The notes beneath the pieces were generated by a model. The model was not told where the DNA came from and did not search any database. It saw only the letters and a program-made list of their open reading frames with translations. The position numbers were made by a program, and so were the translations under genes. Source: Deltaproteobacteria bacterium (GTDB taxonomy: Bacteria > Bdellovibrionota > Bdellovibrionia > Bdellovibrionales > Bdellovibrionaceae). From it: a stretch of DNA of 64,000 nt. Shown one piece after another: positions 1-64,000 of the stretch (positions within the stretch are counted from its first letter, which is position 1; each line of letters starts with the position of its first letter). The stretch covers positions 1 through 64,000 of the forward strand of contig JAFLCC010000015.1 of assembly GCA_017302835.1 (NCBI GenBank). The letters are read 5' to 3'.

Positions 1-186
1 TACTTTGGAATTAAATTGAAATCTGGACCTGTTAAAACTTAAAGTCTTACTTTAAGTAAAAGTTGAAATTATCTAAACCTAGTTTTCCACATATTTCCCA
101 CTAATTTTAGAAAGTTCCTAAGAAACCCAAAGATCAGTCTTCGCAAAATAAGTGCCTTGGTTCCCGAAAATTTCCGCGGCCAAATG

Positions 187-219
187 GCCCCTTTGTTTTC
201 AATAAAGAAAAAAAAGGGG
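187..219. other. Hairpin downstream of the stress-type gene
   Basis: Arms GCCCCTTT (187-194) and AAAGGGGC (212-219) pair perfectly. The stem can extend inward with TTTTC (196-200) against GAAAA (207-211) across one bulged base, leaving an AATAAA loop. It starts about 50 bases past the stop of the minus-strand gene at 268. No T-run follows on either strand, so it may be an mRNA end structure rather than a classical intrinsic terminator. Nothing else was recognised in bases 1-267. Confidence 0.35.
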
Positions 220-267
220 CTATTCGATTTCCGCTTCACTGCTTTTTTACAGGCGCGGTTTAAGTCT

Positions 268-861
268 CTAGCTCTGAGTATTCATATTATTTATACCAGG
301 CACTGAGTCCTTTTTTTTGTATGACGGTGATTGCCGTTCGCCTTTGGTCTCATCAGTTGAAGAAATATCGCTTGCACCAGAACGTTCCAGGCATTTTTTT
401 GCTTTTGTTACATCTTCATCGGAATCGGTGTGAACCGAAAGTAATATTCCACCATTCTTGACAAAACCTTCGTATCGTTTTGCTTCGTATTCAGGAATGC
501 CCAGTCCAATGAGTGCTCCTGCCACACCACCTACGGTTCCGCCTATGCCTACTCCCGCAAGAGCTGCCATAATCGGACCGGCTGCAATGAACGGACCCAC
601 TCCAGGGATGGCCAGGGCCCCGATTCCGACAAGCAAACCAAGCGCACCGCCGATCACAGCACCTGACCCAGCTCCAGTGGCCGCACCTTCAGGGGCTTTG
701 GTTCCTTTGGAATGCGCAAAGTCCCGAGACCCAGCGCTTTCTGGCATAAGCACAGAAATATTTGATGCTAAAAAGTCATCGACTTTTAAATCTTCCACCG
801 CTTGTTCCACTTGATACCTTGATTTAAAAATTCCAAGCACGGATTTTTTTTTACTGTTCAT
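268..861 (-). CDS. Glycine-zipper general stress-type protein
   Basis: This is a protein of about 197 residues. Its N-terminal part (KKSVLGIFKSRYQVEQAVEDL, with the catalytic-free alpha/beta look of YflT/general-stress-17M-like domains) is followed by a long Gly/Ala-rich stretch at roughly residues 60-125 with repeated GxxxG spacing. That stretch could span or oligomerise in the membrane. A second short alpha/beta part (GGILLSVHTDSDEDVTKAKK) and a polar tail follow. The start is set at 861: the upstream in-frame ATG at 873 encodes MGGS, and its bases GGAGG form the ribosome-binding site of the inner ATG. Such proteins are usually induced by stress, but no regulator is visible here. The function is not proven. 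The family assignment is from the overall pattern only. Confidence 0.6.
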   Translation of the reverse strand: MNSKKKSVLGIFKSRYQVEQAVEDLKVDDFLASNISVLMPESAGSRDFAHSKGTKAPEGAATGAGSGAVIGGALGLLVGIGALAIPGVGPFIAAGPIMAALAGVGIGGTVGGVAGALIGLGIPEYEAKRYEGFVKNGGILLSVHTDSDEDVTKAKKCLERSGASDISSTDETKGERQSPSYKKKDSVPGINNMNTQS

Positions 862-1029
862 AGAACCTCCCATTGTATTAGTTGTTTATTGTTTATTCCG
901 ATACAATTGCAATTAATACCATGCCAACTTCGTTGTACTTTTTCATAAAACTCCTACGTATGTTAATTAAAAAATCATTGCTAGTTGATCTTAAAAAAAT
1001 TCTTCGCTTTATCTGGAACTGTTGTAGCC

Positions 1030-1584
1030 TTAGTACCAATATTTTATAGCTCCGCTTAACGTCATCGTATCTACTTCACTATCAGATATGATGGCGTATT
1101 TCATGCTGGCGCCCAGTGAAAAGTAGTTCTCTCGTTCCTCTTTTATCGGAATGTCAAAGCCGATTAGTGGGGCAAGCGCCATCGACGTACCACCTGGCTT
1201 AAAAACCGCACCTAGGCCCAAGCCGACGAAACTGTTTTTCAATACAACTGTTGTTCCGCCAAAGTTGTAATTGCCTTTTGCCCAAAATGTATTTCTGTCG
1301 CTTGCTCCTTTGCCAGAGTTGATGCCTGAATGGTTAAACTCAACTGCTAAACCAAATGGAATGTAAGGTTGGTAACCCACTTCGATCCCAGCTTCTGTGG
1401 CTGTTATGCCGGTCGATTCAGGCTGGGCCGCACCTATCAATAGGCCAAAATGAGGCTTCCACTCGGTGGAAATTGCTACTGGCCGGGGTTTCACCATCAT
1501 CGTATTTTTTTGCGCCAAAACTGGGAGCGCACACGCAATCACAAGTAGGGGGACGCATACTAACGAAAATATTCTCTGTTTCAT
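1030..1584 (-). CDS. Small outer-membrane beta-barrel protein
   Basis: This 184-residue protein has a clear signal peptide (MKQRIFSLVCVPLLVIACALPVLAQ broken at ALA-Q). The mature part alternates polar and hydrophobic residues as in transmembrane beta-strands, with repeated glycine/aromatic positions, and it ends in YWY. A terminal aromatic residue is the usual BAM recognition signal for outer-membrane barrels. AAAGG lies 7 bases before the start codon. The ligand or channel role cannot be told from the sequence. It is read in the same direction as the larger barrel gene upstream (ending at 1761), but a hairpin separates them, so they may be separate transcripts. Confidence 0.6.
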   Translation of the reverse strand: MKQRIFSLVCVPLLVIACALPVLAQKNTMMVKPRPVAISTEWKPHFGLLIGAAQPESTGITATEAGIEVGYQPYIPFGLAVEFNHSGINSGKGASDRNTFWAKGNYNFGGTTVVLKNSFVGLGLGAVFKPGGTSMALAPLIGFDIPIKEERENYFSLGASMKYAIISDSEVDTMTLSGAIKYWY

Positions 1585-1594
1585 AAAGTACCTT

Positions 1595-1622
1595 TCATCA
1601 TTGTTAAATCATCATTGTTAAA
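1595..1622. repeat. 14-bp exact tandem duplication before the barrel gene
   Basis: The unit TCATCATTGTTAAA occurs twice without a break (1595-1608, 1609-1622). It starts 11 bases upstream of the minus-strand start codon at 1584 and so lies in the 5' leader. On the minus strand each copy carries ATGATG followed closely by a TAA or the ribosome-binding site. Confidence 0.8.
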
Positions 1623-1719
1623 TGATCACTATTTAAAATCTCGTCACTAATCGATTTAAATTTTTCATCAGAAACCTGATTCCGTTTCAAAGGGCGCTCG
1701 TTCTTAATCTCCCTTTGTA

Positions 1720-1750
1720 GGTTAGCGTTTATATTCTATAAGCGCTAACC
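1720..1750. terminator. 14-bp stem with 3-base loop between two barrel genes
   Basis: GGTTAGCGTTTATA (1720-1733) pairs with TATAAGCGCTAACC (1737-1750) with a single G-T wobble and a TTC loop. It sits 11 bases past the stop of the minus-strand gene at 1761, where a transcript-ending structure is expected. A T-run is absent, so it may be a Rho-dependent end stabiliser or, less likely, an operator. Confidence 0.5.
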
Positions 1751-1760
1751 AATGAACGTG

Positions 1761-2498
1761 TTATAGTTCAACAGGAAAGCTCAAGCTTAAAGCGTAGCCG
1801 CGATTTTTAGCGTCAACAGCACTTACTTTATTTAGTGAGTAGGAACCCAATGATTGAATTTCTGTAGAATTGTAGGAAATATCTTGGTATTCCAAATTTA
1901 TACCCACGGATGAAACAAATACACCGGCACCGACTCTCAATCCTGAAGCTTCCTTAAATTTTAAATCTAAGTCGCGATAGCCAGCATTAGGATCGTTTTC
2001 ACCAACAATCACATAACCTGCTAACAATCGAACACCGTAATAGGGGGTTTGTATAGTGATCATAGGAGCGATATCGTATGCTTTTGAATCCGCCTGCTGA
2101 TAAAAGGAATCATTGGCCTGAATTTTTGAATACCGAGCATCTATGCCCAAAAGAACCATCTCATTAAAGTGACCACCGAAGCGTAATCCCACACCGTAGC
2201 CTCGAGATGTGCCCGTGGTATCATTAGTAATAAAAGGCAGTTGCGAGGTTTTAATGGAGGTTTCTTCCTGTGTCGTCAAGATCATTGGCTCTATATAGAA
2301 ACCACCTCTCGAAAGAGTTCGAGCATTTAATGCATTGCTTGAAGCGGCATTATAATTATCCGTTGCTGGCGTCGGCGGTTGCGAAGAGCCCTCTGTTTGT
2401 GCTGGCAATCCTTCGTTTCGCTCATTAGGATAGGTTGTTTGGGCTGTCGCGAATGCGGATATCAGCACGAGGCACGTCGTAAAAATTGATTTATTCAT
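1761..2498 (-). CDS. Outer-membrane beta-barrel protein, porin-like
   Basis: This 245-residue protein begins with a signal peptide (MNKSIFTTCLVLISAFATA, cut before QTT). A proline/asparagine-rich linker follows to about residue 55. The rest is a beta-rich domain with alternating hydrophobic residues and many Gly/Tyr positions (RGYGVGLRFGGHF, YYGVRLLAGYVIVGE, GYALSLSF). The pattern fits a small outer-membrane barrel of about eight strands. It is not similar enough to a named porin for me to give a substrate. The next minus-strand gene (1030-1584) is also a barrel, so the two may share a role at the outer membrane. Confidence 0.55.
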   Translation of the reverse strand: MNKSIFTTCLVLISAFATAQTTYPNERNEGLPAQTEGSSQPPTPATDNYNAASSNALNARTLSRGGFYIEPMILTTQEETSIKTSQLPFITNDTTGTSRGYGVGLRFGGHFNEMVLLGIDARYSKIQANDSFYQQADSKAYDIAPMITIQTPYYGVRLLAGYVIVGENDPNAGYRDLDLKFKEASGLRVGAGVFVSSVGINLEYQDISYNSTEIQSLGSYSLNKVSAVDAKNRGYALSLSFPVEL

Positions 2499-2865
2499 TA
2501 GATACTCTCTTTCAATGGTTTATTTTTTATTTTGCATAAATAGGCTTTATATCTTGGTTCATAGAATTTCTAATTTAGAAATTCTTAGTTTTTGTCGCCG
2601 TATCCTTAACTTGGTCTTTATTTCCCGTTCATAATATCTTTATTCATAGTTACTCCTTTTTTGTAGTTATATGAAGAATGATAAAGCAAGATGGAGACCG
2701 CACCTGGTCTCCAAGAAGGCACTTCCATAAGCTGGTTGCGGGGTAAATTGGGACTTTGTAAGCCTTTGAGGGAAAATTTCCCCCAATTTATTACTTAGAA
2801 AGATTTTTTGCTCTTGGCGTTAGCAGACTCTGAACTCGGGTTGGAAGCTTTAGATAATTTAACGA
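2499..2865. other. Gene-free interval with three nested inverted repeats
   Basis: No coding region was recognised. TGGAGACC (2692-2699) pairs with GGTCTCCA (2706-2713). TAAATTGGG (2744-2752) pairs with CCCAATTTA (2782-2790), and inside the second arm lies the near-perfect palindrome GGGAAAATTTCCC (2770-2782). The interval follows the 3' end of the minus-strand nucleotidyltransferase gene and precedes the barrel gene start at 2498, so it may hold its terminator and the barrel promoter. Confidence 0.5.
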
Positions 2866-4011
2866 TCACTTACGGTTTTCAATTTGGGTTTTCCAAAAAA
2901 AATATTCAGAATATTTGATTGAGTTTTCCATGCGACTAAGTTCATTTGCAAGTTGCAGATGGGGGTGGGATAGGAAAGCACTTTTTCGTCTTTCTCCTTT
3001 TCTTTGGAAGAGCTCTCTATTTGTTAGAGCATTCATGAAGCTAAGGGTTTTTAAAAAATAAGTGGTTTCCAGTTTGAAAACACCCAATTCTTCTTTCATA
3101 AACTTAGCCAACTTGGGATGTTCTTCTAGATCTTTAAACTCCAATGAACTTAATTCTGGATGAGCTTTAATAAAGGCAAAAATTATGGAAGAAAAAATAT
3201 CTATAGGTTCAGAATAATTAGAAATGAAAGAACGAGAAAGATGAAGATAATAGGAAAAGGTTTCAATCGCTTCAGATTGATGAAAGAGTTCATTTAAAGA
3301 GGGCAGTATGTATTTTAAAATTTCTAAATCATACATTTCAATAAAGACCAAATTTGCAAAATTAAGTTTTAAAATTTTTAAATACTCTTCTCTTTTCCTT
3401 GGCAAAATAGCTAAGTTTAAACTGTCTGCATTTTTAATAATTGCTTTTCTGAATTCTGGATCTAAAGAGAAATTTAATTTATGAGACAGCCTCAGGCCTC
3501 GAAGAATACGAATGGGATCTTCGAGGATTCTAACGTCAGGCTCGCCAATGAATTTAATCACTCTCTTAGCTAAATCAGCAAGTCCATCACAATAATCTAT
3601 CAATTCATTCTTGATAGGGTCAAAAAATAGGGCGTTGATAGTGAAGTCTCTCCTTTGGGAGTCTTCTTCTTGATTTCCATAATAATTATCGCCTTCGATC
3701 GCATCTGCTGATTCGGTGTCATCATCAATACCTTTACTGCGTCTAAAGGTTGAAATTTCGTATTGGTGAATCCCTCTTTTTACTAGAACGAGTTTAAATC
3801 TTCTGCCGATTAAGTAAGAATGAGAAATAAGCCTCTTAACCTCTTCGGGTTTGGCAGAGGTGGCGATATCAAAATCTTTTGGTTCGTGATCGATGAGAAT
3901 GTCTCTTACGCAGCCGCCAACCAAATATGCAAGATGTCCTTTTTTTTGAAGAATATCAACTATTTGCATAGCCTTTGGGTCAATGAGATTTATTTTTAAC
4001 TTTGAACGCAT
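2866..4011 (-). CDS. pcnB: Poly(A) polymerase-type tRNA nucleotidyltransferase family protein
   Basis: This class II nucleotidyltransferase adds nucleotides to RNA 3' ends. Residues 32-37 GGCVRD and the DFD acid pair at 46-48 form the metal site. RRDFTINAL at 120-128 and RILRGLRLSHKL near 170 are the following conserved motifs. LIGRRFKLVLV at 67-77 fits the published signature that separates bacterial poly(A) polymerases from CCA-adding enzymes, so PcnB is preferred to Cca. At 381 residues it is shorter than E. coli PcnB, lacking most of the basic C-terminal tail. It is divergently placed from dacB. Polyadenylation by this enzyme would promote RNA decay. Confidence 0.8.
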   Translation of the reverse strand: MRSKLKINLIDPKAMQIVDILQKKGHLAYLVGGCVRDILIDHEPKDFDIATSAKPEEVKRLISHSYLIGRRFKLVLVKRGIHQYEISTFRRSKGIDDDTESADAIEGDNYYGNQEEDSQRRDFTINALFFDPIKNELIDYCDGLADLAKRVIKFIGEPDVRILEDPIRILRGLRLSHKLNFSLDPEFRKAIIKNADSLNLAILPRKREEYLKILKLNFANLVFIEMYDLEILKYILPSLNELFHQSEAIETFSYYLHLSRSFISNYSEPIDIFSSIIFAFIKAHPELSSLEFKDLEEHPKLAKFMKEELGVFKLETTYFLKTLSFMNALTNRELFQRKGERRKSAFLSHPHLQLANELSRMENSIKYSEYFFWKTQIENRK

Positions 4012-4174
4012 AAGATATAACCTATAATTGAAATATTCTCTATTTTCAATGCAAAGTCTTTATTTTATAAAAAAATATTTTTTAGCAAGCTCAGTATTTA
4101 GATTGATTATCAATTTGAAAATATCGTGTTTAGACAGATTGACTCTAGGTTCTTACCACGGATAATTTGATTCT

Positions 4175-5668
4175 ATGAAAAAAATAAAATTTTTATCTTT
4201 CGGGTCTTTTCATCGATCATTTCGCGGTTCAAGTCGGGGATCAATTCATCGATCATTTAGCGGATCTTCTCATTGGTTTCCTAGGGTTATTTATATATCA
4301 TTTATTTTCTTTTTTACTCTGTCAGCTCCTGCCGAAAAAATAGAAAATGAGATTCGGTCTTTGTTGGCAAAACAAACCAAGCAGTATTCTTTTTCTTTGC
4401 GCGGGATGGATGGTCAAGAGTTGATCCATATCAATGGGGATAAGGCCTTGGCGCCAGCAAGTATTGCTAAAACCGTATCGACAGGTTGTAGCTTAAATGC
4501 TTTAGGACCTCAGTATCAATTTGAAACTTTATTTGGATATCGTGGTAAACTAGAGGGAGACACTCTAAAGGGTGATTTAATTATTCACGGAGGTGGCGAT
4601 CCCAGCCTTGTCATTGAGGACTTGCGCGAAGTTATTGAAAAAATTCGCTACGTCCACGGAATTAAAAAAATCCAAGGAGATTTGATTTTTGATGTTAGTT
4701 ACTTCGGAGTTCCCTTTCTAAAAATGGCAGAGGGTTTTGAGGGGGATAACGGAAGATCCTTTGCCGCCGACCTGACAGCGGTGTCGATGAATCAGAATTC
4801 CTTTTCTTTTTGGGTAACGGCAGATCATCGTAATAATTTAAAAACTCGTGCTGTGACTTTGCCTGCACAAGTTCTCAATTTGGAAGTGATTAATCAAACC
4901 AAAGTAGGCAGTGGAAACTCCATTGCGGTCAGTTACGATCCCAACAAACAAAAAGCGACTCTCTCTGGACAAATTCGTTCAGATTCTGAGCCCAAAGGGA
5001 TATACCGTTCTGTGGAGGACTCTTATGAGTACTATACCAAGTTAATACATCGGCTGTGGTTGGACACGGGAGGAGAGTGGGCAAAAATTAAGTTTGTTAT
5101 CGAAACAAAATCAATTAAAAGCACTTTACTTTGGAAAAATAGCTCCAAACCTTTGGCTAAAATTTTGATGGATATTAACAAGTTATCTTTAAATTTAGGT
5201 GCCGAGATGACTTTCTTAGCGGCTGGAATTGCCGACGGCAATCAACCTGCAACCTATGAAAAATCAATGGTCTTACTAAAATCTTGCTTGAAAGATTTTT
5301 CTATTGATCCCAATGGAATTATTTTAACTAATGCTTCTGGCTTATCCAGAGAAGCTCTCATCAAGACCTCGGCGTTAACTCAGTTTATTTATCGAATGCA
5401 AAAAAGTCCTTATGCTCCTGAGTATTTATCTAGTTTTTCCTTATTAGGAATAGATGGAACAGCTAAATCCAGATTGCTTCCCTTTGCAGGTAGGGCACGA
5501 GTCAAAACAGGAAGCCTGCGTGGAGTTCGTTCTATCACCGGAGTTTTGACTTCAAAAAAACAAGAGCCCCTCACCTTTGCTTTGATTTTAAATGGGGTTG
5601 AATCCAACGATGGGGAAACTAAAAAAACAGAGGACTTGATATTAGAAAAAATCCTTCAAACGTATTAG
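4175..5668 (+). CDS. dacB: D-alanyl-D-alanine carboxypeptidase/endopeptidase, PBP4 type
   Basis: This is an S13-family penicillin-binding protein acting on peptidoglycan in the periplasm. The three active-site motifs are present: SIAK at residues 96-99, SLN at 338-340 and KTG at 444-446. The insert between the first two motifs is typical of PBP4. The N-terminus is odd: about 35 residues rich in Ser, Arg, Gly, His and Phe precede the hydrophobic export segment (VIYISFIFFFTLSAPA). Part of that leader arises from a 36-base internal duplication. No strong ribosome-binding site precedes the ATG, so the true start could differ. A periplasmic cell-wall enzyme of this kind fits wall turnover, and in predatory relatives also prey-wall remodelling (inference). 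Confidence 0.88.
   Translation: MKKIKFLSFGSFHRSFRGSSRGSIHRSFSGSSHWFPRVIYISFIFFFTLSAPAEKIENEIRSLLAKQTKQYSFSLRGMDGQELIHINGDKALAPASIAKTVSTGCSLNALGPQYQFETLFGYRGKLEGDTLKGDLIIHGGGDPSLVIEDLREVIEKIRYVHGIKKIQGDLIFDVSYFGVPFLKMAEGFEGDNGRSFAADLTAVSMNQNSFSFWVTADHRNNLKTRAVTLPAQVLNLEVINQTKVGSGNSIAVSYDPNKQKATLSGQIRSDSEPKGIYRSVEDSYEYYTKLIHRLWLDTGGEWAKIKFVIETKSIKSTLLWKNSSKPLAKILMDINKLSLNLGAEMTFLAAGIADGNQPATYEKSMVLLKSCLKDFSIDPNGIILTNASGLSREALIKTSALTQFIYRMQKSPYAPEYLSSFSLLGIDGTAKSRLLPFAGRARVKTGSLRGVRSITGVLTSKKQEPLTFALILNGVESNDGETKKTEDLILEKILQTY
4209..4263. repeat. Internal duplication in the dacB leader
   Basis: A 19-base unit reading TTCATCGATCATTTCGCGG (4209-4227) recurs at 4245-4263 with one mismatch, exactly 36 bases (12 codons) further on. 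In the protein it gives the doubled HRSF-x-GSS pattern ahead of the export signal. Confidence 0.8.
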
Positions 5669-5713
5669 ACCCTATTAGATCCTATTAGAATCTATTTGAA
5701 CCTATTTGAAGAG
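5664..5713. repeat. 10-bp tandem repeat spanning the dacB stop codon
   Basis: Five consecutive 10-base units follow the pattern ATTAGANCCT, drifting to ATTTGAACCT (5664-5673, 5674-5683, 5684-5693, 5694-5703, 5704-5713). The dacB TAG lies in the first unit, and each of the first three units repeats an in-phase-looking TTAGA. Confidence 0.75.
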
Positions 5714-5793
5714 CCTTAAGACTTTCCAAACAGGTTCTAAAAACACAATCTAATTTATAGACAGGAATTGTTTTTTCTTGCTATAGACGAGAA

Positions 5794-6615
5794 ATGTCTT
5801 TTCTTCAAAATATAAATTATCGCCTTACGGGGAAAGAAGACTCTCCTAAAATTGTTTTTCTTCATGGTTTGATGGGATTTTTAAATAATTGGGGAAGAAT
5901 CACGAAAGATTTAAACTCTAAATATCATTGCCTAGTTTTTGATCAGCGTGGCCACGGAAAATCTTTCAAACCTGATTCAGGTTATCAACCAGAAAACTAT
6001 GCAAGTGATTTGTTACAAATATTAGACGAGTTAGGTTGGGAAAAAATCATTCTCGTTGGCCATTCTATGGGGGGAAGAAATGCCCTTTGTTTTGCAAATC
6101 GACACCCAGAAAGAATTGAAAAATTAGTCATTGTGGATATAAGTCCAGAGTCCCATAAGGCCGTAGGACGCTATTTTCAGACAATGTTAGATGCCATTCC
6201 GACTCCGTTTCGCAGCTTAGAAAACGCAAAGTCATTCTTTCAGCAGGACTTTAGTCAACTTATAAAAATAAATGAAGACCTCAAAATGTTAGTCCCCTTC
6301 TTAATGGCAAATCTTGAAATTAAACCAGAGGGTGTTGTGGATTGGAAATTTTCGAAAAAAGCCATTTTAGAATCGGCCCAGTTTGCACCAACGGAAGGTA
6401 TTTGGAGTTGGTTTTCGCAGTTAACCATGCCCTGCTTATTTGTTCGAGGAGCTAAATCTAAAGATCTTTCTCAAGATATTTTCAAAAAAGTCATTGAATC
6501 TAATAAAAATATAATTGGCGTTGAGGTGTCTGACGCGGGACATTGGGTCCACTCAGAGCAACCAGAATTATTTTTGAATGAATTGAAAAATTTTATTGGC
6601 TATAATACTTATTGA
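5794..6615 (+). CDS. Alpha/beta hydrolase, YbfF-like esterase
   Basis: This 273-residue cytoplasmic hydrolase has an intact catalytic set. The oxyanion region is HGLMGF at 24-29. The nucleophile elbow GHSMGG places Ser91. DAGHWVH near the C-terminus gives the His at about 250, and an aspartate near residue 223 (KSKDLSQD) is a plausible third member. DISPES after the nucleophile strand is typical of the YbfF/EphX-like acyl esterase group. The substrate is unknown. It is read in the same direction as the helicase that follows after 36 bases, so they may be co-transcribed. Confidence 0.75.
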   Translation: MSFLQNINYRLTGKEDSPKIVFLHGLMGFLNNWGRITKDLNSKYHCLVFDQRGHGKSFKPDSGYQPENYASDLLQILDELGWEKIILVGHSMGGRNALCFANRHPERIEKLVIVDISPESHKAVGRYFQTMLDAIPTPFRSLENAKSFFQQDFSQLIKINEDLKMLVPFLMANLEIKPEGVVDWKFSKKAILESAQFAPTEGIWSWFSQLTMPCLFVRGAKSKDLSQDIFKKVIESNKNIIGVEVSDAGHWVHSEQPELFLNELKNFIGYNTY

Positions 6616-6651
6616 TTCTACAAGTAAATAAATCTTTGTATTGGAGTTTCG

Positions 6652-8286
6652 TTGGATTTCGTTGAGTTTAATTTATCCCCCATTTTATTAGAAAATATTT
6701 TATCCTTAGGCTACAAAACGCCTACCCCCATCCAGGACCAGGCCATCCCACCATTGCTGACGGGTCAAGATCTCGCTGGGCTGGCGCAAACAGGGACGGG
6801 AAAAACAGCCGCCTTTTTGATTCCTCTGATTGAACGTATTTTAAGAACCGAACAATCCATTCAAAATCCAGAAGCTGAAAAGATAACGGAAAGGGTGATC
6901 AAAGATTGGAAGCCCAACCAATTTTTTCTTGTTTTATTGCCAACTCGGGAACTTGCTGAGCAGGTTTTAGAAAATTTTAATTCGCTAGCTAAAAATCTTC
7001 CATTGAAGGCCGTTTCTATTTATGGCGGAACCGGTTATGAAAAACAAATTGATGCTTTAAAAAAGGGAGTTCAATTTATTTTTGCCACACCTGGAAGATT
7101 AATTGATTTGTATAAGGATCACTTAGTTGATTTGAAGTTGGTTCGAGGGATTGTTTTTGACGAGGCTGATCGGATGTTTGATATGGGATTTAAGGACGAT
7201 ATGAAATTCATCCTTCAGCGAATTCCTAATGACAGACAATTTCTTGTTTTTAGTGCGACCCTCAATTTAGAAGTTTTAAATACAGCCTATCAGTTTGGAT
7301 CAAATCCCGTAGAGATAAATATTTCTCGAGATAAAACTTCTGCAGAAAATGTGAAAGATTATTTATTTCATGTCGGAGATGGCGAGAAGCCACAACATCT
7401 CATTTCACTAATAAAAAAATATAAACCCAAACAAGCTATTGTTTTTACAAACTTTAAACACAATGTGGAAAGAGTCGCTCAGTTTTTAAGTCAAAATCAA
7501 CTTCCCGCCATTGCAATTTCAAGCTTGTTAACACAAGCTCAACGAACGAAGGTCATTTCTCAGTTTAAGGAGACTAATGATTTAAATATCATGGTCGCTA
7601 CGGACATTGCGGCGCGAGGACTTGATATTCAAGGTGTAGATCTGGTCATCAACTACGAGCTTCCCAATGACTGCGAAACCTATGTGCATCGAATTGGCAG
7701 AACCGGTCGGGCCAATGCCCTAGGAACCGCCTTGAGCCTTTGTAGCGACAAAGATGTGGAATCTCTTTATCGTATCGAGGAATTTCTGAAACGAAAAGTT
7801 GAGAATCAGTATTTAGATGACAGTGAACTCGTGAAGGATTTTAAAGAATTCAGAGATGTAAGATCAAATCAGTTTGATAAAAAAACTTCTTATTCCGATA
7901 GCCGTCGTAAATCTTTTGATAGAAATGATCAAGGGCGTGGAGGCAGGTCCAGACCTCCAAGAGAAAACCAAGACAACACAGGAAGAAAGTTTTCAAAACC
8001 ATTTACAGATAAACCTTATGTGCCTCATGTGGGCCCTAAAAAACCAAATGTGGCTGCAAGCTCTGTTTCAAACAGCCAAGGTCCAGCGAAGGGACCTCAT
8101 AGAAAGTACGAAAAACCAAAAACAGGATCTGCTTCTGAGGCAAGATCAGGCTCTTCTGTAAAGTCTATTCATAGATCTTATAAAGCAAAGTCGGGTGTAC
8201 CGAATAAACAACACACCAACAAAAAAACCACTAGTCTTGGAGCTAAGGTTGTAGGTTTTTTCCAAAAGTTATTCAAAAGCACTTAA
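6652..8286 (+). CDS. DEAD-box ATP-dependent RNA helicase
   Basis: All helicase motifs are visible: Q motif (GYKTPTPIQDQ, 20-30), AQTGTGKT (45-52), PTREL (97-101), TPGR (146-149), DEAD (170-173), SAT (201-203), ARGLD (321-325) and HRIGRTGR (346-353). The core ends near 375. It is followed by about 165 residues of basic, Gly/Ser/Lys/Pro-rich low-complexity tail, which is common in RhlE/RhlB-like enzymes and binds RNA. The start is TTG at 6652, supported by GGAG five bases upstream. The likely role is RNA unwinding in ribosome assembly or RNA decay. The exact subfamily is not assigned. Confidence 0.9.
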   Translation: MDFVEFNLSPILLENILSLGYKTPTPIQDQAIPPLLTGQDLAGLAQTGTGKTAAFLIPLIERILRTEQSIQNPEAEKITERVIKDWKPNQFFLVLLPTRELAEQVLENFNSLAKNLPLKAVSIYGGTGYEKQIDALKKGVQFIFATPGRLIDLYKDHLVDLKLVRGIVFDEADRMFDMGFKDDMKFILQRIPNDRQFLVFSATLNLEVLNTAYQFGSNPVEINISRDKTSAENVKDYLFHVGDGEKPQHLISLIKKYKPKQAIVFTNFKHNVERVAQFLSQNQLPAIAISSLLTQAQRTKVISQFKETNDLNIMVATDIAARGLDIQGVDLVINYELPNDCETYVHRIGRTGRANALGTALSLCSDKDVESLYRIEEFLKRKVENQYLDDSELVKDFKEFRDVRSNQFDKKTSYSDSRRKSFDRNDQGRGGRSRPPRENQDNTGRKFSKPFTDKPYVPHVGPKKPNVAASSVSNSQGPAKGPHRKYEKPKTGSASEARSGSSVKSIHRSYKAKSGVPNKQHTNKKTTSLGAKVVGFFQKLFKST

Positions 8287-8353
8287 TTTTCTTAATGTAT
8301 CATTAGGTATCAACTGATTCGTCAATTTTCGTTGTGATATTAGGATTAATTGC

Positions 8354-8695
8354 TCATAGCCACCAAGAAAATATTTTTTTGATTTCCTTTTTTACCAATT
8401 CAATATCTTTCTCGCTAAGATGGCCTATTTTTTTTTCGATTATATCATCGTCGATTGTCGCAATTTTACTCACTCTAACTAAACTTGGATGAAGAAGAGA
8501 AGCTTTTTCCCAGTTCTTAAGCGCTACATCACCGTGGAGTTTTACCCCATCAACTTTTGAAGTTATCATCGCAATAATTAACAAATTTTGGGTTTTACCA
8601 TATGAGATCTGATTCAAAACCAGAGCTGGTCTCTTTTTAGAGGTCTCTAAATTCGCAAACGGAAATTTGACTAAAACCACATCTCCTGGACTCAT
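8354..8695 (-). CDS. PemK/MazF-family mRNA interferase toxin
   Basis: This 113-residue protein begins with the family hallmark GDVVLVKFPFANLETSKKRPALVL. It contains the SH3-like barrel strands expected for PemK/MazF (LLIIAMITSK, GDVALKNW, HPSLVRVSKIATID). Family members cut RNA at short sequence motifs and stop growth when free of antitoxin. Its ATG overlaps the stop codon of the upstream antitoxin gene by 4 bases (ATGA), which couples their translation. The length is normal and the frame is intact. The gene is convergent with the helicase gene. Confidence 0.85.
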   Translation of the reverse strand: MSPGDVVLVKFPFANLETSKKRPALVLNQISYGKTQNLLIIAMITSKVDGVKLHGDVALKNWEKASLLHPSLVRVSKIATIDDDIIEKKIGHLSEKDIELVKKEIKKIFSWWL

Positions 8696-8913
8696 AATTT
8701 GTCATAATCCGAATCCAAAGGGTTATCCCATTCTTCGAAGGCCTTTTCACACATTTTTCCAAGAGCGCGTGTCTCAATTCGATGAGAGAAATAGGCTTCA
8801 ATAGCCTTAACAAGGACATCTTTGATAGATGTTTCACTCACTTGAGCCTCTAGCTTCAAAAGCTTCAGCAACATAGGATCACCAAGGTCAGCAGTAATTC
8901 GTGTAGCGCCCAT
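8692..8913 (-). CDS. Antitoxin of the PemK/MazF pair
   Basis: This is a 73-residue acidic-tailed protein. The N-terminal TRITADLGDPMLLKLLKLEA resembles the start of ribbon-helix-helix DNA-binding antitoxins, followed by a helix (SIKDVLVKAIEAYF). The C-terminal FEEWDNPLDSDYDKL is the kind of flexible segment that wraps the toxin. AAGGAGG precedes the ATG closely. Such proteins neutralise the toxin and repress their own promoter. The RHH call is by pattern. The pairing is supported by the 4-base overlap with the toxin. Confidence 0.75.
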   Translation of the reverse strand: MGATRITADLGDPMLLKLLKLEAQVSETSIKDVLVKAIEAYFSHRIETRALGKMCEKAFEEWDNPLDSDYDKL

Positions 8914-9022
8914 ACATCCTCCTTTGACATTTTAGCACAATAACATAAATTAGCAAATATGTTTTTAAGTTCGATGTGATTTAAATCCTCGTTTTGAAAG
9001 TTAAGACTTGGCCTTTGACTAA

Positions 9023-9235
9023 GCTGAAAAGTCCGCGGCTGCCTTCCTCTATGGCATTCTTTGGAATTACAATCGAAAAAATGGGTCGTATTTGGAAGCA
9101 TCCCAAAGCTTAGCGTCTGGTTGGCTTGACTTTGAACATCTTAACAAAATCTGCGATGAATATGAAATTGAAACTGGACCAATCCTTGCCAAAGGAAAGC
9201 TTAAAGAAGTTTTAGGTGATAAAGCTTCAACTTAA
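9023..9235 (+). pseudogene. Open fragment without a start codon
   Basis: An open frame of 71 codons runs from just after a TAA at 9020-9022 to a TAA at 9233-9235, with amino-acid use like a real gene (ending GPILAKGKLKEVLGDKAST). It has no in-frame ATG or ribosome-binding site. It looks like the 3' end of a gene whose 5' part is gone. I do not recognise the family. Confidence 0.35.
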
Positions 9236-9651
9236 TCCTTATTTGTAGAAGGTTTGTAGAAATTTAGGGGTTTGTAGAAGGTTGGATCCGATCTAACACT
9301 TCCGAAAAGGGGCTTCGACTTTATCGGACAATCAGAAATATTTGCACTTTTTCAATAAAATGGCTAGGTCGCCTTGGTTGCTGTTATTTCGCTTTTGTCT
9401 GGTCCCTGAAATTCAGCCTAGGTTAATTTAAATGCATTTTAATCATTGGTTTCTGGAATTCAGAGCGACATGGAAAAAAGTTAGATGCATTAAACAGATT
9501 CTCTTTTTGATACAAACCTAGGCATTAATTCTGCAATCCAATTTATAGAGCCATCAATGGAAGTTAAAGGCTCTTGCTTATAGGATTGTGTTAAATAAAT
9601 TTAGACTACTGTAGGCAAAATTCGGCGCAATTTTATTAAAAAGGAGTCTCT
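9236..9651. other. Gene-free interval with a short repeat
   Basis: No gene was found. TTTGTAGAAGG or close variants occur three times at 9242, 9253 and 9271. A ribosome-binding site AAAAAGGAG lies just before the ATG at 9652. Nothing else was recognised. Confidence 0.5.
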
Positions 9652-11064
9652 ATGCTAGGTCTACTATATTCCATCATCCTTCTGATATTTATCTGCTCTG
9701 CCTCTTTTGGCAACACGGTTTGTAATCTTAAGGTTGCCACGGGAATAGACTCTGATGTTTTTAGAATTTCGATGATCCATGTCTGTGATTTTTTAAAAAA
9801 AGCAGAAAAAAAACGACGAGAAATTTATCCGGACAGTCCTGTCCTATCTGTACTTTCTGGTGGTCCACTTTCTCAACTTAAAAATGAGGGTTATGAGGTT
9901 GTAATGGTTGTTGGACGCTCCGCTGATTTCGCTACCGATGGATCTGAAGATCAACGAAAGCGAGATGCCGAATTAGAAATTTTATCGGCGTTGAAACGTT
10001 TTGACCCAGCTCGCACTGTATTTATTTCCGGAGGTACAGCTTCTGGCGATATCGGACTTTTCCATGAATTGTCAGTAAAAAAGGGATTTCGCGTTGTAGG
10101 CGTTTCGGCCTTGGACGCGGCAAAATATCAACCGGCTTTAATGACCGACTTTTATGTTGAATTTGGAAAAGGATTTGGAACAGAATCTGAGACTGCAATC
10201 AGAAGCTCTACTGCCCTACTCATGTTGGGTGGCGGAAATCAGGCGGCTCGAGAGGCTATTCGAGCAGATTTATACAAAATTCCAGTGTACGTAGTTAACA
10301 ATCCGCTTTTTAACGAAAAAAAAATGAAGAGCGCTGAAGTGACCCATGCACTTTCAGAAAGCAACTCGGCGCGATCGTTTCATAGTGCTGCAGAAGCTGC
10401 AGATGCAATGACTTTAAACCAGGCCAAATCCGTTATTCCGAGTCTTCCTGCCGGTTCTATCGATTTGAACCCTGAGGATTTAAAATCAATCTACAAAGAT
10501 AAATTTTTCCTAGGGTTTAGTACCTGGGCTACAACTGAGGTACCCAAAGAAAGCGAAGAAAAATTTCGTGCGGCTGTAGAGGCTATTTTAAGGAATTTGG
10601 ACCCGAGCAAAATGGTAATATTGACTGCCGGAACTATATACGGGGGTGAAGGTATTGTAGCTGAACTTGCTGCGAAAATAGGATTTGAAGTCATAGGCGC
10701 TCCAGTGAGTGAAAATATCAAACCGGAAATGTTTTCGAAAAACGTGAAAAAATTTGTTCTTACTGGAAGAACTTGGGAAACCAGAAATTCATTCTTTACA
10801 AGTCTTCTCGACGGACTAGTAGTATCTGGAAAATCTATCACTTTGACAGAACACTTGATGAGTTCAAAAAATGCCGGTAAACCTACATTCAACCTTAAGG
10901 GTTTTAACTCTGTTATGGATGGTTTTTCAAATAACCTGAAGACAGGAATAAATTTTTCAATTGATGAAATCGAACGAGTGATTTCGGAAATGGAAAAATA
11001 TAAAGGAGTTACTCTTCGTAGCTCAAAAATTTCTATTATGTGCAGCGAGTTTTATAGAAAATAG
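9652..11064 (+). CDS. Exported protein with two related Rossmann-like halves
   Basis: This is a 470-residue protein. Residues 1-20 (MLGLLYSIILLIFICSASFG) look like a signal peptide. Two parts resemble each other: about 81-195 and 283-395. Each has a beta strand, a DPxxxV turn, then a glycine loop (SGGTASGDIG at 126-135; TAGTIYGGEG at 345-354), a helix ending in GF, and a strand VVGV/VIGA. The first half also has LMLGGG near 190. The layout recalls nucleotide-binding Rossmann folds of the LOG/SLOG type, but the family is not identified. AAAAAGGAG precedes the ATG. It stands alone between eroded regions. An exported nucleotide-binding fold would be unusual. Confidence 0.55.
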   Translation: MLGLLYSIILLIFICSASFGNTVCNLKVATGIDSDVFRISMIHVCDFLKKAEKKRREIYPDSPVLSVLSGGPLSQLKNEGYEVVMVVGRSADFATDGSEDQRKRDAELEILSALKRFDPARTVFISGGTASGDIGLFHELSVKKGFRVVGVSALDAAKYQPALMTDFYVEFGKGFGTESETAIRSSTALLMLGGGNQAAREAIRADLYKIPVYVVNNPLFNEKKMKSAEVTHALSESNSARSFHSAAEAADAMTLNQAKSVIPSLPAGSIDLNPEDLKSIYKDKFFLGFSTWATTEVPKESEEKFRAAVEAILRNLDPSKMVILTAGTIYGGEGIVAELAAKIGFEVIGAPVSENIKPEMFSKNVKKFVLTGRTWETRNSFFTSLLDGLVVSGKSITLTEHLMSSKNAGKPTFNLKGFNSVMDGFSNNLKTGINFSIDEIERVISEMEKYKGVTLRSSKISIMCSEFYRK

Positions 11065-11088
11065 AAAAGTGGAAGTAATAAAGACCTT

Positions 11089-11311
11089 GTGATAGATACC
11101 GCGTACATAACAACGACTCGAGCTTTTAAAATCAATAGTACCGAAAAAAAGCAAGTGACCCTTCAAGCTAGAGTATAGACTAAAGTATAACTTAGCCTTC
11201 ATTTCTCAAAATGGTGGCGGAAATAACTCCGCCGTTCACATTAATTCCCAAAGCGAAAGAATGGCCACAATTTCATACTGGGTGTCTGACCAAATCGAAC
11301 CTACGATTTGA
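11089..11311 (+). pseudogene. Frameshifted coding remnant
   Basis: Two open stretches in different frames follow each other: 11089-11178 (ending STEKKQVTLQARV, TAG) and about 11174-11311 (NGGGNNSAVHINSQSERMAT, TGA). The residues look protein-like, and the second continues where the first ends after a one-base frame change. The combination could be the tail of a pilin-like or surface protein, but this is only an impression. There is no start codon with a ribosome-binding site. Confidence 0.3.
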
Positions 11312-11364
11312 AATTGTCAGTTCAGATCTAAACTTCTACAGATCAGATCAACCTCCTACACCTT

Positions 11365-12330
11365 CTACACCTTATTATTGTTGTTTTGTTCTAGATGAGC
11401 TTCCAATTTATCAAAGGAGCCAGTCCAACCTAGTGTCATCCCAGCTCGAGATTTTTTGAAGATATCAATCTCTTCCACGCTACAATCTTCATAGGGCTCC
11501 CATGCTATTGTCACTCGTGTTTTTTCTGCATCCTCTTCAGCTAGAGTGATTGTTGTGAGCATTGTCTCTGGCCAGGTTGGCGCCAAAGGATGTCGACTGA
11601 CTTTTTCGTTTTCATCGACAAATTGTTGAGTATAAACAATGCGGGTGGGGTGTAACATATCCAAGTATTTAGCCCGACCGAACATGGTGCCGTTGGCCCC
11701 ATCCATACGCCAGAAAGTACTGCCATCAACTCTAATATCTGCTTTTATAAATTTCATCTCTGCGCCTGTTGGCGCAAGCCATTGGGCTATATTCTTTGGG
11801 TCGGTCCACATGCCATAAATTATATCTATAGGAGCATCAAAAGAGCGATTGATAACGAAAATATTTTTATGATCCTTTTCTTCTGCTAAGTATTCGGCAA
11901 GGCGATCCCAAGTAGAGTCTCCACTTACTTTTTTGATGAATTTTTTAGTTTCTGCGGCAACCTCGGCGCTAGCAAATAACATCGTCATTTCAATTTTTGT
12001 TTTACCTTTTATTTCATTAAATAAAGCCGTCACACGAAAAAGGGGCGGTCTGTCATCGCTACCACCATGGTCGTAAACCATTCGTGAATACTTTTCCACC
12101 TCTAAAAATTGGGTTTTGTTTGGATAATCCACTCCGTCTGGCCCATGCATTGTGTAGGCCCAAGTACCACCAGTCTTTACGTCCTTACTATGGCTGGTTA
12201 ATGTAAAGCCTCGAGGCCCCCACCATTGGGCGACTTTCTTTGGATCAACCCATGCCTCCCAAACCATTTTAAGTGGAGCATCATAGATTCGAGTGATATA
12301 GATCTCATTTGGCTTATTTTTTACCGACAT
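11365..12330 (-). CDS. Tandem SRPBCC (AHSA1-like) domain protein
   Basis: This 321-residue protein is made of two copies of the AHSA1/SRPBCC ligand-binding fold. The first (about 8-150) has YDAPLKMVWEAWVDPKKVAQWWGPRGF, and the second (about 155-312) has FDAPIDIIYGMWTDPKNIAQWLAPTG. Both carry the usual xAPxxxVWxxWTDPxxxxxWxxP pattern and a terminal helix. Most family members have one domain, so this is a fusion or duplication. Such proteins bind hydrophobic ligands in the cytoplasm; the ligand is unknown. AAAGG precedes the ATG. No partner gene such as an ArsR regulator, which often accompanies AHSA1 genes, is next to it. Confidence 0.85.
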   Translation of the reverse strand: MSVKNKPNEIYITRIYDAPLKMVWEAWVDPKKVAQWWGPRGFTLTSHSKDVKTGGTWAYTMHGPDGVDYPNKTQFLEVEKYSRMVYDHGGSDDRPPLFRVTALFNEIKGKTKIEMTMLFASAEVAAETKKFIKKVSGDSTWDRLAEYLAEEKDHKNIFVINRSFDAPIDIIYGMWTDPKNIAQWLAPTGAEMKFIKADIRVDGSTFWRMDGANGTMFGRAKYLDMLHPTRIVYTQQFVDENEKVSRHPLAPTWPETMLTTITLAEEDAEKTRVTIAWEPYEDCSVEEIDIFKKSRAGMTLGWTGSFDKLEAHLEQNNNNKV

Positions 12331-12583
12331 TTTCTTTGCCTTTCTTCTAGCTTCTAAAAATTTACTTTAATTAAACGTAAGTTGTCAGTCTTAAAAGATT
12401 CAACTTTGCCATCTTTGAAACGATCTATTTAAAGAGCCTGTCCCCACCGATAAATTTATGGTGCGGTACAAAGGTCTTATTCCTATTTTTTGTCTTTGAC
12501 ACAGCTATATGTCCTGCTGCAATTGGAAGTGAAGTTGTTGGAAGCTTCAGACACTCATCATGAATTCTAGTTAAATTTGGAAA

Positions 12584-13381
12584 TTATTTTTCGTCGGCTT
12601 TATAGTTAGAGCCAATTGCTATAATTAACAACTGACCCTCTTCATCAGAAGAAATTTCATTAACAACATTTAATTCAATAGATGGAGCCATAGGTACGGT
12701 CATAGCCGTATCAACACCTTTTGATTGAATCTGATTTTTTCCCATCAACACAAGTTTATTGGTATTTAAGTTGGTAAAGCCGAAGAAATTAAATTGAATA
12801 TAATCCACACTATTTAAAATAAGCTCATCAGCGCTTACAGTAAGATAGGGAAACTTTATATCATCAAGTTTCCCGCAAAGAACAATAGTCTTGGCCTGAA
12901 TTGTCATCACATCTTTTGTCAATGATTGTGGAATTTTTTGAACCTTTAAGGCTCTTTCTTTGGCAAATTCGTCTGTTAATTTTTCGTCACAACCAACTGC
13001 TACTAATGATTTATCTTCGACGAGATTTGAAATACTCAGTTTTTCAATCTTTGAAGACATCGCGGGTTTAAACTTATCTCCAACTACAGGTTCCGTTCCA
13101 TCTTTGCCAACACCACTTTTAGAGAAAAGTGAAATCCGTATATCTATTTTGGAGTTATCTTTAACAATGACGCCCGAAATTTTGACATTTCCTGGCTGCC
13201 CACCCTGTTCCATAGATTTTTTAAGTAGGTTCAAAGTGTTTTGCAGGTCTTGGTTTTTTTTATTGTCCTCTTGAATTTTTTTATCCAAGTCTTTATTTAT
13301 ATCATCTGGATTTTTTACGGATCAACCGACAAGGCCAACTAGCCCTGCCAATAGAATAGAAATTAAATTTACTTTTTTCAT
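12584..13381 (-). pseudogene. Lipoprotein gene with TGA in place of the lipobox cysteine codon
   Basis: The open frame of 234 codons (12584-13288) continues upstream in the same frame through a TGA at 13322-13324 to an ATG at 13381 preceded by AGGGG. Read through, the product would start MKKVNLISILLAGLVGLVG, then the stop, then SVKNPDDINKDLDKKIQED. This is a textbook lipoprotein signal whose invariant +1 cysteine codon (TGC or TGT) has become TGA. The rest is intact: a coiled-coil-like N-terminal part and a beta-rich domain of unknown function. No internal start with a good ribosome-binding site is evident. The gene may be freshly inactivated, or the base may be a sequencing error. Confidence 0.75.
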
Positions 13382-13563
13382 ACCAAGAACCCCTTTTTTC
13401 AGATTAAGAATTTCTATCATATGGTTTTCTTTTTTTTAATAGAAATAAACCTCTTGTTCTGTATCCATGAAAAAAGAAGTAAACATTTCAAGATTCTTTA
13501 ATTAATTGTGAAAATCAATTGTTTAAGATAAAAATTCAAGCCAATTATAAAAAGGAAAGGATT

Positions 13564-14457
13564 ATGATATCAAACTGTGCTTTTGTTGCGATAGTTTCAG
13601 CGGTGCTTTGTATTTCCCAAACAGTTTTTGCCAATCTTCAGCTATTTGAAACAAATAACCAAGTTTCACAGCATGCGTATGTTGATGGTGAAGTGCTTGA
13701 ATATTTATTTGAGGATACCGAATCAACCTATGATACGGTGAGAGTAAAGGGGTTCGAACAACCAAAAAATCTTATTCTATTTCAAGAATTAAGAATCCCT
13801 TTAAAAATTAATATTTTCAAAACTGAGTCGGGGGTTCTATCACGAAGGTTGCAATTTTACGGAGCTAGCTATCGAAGTGCCGATCCCAAAAATTTTAATG
13901 CCACAGCGCCGGTTGCCTTAGAAAAAATTATTCCAAATTTTCCTGCAAATTTTGGTTACGTATATAAAAATGATCCAGCAGCTATTGGTACAACTGCTGA
14001 AATCTATAAACCCTATATGAAGAATGAGGTGGGTCAATTCGTATACTATAAGGAACTTGATGTGCATACCATACAGGGTGTGATCGATAATATTCCAAGC
14101 ACACTCAAAGTGGGAGAAATATTTCAAAAGCCAGGACAAGAAATTAAATTGCCACAGGGAGTTTTTTATAATGCCGCTACGACAATACTTTATTCAGGTA
14201 TTGAAACCATCGATAATATAAGATGTGGCTACTTTAAAGTTATAACAATGGGAAACAGCTTTCCCTTTGAAGCTGCTGGAAAATTGCAAATTTTATTCAC
14301 GAATTATCAATATGGTTTTTATGTCCCGTTGGAAGGAGCACTCACAGGACTGCTCTATCGGGGTGAATTACAAGAGACTGTCACGGTGCCAGGGAAGTCA
14401 ATCATCCAGAGACAATTTTCAATGAAGTTAATAAATCGAGAGTTAACTAAAAAATAA
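13564..14457 (+). CDS. Exported protein of unknown function
   Basis: This 297-residue protein has a clear signal peptide (MISNCAFVAIVSAVLCISQTVFA, cut before NLQ). The ATG at 13564 is chosen over the in-frame ATG at 13519 because AAAGGAAAGG lies just upstream and the signal peptide then starts normally. The mature part is mixed alpha/beta with many aromatic residues, including GFYVPLEGALTGLLYRGEL near the end. That pattern recalls periplasmic beta-rich domains of the DUF3108 kind. I do not recognise it firmly. It stands alone after the broken lipoprotein gene, which is on the opposite strand. Confidence 0.6.
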   Translation: MISNCAFVAIVSAVLCISQTVFANLQLFETNNQVSQHAYVDGEVLEYLFEDTESTYDTVRVKGFEQPKNLILFQELRIPLKINIFKTESGVLSRRLQFYGASYRSADPKNFNATAPVALEKIIPNFPANFGYVYKNDPAAIGTTAEIYKPYMKNEVGQFVYYKELDVHTIQGVIDNIPSTLKVGEIFQKPGQEIKLPQGVFYNAATTILYSGIETIDNIRCGYFKVITMGNSFPFEAAGKLQILFTNYQYGFYVPLEGALTGLLYRGELQETVTVPGKSIIQRQFSMKLINRELTKK

Positions 14458-14592
14458 ACCAAAATTATCATGTCTTGCAGCTATATTTGAAGTTAGTTTA
14501 GCTACTATTGTGGGTAAAATAAAATAATTTAATTCACATTTGAGCCCATTGTTGTATGTTTAAGAGAGCAAACTTCTTAAGGGAGGGATTGA

Positions 14593-14949
14593 ATGACAGC
14601 ACATAAGGGCAGTTGCCACTGTGGTAACGTTAAATTTGAAGTTGAACTGAATCTCCAGGAAGCAATGGCCTGTAATTGCTCGATCTGCCTTCGCAAGGGG
14701 ACGCTCTTCTCTTTTGTTTCAGCCGACAAATTTAAGCTCAAGTCTGGGAACGAAAATTTAACTGACTATCAATTCGGGAAAAAATCTATTCATCACACCT
14801 TCTGCTCAACTTGTGGAGTGACAGCATTTGTATCTGGAAAAATGCCTGATGGATCTCCCGTCATGGCCATCAATGTGAGATGCCTCGAAGAGGTTGAGAT
14901 TGAAAAATTGGTGATTAAAAACTTTGATGGGAAAGCTATTAACATTTAA
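14593..14949 (+). CDS. GFA/CENP-V family zinc-binding protein
   Basis: This 118-residue protein carries the full cysteine set of the GFA (glutathione-dependent formaldehyde-activating enzyme-like) fold: C8, C10 (CHC), C27, C29, C32 (CNCSIC) and C71, C74 (CSTC). Two zinc ions are normally bound there. HHTFCSTCGVTAF and MAINVRCLE are typical of small bacterial family members, whose substrates are mostly unknown. GGGAGGG precedes the ATG. The short gap to the next gene (14962) suggests that it and the decayed lipoprotein gene once shared a transcript. Confidence 0.85.
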   Translation: MTAHKGSCHCGNVKFEVELNLQEAMACNCSICLRKGTLFSFVSADKFKLKSGNENLTDYQFGKKSIHHTFCSTCGVTAFVSGKMPDGSPVMAINVRCLEEVEIEKLVIKNFDGKAINI

Positions 14950-14961
14950 ACGGAGTTTAAA

Positions 14962-15508
14962 ATGAGTTCCGTGGTATTTATAGTTATCATTATTGGTTTC
15001 GTCATCAGTTCAATTTTTAATGGTTGTTCATCTAAAAAAGATACTTCTGAAAATCAGACTCCAAATGCTGGTTTGGCTTGTCAATCTTCCCCCGTCGCCA
15101 AGGGAACTCGACAGTTTGGCATGGATATCTTAGATCAGGAGTGATATTGAAGCCGCTGGCTCGGGAACAACTTCAGGAGCCTTCTCTGATCCTTACAATG
15201 CCTTTGCAGCTTTGAATGCTTTGGCTGTATCAGATGGAATCAAGGTCACTTTATGAATACATCCCGTTGATGTTCCTGGAAAAAAACTGCCATTGGATCT
15301 AGCCAACACTAGATTTAACAGCGCCACCTTGCAGACTCGAGCCAAGGCAATGATCGATTACGTTTTTTCGCGCATTAATCCTGCAAATGTCACTCATCTA
15401 GTGATGGGGAATGAGATAGTTGAATTTACATCTGTTCCTATTCATATCGAGGAAGTTGGCTACAGTTCTTCAACAACAAATGCAGGAACTGAAGATCTAC
15501 AGACCTAA
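14962..15508 (+). pseudogene. Decayed lipoprotein gene, possibly glycosidase-like
   Basis: The first 60 codons encode a lipoprotein start (lipobox FNGC, then SSKKDTSE) and end at TGA 15142-15144. The protein continues in the next frame from about 15143 (DIEAAGSGTTSGAFSDPYNA), meets an in-frame TGA at 15254-15256, and goes on in that frame to 15508 (THLVMGNEIVEF, then SSSTTNAG). One base insertion near 15140 and one nonsense change thus break the gene. The pattern IHPVDVPGKK followed by MGNE recalls the glycoside-hydrolase-like TIM barrels of related bacteria, but this is tentative. The 3' end also looks truncated. Confidence 0.65.
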
Positions 15509-15614
15509 TCCCGAATTTGTGAGAAGTCTTTTTAGTTTACTTCAATCAAACAGGCCCTAAGTCATGTTGAGCTTTGCTTTATTTTTGTCGATCTGACCTT
15601 CTGGGAGCATTTGT

Positions 15615-17147
15615 ATGCGAAAAGAATTTAGATCTATCCTTGTTGTTTTTCTTTTTCTATTTTCAGCAGTCACTTATTTCTTTCCATTGGCTTTGTGGTC
15701 TCTGGTTTTCTTTGGTCCCTTACTGGCAATTGGATTAAATGATTACTTTCAAACTAAACATACCGTAAGACGTAATTTTCCACTTTTTGGACACTTTCGC
15801 TATATTTTTGAGTCTATTCGGCCAGAGATTAATCAATATTTTGTTGAATCAAATACGGATGGAATGCCCTTCAGTCGCGAGTTAAGATCTGTCGTGTATC
15901 AACGAGCCAAAGGTGAGGTCGATACCCTGCCCTTCGGCACTCAAAAAGACGTCTACCAAGATGGTTATGAATGGGTAAATCATTCGCTACACCCCATTTC
16001 GGTTCCAAGCTCAACCCTTAGGGTTACTATTGGAGGACCCGATTGTCTTCAGCCTTATTCTGCAAGTTTATTTAATATCTCTGCCATGAGTTTCGGCGCC
16101 TTAAGCCAAAATGCAATCCTTGCATTAAGTTCTGGAGCCAAACAAGGTAACTTCTATCACAACACTGGCGAAGGTAGCGTCAGCCCCCATCACCTAGAGG
16201 GCGGAGGCGATCTTGTTTATCAAATTGGGACTGGTTACTTTGGTTGTCGCACTGCTGAGGGAAACTTTTCCCCTGAGAAATTTAAGAAAGTAGCTGCTAA
16301 TAACCAAATAAAAATGATCGAAATTAAATTATCACAAGGAGCCAAGCCTGGGCATGGAGGAATCCTTCCTGCAAAAAAACTCTCCCCAGAGATCGCGGCC
16401 ATTCGTGACGTTCCTATGGGTAAGGACGTTCTTTCTCCGCCGGCACATTCTGCTTTCAAAACCGCTCAGGAGCTCTGTTATTTTATTCAAGAACTAAGGG
16501 TTCTTAGTAAGGGAAAACCCATTGGATTTAAATTATGTGTCGGCGTTCAATCTGAGTTTATAGAAATATGTAAAGCTATGATAGATACCCAGATTACTCC
16601 TGACTTTATCACCGTCGATGGTGCTGAAGGTGGAACAGGTGCGGCACCGCCTGAGTTTTCAAATAGTGTGGGAACCCCTCTTCGCGATGGATTAATTTTT
16701 GTTCGCAATTCCTTGGTGGGATTCGGCCTTAAGGATAGAATTAAAATTATTGCCAGCGGTAAAGTCATCACCGCTTTTGATGTGATTAGAAACCTAGCTT
16801 TAGGAGCTGATCTTTGCAATTCGGCAAGGGGAATGATGTTAGCCCTAGGTTGCATTCAGGCCCTTCGCTGCAATACGAATAAATGTCCCGTAGGAATTGC
16901 GACACAAGATCCAGAGCTCATGCATGGACTTAATGTTCCTGACAAAGCCAAGAGAGTAGCCCACTTTCACCATGAAACGTTGCAAGCCGTTGCTGAAATG
17001 ATGGGAGCCATGGGTATTGATTCCACGATGAAAATCAAGCCTCAATTAATTCAAAAGCGAACAGCAAATGGAATTCAACAGTATTCAGACATTTATCGAT
17101 TCGCTGTAAAAAATGAATACCTAGAAACCTCACAGAAAGTAGCTTGA
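15615..17147 (+). CDS. FMN-binding glutamate-synthase-related protein, membrane-anchored
   Basis: This 510-residue protein has two hydrophobic segments at the N-terminus (about 8-45), then a domain like the FMN/Fe-S synthase region of GltB. Visible motifs are SFGALSQNAI, NTGEGSVSPHH, KPGHGGILPAKK, TVDGAEGGTGAAPPEF and the cysteine cluster CIQALRCNTNKCPVGIAT that normally ligates the iron-sulfur centre. The N-terminal amidotransferase of GltB is absent. This stand-alone type is common and its reaction is not settled. It is often listed as an FMN-binding glutamate synthase family protein. It stands alone here with no gltD partner nearby. Confidence 0.85.
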   Translation: MRKEFRSILVVFLFLFSAVTYFFPLALWSLVFFGPLLAIGLNDYFQTKHTVRRNFPLFGHFRYIFESIRPEINQYFVESNTDGMPFSRELRSVVYQRAKGEVDTLPFGTQKDVYQDGYEWVNHSLHPISVPSSTLRVTIGGPDCLQPYSASLFNISAMSFGALSQNAILALSSGAKQGNFYHNTGEGSVSPHHLEGGGDLVYQIGTGYFGCRTAEGNFSPEKFKKVAANNQIKMIEIKLSQGAKPGHGGILPAKKLSPEIAAIRDVPMGKDVLSPPAHSAFKTAQELCYFIQELRVLSKGKPIGFKLCVGVQSEFIEICKAMIDTQITPDFITVDGAEGGTGAAPPEFSNSVGTPLRDGLIFVRNSLVGFGLKDRIKIIASGKVITAFDVIRNLALGADLCNSARGMMLALGCIQALRCNTNKCPVGIATQDPELMHGLNVPDKAKRVAHFHHETLQAVAEMMGAMGIDSTMKIKPQLIQKRTANGIQQYSDIYRFAVKNEYLETSQKVA

Positions 17148-17288
17148 GTAGAATTAGCTAACTAACCATCATATCTAATTTGTTTGTGCGTAAAACATTT
17201 GGATTACTTTCTTTTAAATTTCAAAAAAAGATGTTAATAAAAAACACTAGTGAATATTAAAATCAAGTTCTGAAAGGAACTAGGTGCG

Positions 17289-18443
17289 ATGAAATCAAAG
17301 GAAACCTTAATATCTACAGATCAAGCAAAGATATGGTTAACTGAGTTCGCTTGCCCTTTATGGTTGGATAAGGGAATTGACTGGAAAAATGGCGGCTTTT
17401 ACGAATGTCTTTCTTTACAGGGCGAGCCAACTCCCTCCCCTCGTCGAGTGATGGTGCAAGCCAGACAAATTTTTAGCAGTCATTTAGCGATGAATTTGGG
17501 AATTATTTCTGGCGAACAATGTCGTGCTTCTATAAAGAAGGGTATTGATTTTATTCTACGCTACTACTCATTGCCTTCTGGAGGATTTCTGCATGCTATC
17601 GATGAAAATTTTGAACCACTTAAAAAACCAGAAGATCTTTATGGACAAGCCTTTGCGTTATTCGGCCTAGCCCATTCTTTCAAAGTATTATCTGATACTT
17701 TCTATAAAAACCGAGCCAAACAGTTGCTTGCCTATCTGAATCGTGAACGTAAGCTTCCTCAAGGTGGTTTCTCAGAAATTTTGAGCCAAGAAATTCAATA
17801 TGAAGCCAACCCTCATATGCACTTATTTGAAGCTCTTTTATATTGGATGGAAATTGATTCAGATCCTGAGTGGAAAATCATGGCTGATGAGATTTTAAGT
17901 CTTTGTCTAAATAAGTTTATTGATTCTGAAAAAACATTATTAGCAGAACACTTTGATTCAAAATGGAAACCAATTCTTACAAATGGCATTTTTATATTTG
18001 AACCAGGCCATCACTACGAGTGGGTCTGGCTTTTAGGTCGATATCAGAAGCTCACGGGTAAAGAATTGCGACCTCTTCGAAAAAAACTTTATGACGTAAG
18101 TGAACAGTACGGAATTTCGCCGACCAAGAAGTGCGCCTATGATGAGGTCTCTAGTCATTTGCTTCCCCATAAAAAAACAGCTCGGTTTTGGCCTCAGTGC
18201 GAACGTATTAAGGCCGCCTTGCAATTAGGGCTGGAAACTGAAGACCGTGCGCCCTACGCCCGAACAGCTGATGAATCACTGCATGCTTTGTTTCAATTTC
18301 TTGATGTGCCTATCCAAGGACTTTGGTACGATACATGGCAGGAATCTGGTGAGTTCACAATTCAGCCAGCTAAGGCGAGTTCCTTTTATCATATTATTGG
18401 AGCCATGTCGGAGTATATCCAATTCAGAAACTTACTTGGTTGA
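17289..18443 (+). CDS. AGE-family epimerase/isomerase
   Basis: This 384-residue protein is an alpha/alpha-barrel sugar epimerase of the N-acylglucosamine 2-epimerase / mannose isomerase type. Diagnostic segments are WKNGGFYECL, RRVMVQARQIF, LYGQAFALFGLAH, NPHMHLFEALLYW and EPGHHYEWVWLLGRY. The two histidines in the last motif and the arginine/glutamate earlier match the catalytic cleft. The length is normal. GAAAGGAAC precedes the ATG. The likely substrates are mannose, glucose or N-acyl sugars, and the sequence alone does not separate these. The gene has no obvious pathway neighbours. Confidence 0.87.
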   Translation: MKSKETLISTDQAKIWLTEFACPLWLDKGIDWKNGGFYECLSLQGEPTPSPRRVMVQARQIFSSHLAMNLGIISGEQCRASIKKGIDFILRYYSLPSGGFLHAIDENFEPLKKPEDLYGQAFALFGLAHSFKVLSDTFYKNRAKQLLAYLNRERKLPQGGFSEILSQEIQYEANPHMHLFEALLYWMEIDSDPEWKIMADEILSLCLNKFIDSEKTLLAEHFDSKWKPILTNGIFIFEPGHHYEWVWLLGRYQKLTGKELRPLRKKLYDVSEQYGISPTKKCAYDEVSSHLLPHKKTARFWPQCERIKAALQLGLETEDRAPYARTADESLHALFQFLDVPIQGLWYDTWQESGEFTIQPAKASSFYHIIGAMSEYIQFRNLLG

Positions 18444-18554
18444 AACGAAACTATTTCTTTTATTCCTATTTAAATATTTCATATTACGATGACTTAGATT
18501 ATTTAAAAGAAATCCTCATATTGGAAACACAAATTTTATTTTAAGGAGGTTGAT

Positions 18555-19127
18555 GTGAAAATCATAACCAAGGAACTGAAACCATCATTCTGGAACGACC
18601 TAGAAATTTTGTTTGGTAGCAATGGTGCATGCGGTGGTTGTTGGTGCATGTCTTGGAGAACTGAAAAAGGAGAGAATTGGGAAAATATAAAAGGTAACAA
18701 TGCTAAAAACCGATTTAAAAAATTAGTGACCAGTGGCAAAGCTCATGGAGTCCTCGCCTATGCTGATGGAGTTCCGGTTGGTTGGTGCTCTTTCGATCGA
18801 CGAAAGGATTATCCAAAACTAGATCGAGCACCCAGTTTTAAATGTACTGACGCAAACGATGTAGGGTCTATTCCCTGTTTTTTTGTAAAAAATGGTTATC
18901 GAGGTAAAGGTATAGCTGGAAAACTATTGGAACACGCTGAAAAAGTTATGAAAAAAATGAAATTTAAAATTCTAGAAGGTTACCCGGTAAAACCAAGCAA
19001 AGCCTACAAAGATAAGATTCCTGCTGCCTTTGCATGGACAGGGACTCAACCACTTTTTTTAAAGGCCGGCTTTGAAATTGTTGGAAATAAAACAGGAGGA
19101 AAACAGCGTGTACGTAAGAAACTATGA
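18555..19127 (+). CDS. GNAT-family N-acetyltransferase
   Basis: This 190-residue protein has the GNAT acetyl-CoA loop FVKNGYRGKGIAGKLL at about 115-130 and a C-terminal FLKAGFEIVG strand. The N-terminal cysteine-rich CGGCWCMSW motif marks a subgroup of GNATs often found near antibiotic- or metal-related genes. Its substrate is unknown. The start is GTG at 18555 with AAGGAGG directly upstream; the nearby ATG at 18553 meets a stop at once. The gene overlaps the convergent YciI gene by 6 bases. Confidence 0.85.
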   Translation: MKIITKELKPSFWNDLEILFGSNGACGGCWCMSWRTEKGENWENIKGNNAKNRFKKLVTSGKAHGVLAYADGVPVGWCSFDRRKDYPKLDRAPSFKCTDANDVGSIPCFFVKNGYRGKGIAGKLLEHAEKVMKKMKFKILEGYPVKPSKAYKDKIPAAFAWTGTQPLFLKAGFEIVGNKTGGKQRVRKKL

Positions 19128-19358
19128 GGTCAGAAGAATAGTCCATTCATAAAGTTTGTAAGTATAAAGTTTAGCTATAATGATGGGATCATTTTTACAT
19201 AAGTTGTCGGCAGTTTTAAAATCTCGTGCTTTGAAAACAATCATTCCAGCTTTCGAGGAATTTTCATTAAAACTACCTCCATATAATTCTGCATCTTTTG
19301 CAAGTTTATCTAGATAAGCCATGTGTTGTTCAAGTGTGTTCTTATCTGCTTTTTTCAT
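19122..19358 (-). CDS. YciI-family protein
   Basis: This 78-residue protein matches the YCII-related domain: EQHMAYLDKLAKDAELYGGSF, then GMIVFKARDFKTADNLCKNDP, then the aromatic end LYTYKLYEW. YciI-like proteins have a ferredoxin-like fold and unknown or dehalogenase-like roles. It begins one base after the stop codon of the upstream cysteine synthase gene, so the two form an operon. Confidence 0.8.
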   Translation of the reverse strand: MKKADKNTLEQHMAYLDKLAKDAELYGGSFNENSSKAGMIVFKARDFKTADNLCKNDPIIIAKLYTYKLYEWTILLTS

Positions 19359-19359
19359 T

Positions 19360-20292
19360 TCAGTATTTTAATCCAGTGTCGCACAATATAGTTGCTACGG
19401 TCAATAACTCTCCTGAAGGATGTGAATTCAAATAATTTACCGATGCAGCAACATTAGCTGCAGCTGAAAAACCCACATAAAGACCTTCTTTGAAAGCCAG
19501 CAGCATTCGGTAATGATTTGCTTCTTCATCAGAAACAGCCAAGTAACCATCGGCTAAATTTGAACACCAGTGTGGAGGTTTAATCCCATATCCAATTCCT
19601 TGTAGTTGATGTTTTGGTTTTGAAACAATTTTTTTTGCTAAAATTTCAGCGCCTAGAGGTTCTACAGCAAGGCACTTAATATTTGAATTTTTGTTTTTCA
19701 AAAAAGTGGAAGTGCCTACAAAAGTTCCCCCACTTCCAACGGCTGTGATAAAGGCATCTAGATTCTTGCCAAGCGAATTCCACAGTTCTGGACCTGTGGA
19801 TTTTTCATGAGCTATAATACTTCCTGGATTGTTAAATTGATCAACATAATAACCATTTTGCTCCTTAGCTAAGTTAATGGCCACTTCGGTCGCCTTGGCG
19901 ATATCTTTTCCAGTTACTTGCCCTGGTTCTCCATCTACTTGGTCAACTTGAAGAACTTCAGCTCCTAAACCACGCAACATTTTGACTCGTTCAAAGCTAT
20001 TTCCAGCTGACATTACGGCAGTAAAAGGATTACCCTTTATGGCACACACAACAGCGAGACCTGCACCCATATTACCGCTAGTCTGTTCAATAACAGGTTT
20101 TCTAGGTGAAAGAATTTTTTTTTCGTAGGCCATTTCAATAATCGTTTTGGCAGCACGGTCTTTAACACTCCCGCCAGGTTGAACAAATTCAGCTTTTGCG
20201 AATAGTCGACCAGGGCCAGAATGCAGGCGACTAAGTTCAATCAATGGAGTATTCCCAATCATGTCTAAGGCAGAGTTATTATATGTAAACAC
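19360..20292 (-). CDS. Cysteine synthase family PLP enzyme
   Basis: This 310-residue fold-type II PLP enzyme resembles O-acetylserine sulfhydrylase. The Schiff-base lysine is in SVKDRAA (K44). The phosphate and substrate loops TSGNMG (71-76) and GSGGTFVGT follow, and GIGYGIKP appears near residue 226. The length matches CysK/CysM. It makes cysteine from O-acetylserine and sulfide or a related amino acid; which one is not decided. A candidate promoter with TTGACT overlapping a palindrome lies between it and the divergent alcohol dehydrogenase gene. No cysE or sulfate-reduction genes are nearby. Confidence 0.85.
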   Translation of the reverse strand: MFTYNNSALDMIGNTPLIELSRLHSGPGRLFAKAEFVQPGGSVKDRAAKTIIEMAYEKKILSPRKPVIEQTSGNMGAGLAVVCAIKGNPFTAVMSAGNSFERVKMLRGLGAEVLQVDQVDGEPGQVTGKDIAKATEVAINLAKEQNGYYVDQFNNPGSIIAHEKSTGPELWNSLGKNLDAFITAVGSGGTFVGTSTFLKNKNSNIKCLAVEPLGAEILAKKIVSKPKHQLQGIGYGIKPPHWCSNLADGYLAVSDEEANHYRMLLAFKEGLYVGFSAAANVAASVNYLNSHPSGELLTVATILCDTGLKY

Positions 20293-20300
20293 GGTCGTAC

Positions 20301-20330
20301 ATGTAATAATGATATCTTGACGGAGTCAAG
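20301..20330 (-). promoter_or_regulatory. Candidate promoter with palindrome upstream of cysteine synthase
   Basis: CTTGACGGAGTCAAG (20316-20330) is a near-perfect palindrome with 6-base arms and a 3-base centre. On the minus strand it carries TTGACT, a good -35, with TTACAT 17 bases further (a weak -10). The palindrome would let a regulator block the -35. It also lies about 75 bases before the divergent alcohol dehydrogenase ATG. Confidence 0.4.
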
Positions 20331-20403
20331 GGCCTAGCCGTAGTTTAACCTTTTGTAACTTATTTTACCTTACAGAAAACTTATCAACACAGGAGATAAT
20401 CAT

Positions 20404-21450
20404 ATGATTCAAGCAAAAGGAATGGCTGCACTTTCTGCGAAAACGCCACTAGCACCTTTCACTTTCGAGCGACGCGAGCCTAAAGAGCATGATGTTGTCA
20501 TCGATATTAAGTTTTGTGGAATCTGTCATTCTGATATTCATCAGGCCCGGAATGAGTGGGGAGGATCCATGTTTCCAATGGTTCCAGGGCATGAGATAGC
20601 TGGTGTGGTTCGTGCGGTAGGATCAAAAGTGAGCCGACATCAAGTTGGCGATTCTGTGGGTATTGGTTGTTTCGTTGATTCTTGCCGTGTGTGCGCTCAC
20701 TGTAAACAAGAACTGGATCAATATTGTCTTGAGGGTAATACTCAAACCTATAACTCCTATGAACGCGATGGGAAATCACGTACTCAAGGTGGTTATTCTA
20801 ATGTCATCGTTGCTGATGAAAATTATGTTTTAAAGATTCCAAAATCAATTCCATTAGATAAAGCGGCTCCGTTATTGTGTGCAGGGATTACTTTGTATTC
20901 GCCATTGTCTCATTGGAAGGCAGGGCCAGGAAAAAAAGTTGCCATCATGGGGTTAGGTGGACTTGGGCACATGGGGGTAAAAATTGCGAGAGCTCTTGGT
21001 GCGGAAGTGTCTGTCCTAAGTCACTCAGAAAAAAAACGTGAAGATGCCCTGAAGCTGGGGGCTCACCATTTTATTTCAACACATGACAAAGAAATTTTTA
21101 AGAAATATGCAAATTATTTTGATTTAATTATCAACACCGTTTCTTCTGCCGACATTGATATGCATGAATACTTTGGTCTCTTAAAGCTTGATGCAACGCT
21201 TGTGTCTGTTGGCGCTCCTGACAAGCCATTATCAATTTCTCCATTTCCACTCATTATAATGCGTCGAAATTTTGCAGGATCTGTCATAGGCTCCATCAAA
21301 GAGACTCAAGAAATGTTGGATTTTTGTTCTCATCATAAGATAACTCCAGAAATAGAACTGATCGCACCAGAACAGGTTAACATGGCGTACGAGCGAATCC
21401 TTAAAAGTGATGTCCGCTATCGATTTGTAATGGATATGGCAAAAATATAA
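20404..21450 (+). CDS. Zinc-dependent alcohol dehydrogenase, YahK-like
   Basis: This 348-residue medium-chain dehydrogenase has the catalytic zinc ligands C38, H63/E64 and C159. The structural zinc site is C94, C97, C100 and C108. The NAD(P) Rossmann loop GLGGLGHMG sits at 183-191. [15 protein letters not shown] and the overall length place it in the cinnamyl-alcohol/YahK-type group that reduces many aldehydes with NADPH. AGGAGATAATC precedes the ATG. It stands alone on the plus strand, divergent from the cysteine synthase gene. Confidence 0.9.
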
Positions 21451-21503
21451 CAGCGGCAAACAGAAAGACTCTTCCTATTTTAAAATAGTTTCTAATAGTT
21501 GAT

Positions 21504-21764
21504 CTATTTCAGGTTGAGTTTTTTCTCAATTTTGTCGAGGCGGACTTTCAGTGCCGCATTTTCTTCCTCTGCTTTTTGAGCCTTAACTTTGAGGTCAGCA
21601 TTTTCTGCCTTTACAGAAGCAATTTCACGATCTTTAGCGGCGTCCTTGGCTTTGAGATCTTCCACATCACTTTTGATGTCTAGAATTTTGTTATAAAGTT
21701 CCTTAATGGCGGCGATAGCGACAGAAACAATCTTTCCATACTCAAGAGAGCGGTAACTGTCTCC
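21504..21764 (-). pseudogene. Out-of-frame C-terminal coiled coil of the adhesin
   Basis: Eighty-six codons in the next frame read GDSYRSLEYGKIVSVAIAAI, then a heptad-rich coiled coil, and end at TAG 21504-21506. SLEYGKIVSV with a following coiled coil is the normal end of S74 intramolecular chaperone domains of tail-fibre-like proteins. The fragment opens right at the junction where the main adhesin frame is lost (TAA at 21765-21767), so it is the displaced end of the same gene. Confidence 0.75.
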
Positions 21765-24700
21765 TTACGATACTTAAGCCGTCAGTGATCGGAATCACAT
21801 TGGTTTTCAAGCGACCGTCAGAGACTGTCGTGTAATTCACCCAACCACCGTTTTGATAAAACTCAAAAAGAGTCGAAGTTGTATTGTAACGAATCATTCC
21901 ATTAACGGTCGTTCCCGTGAAGGTTCCTGCGCGAGGAACGATAATCGCACTGGTTGTTGTGCTTGCATCCGTAACATCTAATTTAGCTCCCGGGCTGGCT
22001 GTTCCAATACCGACGTTGCCACCATTTAAGTAAGAATCGCCACTGCCAGCTAAACGAACTGTTTGTGTTATAGTCGCATCCCAAAGATTGATGTAACCTC
22101 CCACTCCTCCCGAGGCTGAACCAATCAGCACTGTCGTATCAGTGGTTGAAGAGATTCCTCTAAGAAAAGTATTATTTTGTCCAACGCCATTTACAGTTAG
22201 ACCTATTGGGCCAGAGGAGAAAGATCCTGCTTTAACTTGTCCATTTCCCACATCTAGCGCAGAAGTTGGAGTCGCCGTACCAATCCCTACGTTCCCACCT
22301 ATATTTCCCATTATGATATTTCCAACGGATCCTGTTCCAGATTTTGTGCCGCCATTCAGAAATATGCTGCCACCATTATTGTTTCCAGCAATGGATTGAC
22401 CTCCAGTAATGTTGACATTGCCAGCAGGGCTGCTTGATCCGGCGGTGTTCGTGAATCCACCCAGGATATTCACCGCACCTCCGGTGGTTTTACCCAAGCC
22501 ACCTTGTATATTTACAGCTCCACCCGCCGTTGATGAACCACCCGACGCGTTTCCGCCCAGGAGATTCACAGGACCGCCTGCGCCACCGTTACCGCTAGTG
22601 CCTGCAGACAAATCGAGCGTGCCGCCGTTGCCAGTGAGCTTGCCTGTACCTGAAGATAAATGAATACCGCCACCCTGGGCTGCGGTTGCACCATTTGCAT
22701 GAGCCCCATTTATGTAGAACGACGTAGCATTTTCGCCGTCGACATTCGTGTTGGCAATATTCAGACTTCGACCACCAACGTTTTTCGAAACCGTGATATC
22801 GCCGCTGACTTCCAAAGCACTCGAAGGTGTCGTTGTTCCTATCCCTACGTTGCCATGTCCACTTGTCCCATTGTGTGCGAGAATGGTATTACCTGGCACC
22901 CCTGCTCCGGCATTATACCCTCCAAAGAGATAAAGAGGTCCTCCGTTTGAATTTCCGCTATAGGCATTTCCGGCAACTAAATATGCTGGACCACCTGCAC
23001 TTGAGGTGGAGGTATTCAAATACAAATTCCCCGCATAACCAAATCCATTTCGGCCAACTCCACCAGAGAGAGTTGCTCCACCAGGGTTCCCCCAATGTGA
23101 TGAACCACTTAACGTCAAAGATCCTCCGTCACCAATCGCACCGGTATATTGGGCCTTCCCTGCCGTGATTTGAACACTTCCTCCATTGATTCCTTCACCA
23201 TAGCTATTCCCTGCGGAAATTGAGATTGAGCCACCAGGATAATAACCAGACCACTGCAGTGCTGATTGCGCGACCAAGTTGATGCCTTTTCCTGCTCCGA
23301 CAGTTGAAGTCCCACCTTGCACGTCTAATATCCCTGCTGGTGTCGCTGTCCCAACTCCCACATTCCCATTGGCTAGAACCGTTAGCCCTGAGCCTGCGGT
23401 GGAGTTGGATTGCAACCTAGCTAGCACGCCGCTGGTGGAGGCTCCCGTATTGGCCACGTTTAGCAAGCCATTGGTGGAATTTAGCGAGCTGTTAGAGGTG
23501 CTCACGCTCAAAAGACTTCCTGTGGTCAAAGCATTGGCTGTCAATACCATCGGGTTCTCAGTGGTGGCCGTGGACCAATTCCATGTCTGGGCGTAATTTG
23601 TGTTATCGATGCTGTTCGTGCTGGCTGCGGCAGTCAGGGCCGAGATCGCGCCACCCCCTGCGGCAGCTTGCCATGAGGGCGCGGTGCCTGCTCCGTTGCT
23701 GGTGAGCACATAACCGCTGGTACTTGCTGGCAATCGCGAAAGTGCCGAGCTAGTCGAAGCATAGAGCAAATCTCCGATCGTGTAGCTGGACTGACCCGTT
23801 CCTCCATTAGCTGCGGGGACAGCGGCGGTCCAGCTCAGAAGGCCTCCAGTGGTGGAAGTAAGTACCGAACCTGCTGTGGAGGCCACACTTCCCGGCCAGG
23901 TGATCCCGTAGCTTGTTCCTACGGATACCGATTGGGTCAAATTCGTAGCCACGTTATTTAAAATCATTCCTGCAAAGGTGGGCGAGGCGGTCGTGCGGAT
24001 ATCCTGCGCGGTGCCCAGGGCGATCGATCCTGAACCATTCGTGATGGTGACTCCCTGATTCGCTGCTTGAGTTAAATTCGCCAAGGTAAATCCCGAACCA
24101 TTGCCAATGGCCAAAGTCCCATTCGCCGCACTGCTGGCGTTAATCCCGGTGCCTCCATATTGTGGAGCGATCGCGGTTCCGTTCCAAGTCCCTGAGGTGA
24201 TCGTGCCAAGGTTAGTGATATTCGTTTGCACCGCGCTGGGAAGAGTTGAAGAGATGGAGGGAGCTCCGGCACCACTAGTTACCAAAACGCCGTTATTAGC
24301 AGTACTCAAACCACTGACCGCGCTGCCGGCTCCGGCATAGTAGGCCAGCTGGTTCGCTGAACCTGAGTTCACTGTTCCAGAACCCGATCCCGGCGAGCCC
24401 CAAGATAAATTCCCCGCCCCATCAGAACGTAGGTACTGTGTTCCTGTCGAGTCTCCTGGGGGAAGAATAAAATTCGTAATTCCTGAAAGAGTGGGTGAGG
24501 TGAATTGCAAGTAATTGGATCCATTATAAACTCGCAACTGAGTTGCTGACAGCGTTTGCCCACTCACAGTTCCCGTGCTCACTAAATTTCCCGTGGTGTT
24601 GATCGCTGCATTTCCACCGACAGTTCCGGTGTTGATCGCCGATCCACTGACCTTCCCTGCGGTGCTCAGGGTGGGGATGTCGGCTTCCACCAGCGCGGCT

Positions 24701-25509
24701 CCTGAGGTCACACGGCCCTTGGCGTCTGTTGTGACTTTCCCATAGGTTCCTGGAGTTCCCACATCGGGTAAACCCGCAGCAACTTGAGCATCCACATAGG
24801 TTTTGTTTACCAAGTCTGTCCCCACACTCGGAGTTCCGCTCCATGACGGAGCCGCCGTAAAAGTCGCAGAACCCGGAGTCACATACTGAGAAGAACTCCC
24901 TGCGAGCAAGGCCTGCAGGTTGGTCCATTTCGTGGCATCTAATTCAGACCCAGTTGTTGAAACACCGTCAGCTAATTTCAGCAACTGTTCTTTTTTGTAT
25001 CCGCCCACCTGCATGGCTTCAATAGCTGAAGGAATAAAATTAATGGCCATCGCAGGACTCGGTTCCCACTCTCCAGCGGGGATGGTGCCATCGTTAAAAT
25101 AAACTTGTAACTTCCTGCCATCGGAAGGATTTGGAGCATAACTATTTCCTGAAGCACAATAATTTGTAGGGAACGAAAAAGCACCTCGATTGGCAAAGAT
25201 CTGATCTAATCCATAGGCGGCAGAATCAAGTCGAGTGCCCGAACCGTCATTGATAGTTAAAGTGAAAACCCCATCAGAGCCGCTCATGTCTTTAACTTGC
25301 ACTTCCTCGTACATCAGACAGTTCTCACTTCCAATGGTACGAATTTGCAGTTTAAATTGAACGCTATTTCCTTGAACAGGCTCTCCGTTGGGATTGAGAA
25401 TGCGACCGTTGTAGGTAATCCCTGCACCTATCGCAAACACTTGCGATGCAGTTAAGAAGAAAAATGAAAATATAAAAAAGATAAACTTTAGTGTTTTTAT
25501 ATTGGTCAT
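21742..25509 (-). CDS. Large tail-fibre-like surface adhesin, truncated
   Basis: This 1255-residue exported protein starts with a signal peptide (residues 1-26, ending QVFA) and an N-terminal globular domain (about 27-170: ITYNGRILNPNGEPV, GVFTLTINDGSG). Long Gly/Ser/Thr/Asn-rich repeats follow, with at least four copies of NVGIGTxxPxxxLDV and collagen-like GGxVNI/LxGG runs. SDGRLKTNV near the end is the start of an S74 endosialidase-chaperone domain, but the frame then runs out (IVRRQLPLS, TGA). The chaperone core is missing. Such proteins trimerise and fold on this domain, so surface assembly is probably impaired. The middle of the gene is much richer in GC than its neighbours. Confidence 0.8.
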   Translation of the reverse strand: MTNIKTLKFIFFIFSFFFLTASQVFAIGAGITYNGRILNPNGEPVQGNSVQFKLQIRTIGSENCLMYEEVQVKDMSGSDGVFTLTINDGSGTRLDSAAYGLDQIFANRGAFSFPTNYCASGNSYAPNPSDGRKLQVYFNDGTIPAGEWEPSPAMAINFIPSAIEAMQVGGYKKEQLLKLADGVSTTGSELDATKWTNLQALLAGSSSQYVTPGSATFTAAPSWSGTPSVGTDLVNKTYVDAQVAAGLPDVGTPGTYGKVTTDAKGRVTSGAALVEADIPTLSTAGKVSGSAINTGTVGGNAAINTTGNLVSTGTVSGQTLSATQLRVYNGSNYLQFTSPTLSGITNFILPPGDSTGTQYLRSDGAGNLSWGSPGSGSGTVNSGSANQLAYYAGAGSAVSGLSTANNGVLVTSGAGAPSISSTLPSAVQTNITNLGTITSGTWNGTAIAPQYGGTGINASSAANGTLAIGNGSGFTLANLTQAANQGVTITNGSGSIALGTAQDIRTTASPTFAGMILNNVATNLTQSVSVGTSYGITWPGSVASTAGSVLTSTTGGLLSWTAAVPAANGGTGQSSYTIGDLLYASTSSALSRLPASTSGYVLTSNGAGTAPSWQAAAGGGAISALTAAASTNSIDNTNYAQTWNWSTATTENPMVLTANALTTGSLLSVSTSNSSLNSTNGLLNVANTGASTSGVLARLQSNSTAGSGLTVLANGNVGVGTATPAGILDVQGGTSTVGAGKGINLVAQSALQWSGYYPGGSISISAGNSYGEGINGGSVQITAGKAQYTGAIGDGGSLTLSGSSHWGNPGGATLSGGVGRNGFGYAGNLYLNTSTSSAGGPAYLVAGNAYSGNSNGGPLYLFGGYNAGAGVPGNTILAHNGTSGHGNVGIGTTTPSSALEVSGDITVSKNVGGRSLNIANTNVDGENATSFYINGAHANGATAAQGGGIHLSSGTGKLTGNGGTLDLSAGTSGNGGAGGPVNLLGGNASGGSSTAGGAVNIQGGLGKTTGGAVNILGGFTNTAGSSSPAGNVNITGGQSIAGNNNGGSIFLNGGTKSGTGSVGNIIMGNIGGNVGIGTATPTSALDVGNGQVKAGSFSSGPIGLTVNGVGQNNTFLRGISSTTDTTVLIGSASGGVGGYINLWDATITQTVRLAGSGDSYLNGGNVGIGTASPGAKLDVTDASTTTSAIIVPRAGTFTGTTVNGMIRYNTTSTLFEFYQNGGWVNYTTVSDGRLKTNVIPITDGLSIVRRQLPLS

Positions 25510-25667
25510 ATTAGAAGATAGATCGGGATATTTTGAAAAAACAAGAGACTCATTTTGAGATGAAGTGAAAAAAAATACTCAAAAAGCTCAAAAATAAGCA
25601 AAAACAAATTTAGCTGTCTCATTAGGGGATAGACTCCCGGCATGTCGCCCACATGACTTGAGCTGCT

Positions 25668-26063
25668 TTATAAACTAAAGATGATTGCTTTGCCGATCGG
25701 GGCTAAAGAAATCTTTGCCAATTTCAAGTGTTGAATGGCAAATGGAATTCCAATAATGGTTATTCCTAAAAGAAGAGCCCAACCCAAATGAACAAGAGCT
25801 AACCACCAACCACAAAATAGGAACCAGAGAACGTTGCCAATAAAACCTAAGAAACCAGTGCCAATATCTTCGCCAGATAGGTTCTTTCGATTTCTAACTT
25901 CTGAACCAAAGGGCCAAAGATTTAATAATCCAATATTAAAAGCGGCCCGCGCCCAAGGAATACCAATAATGGAAATCACCATAAAAAAGGAAGACAAAAA
26001 CCACGAGACCGCCGTTGTCCAGCCACCGAAAAAAAGCCAAAGTAAATTCATTAATAAATTCAT
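25668..26063 (-). CDS. yccF: YccF-family inner membrane protein
   Basis: This 131-residue protein has two repeats of the YccF domain, each with the pattern LLWLFFGGWTTAVSW...IIGIPWARAAFNIGLLNLWPFG and NVLWFLFCGWWLAL...IIGIPFAIQHLKLAKISLAPIG. Four hydrophobic segments are predicted. The open frame extends upstream to a GTG at 26144, but the ATG at 26063 (MNLLMNLLW) matches the usual family start. No strong ribosome-binding site decides between them. The function is unknown. An 11-base tandem repeat lies about 100 bases upstream. Confidence 0.75.
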   Translation of the reverse strand: MNLLMNLLWLFFGGWTTAVSWFLSSFFMVISIIGIPWARAAFNIGLLNLWPFGSEVRNRKNLSGEDIGTGFLGFIGNVLWFLFCGWWLALVHLGWALLLGITIIGIPFAIQHLKLAKISLAPIGKAIIFSL

Positions 26064-26164
26064 ATTAAAATTTTTGCCTATTTCCCACCCTACCAAGGAT
26101 TGATGCATTGTCAACGAATTGGCCATCTTCGACGGCAACGTCACTTTAGATAATTTCCCTTAAA

Positions 26165-26230
26165 GACAAAGCAAAGACAAAGCAAAGACAAAGCAAAGAC
26201 AAAGCAAAGACAAAGCAAAGACAAAGAAAG
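26165..26230. repeat. 11-bp tandem repeat array
   Basis: GACAAAGCAAA is repeated exactly five times (26165-26219) and followed by a sixth imperfect copy (26220-26230). It lies between the 3' end of the TIGR02147 gene and the yccF start. The period is close to one DNA turn, and one strand is nearly pure purine/cytosine-poor. Copy number could vary by slippage and change promoter geometry. Confidence 0.9.
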
Positions 26231-26248
26231 GACAGAAGGGACAAGGGG

Positions 26249-27055
26249 TTAGAATTTTAACCAATCTATATTTAAAATATAAAGATCCTCTGACTTTGAA
26301 GATGAATTTAGCTTCATAATTTTTTCAACAGTTTGGCTCAACAGCTCGCGAATCTTCATTCCATCTTCAATGGAAATTGTCATTGGAGAGGTAAAAACAA
26401 AATCTTTGAGATATTCTAAAGTGTCAAAACGCTCAATGGCTTTTAATCGCCAGTTGATATGATGACGAGCTACCAAATTGGAACTAGATTCGATAAAAGT
26501 TCTTTTTAATCCTACCTTAAGATTTTTATCATCGTATTCAAGTAATCCCGTTGATAATAGAAAATCAATAGACTCATTGATAGTTTTCAATGACAAACCA
26601 AGACGATTTGCAACTAATTCTCGATTTTGATATTCAGGAACGTCAACAAGCAAACGTATGGCGCTATAATACCACAGTGAGTAAAATTTTGCTTTTTCAG
26701 AATCAGAAAGTATTTTATCCTTCGGTATTCTGTTTATTAAATCTAAAGAATGATCTTTAATTTTTTTTAATCTAGCTTCTATCAAAACCTTTAACTCCAC
26801 ACTTCCGGCTTTTTCAAATTCAACTAGGTTGAGAAAGTAATCACTTTCTAATTCGCTTAAACCAAAATATTGTGCTAATTTGGCGGCCTGCTCAAGACTG
26901 AGATCTTTATTCCCTTTGAAAATTTGACTGACACTGGTCGTGTGTAAACCAATAAATTTTGCTATGCGAAGGTATTCTCCGTGACCACGCTTAGGTAAGT
27001 TTTTAATTCGTTCATTCACATAAAGCTTATAATTAGTGTAATTAAATATATTCAT
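26249..27055 (-). CDS. TIGR02147-family regulatory protein
   Basis: This 268-residue protein has an N-terminal Xre-like helix-turn-helix (HGEYLRIAKFIGLHTTSVSQIFKGNKDLSLEQAAKLAQYFGL, residues 25-65 in broken view) and the TIGR02147 C-terminal domain (ALIDLINRIPKD, FYSLWYYSAIRLLVDVPEYQ, NRLGLSLKTI). The family is known chiefly from Fibrobacter and Bdellovibrio-type bacteria; its exact role is not established, but DNA binding is likely. The gene is divergent from a secreted protein gene, and the space between them carries a long inverted repeat, suggesting that it controls its neighbour, itself or both. Confidence 0.85.
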   Translation of the reverse strand: MNIFNYTNYKLYVNERIKNLPKRGHGEYLRIAKFIGLHTTSVSQIFKGNKDLSLEQAAKLAQYFGLSELESDYFLNLVEFEKAGSVELKVLIEARLKKIKDHSLDLINRIPKDKILSDSEKAKFYSLWYYSAIRLLVDVPEYQNRELVANRLGLSLKTINESIDFLLSTGLLEYDDKNLKVGLKRTFIESSSNLVARHHINWRLKAIERFDTLEYLKDFVFTSPMTISIEDGMKIRELLSQTVEKIMKLNSSSKSEDLYILNIDWLKF

Positions 27056-27079
27056 TTAGTAATAATTTCGGATAGTTAC

Positions 27080-27135
27080 AGATAAACTTTACTATTTTAC
27101 CAATGTTTATGCCAAAAATTAGTAAAAGTTTATCT
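27080..27135. promoter_or_regulatory. Long inverted repeat in the divergent regulator/secreted-gene region
   Basis: AGATAAACTTTACTA (27080-27094) is matched in reverse complement by TAGTAAAAGTTTATCT (27120-27135). The arms differ only by one extra T. The 25-base spacer leaves the two arm centres about 40 bases (four turns) apart, as for cooperative binding on one DNA face. It starts 25 bases upstream of the TIGR02147 start codon. Confidence 0.7.
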
Positions 27136-27192
27136 AGCATTGCGTCAAGGCATAGTTTATTTTCCACATATCAAATTTTAGGAGCCCGTTTA

Positions 27193-28809
27193 ATGAAAAA
27201 ACTGAATCCATTTTACATTATTGAAGTTCTAATTCTTATTTCACTCCTATTTGGATTTCATTCCCCTGCCTTTTCAGAAGGCGGCCGGAATGTTGATGGC
27301 GGTGGAAAAGTTGGCGGCGGAAAGTTTGGGGGAGGCAGCGATGCTGGTGGCGGCGGCACTTTTGTTGAATCGAAAAAATCACATCAATTTATATTTTGGG
27401 ATTTATACGTCAATAACACTGAAGTCATTGACAATGAATCTGGCGATCATATTGAGATCACTGATTATTTAAATAAATCACACCCTGGAATTTGGATTGA
27501 TTATAGACAATTAAAGAGTTTTCTTTATTTAAAAGAAAGATTAAGTAAATGGAAACCGAGGGCCAGAAAATTAATTAATTTAATCACTCACGATGGAATA
27601 ATGCTTCGCGAGGCTGCAAGTGAATATCAAGGATTTTATTTCTTATTTCTAGGAACACCCCTGACCATAAATAATATTTATGAAATCAGTGTTCCCTCAA
27701 ATTTTTCAACAAAGAATCTAAATGTTTTTTCGGGAGCCTTTTTTGATCAAAATACCGAAAGAATTTTTTTAAATTTACCTGTTTGGAATCACGCAAACTT
27801 GAAAAGCCAAGCGGCCTGTATTTTACATGAAAGAATGAGAAATATTCAGCTTGATTTTAATTTAACCAATGAAGAAGTTCAAAAAATTGTTTACTATATC
27901 ATCGAAAAAGATCCAGAAGAAGTTTCTGAGTTAGATTATGATGACAATGTGTTTTCTCCGCTAAACTACGGGCCGGCTCATAGTTTATTAAATTTCCCAA
28001 AAGGTTTCACCGAGGATTTAGGAAAGTTATTTGGTTATAATACACCAGTAATTGGAAGATATTTATACAAAGAAGAAGCTATATCAAAAACTTATGAGCT
28101 TGACACAGGCTTTGAATGCCAACAAAAAAATCGAATGCCTGGTCAACGTTTGAACGAGACGTACCAATATTCAGCTATTTGTCCTTCCTTAAATACGACA
28201 GAAAAAGAAATCAAGGCCGCAGTTGATTCAGGAGTACTAACTTACGAAAAATTAAGACCTAGGAAATTAATGAGTAATGGTAAATGGAATAATGATTTTA
28301 AAAAAACATTATTCCATTTAACTCTTAATCCAAGTGTCATTTTGGATTCACATAGTTGTGTAGATATTTTAGCTGAACATAAAGATCCCACTTATTTTAA
28401 CAGTTACAGGTTTCCCCTGTATTGTAGTCGGGGAAAACTTACGGGAACCGGTCGGTTATATTTTGAAACTTCATTCCAAGAAATTTTTGAAGTTGAAATT
28501 AGGGCCGATCTAAGTGTCAGTACGGATGCTGGTTCAGAAATCATATTAGATGTCATGGGAAACGAAGTTAAATTATTCTATGGCGATGTTCCAAAGGGAG
28601 TTCATAATATCGTTTTTAGATATGACTTTAATAATGAAAAAATAAATGTGGTATTGAACGATAATGGTTTATATAAAACGAATCCGCCTCTACAGCAAAG
28701 ACCATTTAAAAATAAAGTTATTAAAACATCTAGAATTGATTTTATGTTTGGAATTTATAATCACTCAACTATTGAGTCAGTGCGACTATTAGATTCATTT
28801 AATAAGTAA
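27193..28809 (+). CDS. Exported Gly-rich protein of unknown function
   Basis: This 538-residue protein has a signal peptide (MKKLNPFYIIEVLILISLLF...PAFSE) and a short Gly-rich linker (GGGKVGGGKFGGGSDAGGGG), then a large globular part. A central segment contains ACILHERMRNIQ, an HExxR motif shared by many exported proteins of this group, without the rest of a zinc-protease site. The last 130 residues are beta-rich (EVEIRADLSVSTD, GVHNIVFRYDFNNEKINVVLND) and resemble a lectin/LamG-like sandwich. ATG 27193 is chosen because AGGAG lies 8 bases upstream and the signal peptide then begins at once. The gene is divergent from the TIGR02147 regulator. Confidence 0.55.
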   Translation: MKKLNPFYIIEVLILISLLFGFHSPAFSEGGRNVDGGGKVGGGKFGGGSDAGGGGTFVESKKSHQFIFWDLYVNNTEVIDNESGDHIEITDYLNKSHPGIWIDYRQLKSFLYLKERLSKWKPRARKLINLITHDGIMLREAASEYQGFYFLFLGTPLTINNIYEISVPSNFSTKNLNVFSGAFFDQNTERIFLNLPVWNHANLKSQAACILHERMRNIQLDFNLTNEEVQKIVYYIIEKDPEEVSELDYDDNVFSPLNYGPAHSLLNFPKGFTEDLGKLFGYNTPVIGRYLYKEEAISKTYELDTGFECQQKNRMPGQRLNETYQYSAICPSLNTTEKEIKAAVDSGVLTYEKLRPRKLMSNGKWNNDFKKTLFHLTLNPSVILDSHSCVDILAEHKDPTYFNSYRFPLYCSRGKLTGTGRLYFETSFQEIFEVEIRADLSVSTDAGSEIILDVMGNEVKLFYGDVPKGVHNIVFRYDFNNEKINVVLNDNGLYKTNPPLQQRPFKNKVIKTSRIDFMFGIYNHSTIESVRLLDSFNK

Positions 28810-28833
28810 TTTTAATTATGGGGAGGTAATTCA

Positions 28834-29568
28834 ATGAAAAATCGTTTAGAGGAACCACAAAATTTAATAGCTAAATTTTGTGGACATAATAAGTATTTGA
28901 GTACGAAGAGAACTAAAGTTTTTATTTTTCTTCTGACATTGCTCGTATCAGTTATTTCATCTTGTGGAAAAAGTCCCGACACCAATCAAAATGTAAACAA
29001 TACGGGAGGACAACCTCAAAAACAAAAAGAAGAAGAGGCCATTTGTAATACAAAAAGCCCAGAGCAAAGTGAAGTTTTATTTAGCAAAAATATTTCTATA
29101 ACAAGGGAGTTTCAAAGAACCATCAGATACCTTTGTGATGGTTCGGTTAAAAGTGATGAAATGGAAACCGTGGTATCACCCCATGGTGGAGATTTAATAA
29201 TTTCACCAAAGGTCACGCAGGAAAATAAAAGAACAAACTATAAAGGTCATTGGAAAATTATTAATCGATCTCTTTGTAGTGGTCGAGCATCCTATCGATT
29301 TAATGATCCTGATATGTACGAAGCTGTCCTCTTTTTAGATATGTCGCCTGGATTTCTCTCTTTTCAAGTCACTGCCGGAGAAAATAATATTGGCTATGAA
29401 TTTTATGCCTGTGGTAAAGTTGACGAGAACGGTTTTTGTTTAGAAAAAGGAATTCAAGAAACGGGAACAGTCATTGTTAACGTTGATTATAAGGAAAATA
29501 CCAGACCTGGCACGAGAGAATTTCATCCTTCTGAGGAAGAATGCAAACCCAAACCAGTTAACAAATAA
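28834..29568 (+). CDS. Lipoprotein of unknown function
   Basis: This 244-residue protein has a late lipobox (VISSC, Cys44) after a hydrophobic run (FIFLLTLLVS), preceded by an unusually long basic N-terminal part. Processing would leave a Gln/Asn/Lys-rich tether and a small beta domain (NIGYEFYACGKVDENGFCLE) with paired cysteines. GGGGAGG lies 8 bases before the ATG. It follows the secreted protein gene by 24 bases, so the two are probably one operon. I do not recognise the family. Confidence 0.55.
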   Translation: MKNRLEEPQNLIAKFCGHNKYLSTKRTKVFIFLLTLLVSVISSCGKSPDTNQNVNNTGGQPQKQKEEEAICNTKSPEQSEVLFSKNISITREFQRTIRYLCDGSVKSDEMETVVSPHGGDLIISPKVTQENKRTNYKGHWKIINRSLCSGRASYRFNDPDMYEAVLFLDMSPGFLSFQVTAGENNIGYEFYACGKVDENGFCLEKGIQETGTVIVNVDYKENTRPGTREFHPSEEECKPKPVNK

Positions 29569-29582
29569 CCATCGCAGGTCTA

Positions 29583-29657
29583 GGATCTGTTTTAAATTCA
29601 GATCCAAAATCGGCAATGAGTTGCCGATTTTAACAATTAAACTGGCAACTCATTGCC
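29583..29657. other. Two consecutive hairpins after the lipoprotein gene
   Basis: GGATCTG (29583-29589) pairs with CAGATCC (29599-29605). Then GGCAATGAGTTGCC (29612-29625) pairs with GGCAACTCATTGCC (29644-29657), and each of these arms can also fold on itself. Both lie just past the lipoprotein stop and end at the edge of the ATPase remnant. They may terminate transcription or mark a former insertion. Confidence 0.55.
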
Positions 29658-30229
29658 GATTTGATTCAAGAACAATTTCGAAAGTCATTGGTTTTTGATT
29701 TATTGGATGCTGATGCTTATGAGGAGTTTTTAAGACGCCCAAAAGCTCTGGGAGAAAAAATCAAATCAGATAACTCAGTTGTAATAATTGACGAAATTCA
29801 AAAATTACCAATGCTTCTAGATGAAGTACATCGTCTTATAGAGACACTTTGATAGGCTTCGAGTTATTGCCCTTTCAAAAAACAATGAGTAGAAAAGCAA
29901 CGACCAAATCAAAATTTTATTTTTTCGATTGTGGAGTCTCAAACTATTTTTCAAGACGATTGCCAATGCCTTTAAATAGTTCGGATTTGGGAGTTAACTT
30001 TGAACAATTTATGATCCAAGAAATTCGAGCCAATCTGTCCTATTCAAAAATTCGCAAAAATATCTATTTTTGGAGATCTAAAGAAAATGAAGTCGATCTG
30101 ATCATAGAAAATGAATTAGCTCTTGAGTTTAAATTAAGTACAACTTTCAAGCCTGAACACGCAAAGGGTCTTTTAGGTTTGAAAGAAGAGGGGTTTATTA
30201 AAATTACAATTTCAAAATTTCTTTTATAA
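29634..30229 (+). pseudogene. Remnant of an AAA/DUF4143 ATPase gene
   Basis: Two open parts in different frames remain. The first, to 29852, contains the Walker B region (VVIIDEIQKLPMLLDEVHRL) but no Walker A. The second, 29849-30229, is the C-terminal DUF4143/nuclease-like part (SKFYFFDCGVSNYF, then IYFWRSKENEVDLII). Two segments that normally join these parts, and the 5' end, are missing. The DEIQKLPxLLDEVH form belongs to a different subgroup from the two intact ATPases of this window, so it is not a recent copy of them. The 3' end overlaps the convergent intact gene by 26 bases. Confidence 0.8.
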
Positions 30230-31343
30230 AGAGATCGATGGGTATCATTTGGCCTTCCTTTTCTGGATGTCCGAAATGTTTTTTTCCTAGATGTACTTGG
30301 TAGAATCGAGGAATATTTGTTCGATTTTTAAAATAAGAAATATGAGATGAAAGTTGATTTTCTCCAGTTTTGCATTCCACAGCAAAGAGAGGTTTTTTAT
30401 CTTGAAGAATGACGAAATCAATTTCTCTGCCATCGATATCTCGAATAAATCGGAGTTCCATTTTGTAACCTTCAACATCTTCTTGATAATGACAATACCT
30501 CAAAAGTTGATTTGCTACAAAGTTTTCAAAACGAGGACCACTATTTTCAACCGAAGTCCAATCCCAGAAATATAATTTCTGTTCTTTTTTTACGGCTCTG
30601 ATTTTTGGCGATCCAAAGGGGGGAATTCTATAAACAAGGTAGAGATATTCCAATATTTCAATCCATCGCTGAACCGATTCATGAGCTACTTGAAGATCTT
30701 CTCGAAGGCTTTGAATAGAAAGAGGGCTGCCAACTCGGCTAGGTAAAGCTTCCATAAGCATTTCAATCAAAGTTAAATCTTTGACTCTTCCCAAATCCCG
30801 AAGGTCTTCTTGAACGAGCCTTTCGGAGCGATCTTTTTGCCAGCGTCTTAAAAATCTCTCCTCGGCTCTTGAGAAAGGATCAGGGAAACCACCAAATTTC
30901 AGTAGCCCTTGGAGATCACTCATTTGAAAGTTCTTGTTGATTTCAAAAGGGGAAAGTGGATGCATTCGAAAGTAATGATAACGACCTAGAAGAGAATCGC
31001 CACCTTTTTTAAAGACATTCAATCTGGCAGATCCAGTAACAATACAATTTATTTCTGGGACATAGGCATCGTAAAACCCTTTTAGTAAAGTTTTCCATTT
31101 CGAAAACTTATGGATTTCGTCAAAAACAATCAAAGGGTGATCTGATGGAATCTCTAGAGTTCTAATCGATTTTTGATGTTTTATGATGTCCCAATTTAGA
31201 TAGGCTGATGAATTTTTATTTTTGGGTTGAAGAAAGCTTAGTGCCAAAGTGGTTTTGCCAATTTGTCTTGGGCCGCCAATAAAAACCATTTTTGATTTCA
31301 GGTCCGATTCTATAAATTGTCTAAGATACCTAGAGTAGTTCAT
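30204..31343 (-). CDS. AAA ATPase with C-terminal DUF4143 domain
   Basis: This 379-residue protein has Walker A GGPRQIGKTT (23-32), Walker B LIVFDE (71-76), a sensor-like ITGSARLN and a C-terminal DUF4143 part (ELRFIRDIDGREIDFVI, then FAVECKTG) that resembles a restriction-type nuclease fold. The family is widespread and of unsettled function. A paralog at 58000 shares the run SARLNVFKKGGDSL. It has its own promoter with a palindrome over the -35, suggesting autoregulation. The gene is convergent with the ATPase remnant. Confidence 0.85.
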   Translation of the reverse strand: MNYSRYLRQFIESDLKSKMVFIGGPRQIGKTTLALSFLQPKNKNSSAYLNWDIIKHQKSIRTLEIPSDHPLIVFDEIHKFSKWKTLLKGFYDAYVPEINCIVTGSARLNVFKKGGDSLLGRYHYFRMHPLSPFEINKNFQMSDLQGLLKFGGFPDPFSRAEERFLRRWQKDRSERLVQEDLRDLGRVKDLTLIEMLMEALPSRVGSPLSIQSLREDLQVAHESVQRWIEILEYLYLVYRIPPFGSPKIRAVKKEQKLYFWDWTSVENSGPRFENFVANQLLRYCHYQEDVEGYKMELRFIRDIDGREIDFVILQDKKPLFAVECKTGENQLSSHISYFKNRTNIPRFYQVHLGKKHFGHPEKEGQMIPIDLFIKEILKL

Positions 31344-31352
31344 TTTTTCCTT

Positions 31353-31419
31353 GCGAGTTAATTCATGCTAACAAGAAATAACTCGCGAGTCAATTCGTCT
31401 GTATAAGAAATAACTCGTG
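31353..31419 (-). promoter_or_regulatory. Tandem 32-bp repeat with palindrome over a promoter
   Basis: Two copies of a 32-base unit starting GCGAGT and ending AAGAAATAACTC lie at 31353-31384 and 31385-31416, and a third begins at 31417. Where copies meet, ACTCGCGAGT (31381-31390) is a perfect palindrome. On the minus strand TTGACT (31393-31388) and TAGCAT (31370-31365) are 17 bases apart, so the palindrome overlaps the -35 of the AAA/DUF4143 gene at 31343. Confidence 0.7.
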
Positions 31420-31579
31420 AAATCTCCAGCAGCGTCTTGATGATGTTGGTCTGTAGATGCAGGAGCAAAATGGCTCCAAAAAACTGAAAATTGATATGGA
31501 ATGGAGTTTGCTTACGATGGCTCACTAGAGAAGTATTAATAACTGGGGACTAAAATAACCATACCAAAAAGGGGAAACT

Positions 31580-32185
31580 ATGAAAAAAAATAACTTTTTT
31601 TCAAAACAGATTTTATCATTAGCAATGGCTACTGGTTTAATTCTAGTGGGAATTGTGACAACAACTAATGCTCAGCAATTTGAAAGATTTGATCGGGGCG
31701 GCAATAAAGGTGATCGGTTTGATCGACGTCATGGAAATCATGGTGGTCACTATGGACCGGGGCCAATTTATCCACCTCGGCCTATTCATCCAGTTCCAGT
31801 TCCCACACCTATTCCCGTTTATCCACATCCTGTTCCACAGCCACCTTATTATGATCCTGGATATACATTTGAGAGATCCGTATTTGTAAATCGTTGGGTA
31901 CAGTATGAATCTCTTAATTTGGCAGCGATGCTCAATTTAGGATATGACTTAAGTCGATATAGAATCAGAAGTGTTTTCGTTAAAGTAGGTTCTACAAACA
32001 GGGCTTCCATCGATTTATTGCTAAACGGAAGGGTTGTCGATTCAAAGCAAACTTACGGAGAAAGCGTATATCTTTATTCAAGATTCAATAATGGAAACTA
32101 TAATGATTTTTCTACTTTGAGATTAGGAGTTACGGGGGCTGTGTTTATCCAATCAGTTACCGTTCAATTTGAAAGAAATTACTAA
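31580..32185 (+). CDS. Exported proline/glycine-rich protein with C-terminal beta domain
   Basis: This 201-residue protein has a signal peptide (IVTTTNAQ), then a basic Gly/Arg/His part, then a Pro-rich stretch (GPGPIYPPRPIHPVPVPTP, then PVYPHPVPQPPYY), and a C-terminal beta-rich domain of about 90 residues (FERSVFVNRWVQYESLNLA, ILLNGRVV, GAVFIQSVTVQFERN). The last part resembles small beta-sandwich domains seen in exported proteins of this group. GGGGAAACT precedes the ATG. The Pro-rich part is a likely cell-wall spanning spacer. Its function is unknown. Confidence 0.55.
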   Translation: MKKNNFFSKQILSLAMATGLILVGIVTTTNAQQFERFDRGGNKGDRFDRRHGNHGGHYGPGPIYPPRPIHPVPVPTPIPVYPHPVPQPPYYDPGYTFERSVFVNRWVQYESLNLAAMLNLGYDLSRYRIRSVFVKVGSTNRASIDLLLNGRVVDSKQTYGESVYLYSRFNNGNYNDFSTLRLGVTGAVFIQSVTVQFERNY

Positions 32186-32219
32186 GCATCAAGGTATCTC
32201 ATTTAATTTTTAAGAAACA

Positions 32220-32296
32220 GAACTTGCTTCGCTGGTGAAAGGCAGTCTAGGGCCCGTCTAGATATAAATTCTCGTTCTTACTGACGAAGCAAGTTC
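32220..32296. other. 77-base element with 12-bp terminal inverted repeats
   Basis: GAACTTGCTTCG (32220-32231) is the exact reverse complement of CGAAGCAAGTTC (32285-32296). The interior holds TCTAGGGCCCGTCTAGA, which can pair CTAG with CTAG or form a small side hairpin. The element lies between two convergent genes, so it may be a shared terminator, a small folded RNA or the footprint of a small mobile repeat. No second copy was seen in this window. Confidence 0.5.
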
Positions 32297-32344
32297 TTGG
32301 TTATTTTCAAATTAAGGCTTTCCAAAAACGCTCTAAGAATCATT

Positions 32345-33412
32345 TTATTTTATTCTTTTCTTAGCCAGCACAAAGAGCTCGCGACCTTGCCTTCGGGGTA
32401 TTGATTTTTTCCAGCGGCCCCAAAATAAAAACTGAAAGTCTTTCTTCAGGAATTCCCGAATTTCCCATTCCGTAGAACCAAAGGGTGGTCCTTGTCGTTT
32501 ATGCATACAAAAAAAAGTTGCCATCAACTGTCCCTGATCATGAAGACACTGATTCCAAACTTTGATCAGCTCTTTACGTCGATGTGGATTAATGGCACAA
32601 TAGCAAGTGTATTCAAAAATCAAATCAAATTGACCGTGAAATGATTCGGGTAAATTAAATAAATCAGCTTCTAACCATTTAAGAGTATCTAAATGACCAT
32701 AAAGTTTTTTAGATCTTTCAATGGCATGGGTGGAAATATCAACTGCGGTTACCAGGTGGCCATGGCTCGCAAAAAAAGCAGCGTCATGACTATCACCACA
32801 GCCGAGAACTAAAATTTTTGATTTAGGCAGTTTCAATCGTGGCAACATATCCTTCAAAGTTTCAGCAGGTGATTCTAAATTCCATCCTGGGGTTTCATTC
32901 ACGTAAATATGATTCCACCATTGAGGGCTATCAATGGCTGATGACTCTAGCCAAAAGGGATGGAATTTTTCTGTTTCTCCGTGCCACTCAAACTCTTCAT
33001 CGGTATATTCTTCTAGCATTTCAAAAAATTGTTCTTGTGCTTTTCTGGAAAAGGTAAAAGGAATGCCATTTTCAAGCTCGCCATGGAGTCTGTCCCAGTG
33101 ATCAACAAAAAGATTTTGAACAGCTACGAATTTACAATAGTCATAATGAAAATGAAGCTTCAATAGTTTGTTGAGGTTTTTTTCCGGTAGAACCATTCTT
33201 TCTATAGACTGAACTATCAAGGGCGAATCAAAAGCTTCAACAATCACGGGTTGATGATGATACCAAGACCCAAATGAATTATTAGGAAGTAGAGTCAAAT
33301 TTGCTAAAACACCCGAGCCAATTTCCAAATTGGTAATTTTTTTTTCGTCATCAATTAAAAAACCATCTTCATCCGTGGATAAAAACAGACTAGGAATTTC
33401 CTGCGGAATCAT
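32345..33412 (-). CDS. SAM-dependent methyltransferase, TPMT-like, with N-terminal extension
   Basis: This 355-residue protein has a methyltransferase domain at about 190-350: the SAM-binding loop ILVLGCGDSHDAAFFA, the acidic end of strand 2 (VTAVDIS), and RIGKDF-like lid sequence typical of thiopurine methyltransferase-like enzymes (TFFCMHKRQGPPFG, RQGRELFVL). The first 190 residues are not recognised (WWNHIYVNETPGWNLE, FEWHGETEKFHPFW) and may form a substrate or partner domain. Its ATG follows the upstream stop codon with no gap, so translation is coupled. The target is unknown. Confidence 0.7.
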   Translation of the reverse strand: MIPQEIPSLFLSTDEDGFLIDDEKKITNLEIGSGVLANLTLLPNNSFGSWYHHQPVIVEAFDSPLIVQSIERMVLPEKNLNKLLKLHFHYDYCKFVAVQNLFVDHWDRLHGELENGIPFTFSRKAQEQFFEMLEEYTDEEFEWHGETEKFHPFWLESSAIDSPQWWNHIYVNETPGWNLESPAETLKDMLPRLKLPKSKILVLGCGDSHDAAFFASHGHLVTAVDISTHAIERSKKLYGHLDTLKWLEADLFNLPESFHGQFDLIFEYTCYCAINPHRRKELIKVWNQCLHDQGQLMATFFCMHKRQGPPFGSTEWEIREFLKKDFQFLFWGRWKKSIPRRQGRELFVLAKKRIK

Positions 33413-33934
33413 TTATTTCTGTTCATGAGGTGGTTCTGCTTTTATACCTTCAGCGTTTTGAATTTTTGGACTTTCTACTGGAGGGATTTGTTGCTTGGTT
33501 GTGGAAAGATTTTCATCTGGAGTTTGATTGTCGGTGGTAACTAATGAACCCTCGGAAAAAGAAATATTATCACCTTTAGTTAAGAGGGATTGAATGACCC
33601 ATTTATCAACCGTGGGGTTATCAGAGATATCTCTAGAAAGCACAGCTTCTCCTTCGATAAGTCTTTCCACCATTTCAGTCCCAGAAGGTTCGCTAAAACG
33701 ATAGGTGAATGTAGCTTTGATTTTATGGTCGCCGACGTTTTGAGTCCAAATTTTAACAATATCAATATCTTTGGAATCTGGCTTTTTGCTACGAATGGTA
33801 TTTTCAATTAACTCCATCATTTTATTTTGAATGCCAGAGTGCGTCTCAAAGTCTAGTGGGGTATTGCTATGAACTAGATGCCATGACCAGACTAGCAAAA
33901 TGACAAAGACTATTAAACTCAAAATTTTCATCAT
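33413..33934 (-). CDS. Small protein with N-terminal membrane helix, unknown function
   Basis: This 173-residue protein begins with one hydrophobic segment (ILSLIVFVILLVWSWHLV) that is probably a membrane anchor or uncleaved signal. A small alpha/beta domain follows (IVKIWTQNVGDHKIKATFTYRF) and ends in a Pro/Gln/Ser-rich tail. The stop codon is directly followed by the ATG of the methyltransferase gene (TAA then ATG), so it is the first gene of a coupled pair. I do not recognise it. Its tight link to a methyltransferase suggests a common job, perhaps at the membrane. Confidence 0.5.
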   Translation of the reverse strand: MMKILSLIVFVILLVWSWHLVHSNTPLDFETHSGIQNKMMELIENTIRSKKPDSKDIDIVKIWTQNVGDHKIKATFTYRFSEPSGTEMVERLIEGEAVLSRDISDNPTVDKWVIQSLLTKGDNISFSEGSLVTTDNQTPDENLSTTKQQIPPVESPKIQNAEGIKAEPPHEQK

Positions 33935-34010
33935 AGAACATTTCCTCTAATTTGTGATATGAGTATATCTTTGTAACAAGCTTTTGGCAAAAGTTATAAT
34001 TGGGGGAACT

Positions 34011-34709
34011 ATGTATTCAGAATGGATGTCTTCACTAGTAAATAAAAGTTTGAATAAAAAGAATGAATTTGAAAAGAAAGTGCTTGGAAATTGGAATCAG
34101 GCGCAGGTTCTAATGGAAGAAAAACTTTGGCAACATCTGAAAGTGTTTTTCGAAGTTAAAGGATTGAGGCCTCATATTGTAGATTTTATGACCTACGTTG
34201 AAAAATGGTCTCCGCAAATGACCAGAGAAGCGTTGAGTTATTTTTTGGATTTTTTTAGGTCCTCAACTCTTGGGATGGGATTAAGGGTCGCTAAAATTAA
34301 TGACACTCAAATTGAAGTGATTTTGCCAGATAGATCAAGAAATTTAGATGAAGAAGGTTACTTTCTGGAATCAGCTTTGATGACAGCAGGAATTGAAAGT
34401 TTTAAACTGCTTTGGCTCAGACATGCTCCCATCGGAGACTTTCAATTTAAAATACAAAAAATTCATTTTGAAAAAGTATCTTCGGTTTTGAACGAGAAAA
34501 AATTTAAAAGCTACAGGGCCAGATTTGAGATTCAATCGGAACAAAGAGAAATGGTATTAGCTCAGTTAAGGGCCGAACAAAAAGCATTGGTGGAACATAA
34601 AATCTTATTTTTCGACGAAAAAGAAGCTCTGGCAGCAGAGATGAACTTGAATTCTTGGATTTCCATCGTTCCCGTATTAGAATCAACAACCTTTACGACA
34701 CATCAGTAA
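34011..34709 (+). CDS. Hotdog-like (DUF4442-type) protein of the leucine-catabolism operon
   Basis: This 232-residue protein has an alpha/beta arrangement suggestive of the hotdog thioesterase fold: [20 protein letters not shown] followed by the long helix [15 protein letters not shown] and strands ending [10 protein letters not shown]. The start at 34011 is preferred because GGGGG lies 5 bases upstream; an in-frame TTG at 33984 lacks such a site. It ends 38 bases before the carboxylase beta gene, so it is probably part of that operon. A thioesterase could clear stalled acyl-CoAs of the pathway, but the catalytic residues cannot be seen with confidence. Confidence 0.5.
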
Positions 34710-34747
34710 AGAAAGGCATTAATAGGGAAATTTATGGAAGGAAGTTT

Positions 34748-36355
34748 ATGGCAGTACTAGAAACTGAAATTAATAGCGACTCTGAAGATTTTAAAAAAAA
34801 CAAACGGTACATGCTCGACTTAATAGAAAACTTAAAAAAACAAGTCGAAAAAATAAAACTTGGAGGAGGCTCAGACTCTCAGGAAAAACAGAAAGCTCGC
34901 GGTAAGCTCACCGTAAGGGAACGAATTCAGAACTTATTGGATCCTGGTACCAGCTTTCTGGAATTTTCAACGCTCGCTGCTTGGGGTGTTTACGATAACG
35001 AAGCGCCCTGTGCTGGTATTATAACTGGGATTGGTGTCATCCACGGCATTGAAGTCATGATTGTTGCTAATGATGCCACGGTAAAAGGTGGAACGTATTT
35101 TCCTCTTACCGTAAAGAAACATTTGCGAGCACAAGAAATAGCTCAAGAAAATGGATTGCCTTGTATTTATTTAGTGGATAGTGGAGGAGCCTTTTTGCCA
35201 CTTCAGTCTGAAGTTTTTCCTGATCGAGAACATTTCGGTCGTATTTTTTATAACCAGGCTAGAATGTCAGCTGAAGGGATTTCGCAGATTTCCATCGTCA
35301 TGGGTTCATGCACCGCTGGAGGAGCCTATGTCCCGTCAATGAGTGATGAAAATGTGATCGTCAATGAAAATGGAACTATATTTTTAGGCGGTCCGCCTCT
35401 GGTGAAGGCAGCCACAGGAGAAGAAGTCTCGGCCCAAGATTTGGGAGGGGCCCATGTTCATTGCGAAATCAGTGGCGTGACAGATCATTTCGCCGAAAAT
35501 GATTCCCATGCCCTTGAAGTAACACGTGAGATCGTAAAACATTTGAATAAACAACGTGTGGTTCATCTAAAGATGGAACCTCCCGAGGAGCCTGCTTATT
35601 CTATTGAGGAAATCTATGGAGTTATTCCTGAGGATTCCAAAAAATCATTTGATGTGCGAGAAATTATTTCTCGGCTTGTAGACGCCAGTGATTTTCATGA
35701 ATTCAAACCACTTTATGGAAAAACGTTGGTGACAGGTTGGGGACACATTTGGGGTTATCCCGTAGGAATTATTGCAAATAATGGAGTTTTGTTTAGTGAA
35801 AGCGCTTTAAAGGCAGCTCATTTTATAGAGCTTTGTGAACAACGACAAATTCCTTTAGTGTTTCTGCAAAATATCACGGGTTTCATGGTAGGTAAAAAAT
35901 ATGAAAATGAAGGAATTGCAAAGCAGGGAGCTAAAATGGTTATGGCCGTAAGCAATGCCTCTGTTCCTAAATTTACTGTTGTTATTGGTGGTTCCTATGG
36001 TGCTGGAAATTATGGAATGTGTGGAAGGGCCTTTCAGCCACGGCAACTTTGGATGTGGCCCAATGCTAAAATTTCCGTGATGGGCGGAGAACAAGCTGCA
36101 AATGTATTGCTGACAGTAAAAAAAGATCAGTTAGCTATTAAAAAACAACAAATGAGTTTGGAAGAAGAAGAGAGATTTAAAAAACCAATTCTAGATAAAT
36201 ATAGCGAAGAAAGTTCTGCGTATTATTCTAGCGCCAGGATTTGGGATGATGGAGTGATAGATCCAAAGGAAACAAGAAGAGTCCTTGCACTTGGAATTGC
36301 CGCGAGTTTAAATAAAAAATGGAGTGAGCCCAGGCAGGGTGTTTTTAGAATGTGA
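34748..36355 (+). CDS. liuB: Methylcrotonyl-CoA carboxylase, carboxyltransferase (beta) subunit
   Basis: This 535-residue protein moves carboxyl from biotin to 3-methylcrotonyl-CoA in leucine breakdown. Typical segments are [57 protein letters not shown] broken by [27 protein letters not shown] and [15 protein letters not shown]. The form [17 protein letters not shown] is specific to methylcrotonyl rather than propionyl carboxylases. ATG 34748 has AAGGAAG just upstream. It heads the cluster liuB-liuC-biotin carboxylase-carrier-lyase. Confidence 0.92.
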
Positions 36356-36412
36356 AACTCATTCTTATTAAATCAAATGCCAACATGACTCTGATGATAA
36401 AGGATTGAAAAT

Positions 36413-37204
36413 ATGATGAATGCTCAGTTGAAAACCCTGATACTGACGGAATTAGATCAGGTGTTGCAGATTAAATTAAATCGACCAGAGGTGCGAAACG
36501 CCTTCAACTCAGAAATGATTAAGGAGTTGAGCTCCGTATTTAAAGCCTTGCAACAAAGATCAGATATTAAGGTAATGACTTTGGTAGGTGAAGGAAAAGC
36601 TTTTTGTGCAGGGGCTGATTTAAATTGGATGCGCTCCATGGTGAATTATAATTTTGAAGAAAACATTCTGGATGCAAAGGAATTATATCAATTATTTGAA
36701 GCCCAGAGCCAACTAGATATTCCACTCATAGGTCTAGTTCATGGCGCTGTTTACGGCGGAGCTTTGGGGCTGATTGCCAATTGTGACTACGTGATTGCCG
36801 AGAAGGGTACAAATTTTTGTTTTAGTGAAGTGAAATTGGGAATTTCTCCAGCTGTTATTTCCAGTTTTGTTTTAAAGAAAGCCAACCCTCTAGTTCATCA
36901 TTATATGCTTTCTGCTTCTGTATTTGATGAAAATCAAGCCAAAGAGTTGTTCTTAGTCAATGAGATATGTTCTGCAGGTAGAGGTCATTCGGCGATTCAA
37001 ACCCATCTCCATCAGTACAAAGAATGCAGTCCTCAGGCGGTTCGAAAAACAAAAAAACTTTTAAGGGAATTAAGGTCTTTAGGTACAACCAGTCCTGAAT
37101 CATTAACAACAAAACTCATTGCTGAGCTCAGGGTGTCTTCTGAAGGACAAGAAGGAATCAAAAGCTTTTTAGAAAAGTCATCTCCGATTTGGAAAAAAAA
37201 CTAA
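36413..37204 (+). CDS. liuC: Methylglutaconyl-CoA hydratase (enoyl-CoA hydratase family)
   Basis: This 263-residue crotonase-fold protein fits 3-methylglutaconyl-CoA hydratase of leucine breakdown. Segments include LNRPEVRNAFNSEMI, GEGKAFCAGADLNWM (oxyanion hole), IGLVHGAVYGGALGLIANCDYVIA and FSEVKLGISPAVISSFV, the last being characteristic of this hydratase. It sits directly between the two carboxylase subunit genes, which strengthens the assignment. A start with AAAGGATTGAAAAT upstream is good. The length is normal. Confidence 0.85.
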   Translation: MMNAQLKTLILTELDQVLQIKLNRPEVRNAFNSEMIKELSSVFKALQQRSDIKVMTLVGEGKAFCAGADLNWMRSMVNYNFEENILDAKELYQLFEAQSQLDIPLIGLVHGAVYGGALGLIANCDYVIAEKGTNFCFSEVKLGISPAVISSFVLKKANPLVHHYMLSASVFDENQAKELFLVNEICSAGRGHSAIQTHLHQYKECSPQAVRKTKKLLRELRSLGTTSPESLTTKLIAELRVSSEGQEGIKSFLEKSSPIWKKN

Positions 37205-37229
37205 GCCTGGGGCAAAAGGATAATCATTT

Positions 37230-38732
37230 GTGAATCATCATGTAAATTTAGAAAATAAAAAAATTAAAAGAATTGCCATCGCCAATCGTGGAGAAGTCGC
37301 TGTCAGAATTATAAAAGCTTGTGAAGAACTTGAAATAGAAACCGTTTTATTACATTCAGATGTGGATACTCATTCACGAGCTTACAGAATGGCAACTAAA
37401 TCAATTTGTATTGGTCCGGCCTCAACAGCGGAAAGTTATTTGAACATTGAAGCCAACATTCAGGGAGCCTTAGCAGGAAAAGTCGATGCCCTCCATCCAG
37501 GATTTGGTTTTTTGTCTGAGAATCCTGATTTTGCAGAGGCATGTATTAAAGCGGGTATTATTTTTATCGGACCGTCTCCAGAATCGATTCGTGCCCTTGG
37601 TGATAAAGTCAATTGTAAAGCTCTGGCTAAAAAGCTTGGGATTCCTTTAGTGCCTGGGTATCAAGGAGAAAATCAGGAGGTTTTATTTCTTGCTCAGGAG
37701 GCTGAACGAATTGGCTATCCTGTGATTGTCAAGGCCGCGGCTGGCGGTGGTGGACGTGGAATGAAGTTGATTCAAGCAGCAAGTGAGGCCAAGGAACAAA
37801 TCGAGTCGGCACAACGAGAAGCCCTAGCGGCCTTTGGTTCATCAAAAGTTTTTTTGGAAAAATATTTAGATAAAGCTAAGCATATTGAATTTCAAATTTT
37901 TGGCGATTCCATCGGGCAAGTTACTCATCTGATGGACCGGGAGTGTTCGGTGCAACGTCGCCATCAAAAAATAATTGAAGAAGCCTTATCTCCCTCCATT
38001 TCTACTGAGCTCAGAATCAAGATGGGTGAATGTGCCGTGAGCATTGCAAAAAGTGTAAACTATAAAGGGGCTGGGACTGTTGAGTTTTTATTTCAAGATG
38101 AAGAGTTTTATTTGCTAGAAGTAAATACCCGCCTACAAGTAGAACACCCGGTGACCGAGCAAGTGATGGGGATTGATCTTGTCAAAGCTCAGATTTTAAC
38201 AGCACAAAATGATTTTATCTTAACCAAAGATAAATATAAAACAGCTCATGGGCATAGCATAGAGTGCAGAGTTTATGCCGAGAATTCTTATTTAGGAGGC
38301 CTTCCAAGTACGGGATTATTAGGAACAGTGTTTTTTCCAGAAGGACCTGGAAGAAGGTATGAGTATGGTTTTGAAAAAGGTGATACCATCACTTCGTATT
38401 ATGATCCAATGATAGCAAAAATTATTGTTTGGGACGAAAATAGAAATCGTGCCATAAAAAAAATGTGCAAGGTCCTTAAGGAAACGTTGATTTTTGGGGT
38501 CCACACAAATATTCCCTATCTACTGGCTATTTTAGCCCATCCCGAATTCATAAAGGGAACAATGACCACACGATTTATTGAAACTTATTTTAAAGACCCG
38601 ATTCTTCCAGAAAGGTTATCACCGATCGACGAAAAAAATATTTCTCAGATAAAAAAATATTTCACAGGCAAAAAAGAAATCAAGAAAACTAAATCAAACC
38701 CTTGGAGTTTTGATTGGAGAATGTGGTCATGA
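37230..38732 (+). CDS. Biotin carboxylase subunit of methylcrotonyl-CoA carboxylase (no carrier domain)
   Basis: This 500-residue protein is an ATP-grasp biotin carboxylase: VRIIKACEELEIETVLLHSD at the start, KAAAGGGGRGMK (ATP-binding loop), EFQIFGDSIGQVTHLMDRECSVQRRHQK, EVNTRLQVEHPVTEQVMG (catalytic arginine) and ECRVYAEN. It stops soon after the carboxylase core. The usual alpha subunit of this enzyme continues into a biotinyl carrier of about 130 residues. Here that part is a separate gene whose ATG overlaps this stop by 4 bases (ATGA). The two are therefore translated as a coupled pair. GTG/ATG choice: the first codon is TTG-GTG-like GTG at 37230, with AAAAGGATAA before it. Confidence 0.88.
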   Translation: MNHHVNLENKKIKRIAIANRGEVAVRIIKACEELEIETVLLHSDVDTHSRAYRMATKSICIGPASTAESYLNIEANIQGALAGKVDALHPGFGFLSENPDFAEACIKAGIIFIGPSPESIRALGDKVNCKALAKKLGIPLVPGYQGENQEVLFLAQEAERIGYPVIVKAAAGGGGRGMKLIQAASEAKEQIESAQREALAAFGSSKVFLEKYLDKAKHIEFQIFGDSIGQVTHLMDRECSVQRRHQKIIEEALSPSISTELRIKMGECAVSIAKSVNYKGAGTVEFLFQDEEFYLLEVNTRLQVEHPVTEQVMGIDLVKAQILTAQNDFILTKDKYKTAHGHSIECRVYAENSYLGGLPSTGLLGTVFFPEGPGRRYEYGFEKGDTITSYYDPMIAKIIVWDENRNRAIKKMCKVLKETLIFGVHTNIPYLLAILAHPEFIKGTMTTRFIETYFKDPILPERLSPIDEKNISQIKKYFTGKKEIKKTKSNPWSFDWRMWS

Positions 38733-39127
38733 AAAATGAAAATGGGGTCATAAAAAATTTTGAGTTGATTGAAAATGGAGAGACTTCAAAGGCAAGTGCC
38801 GAGGTTGTTAAAAATACCCTTTGGGTTCATGTATCTGGGCAAATTCTGGCAATGGATTTAGATAGCCATAGAGTTTCTAAGAGAAAGACAAAGACGTCTG
38901 TATCCAATCCAAATTTAGTGCTATCTCCAATGCCTGGAAAAATAACCAAAATTTTTGTGACCCTTGGACAAATGGTGAAGGCCGGGGATTCTTTGATTGT
39001 GATGGAAGCCATGAAAATGGAGTACACCTTAAAATCTAGTATTGATGGCAAAGTTAAGAGTGTTAACTGTAAAATTAACGATCAAGTGATCCTGGCTAAA
39101 TTATTGGTCGAGCTCGAAAAAGGATAA
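38729..39127 (+). CDS. Biotin carboxyl carrier protein, separate from the carboxylase
   Basis: This 132-residue protein ends in a biotinyl domain: SPMPGKITKIFVTLGQMVKAGD, then VMEAMKMEY with the biotin lysine in MKM, then DGKVKSVNCKINDQV. Its first 60 residues are beta-rich and correspond to the linker/BT region that joins carboxylase and carrier in the fused alpha subunit. ATG 38729 has GGAG 9 bases upstream; the TTG at 38714 is less likely. Overlap with the carboxylase stop (ATGA) couples translation. The biotin ligase needed to charge it is not in the window. Confidence 0.88.
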   Translation: MKNENGVIKNFELIENGETSKASAEVVKNTLWVHVSGQILAMDLDSHRVSKRKTKTSVSNPNLVLSPMPGKITKIFVTLGQMVKAGDSLIVMEAMKMEYTLKSSIDGKVKSVNCKINDQVILAKLLVELEKG

Positions 39128-39134
39128 TTTAGAT

Positions 39135-40028
39135 ATGTCGGCAAAAAGTATAAAAATAGTTGAAGTGGGCCTTCGAGATGGTTTGCAAAATGAATCCAAA
39201 ATTTTGACTGTAAATCAAAAAGTGGAGCTTGGGAAAAAACTATTAGATTCTGGTATGAAGTTTATGGAGGCTGGAGCCTTTGTTCGTGCAGATAAAGTCC
39301 CACAAATGGAAGGAAGTGACCAAGTTTTTGCGAAACTAAATGAATACTCTCCTAAAAACAATTTATCTGTATTAGTTCCAAATGAAATAGGGATGTTTAA
39401 GGCCATAGAAAATAGAGTTAAGGAAGTGGCCGTTTTTGCTGGCTGTTCTGAATCTTTTTCTCAAAAAAACATTAATTGCTCCATTGAGGAAAGTTTTTTT
39501 CGATTTGAAAAAGTTTTTTCACTGGCAAAAAAAAATAAAATTAAAGTACGAGGTTATTTAAGCGTCTGTTTTGGTTGTCCCTTTGAAGGTGAAATCAAAG
39601 AGGCCGTTGTGGTGAGGTTAGCAAAAAAACTTTATGAAATGGGAGCTTACGAAATTTCTATTGGGGATACCATTGGAAAAGCGCATGTGGGCCAAGTCAG
39701 ATCCTTATTCTCGAAATTAAAGAAAGCGATACCCGTTGAAAAATTAGCGGGGCACTTTCATGATACTCGCGGGCAGGCTTTAGCCAACATATTAGAATCC
39801 TATAATCTGGGAGTCAGGGTTTTTGATTCCAGCATTGGTGGATTGGGTGGCTGTCCTTATGCTCCCGCTGCCACAGGAAATGTAGCTACAGAAGATGTTT
39901 TGTATATGTTCCAAAAAACGGGAGTGAATACTCACATTGATTTAAGAAAAATACTTCAAATCCATTCCTGGTTGACTCAGGAAATGGGAAAACCTTTGCC
40001 ATCAAAATTGGGACAAGTAGGAATGTGA
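39135..40028 (+). CDS. liuE: Hydroxymethylglutaryl-CoA lyase
   Basis: This 297-residue TIM-barrel enzyme cleaves HMG-CoA to acetoacetate and acetyl-CoA, the last step of leucine breakdown. The family pattern VEVGLRDGLQNE is at the start with the metal Asp/Arg, then SESFSQKNINCSIEES, FGCPFEGEI, IGDTIGKAHVG, GHFHDTRGQALANI (metal histidines) and SIGGLGGCPYAPAATGNVATED with the catalytic cysteine. The length is normal. It lies 7 bases after the carrier gene. The cluster lacks an acyl-CoA dehydrogenase (liuA) within this window. Confidence 0.93.
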   Translation: MSAKSIKIVEVGLRDGLQNESKILTVNQKVELGKKLLDSGMKFMEAGAFVRADKVPQMEGSDQVFAKLNEYSPKNNLSVLVPNEIGMFKAIENRVKEVAVFAGCSESFSQKNINCSIEESFFRFEKVFSLAKKNKIKVRGYLSVCFGCPFEGEIKEAVVVRLAKKLYEMGAYEISIGDTIGKAHVGQVRSLFSKLKKAIPVEKLAGHFHDTRGQALANILESYNLGVRVFDSSIGGLGGCPYAPAATGNVATEDVLYMFQKTGVNTHIDLRKILQIHSWLTQEMGKPLPSKLGQVGM

Positions 40029-40285
40029 TTCATTATTAGGCCAACTAGGAATGAGGCTCAGCGGGGGTTACGTCTATGACTCAACTCTTCGTTCTTGTCG
40101 GTCGGGACTCCCTGCGGGTTGGCTTTGGTTTCTGGATTTAAGGTGTTTTATTTTTTGACATAAATGAAAAAAATATCCTTTTCAGATAATTTTCACAGAG
40201 AAAAGACCGATTTTATTAAATTTTCTTTGAGTCTTTCTAAGTCTGTACTAGGTTCCACGAATTAAAGAGTCTAGGGGGAGTTAGT

Positions 40286-41812
40286 ATGGGGATATTGATT
40301 TTAAGATCCATGAAATATGGATTCTACGTCTTGAGTGTGCTTCTTTTTCTGAATTCTTGTCAAAAATCGAACGAAAACAAAAATAAATTTTCAAGCGAAA
40401 TTGATGAAACCCTTATATTAAAAGTGACAAAAGATAATTTTATCAATGGAAAAACCTTTTGCCAACTTTACGTAAATACAAATGAAAAACTCAGTCATGA
40501 GAACGGTGTTTGGATTGATGTTCCAAAGAATTATGACAACCAAACAAGCAGTACTGACAAAATGCAGATTTATGCTTACACTCGTAAACCCTTTGATCCT
40601 AAATTGCCTTCTTTTGTATTTGTTGATGGCGGACCTGGGCAGAATACCCATCAATTTGAAGACATTCTTTCTGACGGGTATAATCAGATTAATTTTGACC
40701 AACGAGGAGTTGGTTGCTCCACGCCAAATACATGGGACGAATATTCTGATCAAAAAATCTACTCTTCAAAGAATACTATTTATGACATGGAGGAGATACG
40801 AAAACATTTTGGAATTGAGAAATGGTCTGTTTATGGCCTCAGTTATGGAACTATTCCTGCAACTATGTATTCCTCTTTTTTTAAGGCTAACACCAAGGTG
40901 TTAGTCCTTGAAGGAGTTGTTGGGTCTGTTGAAAATCTTTCTAGATTTAATTATTTTTCAGACAAATGGAATTTGATAATCAAATCATTTAATGAAAAAC
41001 AAAAAAATAGCTTTGATCAATTGATTTTAAACGATAGAGACAAAAAATTTGAAATCATCATGCAACAATTTATGATCGCCGGCTATCGCGATGCGGGGTT
41101 TAAATCTTTGAAGGAAAATCTATTAGATAAGCTATTTCCTCTTGAGGGTGGATTTAATGAAGAGGCATTTAAAGAACTAAAGAGAAAATACACATTAAGT
41201 CGAACTCGCTTTGAGAAACCTCAACAACCTGGGGCTGTGGATGACAACATTTTATCAATTTTTTATTGTAAGGAATTAAAGGCCTTCGAGAAGGATAAAT
41301 TTACCTTAGACTATGATTCTGAAAAAGGGTTTATCGAACGACCGACAACATTAAAAAAATATTGGCGAGATGAATGCTACAAACATGATATCAAGGAAGA
41401 AAATCAAGATAGTTATGAGGAAGCTAAATATCCCGTTTTAGTACCTATTTACTATCTGCAAGGCTCCCATGATGCCGCCACTGTTGCAACAGGGGCTTTA
41501 AATCACTGGAAAATGGTTCCCAAAAAATCTGTTTTTTTTATGTTTTCAATTAAGGGCGGGCACAATCCGGGGCTGTCTAAAATTAATTCAGCAAATGATG
41601 AAATTAAATTGGCGCATAGAAATCTTTATATAAAAGCGTTAAATGGCGAAAAAATAGATAGTGAATTTGTTAAAAATTTAAATTCAATTATTACCAAAAA
41701 TGAAAAAAATGAAAATTTAAAAAAAGTCACCTGGGAGCTATTTTTAAAGAGACCAAAAGACTTTTCCTCCATTGAAGGCGAGTTAGAAGGGATTAAGAGG
41801 ATTCAATATTAG
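40286..41812 (+). CDS. Lipoprotein alpha/beta hydrolase, S33-like
   Basis: This 508-residue protein has a lipobox (FLNSC, Cys25) after a hydrophobic run. A hydrolase core follows: VDGGPGQN (oxyanion loop), NFDQRGVGCSTPN, and GLSYGT nucleophile elbow with serine near residue 190. The final acid and histidine fit YYLQGSHDAATV and IKGGHNPG in the tail. The GGPGQ and QRGVG forms resemble tripeptidyl/prolyl aminopeptidases of family S33. The lipid anchor suggests action at the outer membrane or periplasm, perhaps on peptides. The start has GGGGGAG just upstream. It stands alone. Confidence 0.75.
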   Translation: MGILILRSMKYGFYVLSVLLFLNSCQKSNENKNKFSSEIDETLILKVTKDNFINGKTFCQLYVNTNEKLSHENGVWIDVPKNYDNQTSSTDKMQIYAYTRKPFDPKLPSFVFVDGGPGQNTHQFEDILSDGYNQINFDQRGVGCSTPNTWDEYSDQKIYSSKNTIYDMEEIRKHFGIEKWSVYGLSYGTIPATMYSSFFKANTKVLVLEGVVGSVENLSRFNYFSDKWNLIIKSFNEKQKNSFDQLILNDRDKKFEIIMQQFMIAGYRDAGFKSLKENLLDKLFPLEGGFNEEAFKELKRKYTLSRTRFEKPQQPGAVDDNILSIFYCKELKAFEKDKFTLDYDSEKGFIERPTTLKKYWRDECYKHDIKEENQDSYEEAKYPVLVPIYYLQGSHDAATVATGALNHWKMVPKKSVFFMFSIKGGHNPGLSKINSANDEIKLAHRNLYIKALNGEKIDSEFVKNLNSIITKNEKNENLKKVTWELFLKRPKDFSSIEGELEGIKRIQY

Positions 41813-41854
41813 AGATTGACTACTTCCTTGATAAATATACATTGAAACTATCAA

Positions 41855-41883
41855 AGCGTATTTAAAGACTTTTTAAATACGCT
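41855..41883. repeat. 12-bp hairpin of the AAATACGCTCT family, copy 1
   Basis: AGCGTATTTAAA (41855-41866) pairs perfectly with TTTAAATACGCT (41872-41883) around a 5-base loop. The trailing AAATACGCTCT recurs at 47178, where a similar stem stands before another gene. It is 25 bases upstream of the coiled-coil gene ATG. Confidence 0.75.
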
Positions 41884-41908
41884 CTCCATGCTATGACAAG
41901 GGGTTATT

Positions 41909-42388
41909 ATGATTTTAAGAATTTTAATGTTATTGTGTTTTTTCTTTGTGACTTGCCTGCTAAATTTGAATCTCGTCTTCGCCGAAGGCGTCGGTGAAAA
42001 CCTGGGTAAAAAAGTCGATACAAAAGTGAATGATATCAAAGATTATTCGGTAGAGAAAAAAGAAAAAATTGAAAAAGAATTTCAATCAAATTTAGACAAA
42101 TTAGATAAAGAAATTAAATCACTTAAAGCCAAAGTTAATAAGGCGCAAAAAAAAACAACAACCGAAGTTCAAAAGCAGTGGAATGATCAAATTGATACTT
42201 TGGAAAAAAGAAAATCTGAAATTGCAGCAGATATTGCCAGTCTCAAGTTAAGTACTGGAAATGCATGGGAAGATATTAAGTCTGGGATTCAAACGGCGGT
42301 CAGTGATTTAAAAACTTCATTTAAAAAAGCAAAATCTCAGTTTAACAACGAAAATGATAATCTGCATGAAAATAACGAAGAAAAATAA
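41909..42388 (+). CDS. Exported coiled-coil protein
   Basis: This 159-residue protein has a signal peptide (LLCFFFVTCLLNLNLVFA, cut before EGV) and then about 120 residues of charged heptads (KVDTKVNDIKDYSVEKKEKIEKEF in broken view) with lysines and glutamates in the outer positions: a long coiled coil. It resembles small periplasmic stress proteins in which a coiled coil is all there is. The 3' end overlaps the next gene by 35 bases, so they are co-translated with the TPM and TIM44-like genes. The function is unknown. Confidence 0.6.
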   Translation: MILRILMLLCFFFVTCLLNLNLVFAEGVGENLGKKVDTKVNDIKDYSVEKKEKIEKEFQSNLDKLDKEIKSLKAKVNKAQKKTTTEVQKQWNDQIDTLEKRKSEIAADIASLKLSTGNAWEDIKSGIQTAVSDLKTSFKKAKSQFNNENDNLHENNEEK

Positions 42389-42980
42389 AAAAGCGATAAT
42401 TGTTCAATGTATTGAAGAGTTTGAACAAAAGACCCAAATAGAACTTAAATTAATCATTGAGCGCCAAGCTAGAGGCTACTGGGACCACATTTTAGCATAT
42501 TGTTTGTTAGGTAATTTTCTATTACTGGCCATTGCTCATTTTAGTCAAGTTGAGGAAAATTTTGTTTTAATCTACTTTGAGTTAATTTTTCTAAATTTGG
42601 TGTTGGTTATTTTTTTACATCTGCTGATGGGGGTGCAGTTTTTAATAGGACGAAACAAGAAAAACTCAAATGTAGAAGAGAGAGCTTTGTTTCATTTTTC
42701 TCAGCAAAAAATGTACATGACTGAGTTAAGATCTGGAATGTTGATGTATTATTCTCGTTTGGAAAAAAGAGGAATTATATTGACGGATGTAGGTGTCTTA
42801 AAAAAAATCTCTGCCGCTGAGCTGTTAAATTTTGAGAGTGAATTCAACCAAGCTATGAATAAAAAAGATTTTGCCAATGAATTAGGTGCTTTTATAAGAG
42901 GGTTTGGTGTTTTTTGTCACCAAAAATGGCCTGATGAAACTTTCAAAAATGAATTATCAAATGATGTATTAGGATTCTAA
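42354..42980 (+). CDS. TPM-domain membrane protein
   Basis: This 208-residue protein starts with IVQCIEEFEQKTQIELKLIIERQARGYWD, the pattern of the TPM (Psb32/YgcG-like) domain, and has two membrane helices (AYCLLGNFLLLAIAHF, and LIFLNLVLVIFLHLLMGV). No signal peptide is present. TPM proteins occur in pairs with LemA genes; here a coiled-coil exported protein takes the place of LemA. The start codon may be ATG 42354 or 42366; neither has a clear ribosome-binding site because it lies inside the upstream gene. The stop codon is directly followed by the next ATG. Confidence 0.6.
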   Translation: MIICMKITKKNKKAIIVQCIEEFEQKTQIELKLIIERQARGYWDHILAYCLLGNFLLLAIAHFSQVEENFVLIYFELIFLNLVLVIFLHLLMGVQFLIGRNKKNSNVEERALFHFSQQKMYMTELRSGMLMYYSRLEKRGIILTDVGVLKKISAAELLNFESEFNQAMNKKDFANELGAFIRGFGVFCHQKWPDETFKNELSNDVLGF

Positions 42981-44504
42981 ATGATTAAAATTATATTATT
43001 AGTTACATTGGTATTTGGAATATTTGTATTTGATGCAGAAGCTCGAGTTGGCGGTGGAGATTCCTATGGAGGCGGCAGACGGTCCGGTGGGGGAAGTCGG
43101 GGGGGATGGAGCTCTGGTAGTGGTTCAGGATATTACCGCAATAATGACTCTGGAATTATTTTTGAGCTCATTTATTGGATCATTAGAATAGGAATTCGTT
43201 ATCCTTTGTTTGGAATTCCATTTTTGATTTTCTTGGCTTTTATTTTATATTCATCCTACCGTAAATCTCATTCTTATGATGATTACTATTCAAAGTATGA
43301 ATCAGATAACACGAATAAAGAACTCAATCAGACTCGTGATTTTGTGATATCTTTAACAGCGATAGACCCTCTTTTTTCTTATCCCTTGTTTAAAGACTTT
43401 ATTTTTTCATTGTACTCACACTTTCATGAAAACCGCGGCCAAAAAAAACTAGATCTGTTATCACAATATTTTTCAGAAACAATTATTAACAAATACAATA
43501 GACATGAAACTCTACTTCAAGTGGATGGAGTTGTTGTTGGCAATTGTCAAATTTTAAGTATGAAAAAAACTCTAGAGTATCTTGAAGTAAAGATTTATTT
43601 TACAGCTAACTATACGGAACTTTATCAAGATGGAAAATCACAGAGATTCCTTTTGAAAGAATCATGGAATTTGCGAAGAGGCCTTCAGGTTAAATCTAAA
43701 CCTCCAGAATCGATAACTTCTTTAGCCTGTCCAAATTGTGGCGCCTCTATATCTGAAACGACCTCAGGAAAGTGTTTTTCTTGTGGTCAGTCTAACAAAA
43801 ATGGAAAATTTGATTGGTTTATTTATGATATAAACAGCAATAAAGAATTTTATTCACAGGCCGCTAACTCTTCCTCTTTACTTTCTTCTGTCGTTATTGA
43901 AGAGGGAACGAACTTACCGACAATAAAGGACCCTTTTATTGAAAAACAATTGGCAACAGTTTTTAAAGATAGAAGTGAACTTGAATACACGCATAAAAGG
44001 TTTAAAGATATTTTCTTTAATTTACAAAAATCATGGTCTGATCAGAATTGGGAACTGGCAAGACCCTTCGAATCGGATTCGCTTTTTAATTCACAACTTT
44101 ATTGGATAGAGGACTTTAGAAGAAAAAAAGAAAAAAATTATATAGAAAAAATCGAAGTCGAAAAGATTGTCCCGGTCTGCATACATAGCGATAATTACTA
44201 CCTCTCTTTTACGGTTAGAATATTTGCGAACATGATAGATTACACTAAAAATCAATCTGGTACGGTGATCAGAGGAAGTTCCTCAAAAAAGATATCCTTC
44301 ACCGAATATTGGACTTTCATAAAAGGGATAGGAAGCAATCACAAGGATGCAAAAATCAAGAATGTAAAGAACTGTCCTTCATGTGGAGCAGAATTAAAAA
44401 TATCCATGGCGGGAAAATGTGATTTTTGTGGAACTAAAATTACGCTGGGTCAATTTGATTGGGTTCTTTCACAAATCGAACAAGATGAAGAGTTCAATTT
44501 GTAA
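42981..44504 (+). CDS. TIM44-like membrane protein with two zinc-ribbon repeats
   Basis: This 507-residue protein begins with a signal peptide, a Gly/Ser/Arg-rich run (residues 24-50) and two membrane helices (about 58-92). Two units follow, each a TIM44-like domain plus a zinc ribbon. The first unit (118-280) ends with C250, C253, C265, C268. The second (325-495) ends with C465, C468, C480, C483. Each ribbon is followed by FDW and a helix. TIM44-like domains bind membrane lipids and translocase components in mitochondria; the bacterial role is unknown. It is the last gene of the coiled-coil/TPM operon and overlaps the convergent gene by 11 bases. Confidence 0.65.
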   Translation: MIKIILLVTLVFGIFVFDAEARVGGGDSYGGGRRSGGGSRGGWSSGSGSGYYRNNDSGIIFELIYWIIRIGIRYPLFGIPFLIFLAFILYSSYRKSHSYDDYYSKYESDNTNKELNQTRDFVISLTAIDPLFSYPLFKDFIFSLYSHFHENRGQKKLDLLSQYFSETIINKYNRHETLLQVDGVVVGNCQILSMKKTLEYLEVKIYFTANYTELYQDGKSQRFLLKESWNLRRGLQVKSKPPESITSLACPNCGASISETTSGKCFSCGQSNKNGKFDWFIYDINSNKEFYSQAANSSSLLSSVVIEEGTNLPTIKDPFIEKQLATVFKDRSELEYTHKRFKDIFFNLQKSWSDQNWELARPFESDSLFNSQLYWIEDFRRKKEKNYIEKIEVEKIVPVCIHSDNYYLSFTVRIFANMIDYTKNQSGTVIRGSSSKKISFTEYWTFIKGIGSNHKDAKIKNVKNCPSCGAELKISMAGKCDFCGTKITLGQFDWVLSQIEQDEEFNL

Positions 44505-45471
44505 TAGAACGAATTTCCTTTATGACTGACTCAATGGATTCTTCTGTTGGTTTAATGACAAATTCATAGTTAAATGGAATTGAGTTTTGCCAACCAACTT
44601 TCTTCCCCCAGAAGGATATTTTATATTTTCCTGGTTTTAAATTTGGTCCTGGGGACCATGATTCTGCAGTTTTGGTGATTTCTTGGATAACTTCCCATTT
44701 ATCTTCCAGGTGATAAGAGTATTCTAATTTTCCGGAGATGAGGATATTTGGTTTTTTAGGAATCAAAATTTTAAAATCGTTTGTATTTTTATTAGAAGAT
44801 TCCACTTTAAATAAGATGTCTGGCAGCTGAGCCGCATTGATGTTTATTTTCTGGGGAGAAAAAATTTCTTTCCCTAAAATGTCATCATTTCCAATACTCG
44901 TGATTGAATATTCAAATTCACCAGCATCAAGTTCTATTTGAGCGTTAGGGTTTTTCGAAATCAATTCTTGAACCAATTTTTTATCTTTGTCGTAGATCTT
45001 TAGTTTATATTTTTTCGTTTGTGCTGATTCTGGCCATTCTAATTTCAATTTACCCTTCAAAGTTAAGTTGGAAGCCTTTGCCGTTAGTGGCGCAAAAATC
45101 CCATTTTTACCTTGGGCATTTATATCAGCCGATTTATTAAATTCGACGGACTCGGGTGGCACTTCAATATTAATAAACTCACTCCATTGACTATAATGTC
45201 CATAAGTATTAAGAAATCGACCCCTAATTTTTACTTTTCCAGAAGTCGATTTAAATTTTAACAAGCTCGTTTTGGATTCAAAGGTTTTTAAGAATTTATT
45301 TTTCGAGTTAAACACTTGAACTTGATATTTTGTTGCTTCTTTATAGTCTTCCCATTGAATTTCTACTGAAGATAGCTTTTGAACCGCATTTTTTTTTGAA
45401 AGAACCTCTCCAAAACTGGATGTAAAAATAGTCATCGTCATTAGAAATATGAAAACTAATTTTAGCTGCAT
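44494..45471 (-). CDS. Exported Fn3-like beta-domain protein
   Basis: This 325-residue protein has a signal peptide (FLMTMTIFTSSFGE) and repeated beta-sandwich segments of fibronectin-III/Ig-like type: VEIQWEDYKEATKYQVQVFN, then KLEWPESAQTKKYKLKIYD, then ELKPGKYKISFWGKK. Two or three domains fit the length. Such modules bind proteins or sugars at the cell surface. It is the last gene of a three-gene minus-strand operon of exported proteins and overlaps the convergent TIM44-like gene by 11 bases. The function is unknown. Confidence 0.6.
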   Translation of the reverse strand: MQLKLVFIFLMTMTIFTSSFGEVLSKKNAVQKLSSVEIQWEDYKEATKYQVQVFNSKNKFLKTFESKTSLLKFKSTSGKVKIRGRFLNTYGHYSQWSEFINIEVPPESVEFNKSADINAQGKNGIFAPLTAKASNLTLKGKLKLEWPESAQTKKYKLKIYDKDKKLVQELISKNPNAQIELDAGEFEYSITSIGNDDILGKEIFSPQKININAAQLPDILFKVESSNKNTNDFKILIPKKPNILISGKLEYSYHLEDKWEVIQEITKTAESWSPGPNLKPGKYKISFWGKKVGWQNSIPFNYEFVIKPTEESIESVIKEIRSITN

Positions 45472-45477
45472 AAGTCC

Positions 45478-46338
45478 TTACTGCTTTGAAGATTTGATTT
45501 CAATCGGCTTTATATCTGGTGTTTTTTTCGGGTCAAAGGAAAGGTCCGATATAATCAGAGACAATTGGAATGCTTGGAATTCACTAAGCTTCAACAGATC
45601 TCCATCCAATGAATAAGATATCATTTTTTTAAAATTTGTCGAAGCTTTAGGGCCTTTGGAAATCAGTCTTACGGCCAAACTCAAGGTGTCTTTTATATTA
45701 AGGCCCAAGCGTTTATGGCCTTGGGCAAATTTGATAATGGAATAAAAATCATCATAGGCCCCTTTGGGAAATAACTCCGTGTATTTGGTGATATTCAAAG
45801 CAAGTTCCGTACAAGTTTTTTTATCTAAAAGTAAATCTTTTTCCGAACTACAAAATTTGACTACCTTAACAAAATCATCACGTAACTTAACGGGATCGCC
45901 TTTGTAGTCTTTAGAAAGAGAATGGGAAATTTTATAAGCCGTCGTAAAATCTAAATTCAAATAATTTTCTAAAAACAATTTTTGAAACAATACAAAAAAG
46001 TTTTTGGCGCGTTCTTCATCAAAGCTTGAGTATTCCAAACTGACTTCATAGGCCTTAGACAAAGCAACACCTGATTTTTTTAACAGAAGAAAGATTTTTG
46101 AAAATCTCTCGAAAGATCCCGTACAGTTTTTAGCGATGTCGATGGAGGCTTTAATCGCTTGAGGTTCGTTAAAATTTAATTCATTTTCTTTTTTAAAAAA
46201 TTCGAAGGACTTTTTAAATTCAAGGGCGGATTCGCAAAATCTAGCGTCTGAAATGGGTGGATATAAAAGCGAATCATCAACTGCGGCATGCAAAAAAAAT
46301 GGTACCAATAAGACTGAAAAAAGTACATTTTTTAACAT
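45478..46338 (-). CDS. Exported helical protein of unknown function
   Basis: This 286-residue protein has a signal peptide (MLKNVLFSVLLVPFFLHAAV). The start at 46338 is set by AGGG 7 bases upstream; the open frame to 46383 would run through the end of the neighbouring gene. The mature part is helical with repeated short helices (SIDIAKNCTGSFERF, AYEVSLEYSSFDEE, LKEAFQAFQLSL-like), as in TPR-like or SEL1-like helical repeats, but no named repeat fits. Several cysteines are present. It is the middle gene of the three-gene operon. Confidence 0.55.
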   Translation of the reverse strand: MLKNVLFSVLLVPFFLHAAVDDSLLYPPISDARFCESALEFKKSFEFFKKENELNFNEPQAIKASIDIAKNCTGSFERFSKIFLLLKKSGVALSKAYEVSLEYSSFDEERAKNFFVLFQKLFLENYLNLDFTTAYKISHSLSKDYKGDPVKLRDDFVKVVKFCSSEKDLLLDKKTCTELALNITKYTELFPKGAYDDFYSIIKFAQGHKRLGLNIKDTLSLAVRLISKGPKASTNFKKMISYSLDGDLLKLSEFQAFQLSLIISDLSFDPKKTPDIKPIEIKSSKQ

Positions 46339-46346
46339 TTCATACC

Positions 46347-47129
46347 CTAAAAAGTCCATTGCATCACTAATCTGGGGGCCCAATGGGCATAAAGATTGGG
46401 TCGATAGAAATCAGTAAAAACTACGGGCGCATAAATTTTATGTTTGTACTCAAGTTGTTTTTCATAATTTTCGACATATTTATTTTTAAATATCATAGGC
46501 ATGAAGGCAGTCAGCATGGCAATGCCCGCATAGAGGTTATAGTCAGAATTGACATTATCCATTAATCCAGCGGCTGCAACAAGATTCGTAAAAGTGGAGA
46601 CATAGGTTAACATTTTAATTAATTCTGCTGGTTTTTGCATTCCTTCTTCGGCAATTCTTTCACGAAGTAGAAGTGATTTTTTATCTTTGCCCTTTATTTG
46701 ATTTATTTTATTTAACTCCGTCGTGTAAGGCTGTCCTGCAGAGATAAAATAAGTTAACGCAAACCAAGAAACAGATAATCCAACAGCCGCATTAACTTTA
46801 AAATCAGCATTTTTTCTAAAAACTTCGTCATTTTCCTTATCTGGATTAAATTTATTTTTACTGATGAGGGCGGCCATCAGTGTGGCACCAGAAGCTATAT
46901 GAAATGGCCAAAACATAAACCAGCCATTGTCATTTTCGCGGAAGGCGTCCATTTGCAACCTTTCACTGGCTCGAGGAACAACCTGTAATTCCGGATAATC
47001 TAAAGAATTTAAAAAAGTGGCTTCCGCTTTTGAAGGATCGGCATGTAAGAGTTCATTTTTATCTTGGCAAAAGGCGAAGCTATTCCAAATCAGAAGAACA
47101 CTTAAAATTTTACAGAATAAATGATGCAT
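46347..47129 (-). CDS. Exported membrane protein of unknown function
   Basis: This 260-residue protein has a signal peptide (ILSVLLIWNSFAFCQ) and several hydrophobic segments (IASGATLMAALIS, AAVGLSVSWFALTYFIS, AGIAMLTAFMPMIF), so it is probably an integral membrane protein. The C-terminal WAPRLVMQWTF ends in an aromatic residue as in outer-membrane proteins. It is first in the three-gene operon with short gaps to the next genes. A hairpin of the AAATACGCTCT family lies 27 bases before its ATG. I do not recognise the family. Confidence 0.5.
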   Translation of the reverse strand: MHHLFCKILSVLLIWNSFAFCQDKNELLHADPSKAEATFLNSLDYPELQVVPRASERLQMDAFRENDNGWFMFWPFHIASGATLMAALISKNKFNPDKENDEVFRKNADFKVNAAVGLSVSWFALTYFISAGQPYTTELNKINQIKGKDKKSLLLRERIAEEGMQKPAELIKMLTYVSTFTNLVAAAGLMDNVNSDYNLYAGIAMLTAFMPMIFKNKYVENYEKQLEYKHKIYAPVVFTDFYRPNLYAHWAPRLVMQWTF

Positions 47130-47155
47130 GATAAGCCCTCAAAAAATGTCTAAAT

Positions 47156-47184
47156 GCGTGATTGAAAAGCTTTTTCAAATACGC
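47156..47184. repeat. Hairpin of the AAATACGCTCT family, copy 2
   Basis: GCGTGATTGAAAA (47156-47168) pairs with TTTTCAAATACGC (47172-47184) with one wobble and one mismatch around a 3-base loop. Like the copy at 41855, it ends in CAAATACGCTCT and lies shortly before an ATG, here that of the gene at 47129. Confidence 0.65.
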
Positions 47185-47265
47185 TCTGAAGTTATCATAG
47201 AATTAAAATAGAAAATTATTAACTATTTGTTCAGAATTTGAATTTGATAAGGACTTTGGCCGAGA

Positions 47266-48003
47266 CTATTTTTTATCAATTTTTTTTACTATTCCAATAT
47301 AGATATAGGCAATACCAAGACTTAAGGAACGAACTGAAACCTTGGAAAAGTTTTGTGTTTTTTCCATCATTTTCACGAATTCATTTCCACATGGAAAATG
47401 GGAAGACGATTCTTGAAGGTACTCGTAGGCTTCTGTTTCCCCAGTTATCCAGCCACCAATCTTGGGTAAAACTTTGGTTGAGTAAAAATTATAAATGGAA
47501 TTAACAAGAGGAATGGGGATCTGACCAAATTCCAATATACAAACTCGACCACCGTTTTGAGTCACTCGAGCAAGTTCATTAATAGCAAGAACAGGATCTG
47601 AAACATTTCGAATGCCAAAAGATATGCTACTCAAATTAAAACTGTCATTTGGATAACTAAGTGCTGTCACATCTGCAATTTCAAAATCAATGTCTAAGAG
47701 ATTCTGGTTAGCCTTTCGAGGGGCCAATTCTAACATTTCTTTACAAAAGTCAGTGCCTTTTACAGTGCCAGCAGTTCCAACAACCTTTTTGAACTCAATT
47801 GCCAGATCACCCGTTCCTGTGGCGCAATCCAAAACCTTGTCCCCTAATTTGGCACCACTTAATTGAACTAATTTTTTTCTCCAAAGATGATGGATACCAA
47901 CAGATAAAACATTATTTGCTTGATCATAACCTTTTGCTACTTTGGAAAACATAAGTCTAATTTTTTCAGGTTTTGATGAATGTATATCCATATTCTCTTT
48001 CAT
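47266..48003 (-). CDS. menG: Demethylmenaquinone methyltransferase
   Basis: This 245-residue UbiE/MenG-family enzyme adds the last methyl group of menaquinone with SAM. Family motifs are YDQANNVLSVGIHHLWR at the start, the SAM loop VLDCATGTGDLA, NLSSISFGIRNVSD and LEFGQIPIPLVNSIYNFYS. The menaquinone genes around it argue for MenG rather than UbiE. Its ATG overlaps the stop of the DAHP synthase gene by 4 bases (ATGA). The length is normal. Confidence 0.92.
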   Translation of the reverse strand: MKENMDIHSSKPEKIRLMFSKVAKGYDQANNVLSVGIHHLWRKKLVQLSGAKLGDKVLDCATGTGDLAIEFKKVVGTAGTVKGTDFCKEMLELAPRKANQNLLDIDFEIADVTALSYPNDSFNLSSISFGIRNVSDPVLAINELARVTQNGGRVCILEFGQIPIPLVNSIYNFYSTKVLPKIGGWITGETEAYEYLQESSSHFPCGNEFVKMMEKTQNFSKVSVRSLSLGIAYIYIGIVKKIDKK

Positions 48004-48815
48004 TTTTTTTCAAGTTTTCGATCTAAGGCATTTAATACTTTTTCGAGCTTAATCATTAATTGGGAAAATTGAGTCGGAGTTAATGCCTGTGGGCCATCTG
48101 AAAGAGCCTCTTTCGGGGCAGGATGAACTTCTACAATAAGACCGTCGGCACCAACCGCGGCGGCGGCTAAGGAAATATCAGGAACCAGCTCGCCAATCCC
48201 GATAGCGTGGGAAGGGTCCACAATGACGGGATAGGGACTATTCTTTTTGAGAAAAGCCACGGCATTGAGATCAAGGGTGTTTCTTGTCGCTGTTTCAAAC
48301 GTGCGAATGCCTCTTTCGCAAAGGATAACTTGGGCTCGGCCAGAGGTTTCTACATAATCGGCAGCTTTCAACCACTCGTCAATATAGGCAGCAAGACCTC
48401 TTTTAAGAAGGACGGGTTTGTCTTGGTTGGCGAGTTCCTTGAGTAAAGCATAATTATGCATATTTCGCGAACCCACTTGAAAGATGGAAACCATTGGATA
48501 GAGGGACTCGATTTGTCTTGGATCCGTCACCTCGGTCACTATTCCGGTGTGAAGTTCTGAAGTGACTTTTTGGACGATATCAAAGGCGGCTTTTCCAAGG
48601 CCTTGAAAAGCCTGGGCTGAAGATCTGAGTTTCCATATACCACCGCGCAATAAACAGGCCCCGTTGGCGACAACGGAACGAGCCGATTCTAAGAATTGGA
48701 CTTCACTTTCGATGGAACATGGTCCCGCAATGACATAAAAATGCCCATTTCCCATTGAATAGGTTTTGTCGCCGCTGATAAAAGTTACATTTTTTTTGGA
48801 ATTTTCAATAGCCAT
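48000..48815 (-). CDS. aroF: 3-deoxy-7-phosphoheptulonate (DAHP) synthase, type I beta
   Basis: This 271-residue enzyme starts the shikimate pathway to chorismate, the precursor of menaquinone. Diagnostic parts are YVIAGPCSIES, LLRGGIWKLRSSAQAF, TEVTDPRQIE, KRGLAAYIDEWLKAADYV, VILCERGIRTFE and DPSHAIGI, with DGLIVEVHPAP near the end. These match the B. subtilis-type DAHP synthase, which lacks N-terminal regulatory domains here. It forms an operon with menG and is divergent from menF by a gap of about 70 bases, so carbon entry and use of chorismate may be controlled together. Confidence 0.92.
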   Translation of the reverse strand: MAIENSKKNVTFISGDKTYSMGNGHFYVIAGPCSIESEVQFLESARSVVANGACLLRGGIWKLRSSAQAFQGLGKAAFDIVQKVTSELHTGIVTEVTDPRQIESLYPMVSIFQVGSRNMHNYALLKELANQDKPVLLKRGLAAYIDEWLKAADYVETSGRAQVILCERGIRTFETATRNTLDLNAVAFLKKNSPYPVIVDPSHAIGIGELVPDISLAAAAVGADGLIVEVHPAPKEALSDGPQALTPTQFSQLMIKLEKVLNALDRKLEKK

Positions 48816-48887
48816 ATTTTTTTGTTACCATTAAGTCCATACAGTAGTATTAAATCAATAGGACAGATTAATTTACTGGAAAATACT

Positions 48888-50036
48888 GTGCAGGAAGAAC
48901 CTAACATAACTTTTGATGATTTTACAAACTTTTTAAGGTCAGGATCATTTATTCGTTGGCAAGACGAATGGTATTTATTTTGGAACTTAGGTCTTAGACA
49001 GCAGATTAATTCTGACGAATATGAAAAAAGTTCAGAATTTCCTGATGGAATTTATAGCTGTGATTTTATCAGTGGGACTGTTTATAATCAATTTTTTTTA
49101 AAAACAGTAAAATTATCAACTCCTTTTTTTAAAGAATTTTTATTCAAATATATTTGTTATAACAATTATCAAAAGGAACTCAGGAATCGTTTTTTTGAAC
49201 CTGATTGGTTTAAAATAGATAAAGATTTATTTAAAGAAACTTTTTTAAAAATAAAAGAGGCCATTCTTCATGGAAAAGTTAAAAAGGCAGTCCCTATAGC
49301 TTTCCAGAATGGAAAAACAAACACTCATTCAAAGATTGATAATCTACAAAAAATTCTCTTTATAAGTAAACTTTTAGAGTCTGAAAATAACCTCATCCCA
49401 TACGGAGAGTGGGAAGCCACAAAAGGTTTTGTAGGTCTCACTCCCGAGCTCTTTTTTTATATTGACGGCAATAGATTTGCGACCATGGCTTTGGCAGGAA
49501 CTTCTATTAAAGGCACAGCAAAACAGGACTTTTTAAGTGATGAGAAAGAACGAAAAGAACATGAAATGGTTATCCATGATATTAAGGAAAAATTAGAAAT
49601 TTTTGGAACCTGTCAAGTAGGTGAAACCTATGTTTCAGAATTTCCTCATTTAAATCATTTAAAAACAGATATTCAAGTAAACCTATCAGATAAATCTCAT
49701 TTCTTAGAAATACTTGAAAGGCTTCATCCGACATCGGCTTTGGGTATTTATCCAAAATCGGAATATTGGAATGATTTTATTCAACTTCCTAACCAATCGA
49801 CGCGGCAAGGGTTTGGAGCTCCTTGGGGTTTTAAAATTAAAAATCAGAGTTTGTTTGTTGTTAGTATTCGTCGCCTACAATGGGAAGGAAATAGACTATG
49901 TATTCCTGCTGGTTGTGGAATTATCGAGCTTAGTGATTTTGAGAAAGAGTTTTCAGAAATTGAAAGGAAGATGAATTCAGTTAAAAAAGTATTTGAATCA
50001 AAGCCGAGTCTCAGGGAAATCATGATCCATGAATGA
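48888..50036 (+). CDS. menF: Isochorismate synthase
   Basis: This 382-residue protein converts chorismate to isochorismate, the first committed step of menaquinone synthesis. The chorismate-binding C-terminal half has TPELFFYIDGN, LAGTSIKGTAKQDF, DEKERKEHEMVIHDIKE (general base region), HPTSALGIYPKSE, STRQGFGAPWG and CIPAGCGII. The N-terminal half is short and divergent. GTG 48888 is chosen, since TTG 48822 would overlap the promoter of the divergent aroF gene and has no ribosome-binding site; the choice is not certain. The 3' end overlaps menD by 8 bases. Confidence 0.88.
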   Translation: MQEEPNITFDDFTNFLRSGSFIRWQDEWYLFWNLGLRQQINSDEYEKSSEFPDGIYSCDFISGTVYNQFFLKTVKLSTPFFKEFLFKYICYNNYQKELRNRFFEPDWFKIDKDLFKETFLKIKEAILHGKVKKAVPIAFQNGKTNTHSKIDNLQKILFISKLLESENNLIPYGEWEATKGFVGLTPELFFYIDGNRFATMALAGTSIKGTAKQDFLSDEKERKEHEMVIHDIKEKLEIFGTCQVGETYVSEFPHLNHLKTDIQVNLSDKSHFLEILERLHPTSALGIYPKSEYWNDFIQLPNQSTRQGFGAPWGFKIKNQSLFVVSIRRLQWEGNRLCIPAGCGIIELSDFEKEFSEIERKMNSVKKVFESKPSLREIMIHE

Positions 50037-51699
50037 CACTGTCTTGAATAATATGCAATTGTCAGCTTATATAATTCAGTCCCTTTTGGACTCAGGAGTT
50101 TCTGAGTTTTGTTTATGTGCAGGTGCTCGAAATGCTTCCCTGGTGAAAACTTTTGAAAAAAATGCTCACTTAAAAATTTATCATTTTTTTGAAGAAAGAA
50201 GTGCCGCCTTTTTTGCTTTGGGCAGAATTCAGCAAATTCAAAAACCAGTAGTTGTTGTGACCACAAGTGGAACTGCCGTGGCCGAACTGTTACCAGCCGT
50301 TATCGAAGCCCATTATACAGGATTGTCATTAATATTATTAACTGCTGATAGACCCAAGAATTATCGCGGAACGGGCGCCCCCCAGGCCATAGAGCACATG
50401 GGCATTTTTTCGAACTACGTTAGAAAGTCATTTGATTTGGATGCTCAGAATTATGACTTTGCAATTAATCAAGATCACCTGAATTTTCCATTACATTTAA
50501 ATGTCTGTTTCGATGAACCTTTAATTGATCAGGAACCTCTTGAAATCCAATTTAATTCAATTGTCGATGTGGTTAAGGATAAGAATCGTTATCATTCTTT
50601 GATGTCAGAGAATAAGGGCTTAGAAGCTAAGAACTTCGCGACTAATAGTGTAGAGGAAAATAGTTTAGAGAAAAATGGAGAGTGCTTTTTAAAAGAACTA
50701 GATATCTTTTTAAAAGAAACAAAACCCCTCATTATTTTAAGCGCCTTAGCTGAAGCGGACCAACCGATAGTTATTCAATTTTTGGAGAGCCTGCAACTCC
50801 CCTTGTTTGTTGAGGGAATTTCGGGTCTTCGCAATCATCCCAGAATTAAAAAGTATAGTCTTTTGACTCCAGAAAAAATAACGAAGGAATTATTTTTAAA
50901 TAAAACTTGCAATTCCATTTTACGAATCGGTGGCGTTCCAACCACTCGATTCTGGAGGGATTTGGAGTTTGAATTAAAAAATATTCCCGTCCTATCGATT
51001 TCTAATAATTTATTTTCTGGTTTAAGCCGTCCTTCAAAACTTTGTACTCCGATTCAGAACCTAAAAGAATATGATTCTGGTTCTCAAATTTTAATGAGTG
51101 AACCGATTTGGAAGTCACGGGATGAAGAGTTGTATTTCAATTTAAATCGTTTGTTTGAAAAATATCCAGAGTCAGAACCAGCCTTAGTAAATAAACTGTC
51201 AAAACATTTACATCATAAAAATGTCTATTTAGGAAATAGCCTGCCAATCAGAGAATGGGATTTAGCTATTTGCCAGAAAACAATTCCAGCAAAGGTTTTT
51301 GCTAATCGTGGGGCCAATGGAATTGACGGTCAAGTTTCAACATTTTTAGGTTGGGCTTCCTCAGGAGTTGAAAACTGGGCGATTTTGGGGGATCTAACGG
51401 CCCTTTATGACTTGTCATCACTTTGGATAACAAGACAATTAGAAGTGGATAATCTGACAATTCTCGTAATCAATAATGGTGGGGGAATGATTTTTAATAA
51501 AATTTTCGAGAGCGAGTATTTTTTAAATCGTCATGAAATAAATTTTTCTTCTTGGGCCAAGATGTGGAATTGGCATTATGAAAAATGGCAGACCATTCCT
51601 TCCAAACCGATTTCCTCAGGATTTAGAATCATCGAAATGGTTCCAGTTGAAGAACAAACCAAACAATTCTGGCTGGAGTGGGACAAGTGTGGATTGTGA
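50029..51699 (+). CDS. menD: SEPHCHC synthase (MenD)
   Basis: This 556-residue ThDP enzyme joins 2-oxoglutarate to isochorismate. The N-terminal part has AGARNASLVKTF, VVTTSGTAVAELLPAVIEA and LTADRPKNYRGTGAPQAIEH, which are specific to MenD. The C-terminal ThDP part has NRGANGIDGQVSTFLGWA and ILGDLTALYDLSSL, then NGGGMIF. The metal-binding GDLTALYD is conserved. The length is normal. It overlaps menF by 8 bases and menH by 11, so the three are translated in order. Confidence 0.95.
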   Translation: MNDTVLNNMQLSAYIIQSLLDSGVSEFCLCAGARNASLVKTFEKNAHLKIYHFFEERSAAFFALGRIQQIQKPVVVVTTSGTAVAELLPAVIEAHYTGLSLILLTADRPKNYRGTGAPQAIEHMGIFSNYVRKSFDLDAQNYDFAINQDHLNFPLHLNVCFDEPLIDQEPLEIQFNSIVDVVKDKNRYHSLMSENKGLEAKNFATNSVEENSLEKNGECFLKELDIFLKETKPLIILSALAEADQPIVIQFLESLQLPLFVEGISGLRNHPRIKKYSLLTPEKITKELFLNKTCNSILRIGGVPTTRFWRDLEFELKNIPVLSISNNLFSGLSRPSKLCTPIQNLKEYDSGSQILMSEPIWKSRDEELYFNLNRLFEKYPESEPALVNKLSKHLHHKNVYLGNSLPIREWDLAICQKTIPAKVFANRGANGIDGQVSTFLGWASSGVENWAILGDLTALYDLSSLWITRQLEVDNLTILVINNGGGMIFNKIFESEYFLNRHEINFSSWAKMWNWHYEKWQTIPSKPISSGFRIIEMVPVEEQTKQFWLEWDKCGL

Positions 51700-52465
51700 T
51701 TTGATATTTCTTCATGGGTTTTTAGGATTGCCCTCCGACTGGAAGGCATTGTTGGGCAGCCCCTCTTTGGAAGAATCTATCAAGAATAATGAAACAACAG
51801 GCAGTCTTAATTTCTACTGTCCTGATTATTTTAATATTCCCAGTTTATCTCCAAATTTCCCCTTTCAAGAATTTGCTAAAAACTTTGTTCAATGGGTTCA
51901 GTCAAATACTCACTCAGATAGAAAGATTCTTATTGGTTATTCCCTCGGGGGAAGATTGGCTTTAGCTGTTTTTGAGCAAGCACCTGAGATGTTTGCAAAA
52001 CTCTTTTTACTTTCGACTCATCCAGGGCTTAAGTCAGAAGAAGAAAAAGATCTAAGAAGAATAAACGATAGTGAATGGGCAAAGTCATTTCTTTCAACTA
52101 ACTGGGAAGATTTAATGCAATGTTGGAATCAGCAAAGCGTATTTGCGGGAAGCAAGGCAGAGCCCCAACGGCAGGAAATGAATTTCTCAAGAGAATATTT
52201 GAAATTGGCATTAGAAAAGTGGTCTCTTGCAAATCAAGAATCAAAAGTCTTATTAATTAAGAACTATTTTTCTCAGATTGTTTATGTTGTTGGTAAAGAT
52301 GATACTAAATTTACAGACCTCGCACGTCAGCTTTTGGAACAAGTTCCTGGTTTGCAATGTTTTATACTTAAGAATTCAGGTCATCGAGTCCTCTTTGATC
52401 AGCCAGAAGAAATAGCAAAATTGCTGGTTCAAGAATTATTTCGCAGCCATAGAAACTTGATTTAA
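51689..52465 (+). CDS. menH: SHCHC synthase (MenH), alpha/beta hydrolase fold
   Basis: This 258-residue enzyme removes pyruvate from the MenD product. The core has FLHGFLGLPSDWK (oxyanion), a nucleophile elbow IGYSLGGRLAL and a histidine in NSGHRVLF near the end; the acid is in VGKDDTKF. The longer open frame to 51578 would overlap menD by 122 bases. GTG 51689 is chosen because GGAG lies 10 bases upstream and the fold then begins directly with the first strand. The 3' end overlaps the convergent trypsin-like gene by 30 bases. Confidence 0.85.
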   Translation: MDCDLIFLHGFLGLPSDWKALLGSPSLEESIKNNETTGSLNFYCPDYFNIPSLSPNFPFQEFAKNFVQWVQSNTHSDRKILIGYSLGGRLALAVFEQAPEMFAKLFLLSTHPGLKSEEEKDLRRINDSEWAKSFLSTNWEDLMQCWNQQSVFAGSKAEPQRQEMNFSREYLKLALEKWSLANQESKVLLIKNYFSQIVYVVGKDDTKFTDLARQLLEQVPGLQCFILKNSGHRVLFDQPEEIAKLLVQELFRSHRNLI

Positions 52466-53386
52466 ATTTGGATTTAACGTCAGCGCCTTGGCTGTATCTT
52501 GGATCCATTTGTAGTGGGCAAGAATAAGAGTGTAGATGCTAAATTGATTGCATTTATCTTCGCGGTCTTGATCCCCTCTTGATAAAATTCCCCATAAATA
52601 ATGGGTTCCATTGATAACAATAAATGCGGGCCCTCCAGAGTCACCATGACAAGATCCTCGTCCAAGTCTTTGGTCTACTTGAATTTCTGTATAGGCATAG
52701 CGATTGTTAGAAATAACTGTTGCTGTTTGTCTCAAAATTTCTGAACCTTGCTTGGTCCTGGAGTCTGAGACTCCATATCCAGCAAGAACGACAGGAGTAT
52801 TATTTAAAAGATAGGATGGGTTTGGTAAAAAGGTAGTCGCCGTGTAACCTTGTGGGGCATCTCCTGAATATTTTAGTAGCGCCATATCGCCAGCATCCTT
52901 TAGATTATTTTTATTAGTCACCCAAAGAGGGTGAGTCACTGCTCCGGTAACTAAACGAGACATTTCCTTTGTTGCTGTTCTTGAGTTTTGGATAAAGTAG
53001 ATCAGCATCGACTGTATTTGCCGATGAACACAATGGGCGGCGGTGAGTATTAAATTATTTTCCAACAAAGAGCCCGTACAAATTTGTCGAGTTAAAGTAT
53101 TGTAAATAAGTACTGTGGTTTTGGCTATGGGATCCAATTTGGAAGTAATTTCTTGCCCTCCAATAATTGAACTTAATGGAACCGTTGGATCAATACTTAA
53201 ATGGGCTGAGGGATCCGAATTATTTTGGTTTTCAATTGTGGGGAAATTCTTTCCGCAAGAAACCAATAACATCAATGAAAAACAAAAAGAAAAAATATTC
53301 AGGCGTTTTGAATTAATGAGAATTTTATAAGAATTCGAAATTCCAGCCTCCTTGCTAATTTCTACTCTTTTTTGCGAATTCTTCAC
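52436..53386 (-). CDS. Trypsin-like serine protease, lipoprotein
   Basis: This 316-residue S1-family protease has a lipobox (MLLVSC, Cys44) after a longer than usual N-terminal part. The mature start is IIGGQEIT, and the catalytic triad is in LTAAHCVH, DMALLK and GDSGGPAF. CNQFSIYTLI and HYKWIQD form the C-terminal helix. The mature Ile could be freed by cleavage, as in trypsin activation. Lipid-anchored trypsin-like proteases of this kind are common in Bdellovibrio-type bacteria and may act at the cell surface. The gene is convergent with menH. Confidence 0.9.
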   Translation of the reverse strand: MKNSQKRVEISKEAGISNSYKILINSKRLNIFSFCFSLMLLVSCGKNFPTIENQNNSDPSAHLSIDPTVPLSSIIGGQEITSKLDPIAKTTVLIYNTLTRQICTGSLLENNLILTAAHCVHRQIQSMLIYFIQNSRTATKEMSRLVTGAVTHPLWVTNKNNLKDAGDMALLKYSGDAPQGYTATTFLPNPSYLLNNTPVVLAGYGVSDSRTKQGSEILRQTATVISNNRYAYTEIQVDQRLGRGSCHGDSGGPAFIVINGTHYLWGILSRGDQDREDKCNQFSIYTLILAHYKWIQDTAKALTLNPNLNQVSMAAK

Positions 53387-53473
53387 AAGTTGATAATCTT
53401 TAAATCAACTATAAGTTATTTTTATATTAAAAAGACAAAGGCTTTTTCCCGTCGCAGTATCGCCTCTAAAAAG

Positions 53474-54424
53474 CTAGAATAAATTTTTAAAATCTTCCGT
53501 CGCCTGGATCACTTTATCTGTAACACCTTTTTCCATGACGGAGTGACCACTGTCTGGGATAAAATGCAGTTTAGATCCCGGCCAGGCCTTATGGAGTTCC
53601 CAAGCGTTTTTAGCAGGGCAAACCATATCGTATCGTCCGTGAACAATCACACAAGGTAAGTGGGAAATTTTGGATATGTTTTCAAGTAAGTAATTATCAG
53701 TATCAAAAAAAGCTTTATTTATAAAGTAGTGACATTCAATTCGTGCGAAAGGAAGAGCCTTTTCAGGATCTTCATAGTCATCAATAAACTGACTATCTAA
53801 AATGAGCTTTGAGGTAGAAGCCTCCCAGGTGCTCCATATTTTGGCTGCTTGTAATTTTAATTTTTCATCTGAGGATGTCAGCTGGGAATGGTATGCTGAG
53901 AGCATGTCTCCCCGTTGATTTTTTGGAATTTGATTCCAATAGGTTTCCCATAAATCTGGAAAAATTAAAGAGGCCCCCTCTTGATAAAACCACTTAATTT
54001 CCCATTCTCGACAAAGGAAAATTCCCCGTAAAACAAAGGCTAAGCATTTTTCTGGATGAGTGATCCCGTAGGCAAGAGCTAAAGTGGAACCCCAACTTCC
54101 TCCAAAAATAATCCATTGGTTTATTTTTAGGTGTTCACGAATTTTTTCCATATCATTCACAAGATCCCAGGTTGTATTTTCCTTCAATTCTGCGAAAGGT
54201 GTACTTTTTCCACAACCTCTTTGGTCAAATAAGATGATTCGATAAAACTGTGGATCATAGAATCTGCGATGGTCAGGAGAAACTCCTCCTCCAGGACCAC
54301 CATGAAGAAAAATAATGGGTTTTCCCAAAGGATTTCCACACTCTTCAAAATAGAGAGTGTGAAGATTGGATACTTTTAAATAACCTGAATTGTAAGGTTC
54401 AATTTCTGGGAAAAATGTGTTCAT
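53474..54424 (-). CDS. pip: Prolyl aminopeptidase
   Basis: This 316-residue S33 peptidase removes N-terminal proline from peptides. HGGPGGG (oxyanion), DQRGCGKS, GGSWGSTLALAY (Ser nucleophile) and the closing DSGHS with the histidine are present, and LRGIFLCRE is the typical lid sequence. ATG 54424 is chosen: CAGGAGC lies 7 bases upstream. The upstream open frame to 54445 lacks a site. Its ATG overlaps the adenosine deaminase stop (ATGA), so the two are one operon. Confidence 0.92.
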   Translation of the reverse strand: MNTFFPEIEPYNSGYLKVSNLHTLYFEECGNPLGKPIIFLHGGPGGGVSPDHRRFYDPQFYRIILFDQRGCGKSTPFAELKENTTWDLVNDMEKIREHLKINQWIIFGGSWGSTLALAYGITHPEKCLAFVLRGIFLCREWEIKWFYQEGASLIFPDLWETYWNQIPKNQRGDMLSAYHSQLTSSDEKLKLQAAKIWSTWEASTSKLILDSQFIDDYEDPEKALPFARIECHYFINKAFFDTDNYLLENISKISHLPCVIVHGRYDMVCPAKNAWELHKAWPGSKLHFIPDSGHSVMEKGVTDKVIQATEDFKNLF

Positions 54425-55452
54425 TTGAGGCTCCTGTATGGCCAATAGGTTTCTTTTATTTTTTCAGGAATGAAAGAAGCATTGTAGGCCATGGTATTTA
54501 TTTTCATGTAATCTTCAAGACTCAGGTGGAATTTCTGATTTAGATAACTGTAGTCGTCTGAAAGGGAGGTATTAAAAATACCAGGATCATCCGAATTAAT
54601 AGATACAAGAATTCCAGATTGATATAGGTCTAAGAAAGGGTGTTGTTTTAAATTGACAAAGGCTTGGGTCAATTCATTACTCAAGGGGCAAATTTCAAGA
54701 AGGATGTTTTTACTCTTGATATAGCTTAATATTTCTTTATTTGTAATTAATTGAATTCCGTGACCAATGCGCGTTGCGTGGAGGAAATCAACGGAATCTT
54801 TTATTCTTTGTGCTGCCAATTTATCAGGAGTTTCACCACTGTGAATGGTTATAGGAAAACCACTTTCATAAAGAGGATCAAAAATATTTTTAAAATCTTT
54901 AGCCACGAATTTTTCTTCTGAATCAGCCAGATCGACACCGACAAAAGTATCCTTGTTGTTGAGTGTAAAATCCAAGACCTTTTTAAGATCTTTTTCCTTT
55001 TGGCCCCGTTGAAAAATGGAAATAAGTCCCACGGCAATAGGAAATTTATTTTTCGCCAAAGTCAGTCCTTCTAAGATGTCACTATGAATTTGATCGTAGG
55101 AACGGCCGGAGCTTTCGGCAATAAAATTCAAAGAGTATCGTAATTCAAGAATGCGAATCCCATCATTATAAGCGTCTTCTATTACTTCATAGGCGAGCCG
55201 CTTCAAAATTCCTGGCTCTTTAAAAATTTTTTGAGACTGAGAAAATTTTTTTAGAACATCAGCTAAATTATTCATTGGTCGCGTGACCAAGAAATCATCT
55301 TCAATTTTAAGAAAATCAGTTTTATTCGCTAGCCCTTGTTTTTCAGCAATTTCAACGAGGGTGGAATATCGCCAAGAACAATCAAGATGACGGTGAAGCT
55401 CCACCTTAGGAAGGTTTTTAATAGACAACAGTCCAGACTTAATTTGAGCCAT
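54421..55452 (-). CDS. add: Adenosine deaminase
   Basis: This 343-residue enzyme converts adenosine to inosine. Motifs are VELHRHLDCSW (zinc ligands and catalytic entry), TIHSGE, TRIGHGIQL, EICPLSNELT and VSINSDDPGIF (zinc Asp). The open frame extends upstream to 55557, but that part looks unlike the family and overlaps the divergent transketolase gene. The start at ATG 55452 is a best guess; there is only a weak ribosome-binding site (GAAGG 13 bases before). With prolyl aminopeptidase it suggests use of peptides and nucleosides taken from outside. Confidence 0.88.
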   Translation of the reverse strand: MAQIKSGLLSIKNLPKVELHRHLDCSWRYSTLVEIAEKQGLANKTDFLKIEDDFLVTRPMNNLADVLKKFSQSQKIFKEPGILKRLAYEVIEDAYNDGIRILELRYSLNFIAESSGRSYDQIHSDILEGLTLAKNKFPIAVGLISIFQRGQKEKDLKKVLDFTLNNKDTFVGVDLADSEEKFVAKDFKNIFDPLYESGFPITIHSGETPDKLAAQRIKDSVDFLHATRIGHGIQLITNKEILSYIKSKNILLEICPLSNELTQAFVNLKQHPFLDLYQSGILVSINSDDPGIFNTSLSDDYSYLNQKFHLSLEDYMKINTMAYNASFIPEKIKETYWPYRSLK

Positions 55453-55595
55453 AGCTTTTAACACACCTTCAGTTTTTTCTTGCAAATCCACAGCAAGATC
55501 TACGTGGAGTAGTGTAAATAAGAATAAATAATTTACAATAATTTTATTTCTTGTCAATCAGTGGACAAGGACTAAATTTCAGTTTAGAAAAGGCT

Positions 55596-57644
55596 ATGAA
55601 TCATCTTAAAATTAAAAATCAATTATTTTCGAATCCTACCCAACAACCAACATTTTCAGCCTCTGTAAAGAACCTGAAAAATGAAAGCATTTCGTTATCT
55701 GATCCCAGAGCCATGAGAGCTTTAATCTCTTTGATGGACATGAATGCAGTTCTTGGTGGTGCCGCTTCTCATTATGGGGGCCCTGCGGCCTTCGCAGAGC
55801 TGATGTCTGCTGTTCATGGCTACATGTTTGAAGAAGCTAAAATGTCACAAAAAAATTGGTTCGATCTTTTTCATTTTGTCAACGATGCCGGGCATTGTGA
55901 AAATGGACTTTATGCCATTAAGGCCAATTACCAAATTGCAGGATTAGAGATTAATTCTTTAAAGCATTTTCGGTCTATAAGATCTAATCTTACAGGTCAT
56001 GGCGAGGCTCATTTGTTTCCTGAGGGCGTTTTTTTAAGCAATGGACCTCTTGGCTCGGCTTTGCCTCAAACTGTGGGTTTAGCTCTTGGGGATTACTTAA
56101 CTAAAAATAATCGAGTCACTTTATGTGCGCTCTCTGATGGGGCTTGCATGGAGGGTGAAGCTAAAGAAGCTCTGGCGACTATTCCTGGTTTTGCCCAAAA
56201 GGGACAACTCGCTCCCTATGTTTTAATTATTAGCGATAACAATACGAAATTAAGCGGACGTATCGATAAAGATAGTTTTTCTTTGCAGCCAATGTTTGCT
56301 TCTTTAAAAATGATTGGTTGGGATTTACACACTCTTGAAAATGGAAATGATTTGCAAGCTTGCTACACAGCGATTGAAAAAGCAGTGGCGACGGCGAGGG
56401 CAAACCCCAGGGTGCCAGTGGTGATTCATGCCAAAACAACGAAAGGTATTGGAACCAAGAAAACGGCAGAGAGCAGTTCGGGTGGGCATGGGTTTCCGCT
56501 TAAGTCTCCAAAGGAATTGCCAGAGTTTTTAAGAGAAATTTATCATGGTGAAAATTATCCAGATCAGTTTAACGAGTGGATTCAACAGTCCATTGAAATT
56601 GAAAATCAAATCATAGCAAGTGGCAAGAAAGACAGTGGAGAAAAGATTCAAAAGGGTGTTTCAAGCAGCATGATTTTGGCAAAAAAAAATGGCCTGCCTA
56701 TTGTTTCCATAACTTCTGATTTACCGGGGTCAACAGGCGTTGCTGAGTTTAGAAAAGAATTTCCTGAATGTTCTTTCGACGTGGGAATCGCTGAAAGTCA
56801 TATGATTTCGACAGCAGCCGGTTTATCTAAATTAGGATTTATTCCTTTCGTAGATACTTTCGCTCAGTTTGGAGTAACAAAGGGAGCCTTGCCATTTACC
56901 ATGGCCTCCTTATCTCAGGCTCCAGTGATTGCGATTTTGTCACATACGGGTTTTCAAGATGCGGCTGATGGGGCTTCTCATCAGGCTTTAAGTTATCTAG
57001 CCATGGTTTCTTCAATTCCTTATGTCGATGTTTATTGTTTATCCTGCAGTGAAGAGGCTCACGAGTTAATCACTCAAGCGATTCATGAATTCTCTGAAAA
57101 GAGAAAAAACAATGAAGTGCCAAATACTAAAATCTTCTTTCTTGGTAGAGAGAATTTTCCAAAGAGTTTTGGTGCTAAGAATTATCAATTAGGTAAAGCT
57201 CAAGTCTTGAGATCACAATTATTAGAAAAAAATATGAATTCTGATGTGAATAATAATATGGCCATAAAGAATGTAACAATTGTGACTTATGGATCTTTAG
57301 TTTCTGCCGCTATAAAGGCCGCAGACTTGTTAATGGAAAAAAACATTGGATCTGAAATTATCAATATGCATTCCATCACACAAATGGATATTCCATGTCT
57401 TAAAGAAAGTTTGCAGAGAACCAAAGGGAATTTAATTACTCTCGAAGATCATCAAAAAATTGGGGGTCTTTCGCAAATGCTCAGTCAGGCCCTAGGCGAA
57501 GAACAAATTCCATTTAAACTTAAAGTACATGCGGTAGATGGGCACTTTGGACAAAGTGCTTATTTAGCAGATGAGCTCTATGAAAAACACCATTTAGATG
57601 CAAAAAGTATTTTGAATTCAGCCTTGGAGTTAACAGAAATCTAA
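55596..57644 (+). CDS. tkt: Transketolase
   Basis: This 682-residue ThDP enzyme works in the pentose phosphate pathway. Recognisable parts are SHYGGPAAFAELMSAVHGYMF, SDGACMEGEAKEALATI (ThDP/metal loop), IISDNNTKLSGRIDKDSF, HAKTTKGIGTKKTAESS, IAESHMISTAAGLSK and AQFGVTKGALPFTMASL in the pyrimidine-binding part. The typical GDG of the ThDP motif is SDG here. The ATG at 55596 is used; the TTG at 55551 overlaps the divergent deaminase. The ribosome-binding site is weak (AAAAGG very close to the ATG). Length and domain order are normal. Confidence 0.8.
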   Translation: MNHLKIKNQLFSNPTQQPTFSASVKNLKNESISLSDPRAMRALISLMDMNAVLGGAASHYGGPAAFAELMSAVHGYMFEEAKMSQKNWFDLFHFVNDAGHCENGLYAIKANYQIAGLEINSLKHFRSIRSNLTGHGEAHLFPEGVFLSNGPLGSALPQTVGLALGDYLTKNNRVTLCALSDGACMEGEAKEALATIPGFAQKGQLAPYVLIISDNNTKLSGRIDKDSFSLQPMFASLKMIGWDLHTLENGNDLQACYTAIEKAVATARANPRVPVVIHAKTTKGIGTKKTAESSSGGHGFPLKSPKELPEFLREIYHGENYPDQFNEWIQQSIEIENQIIASGKKDSGEKIQKGVSSSMILAKKNGLPIVSITSDLPGSTGVAEFRKEFPECSFDVGIAESHMISTAAGLSKLGFIPFVDTFAQFGVTKGALPFTMASLSQAPVIAILSHTGFQDAADGASHQALSYLAMVSSIPYVDVYCLSCSEEAHELITQAIHEFSEKRKNNEVPNTKIFFLGRENFPKSFGAKNYQLGKAQVLRSQLLEKNMNSDVNNNMAIKNVTIVTYGSLVSAAIKAADLLMEKNIGSEIINMHSITQMDIPCLKESLQRTKGNLITLEDHQKIGGLSQMLSQALGEEQIPFKLKVHAVDGHFGQSAYLADELYEKHHLDAKSILNSALELTEI

Positions 57645-57675
57645 AGCTGGTGCATTATTTTGGCCAAGGACGAGT

Positions 57676-57846
57676 TCATAGGAAAATCAAAACACAGGCA
57701 ATTACAGATAGAATAAGGTTGTTGATTCGTGCTGAGGTTAATTTTTCATTAAAAATAATAACGCTTCCGATGGAGGCTAAGGGGAATGCTAAATTTCTGA
57801 TGATACTCACCAGAGTCGTTTTTTGCCCTGCGAGTTCAAAGTTTAT
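57676..57846 (-). pseudogene. C-terminal remnant of an EamA/DMT-type transporter
   Basis: An antisense-strand frame encodes about 56 residues (FELAGQKTTLVSIIRNLAFP, then LASIGSVIIFNEKLTSARIN, then NLILSVIACVLIFL, TGA at 57676-57678) that match the last two helices of drug/metabolite transporters. It has no start and the upstream frame hits TGA, so only the gene end is left. It lies in the otherwise gene-free space after the transketolase gene. Confidence 0.55.
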
Positions 57847-57929
57847 ATGAAGTCATTTTAGCTATTTCGTCGAAATGATTTGTTAACTGAACCGGTGAAA
57901 GCTGTGGAAAAACTCCAAAGCTGGAATCC

Positions 57930-57993
57930 GACCAAATTCGTGCCATAGTATAATTTGGTCTTGACTAAATTTGTATATATGTTTATTTTGGTC
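57930..57993. promoter_or_regulatory. Inverted repeat upstream of the second AAA/DUF4143 gene
   Basis: GACCAAATT (57930-57938) is matched by AATTTGGTC (57952-57960), and ATTTTGGTC follows at 57985-57993 as a third near copy. A perfect TATAAT lies at 57949-57954, inside the spacing, and TTGACT at 57961 starts another possible promoter. The repeats end 6 bases before the ATG at 58000. Confidence 0.55.
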
Positions 57994-57999
57994 GTATCT

Positions 58000-59211
58000 A
58001 TGAAAAGATATCTTTCTTCTGAAATTATTTCTTTGGCATTAAAGCGCCATAAGATGGCTTTTGTATCTGGACCAAGGCAAGTTGGAAAAACGACTCTATC
58101 TAAAAACTTTATTGAAAGCTACGACCAGGCACTTTATAAAAACTGGGATGAGAGTGACTTCCGAAAACAGTGGGCTAAGTCACCCAATATAATAGCGGAT
58201 GAATTTCGATTGGAAAAAATCAATCAAACTCGTTTACTTATTTTAGATGAAATACATAAATCTAAAAATTGGAAGCAAAAAGTTAAAGGTTTCTATGATG
58301 TCCATGGAGATGATGTCGATATTATAGTTACTGGGAGTGCTCGTCTCAATGTTTTTAAAAAGGGCGGCGATTCGTTGATGGGTCGCTATTTAAATTTTAG
58401 ATTACACCCTTTGAGCTATGGAGAAATTTTAGGGAATGGCCTTTTAGACCCTGACCAATGGCTTAAAAAGTTATTCACCAGACCACAAAATTTTTCCGAT
58501 CAAAAAATATTACTTCAGCTTAATCAACTGAGTGGTTTTCCAGAGCCCTTTATTTCTAAGTCGGAAAAAATACTTAAAATTTGGAGACAAAGTCGAACTG
58601 AAAAAATTGTTCGCGAAGACTTACGTGATCTTACTCGAATCATTGATCTGAGCCAGATTGAATTGCTTGTGAGTCTTCTTCCTGAGCGAGTGGCAAGTCC
58701 TCTAAGTATTCAAAATCTTCGAGAAGACCTAGAGACTTCTCATGATACGGTTAAACGATGGTTAAATTATCTCAGCGAACTGTATTATTTTTTTGAACTA
58801 AAACCATGGTCTAAATCCTTTCCGCGCTCACTTAAAAAAGAAGGAAAGATCTATCTCTATGATTGGACTGAGGTTGCTGTTCCAGGAGCCAGATTTGAAA
58901 ATTTGATTGCCTGTCATTTATTGAAGACCTGTCATTATTGGAACGATACTGGAAATGGTTTTTTTGATCTTTTTTATATTCGAAATAAAGACAAGCAAGA
59001 GGTGGACTTCTTACTTGTTCGGGATAAAAAACCTTGGCTGATGGTTGAAAGTAAGCTTTCTGATATAAAAATTGATAAGCCAAAAGTTGCAAAATTTCAG
59101 ACCTATTTTAAATGTCCATTTATTCAAGTTGTTTTTGAAAATGAAATTTGGCAAAAAACTAATGAGTCTTTGGTTGCAAGCGCAACTCACGTTTTAGGAA
59201 ATTTGCCATAA
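58000..59211 (+). CDS. AAA ATPase with C-terminal DUF4143 domain, second paralog
   Basis: This 403-residue paralog of the gene at 30204 has Walker A GPRQVGKTT (about 26-34), Walker B RLLILDEIHKSKNWK and the shared run SARLNVFKKGGDSL. The C-terminal DUF4143 part has GKIYLYDWTEVAVPGARFENL, then KQEVDFLLVRDKKPWLMVESK of a nuclease-like fold. ATG 58000 (MKRYLSSEI) is used because the Walker A then has the same spacing as in the paralog. Three GACCAAATT-like repeats lie right before it. The function of this family is not known. Confidence 0.85.
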   Translation: MKRYLSSEIISLALKRHKMAFVSGPRQVGKTTLSKNFIESYDQALYKNWDESDFRKQWAKSPNIIADEFRLEKINQTRLLILDEIHKSKNWKQKVKGFYDVHGDDVDIIVTGSARLNVFKKGGDSLMGRYLNFRLHPLSYGEILGNGLLDPDQWLKKLFTRPQNFSDQKILLQLNQLSGFPEPFISKSEKILKIWRQSRTEKIVREDLRDLTRIIDLSQIELLVSLLPERVASPLSIQNLREDLETSHDTVKRWLNYLSELYYFFELKPWSKSFPRSLKKEGKIYLYDWTEVAVPGARFENLIACHLLKTCHYWNDTGNGFFDLFYIRNKDKQEVDFLLVRDKKPWLMVESKLSDIKIDKPKVAKFQTYFKCPFIQVVFENEIWQKTNESLVASATHVLGNLP

Positions 59212-59360
59212 ATAGTCATTATTAGGTATGCAAAACCGAAAAGAATCAACAATAAAGTAATAAATAAAATCTAGACTTAAGCATTTTAAAAGTGTTCCGA
59301 ACTAATACGTATCAATGAAGAACATGATGTTTTTCAATGCCAATGGATGGCAATAAATCA

Positions 59361-59389
59361 AGGAGGATTTCACAATGCAAGGAGGATAG
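59361..59389 (+). promoter_or_regulatory. Duplicated ribosome-binding site and 4-codon leader before flagellin
   Basis: CAAGGAGGAT appears twice, 20 bases apart, in front of fliC. The first copy serves an ATG at 59375 whose frame is MQGG and TAG (59375-59389). The second copy, inside that mini-frame, serves the fliC ATG at 59391, one base after the TAG. Ribosomes ending on the leader could start directly on fliC. Confidence 0.7.
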
Positions 59390-59390
59390 A

Positions 59391-60224
59391 ATGGGTATGC
59401 GTATTAACACAAATGTTTCGGCATTAAATGCTCAGAAAAATTTGTACATGACAGGGATCAATCAAGCTAGGTCCATGTCAAGATTGGCATCTGGCCAAAG
59501 AATAAATCAAGCTGCTGATGATGCTGCAGGTTTAGCAATCTCAGAAAATCTAAAAGGACAAATCAGAGGCCTCAGGCAAGCCAATCGGAATGCCAACGAT
59601 GGTATTTCTTTAGTTCAAATTGCTGAAGGCAGTTTAAATGAAGTTTCCAACATGCTCATTCGCCTAAGAGAATTGGGAGTTCAGGCTTCTTCAGATACCA
59701 TTGGCGATACCGAAAGAAAATTCTTAGATGTTGAATATCAACAATTAAAGTCAGAGGTCCAACGGGTTACCGAAGCCACATCCTATAACGGATATGATTT
59801 GCTTAACGGCACCGGGGGAGTTATCGACATTCAAGTCGGCGTAAATAACGATCCATTCAAAGATAGAATTTCTTTTAATTCGGGAGCTGCAAATTCATCC
59901 CTTGAAGCCTTAGGCCTGGTCGCAGAATCTGTGGAAACCAAAGAAGGCGCTCAATTCAGTTTGCAATCCGTCGACAATGCATTGGTATCTGTCAATGCCA
60001 TCCGAGCCAATTTCGGAGCCATGCAAAACAGGCTACAATCAACTTCAAACAATTTACTTGTTTATGATGAAAATATTTCAGCAGCTAACTCAAGGATTCG
60101 TGACGCCGATGTGGCCGCTGAAAGTTCTGAATTAACAAGAAATAATATTTTAATGCAAGCAGGTGTTTCGGTATTAGGGCAAGCGAATCAAATGAATCAG
60201 TTAGCATTAAAATTATTAGGATAG
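59391..60224 (+). CDS. fliC: Flagellin
   Basis: This 277-residue protein is the filament subunit. The conserved N-terminal half (MRINTNVSALNAQ, then GQRINQAADDAAGLAISENL) and C-terminal half (NSRIRDADVAAESSELTRNN, then MNQLALKLLG) are complete, with a short variable middle as in Bdellovibrio flagellins. The upstream in-frame ATG at 59337 would add unrelated residues. AAGGAGG stands 6 bases before ATG 59391. No clear sigma-28 promoter (TAAA and GCCGATAA boxes) was found upstream. It stands alone with no other flagellar genes near. Confidence 0.95.
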   Translation: MGMRINTNVSALNAQKNLYMTGINQARSMSRLASGQRINQAADDAAGLAISENLKGQIRGLRQANRNANDGISLVQIAEGSLNEVSNMLIRLRELGVQASSDTIGDTERKFLDVEYQQLKSEVQRVTEATSYNGYDLLNGTGGVIDIQVGVNNDPFKDRISFNSGAANSSLEALGLVAESVETKEGAQFSLQSVDNALVSVNAIRANFGAMQNRLQSTSNNLLVYDENISAANSRIRDADVAAESSELTRNNILMQAGVSVLGQANQMNQLALKLLG

Positions 60225-60294
60225 TTGAAAAGATCACTGTACTCATTAGTGACAGTTTATTGTTTGCGGAATGTAAGCTATCAATTCTTCTATT

Positions 60295-63099
60295 ATGTCG
60301 AAAAATAAAATTTTTAAGTTAGCTTTTTTTGCTTCTCTCATTTTTAGTGGTATGTGTTTTCTGGAAATAGAGTTGGCACACGCTAGTTCATGTATATTAA
60401 GTACAGCCAGTAAGCCTATTGATATAATTAATTGGCAAGGCAAAATTGACTTAGTAAAAGGAAGATTTACTTTTTATGCTTATGAAGACAAAGTGTTGGT
60501 TTTAACGGGCTATATTTTAAATAATTACACTTATATATATATTCCATTATCAAAAATTGGTGAGGCAAATTCTTATGTGGCTGATTTTAATAACGCTATC
60601 ACTATCGGACATAATAGCGCCTCTTATTCTCGAGTGGTTCAACTCACTGAAGTGATTTTCTTTTCGTCCTTAGGTATGTATTTTACTTCCTACTATGATA
60701 GCACAAGTAAGTACACTCAAGATAAAAATTTGTATGTTTTAAAGAAGGATGGAAGTGTTGAAGAAATCGGAACGATGCTAGGTTCTTTTAAAGATAGGGA
60801 AATTTCTACTATTTTATATTCTAAGACGGTCAACAAAGAAATTTCTATTTTTAAATTAAATGTCAATTTAGGAATAAGTCTACCAATTCCTGGTGAAAAA
60901 ATTAAAAATAACTTAGATAAAATTAAACTTTTTAACGTGTTAATTTCTGACAATAGAATTTTCTTTTCAGCTAACATTTTGTATTCCGATACAAATTCTA
61001 ATAATCCAGTATCAATTATCGATATAAACACTGATTCGATTTATACGACATCAGCAATAATTAGTCCTGATTATAAATTAGCGAAATTAAGTAATGGAGA
61101 AGAGATTACTCTTAATAAAAATTATTTCAATTCAACTTTTGTTCGCTCAAATTATTATTGGAGTAGTAATAGCGGCAAAATTTCAATTAAAGCAAATAAT
61201 ACATCTAATGAAATTCCATTAGATGTATTTGCGGGCCATAATTCTAGCGAACCTTATACTTATGAATCTTACTTTAACGAGTACTTATTGATTAAATCCA
61301 AAGCTGATCAGCAAATTTTCATTGTGAATGGAGACAAAGTTATTTGTGAAAAAAATTTGCCTCAGTTTAAGGAATCGGAGAATGTTTTTTTAAAAACGAA
61401 ATTCGAAAACCAAATTGCCTGTGATGGAACTGATTCATCCATGCAGGGATGGGACGGTTTAACTCAAAAAAACTATGATAAAGTCATTAATCAGAAGGAG
61501 TTTAGTTTTGAAGATATTGATTATTTGTTACAACGATACTTGCGAAGCGATTCCTTGACTGAAAAAGATTTAGAATTCATTGAAACAATTTATTTTGATA
61601 AAATCGGAACTGAGTTTAATGATTTGTTAACTATAGTAGTAGATAAATTTTCATCCAAGGTTAACTATAGAAATTTGAGTTTGATTTTTAGAAATTCTGC
61701 AAAAGTAAGAAAAATAACTGGAAAACTAAATAATGTTTGCATGAACAAAGAAGCAAGGGCCCAAATGTCTTCTGTATATAAAAATCTACTTCTTGATCGT
61801 GCAAATAAAATGGCTACGTCCAATCCCGCTGCTTTTAATATTCAAAGCTTACTGTACATCAAAAACTACTTAAGAATATTGACAAATCAAGACAAAGAAG
61901 ATTTGGCTTCTGATATTGGAACCATATTGGCACATTCCATACAACAAAACGATAGAAATTTGGCATTAGTGTTCTTTTCAACCTTAGATTGGTTAAGCAC
62001 TCAAAAAGTTCGTGAGTTTTTTGGTATAAAACCTTTAGCTCTTACGGATTTGATTGTAACTAGCAATGATTCTTATGTAAGCATTATCGGGACTAACGAA
62101 CTTCTTAATGATACAGATTTTCTTTCTTCAGAACTCAAGCGAACTCAAGGTGGATTTTATTATTATAATCCCATTTATTTAAGTCTTTATGATTCTGGGA
62201 TTAAAAAATTTTCTTGGTATCATGGAGATGATCTTTTTGAGGGAGACGTCATAAAGAGAAAACGAAAAGTGGAATTTATTCCCAAACCTGTAGAGGCCCC
62301 AAATAGGGAAGAGCTTTTGGATGATAAAATCTATCATGGGGTGGTTGTTTTAGGCTCTAACCTTTATGGAAGCACAAAGGATAATACGAAAAATAGTTAT
62401 CTCTATTATCTTAAACAACAAAATTTTGTGGTGGCCGAACCGATAGTTATTTCTGATTCCATAGAATACTTGAAAGAGAGAATCATTGGAAAGAAAGACA
62501 AACTAGACTTTTTTGTAAAAGAAGCCCATTCCGATGGGGACTATCGAAATTTATTTTCTATTAATAAAAAAATGTTTTTGGTAAGGGCAACGCTGTCACA
62601 TCAAGATTATCAAGAAATTATTGATATCATGTACACCGATGGAAGTTATTCTGCCGAGTATATTTCTAATCAACAATTCGGAGAATGGCTTAAAACAAGA
62701 GAAAATGAAAAGTTAGGTGGGCAACTTATTTATTTAAATACGAGTTGCAGTAGTTACACAAAGGCTGCTGCTGAGCTGGGCACTGCCGCAAGCAATAATC
62801 TGGTTATTATCGCTTCGGAGTCTTCAGTTTATACCTTTTCAGTCACTCAGGATAATGCCACCTATCACCTCTTTGATGGGATTCGCAAGATGTCTTCTTT
62901 TCAAGAAATTTCTAAAACCATAAAAGGAATGAGAGGAAGTTATCTTTTCCCTATGGAAGAAAGTTACAAGATTAAAATTTTTAAAAACATTAATGCAGGC
63001 TACGAAACTTATTCAAAGGTATATAAAATAAGCGAAAGTGGTGAGAGAATTCCTTATCAAATCGAACAGCTATTAAACTCAGCTAGGTCAAATCCTTAA
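60295..63099 (+). CDS. Large exported protein with possible His/Cys peptidase-like C-terminus
   Basis: This 934-residue protein has a signal peptide (MSKNKIFKLAFFASLIFSGM...AHASS). The first two-thirds hold many short beta-type repeats with aromatic residues and a middle part of helices (VRKITGKLNN, LLYIKNYLRI). The last 260 residues form a separate alpha/beta domain: HGVVVLGSNLYG, then DFFVKEAHSDGD with His745, and QLIYLNTSCSSY with Cys818. A His after a strand and a Cys in NTSC after the next core strand is the arrangement of caspase-like/gingipain-like folds, but the family is not recognised. It directly follows fliC. Confidence 0.55.
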   Translation: MSKNKIFKLAFFASLIFSGMCFLEIELAHASSCILSTASKPIDIINWQGKIDLVKGRFTFYAYEDKVLVLTGYILNNYTYIYIPLSKIGEANSYVADFNNAITIGHNSASYSRVVQLTEVIFFSSLGMYFTSYYDSTSKYTQDKNLYVLKKDGSVEEIGTMLGSFKDREISTILYSKTVNKEISIFKLNVNLGISLPIPGEKIKNNLDKIKLFNVLISDNRIFFSANILYSDTNSNNPVSIIDINTDSIYTTSAIISPDYKLAKLSNGEEITLNKNYFNSTFVRSNYYWSSNSGKISIKANNTSNEIPLDVFAGHNSSEPYTYESYFNEYLLIKSKADQQIFIVNGDKVICEKNLPQFKESENVFLKTKFENQIACDGTDSSMQGWDGLTQKNYDKVINQKEFSFEDIDYLLQRYLRSDSLTEKDLEFIETIYFDKIGTEFNDLLTIVVDKFSSKVNYRNLSLIFRNSAKVRKITGKLNNVCMNKEARAQMSSVYKNLLLDRANKMATSNPAAFNIQSLLYIKNYLRILTNQDKEDLASDIGTILAHSIQQNDRNLALVFFSTLDWLSTQKVREFFGIKPLALTDLIVTSNDSYVSIIGTNELLNDTDFLSSELKRTQGGFYYYNPIYLSLYDSGIKKFSWYHGDDLFEGDVIKRKRKVEFIPKPVEAPNREELLDDKIYHGVVVLGSNLYGSTKDNTKNSYLYYLKQQNFVVAEPIVISDSIEYLKERIIGKKDKLDFFVKEAHSDGDYRNLFSINKKMFLVRATLSHQDYQEIIDIMYTDGSYSAEYISNQQFGEWLKTRENEKLGGQLIYLNTSCSSYTKAAAELGTAASNNLVIIASESSVYTFSVTQDNATYHLFDGIRKMSSFQEISKTIKGMRGSYLFPMEESYKIKIFKNINAGYETYSKVYKISESGERIPYQIEQLLNSARSNP

Positions 63100-63116
63100 A
63101 TTGTGTTCGAAGGCTC

Positions 63117-64000
63117 TTAGGGTTTTTTAATATAGTTATAAAATCCAACAAGACCTAGGAGTCCAGCGCTCAGATAAAGGAAGAAGCTCATGGTGGGCAT
63201 TCCAAAAATTAAGTCATTAGTTTGTTTTAAGGCAAAAATAAGAGAGGCACTTAAAATAAACGAGCTGATGATCATACCAAGAAAAATTAAGTTAAATGAA
63301 GATTCAAATGATTTTTTTAAGTCTTGAATTTCAACTAATTGAAATTTGAAATAATGTTCAGGACTATTTAGTTTTTTAATCAAAAAATTTAATTGTCGAG
63401 GCAACGCATGGATAAAGTTTTTTGATTCTCTGGCAATTTGACTTAAATCTAAGGCAATTTTATCCGCACTTAATTGATGCTTTATTAACTCTCCAGCAAA
63501 TTCAATGGAGTACTGAAGGAAATCAAATTCTTTGTGGATTTTTTTTCCCATGCCTTCAATGGCAACAATAGATTTAAAAAACAACATCAATTCTGAAGGA
63601 ACGGTTAATTTGTTTTGAGAGGCGATACTGGCAGAGGACATCAGGAGTTTACCTAGATTGATATTTTTTAAAGTAAGTCCATAGTAAGGCGCAATCAATT
63701 CTCGAAGTTCCCGTGCAAACACGTCGATATTTACCTGATCTGTAAAAGGTGCCAGATCAATGTATTCATAGGCTAAGCGGTCATAGTCTTCTTTGGAAAG
63801 AGCGTAGAGCATGTTGGCAATCGAAGACTGGGTCTTATTATTAAGTCTTCCGACAACACCAAAATCAATTAAAGCAATCGAGTTTTGAGGTAAAACAAAA
63901 AAATTTCCCGCATGTAAATCTCCATGGAATAATCCATCCATAAAAACCATTTTTAAATAAGCACGAAGACCTTTTTTGATGATTTCATTAGAATCTACAC
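63117..64000 (-). CDS. UbiB/ABC1-family kinase-like protein, 3' part
   Basis: The frame runs off the window end, so only the C-terminal 294 residues are seen. FHGDLHAGNFFV and ALIDFGVVGRL are the catalytic and metal-binding loops of UbiB/ABC1 kinases. The C-terminal part has two membrane helices (LIFLGMIISSFILSASLIF, and FFLYLSAGLLGLVGFYNYI), the usual anchor. These kinases or ATPases support quinone synthesis, which fits the menaquinone genes elsewhere in the window. The open frame with ATG at 63950 is internal, not the start. Confidence 0.9.
   Translation of the reverse strand, partial: VDSNEIIKKGLRAYLKMVFMDGLFHGDLHAGNFFVLPQNSIALIDFGVVGRLNNKTQSSIANMLYALSKEDYDRLAYEYIDLAPFTDQVNIDVFARELRELIAPYYGLTLKNINLGKLLMSSASIASQNKLTVPSELMLFFKSIVAIEGMGKKIHKEFDFLQYSIEFAGELIKHQLSADKIALDLSQIARESKNFIHALPRQLNFLIKKLNSPEHYFKFQLVEIQDLKKSFESSFNLIFLGMIISSFILSASLIFALKQTNDLIFGMPTMSFFLYLSAGLLGLVGFYNYIKKP

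Follow-up and report, generated by a model that had tools for sequence, protein, structure and literature searches.

The window, by which we mean the whole 64,000-nucleotide stretch of DNA analysed, belongs to contig 15 of a draft genome that totals 3.63 Mb in 35 contigs. Its minus strand carries a gene for a lipoprotein in which the reading frame meets a TGA directly behind the signal peptide, at the place of the lipobox cysteine, and then runs on to the original stop codon. The features of the locus, in the order in which they would be transcribed, are the following.

13544..13573, minus strand: candidate sigma-70 promoter TTGATA-18-TATAAT (11/12), upstream of the gene and proposed from its consensus match only
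13325..13381, minus strand: lipoprotein (type II) signal peptide of 19 codons, start codon included, MKKVNLISILLAGLVGLVG, read from the sequence and its translation; homologs share this architecture
13322..13324, minus strand: TGA in the frame of the gene, in place of the lipobox cysteine (+1 of the mature lipoprotein); homologs have TGC or TGT
12587..13321, minus strand: open remainder past the TGA, 245 codons, corresponding to the mature part of the lipoprotein and beginning SVKNPDDINKDLDKK
12584..12586, minus strand: original stop codon TAA, from the sequence and the list of open reading frames

Just 5′ of the ATG at 13381-13379 (-) stands a GGGG-type Shine-Dalgarno sequence (AAAAAAGGGGTTCTTGGTATG), and the signal peptide ends in LVGLVG. 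An earlier note on this DNA had described an ATG (13381) preceded by a good ribosome-binding site, 19 signal-peptide codons with this ending, and a TGA at 13322-13324 beyond which the frame continues; the sequence and its translation bear this description out, the frame staying open as far as the TAA at 12586-12584. The 234 codons that the same note had counted after the TGA have to be corrected to 245 sense codons, as 234 is the length of the mechanically called open reading frame that begins at TTG 13288.

Homologs of the part encoded behind the TGA were found in 11 of the 66 genomes of Bdellovibrionaceae, the window's own genome counted, at identities of about 21-38% and within the same family. 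Within the genus, a homolog was present in just one (G001) of the five other genomes, at 38% identity. Each of the 15 homologs with a read N-terminus is, by its sequence, a lipoprotein whose lipobox cysteine coincides with the TGA, and in the 13 for which the codon was read it is TGC or TGT without exception, which is the outcome that the earlier note had proposed to look for in orthologs. Their lipoboxes read ISSC, VAGC, SFGC, LSAC, YSGC, STGC, LAAC, TSGC, MSAC, LVGC and LFSC. The residues past the cysteine in the nearest homologs (CSYKNPAD in the closest match, CSYKSPTE in another) align with *SVKNPDD here, so that the TGA sits on the cysteine itself. Closer orthologs were sought by scanning the contigs of the genomes with the mature protein, and none was found; the same scan with the G001 homolog returned that homolog itself and nothing else.

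Judged from its sequence, the locus is a broken member of a GGQPG lipoprotein family of Bdellovibrionaceae. The homology extends over the mature part and includes the GGQPG motif and two conserved cysteines. A lipobox cysteine behind a type II signal peptide likewise characterises the family; the window copy has this signal peptide, with TGA in place of the cysteine codon. Compared with the uncharacterised family member in G001 (C79:3855-4577, JAEUWH010000054.1), it thus shares the signal peptide, the lipobox position, the motif, the cysteine pair and a beta-rich domain, and differs in carrying TGA where the homologs have a cysteine codon. In two relatives, G082 (L020/L027) and G080 (L022/L030), paralogs of this lipoprotein family lie next to one another in tandem.

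Further genes of this kind were searched for in 464 kb of the same genome, of which 400 kb were sampled stretches, a case being counted when at least 50 codons lay behind the TGA. A strict detector returned seven lipobox-cysteine genes and a loose one 30 lipobox-cysteine candidates, against one lipobox-TGA gene each time, namely this locus. Because these scans covered about 13% of the genome, rare further cases are possible. A genome-wide pattern search gave 122 places, and inspection by eye of the matches listed, which stop short of contig 15, revealed no further signal-peptide-like in-frame case. With this locus as the sole lipobox-TGA next to seven lipobox-cysteine genes in 464 kb, and with the cysteine of the homologs at exactly this site, the coincidence of TGA and lipobox is more than chance.

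The remainder behind the TGA has kept the properties of a gene. Its codon score is 0.337 in frame versus -0.10 and 0.02 out of frame, which ranks it among the highest-scoring genes of the window, and it is of coding type along its entire length. Of the columns conserved in at least 80% of homologs, 22 of 26 are kept, compared with 24 of 29 in the nearest relative, and the TGA itself is one of the four that are lost. The remainder contains no second stop or frameshift. With such codons, the 735 bases would have to take up some 63-94 neutral substitutions (8.6-12.8% of sites) for a second stop to be 95% likely, and the open frame consequently sets an upper bound on the age of the lesion and dates it no more closely. 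An AlphaFold model of the mature part was confident (mean pLDDT 85.7) and predicts an N-terminal helix of about 34 residues followed by a beta-rich domain in a beta-helix-like arrangement. Foldseek gave no significant match for this model. The best matches in a second structural search were the beta-helices of ice-binding proteins (Z 5.5, rmsd 3.6-6.5, 120-132 residues aligned), values within the range of common arrangements. Pfam returned a sub-cut-off coiled-coil match and nothing else, NCBIfam and PHROGs had no match for the protein, and the best PDB sequence had E = 0.9; none of these searches supplied a fold or sequence match that points to a function.

We consider it probable that a lipoprotein gene was recently inactivated here by one nonsense change at its lipobox cysteine codon. 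The in-frame stop stands where relatives have a sense codon, as expected of a nonsense pseudogene, and recent inactivation, one of the explanations put forward in the earlier note, agrees with a cysteine in all homologs read and with the intact look of the remainder. The ribosome would make the 19-residue signal peptide alone and release it at the UGA through RF2, and the mature protein would be neither made nor lipidated. The loss would be young, given that the remaining frame is without a second lesion. It would probably be tolerated, since the gene is a member of an accessory, patchily distributed family of Bdellovibrionaceae lipoproteins, found in 11/66 family genomes. The single in-frame stop and intact remainder resemble those of bacterial pseudogenes that owe their origin to one nonsense mutation; the difference is that the lesion falls on the lipidation residue, and the case is otherwise typical.

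The good condition of the remainder would be equally expected, however, if the TGA were a sequencing or assembly error in an intact gene. The main rival to a nonsense mutation is accordingly a wrong base, or the allele of a minority strain, with the gene intact in the living organism and its product an ordinary lipoprotein; we regard this as possible, though on the whole unlikely. All but one base of the gene looks intact, from the ribosome-binding site and signal peptide through the remainder and its conserved residues, so that the sequencing error which had also been suggested fits the gene as well as recent inactivation does. The genome is, moreover, a 35-contig draft, and one same-genus relative (‘Bdellovibrionaceae bacterium’) is a metagenome-assembled genome. 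Against a wrong base, single-base consensus errors are generally rare at such assembly quality (99.98% complete, 0.78% contamination), and the gene shows no other sign of error.

That UGA is read as an amino acid at the lipobox, be it cysteine, selenocysteine or another residue, with full-length protein as the outcome, seems to us extremely improbable. The exact position on a functional residue and the open frame behind it would suit such recoding or programmed readthrough, and selenocysteine could in principle replace cysteine. Like selenoprotein genes, the locus has a UGA opposite the cysteine of its homologs; unlike them, it lies in a genome where Sec machinery and SECIS went undetected. 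No tRNA-Sec and no SelB exceeded the curated cut-offs in this genome, and the sub-threshold tRNA-Sec matches that were typed turned out to be ordinary Ser, Leu, Tyr and Asn tRNAs. The sequence after the UGA holds no SECIS-like hairpin, being no more structured than its shuffles (z = -0.35), and our literature search found no report of selenocysteine in a lipobox. A selenoprotein was rejected because neither SelB nor tRNA-Sec exceeded its cut-off and no such hairpin follows the UGA. A code with UGA reassigned was rejected as well: TGA ends 15 of the window's 49 open reading frames, including the one at 36353-36355 that had been cited as an example of a normal stop; a UCA anticodon is absent among the 32 tRNA genes found, where tRNA-Trp has CCA and tRNA-Cys GCA; and prfB, encoding RF2, is present (C10, L124) with its canonical, autoregulatory programmed frameshift site at an in-frame UGA (GGGGGTATCTTTGAC). 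The lack of a second lipobox-TGA gene in the 464 kb scanned likewise speaks against recoding. The rare readthrough that the earlier note had listed may occur as a low-level event, but it finds no support: RF2 is present, and neither Sec machinery, a suppressor anticodon nor a second case was found.

Translation of the downstream frame from the internal TTG at 13288, which would yield a cytoplasmic, unlipidated protein, is very unlikely. The TTG and its open 234-codon frame are there, but no good Shine-Dalgarno sequence precedes them, and the product would have no export signal, whereas the homologs are lipoproteins; the two conserved cysteines would end up in the cytoplasm. We give hardly any credence to a stop that is maintained, either because a signal-peptide-sized peptide acts in its own right, for example in cAD1-type signalling, or because inefficient readthrough of the UGA provides a little lipoprotein. 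Lipoprotein signal peptides do act as pheromones, as cAD1 of Enterococcus faecalis and pPplA of Listeria illustrate (PMC4379056), and the parallel is that such a peptide can function on its own without the lipoprotein. The known examples, however, come from Gram-positives.

The lipobox TGA leaves the view of the genetic code unchanged: the finding is ordinary biology and most likely not a new reading of the code. If confirmed in the reads, the nonsense change favoured above would be a clean example of a single substitution at the one residue on which the identity of a lipoprotein depends. The locus is also a warning for annotation pipelines, which would either annotate the 234-aa TTG open reading frame as cytoplasmic or overlook the lipoprotein.

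The gap at 12331-12583, between the broken gene and an AHSA1-family gene, contains short open pieces in differing frames, such as KLPTTSLPIAAGHIAVSKTKNRNKTFVPHHKFIGGDRLFK and IDRFKDGKVESFKTDNLRLIKVNF; these might be the remains of a decayed gene, and NCBIfam had no match for them. Elsewhere in the window, a 26-27-base sequence at 11315-11341 recurs at four sites of the genome (C6:102-127, C21:101-126, C7:192921-192946 and C32:6661-6687), two of these sites lying some 100 bases into their contig, and is possibly a small dispersed repeat. An open reading frame of 1255 aa at 21742-25509 (-) has a signal-peptide-like start, a G/S/T/N-rich body and unusually GC-rich second codon positions, and its predicted product is fibre- or adhesin-like in appearance. 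At 26162-26234 an 11-base unit (AAAGACAAAGC) is repeated in tandem, in 6.6 copies.
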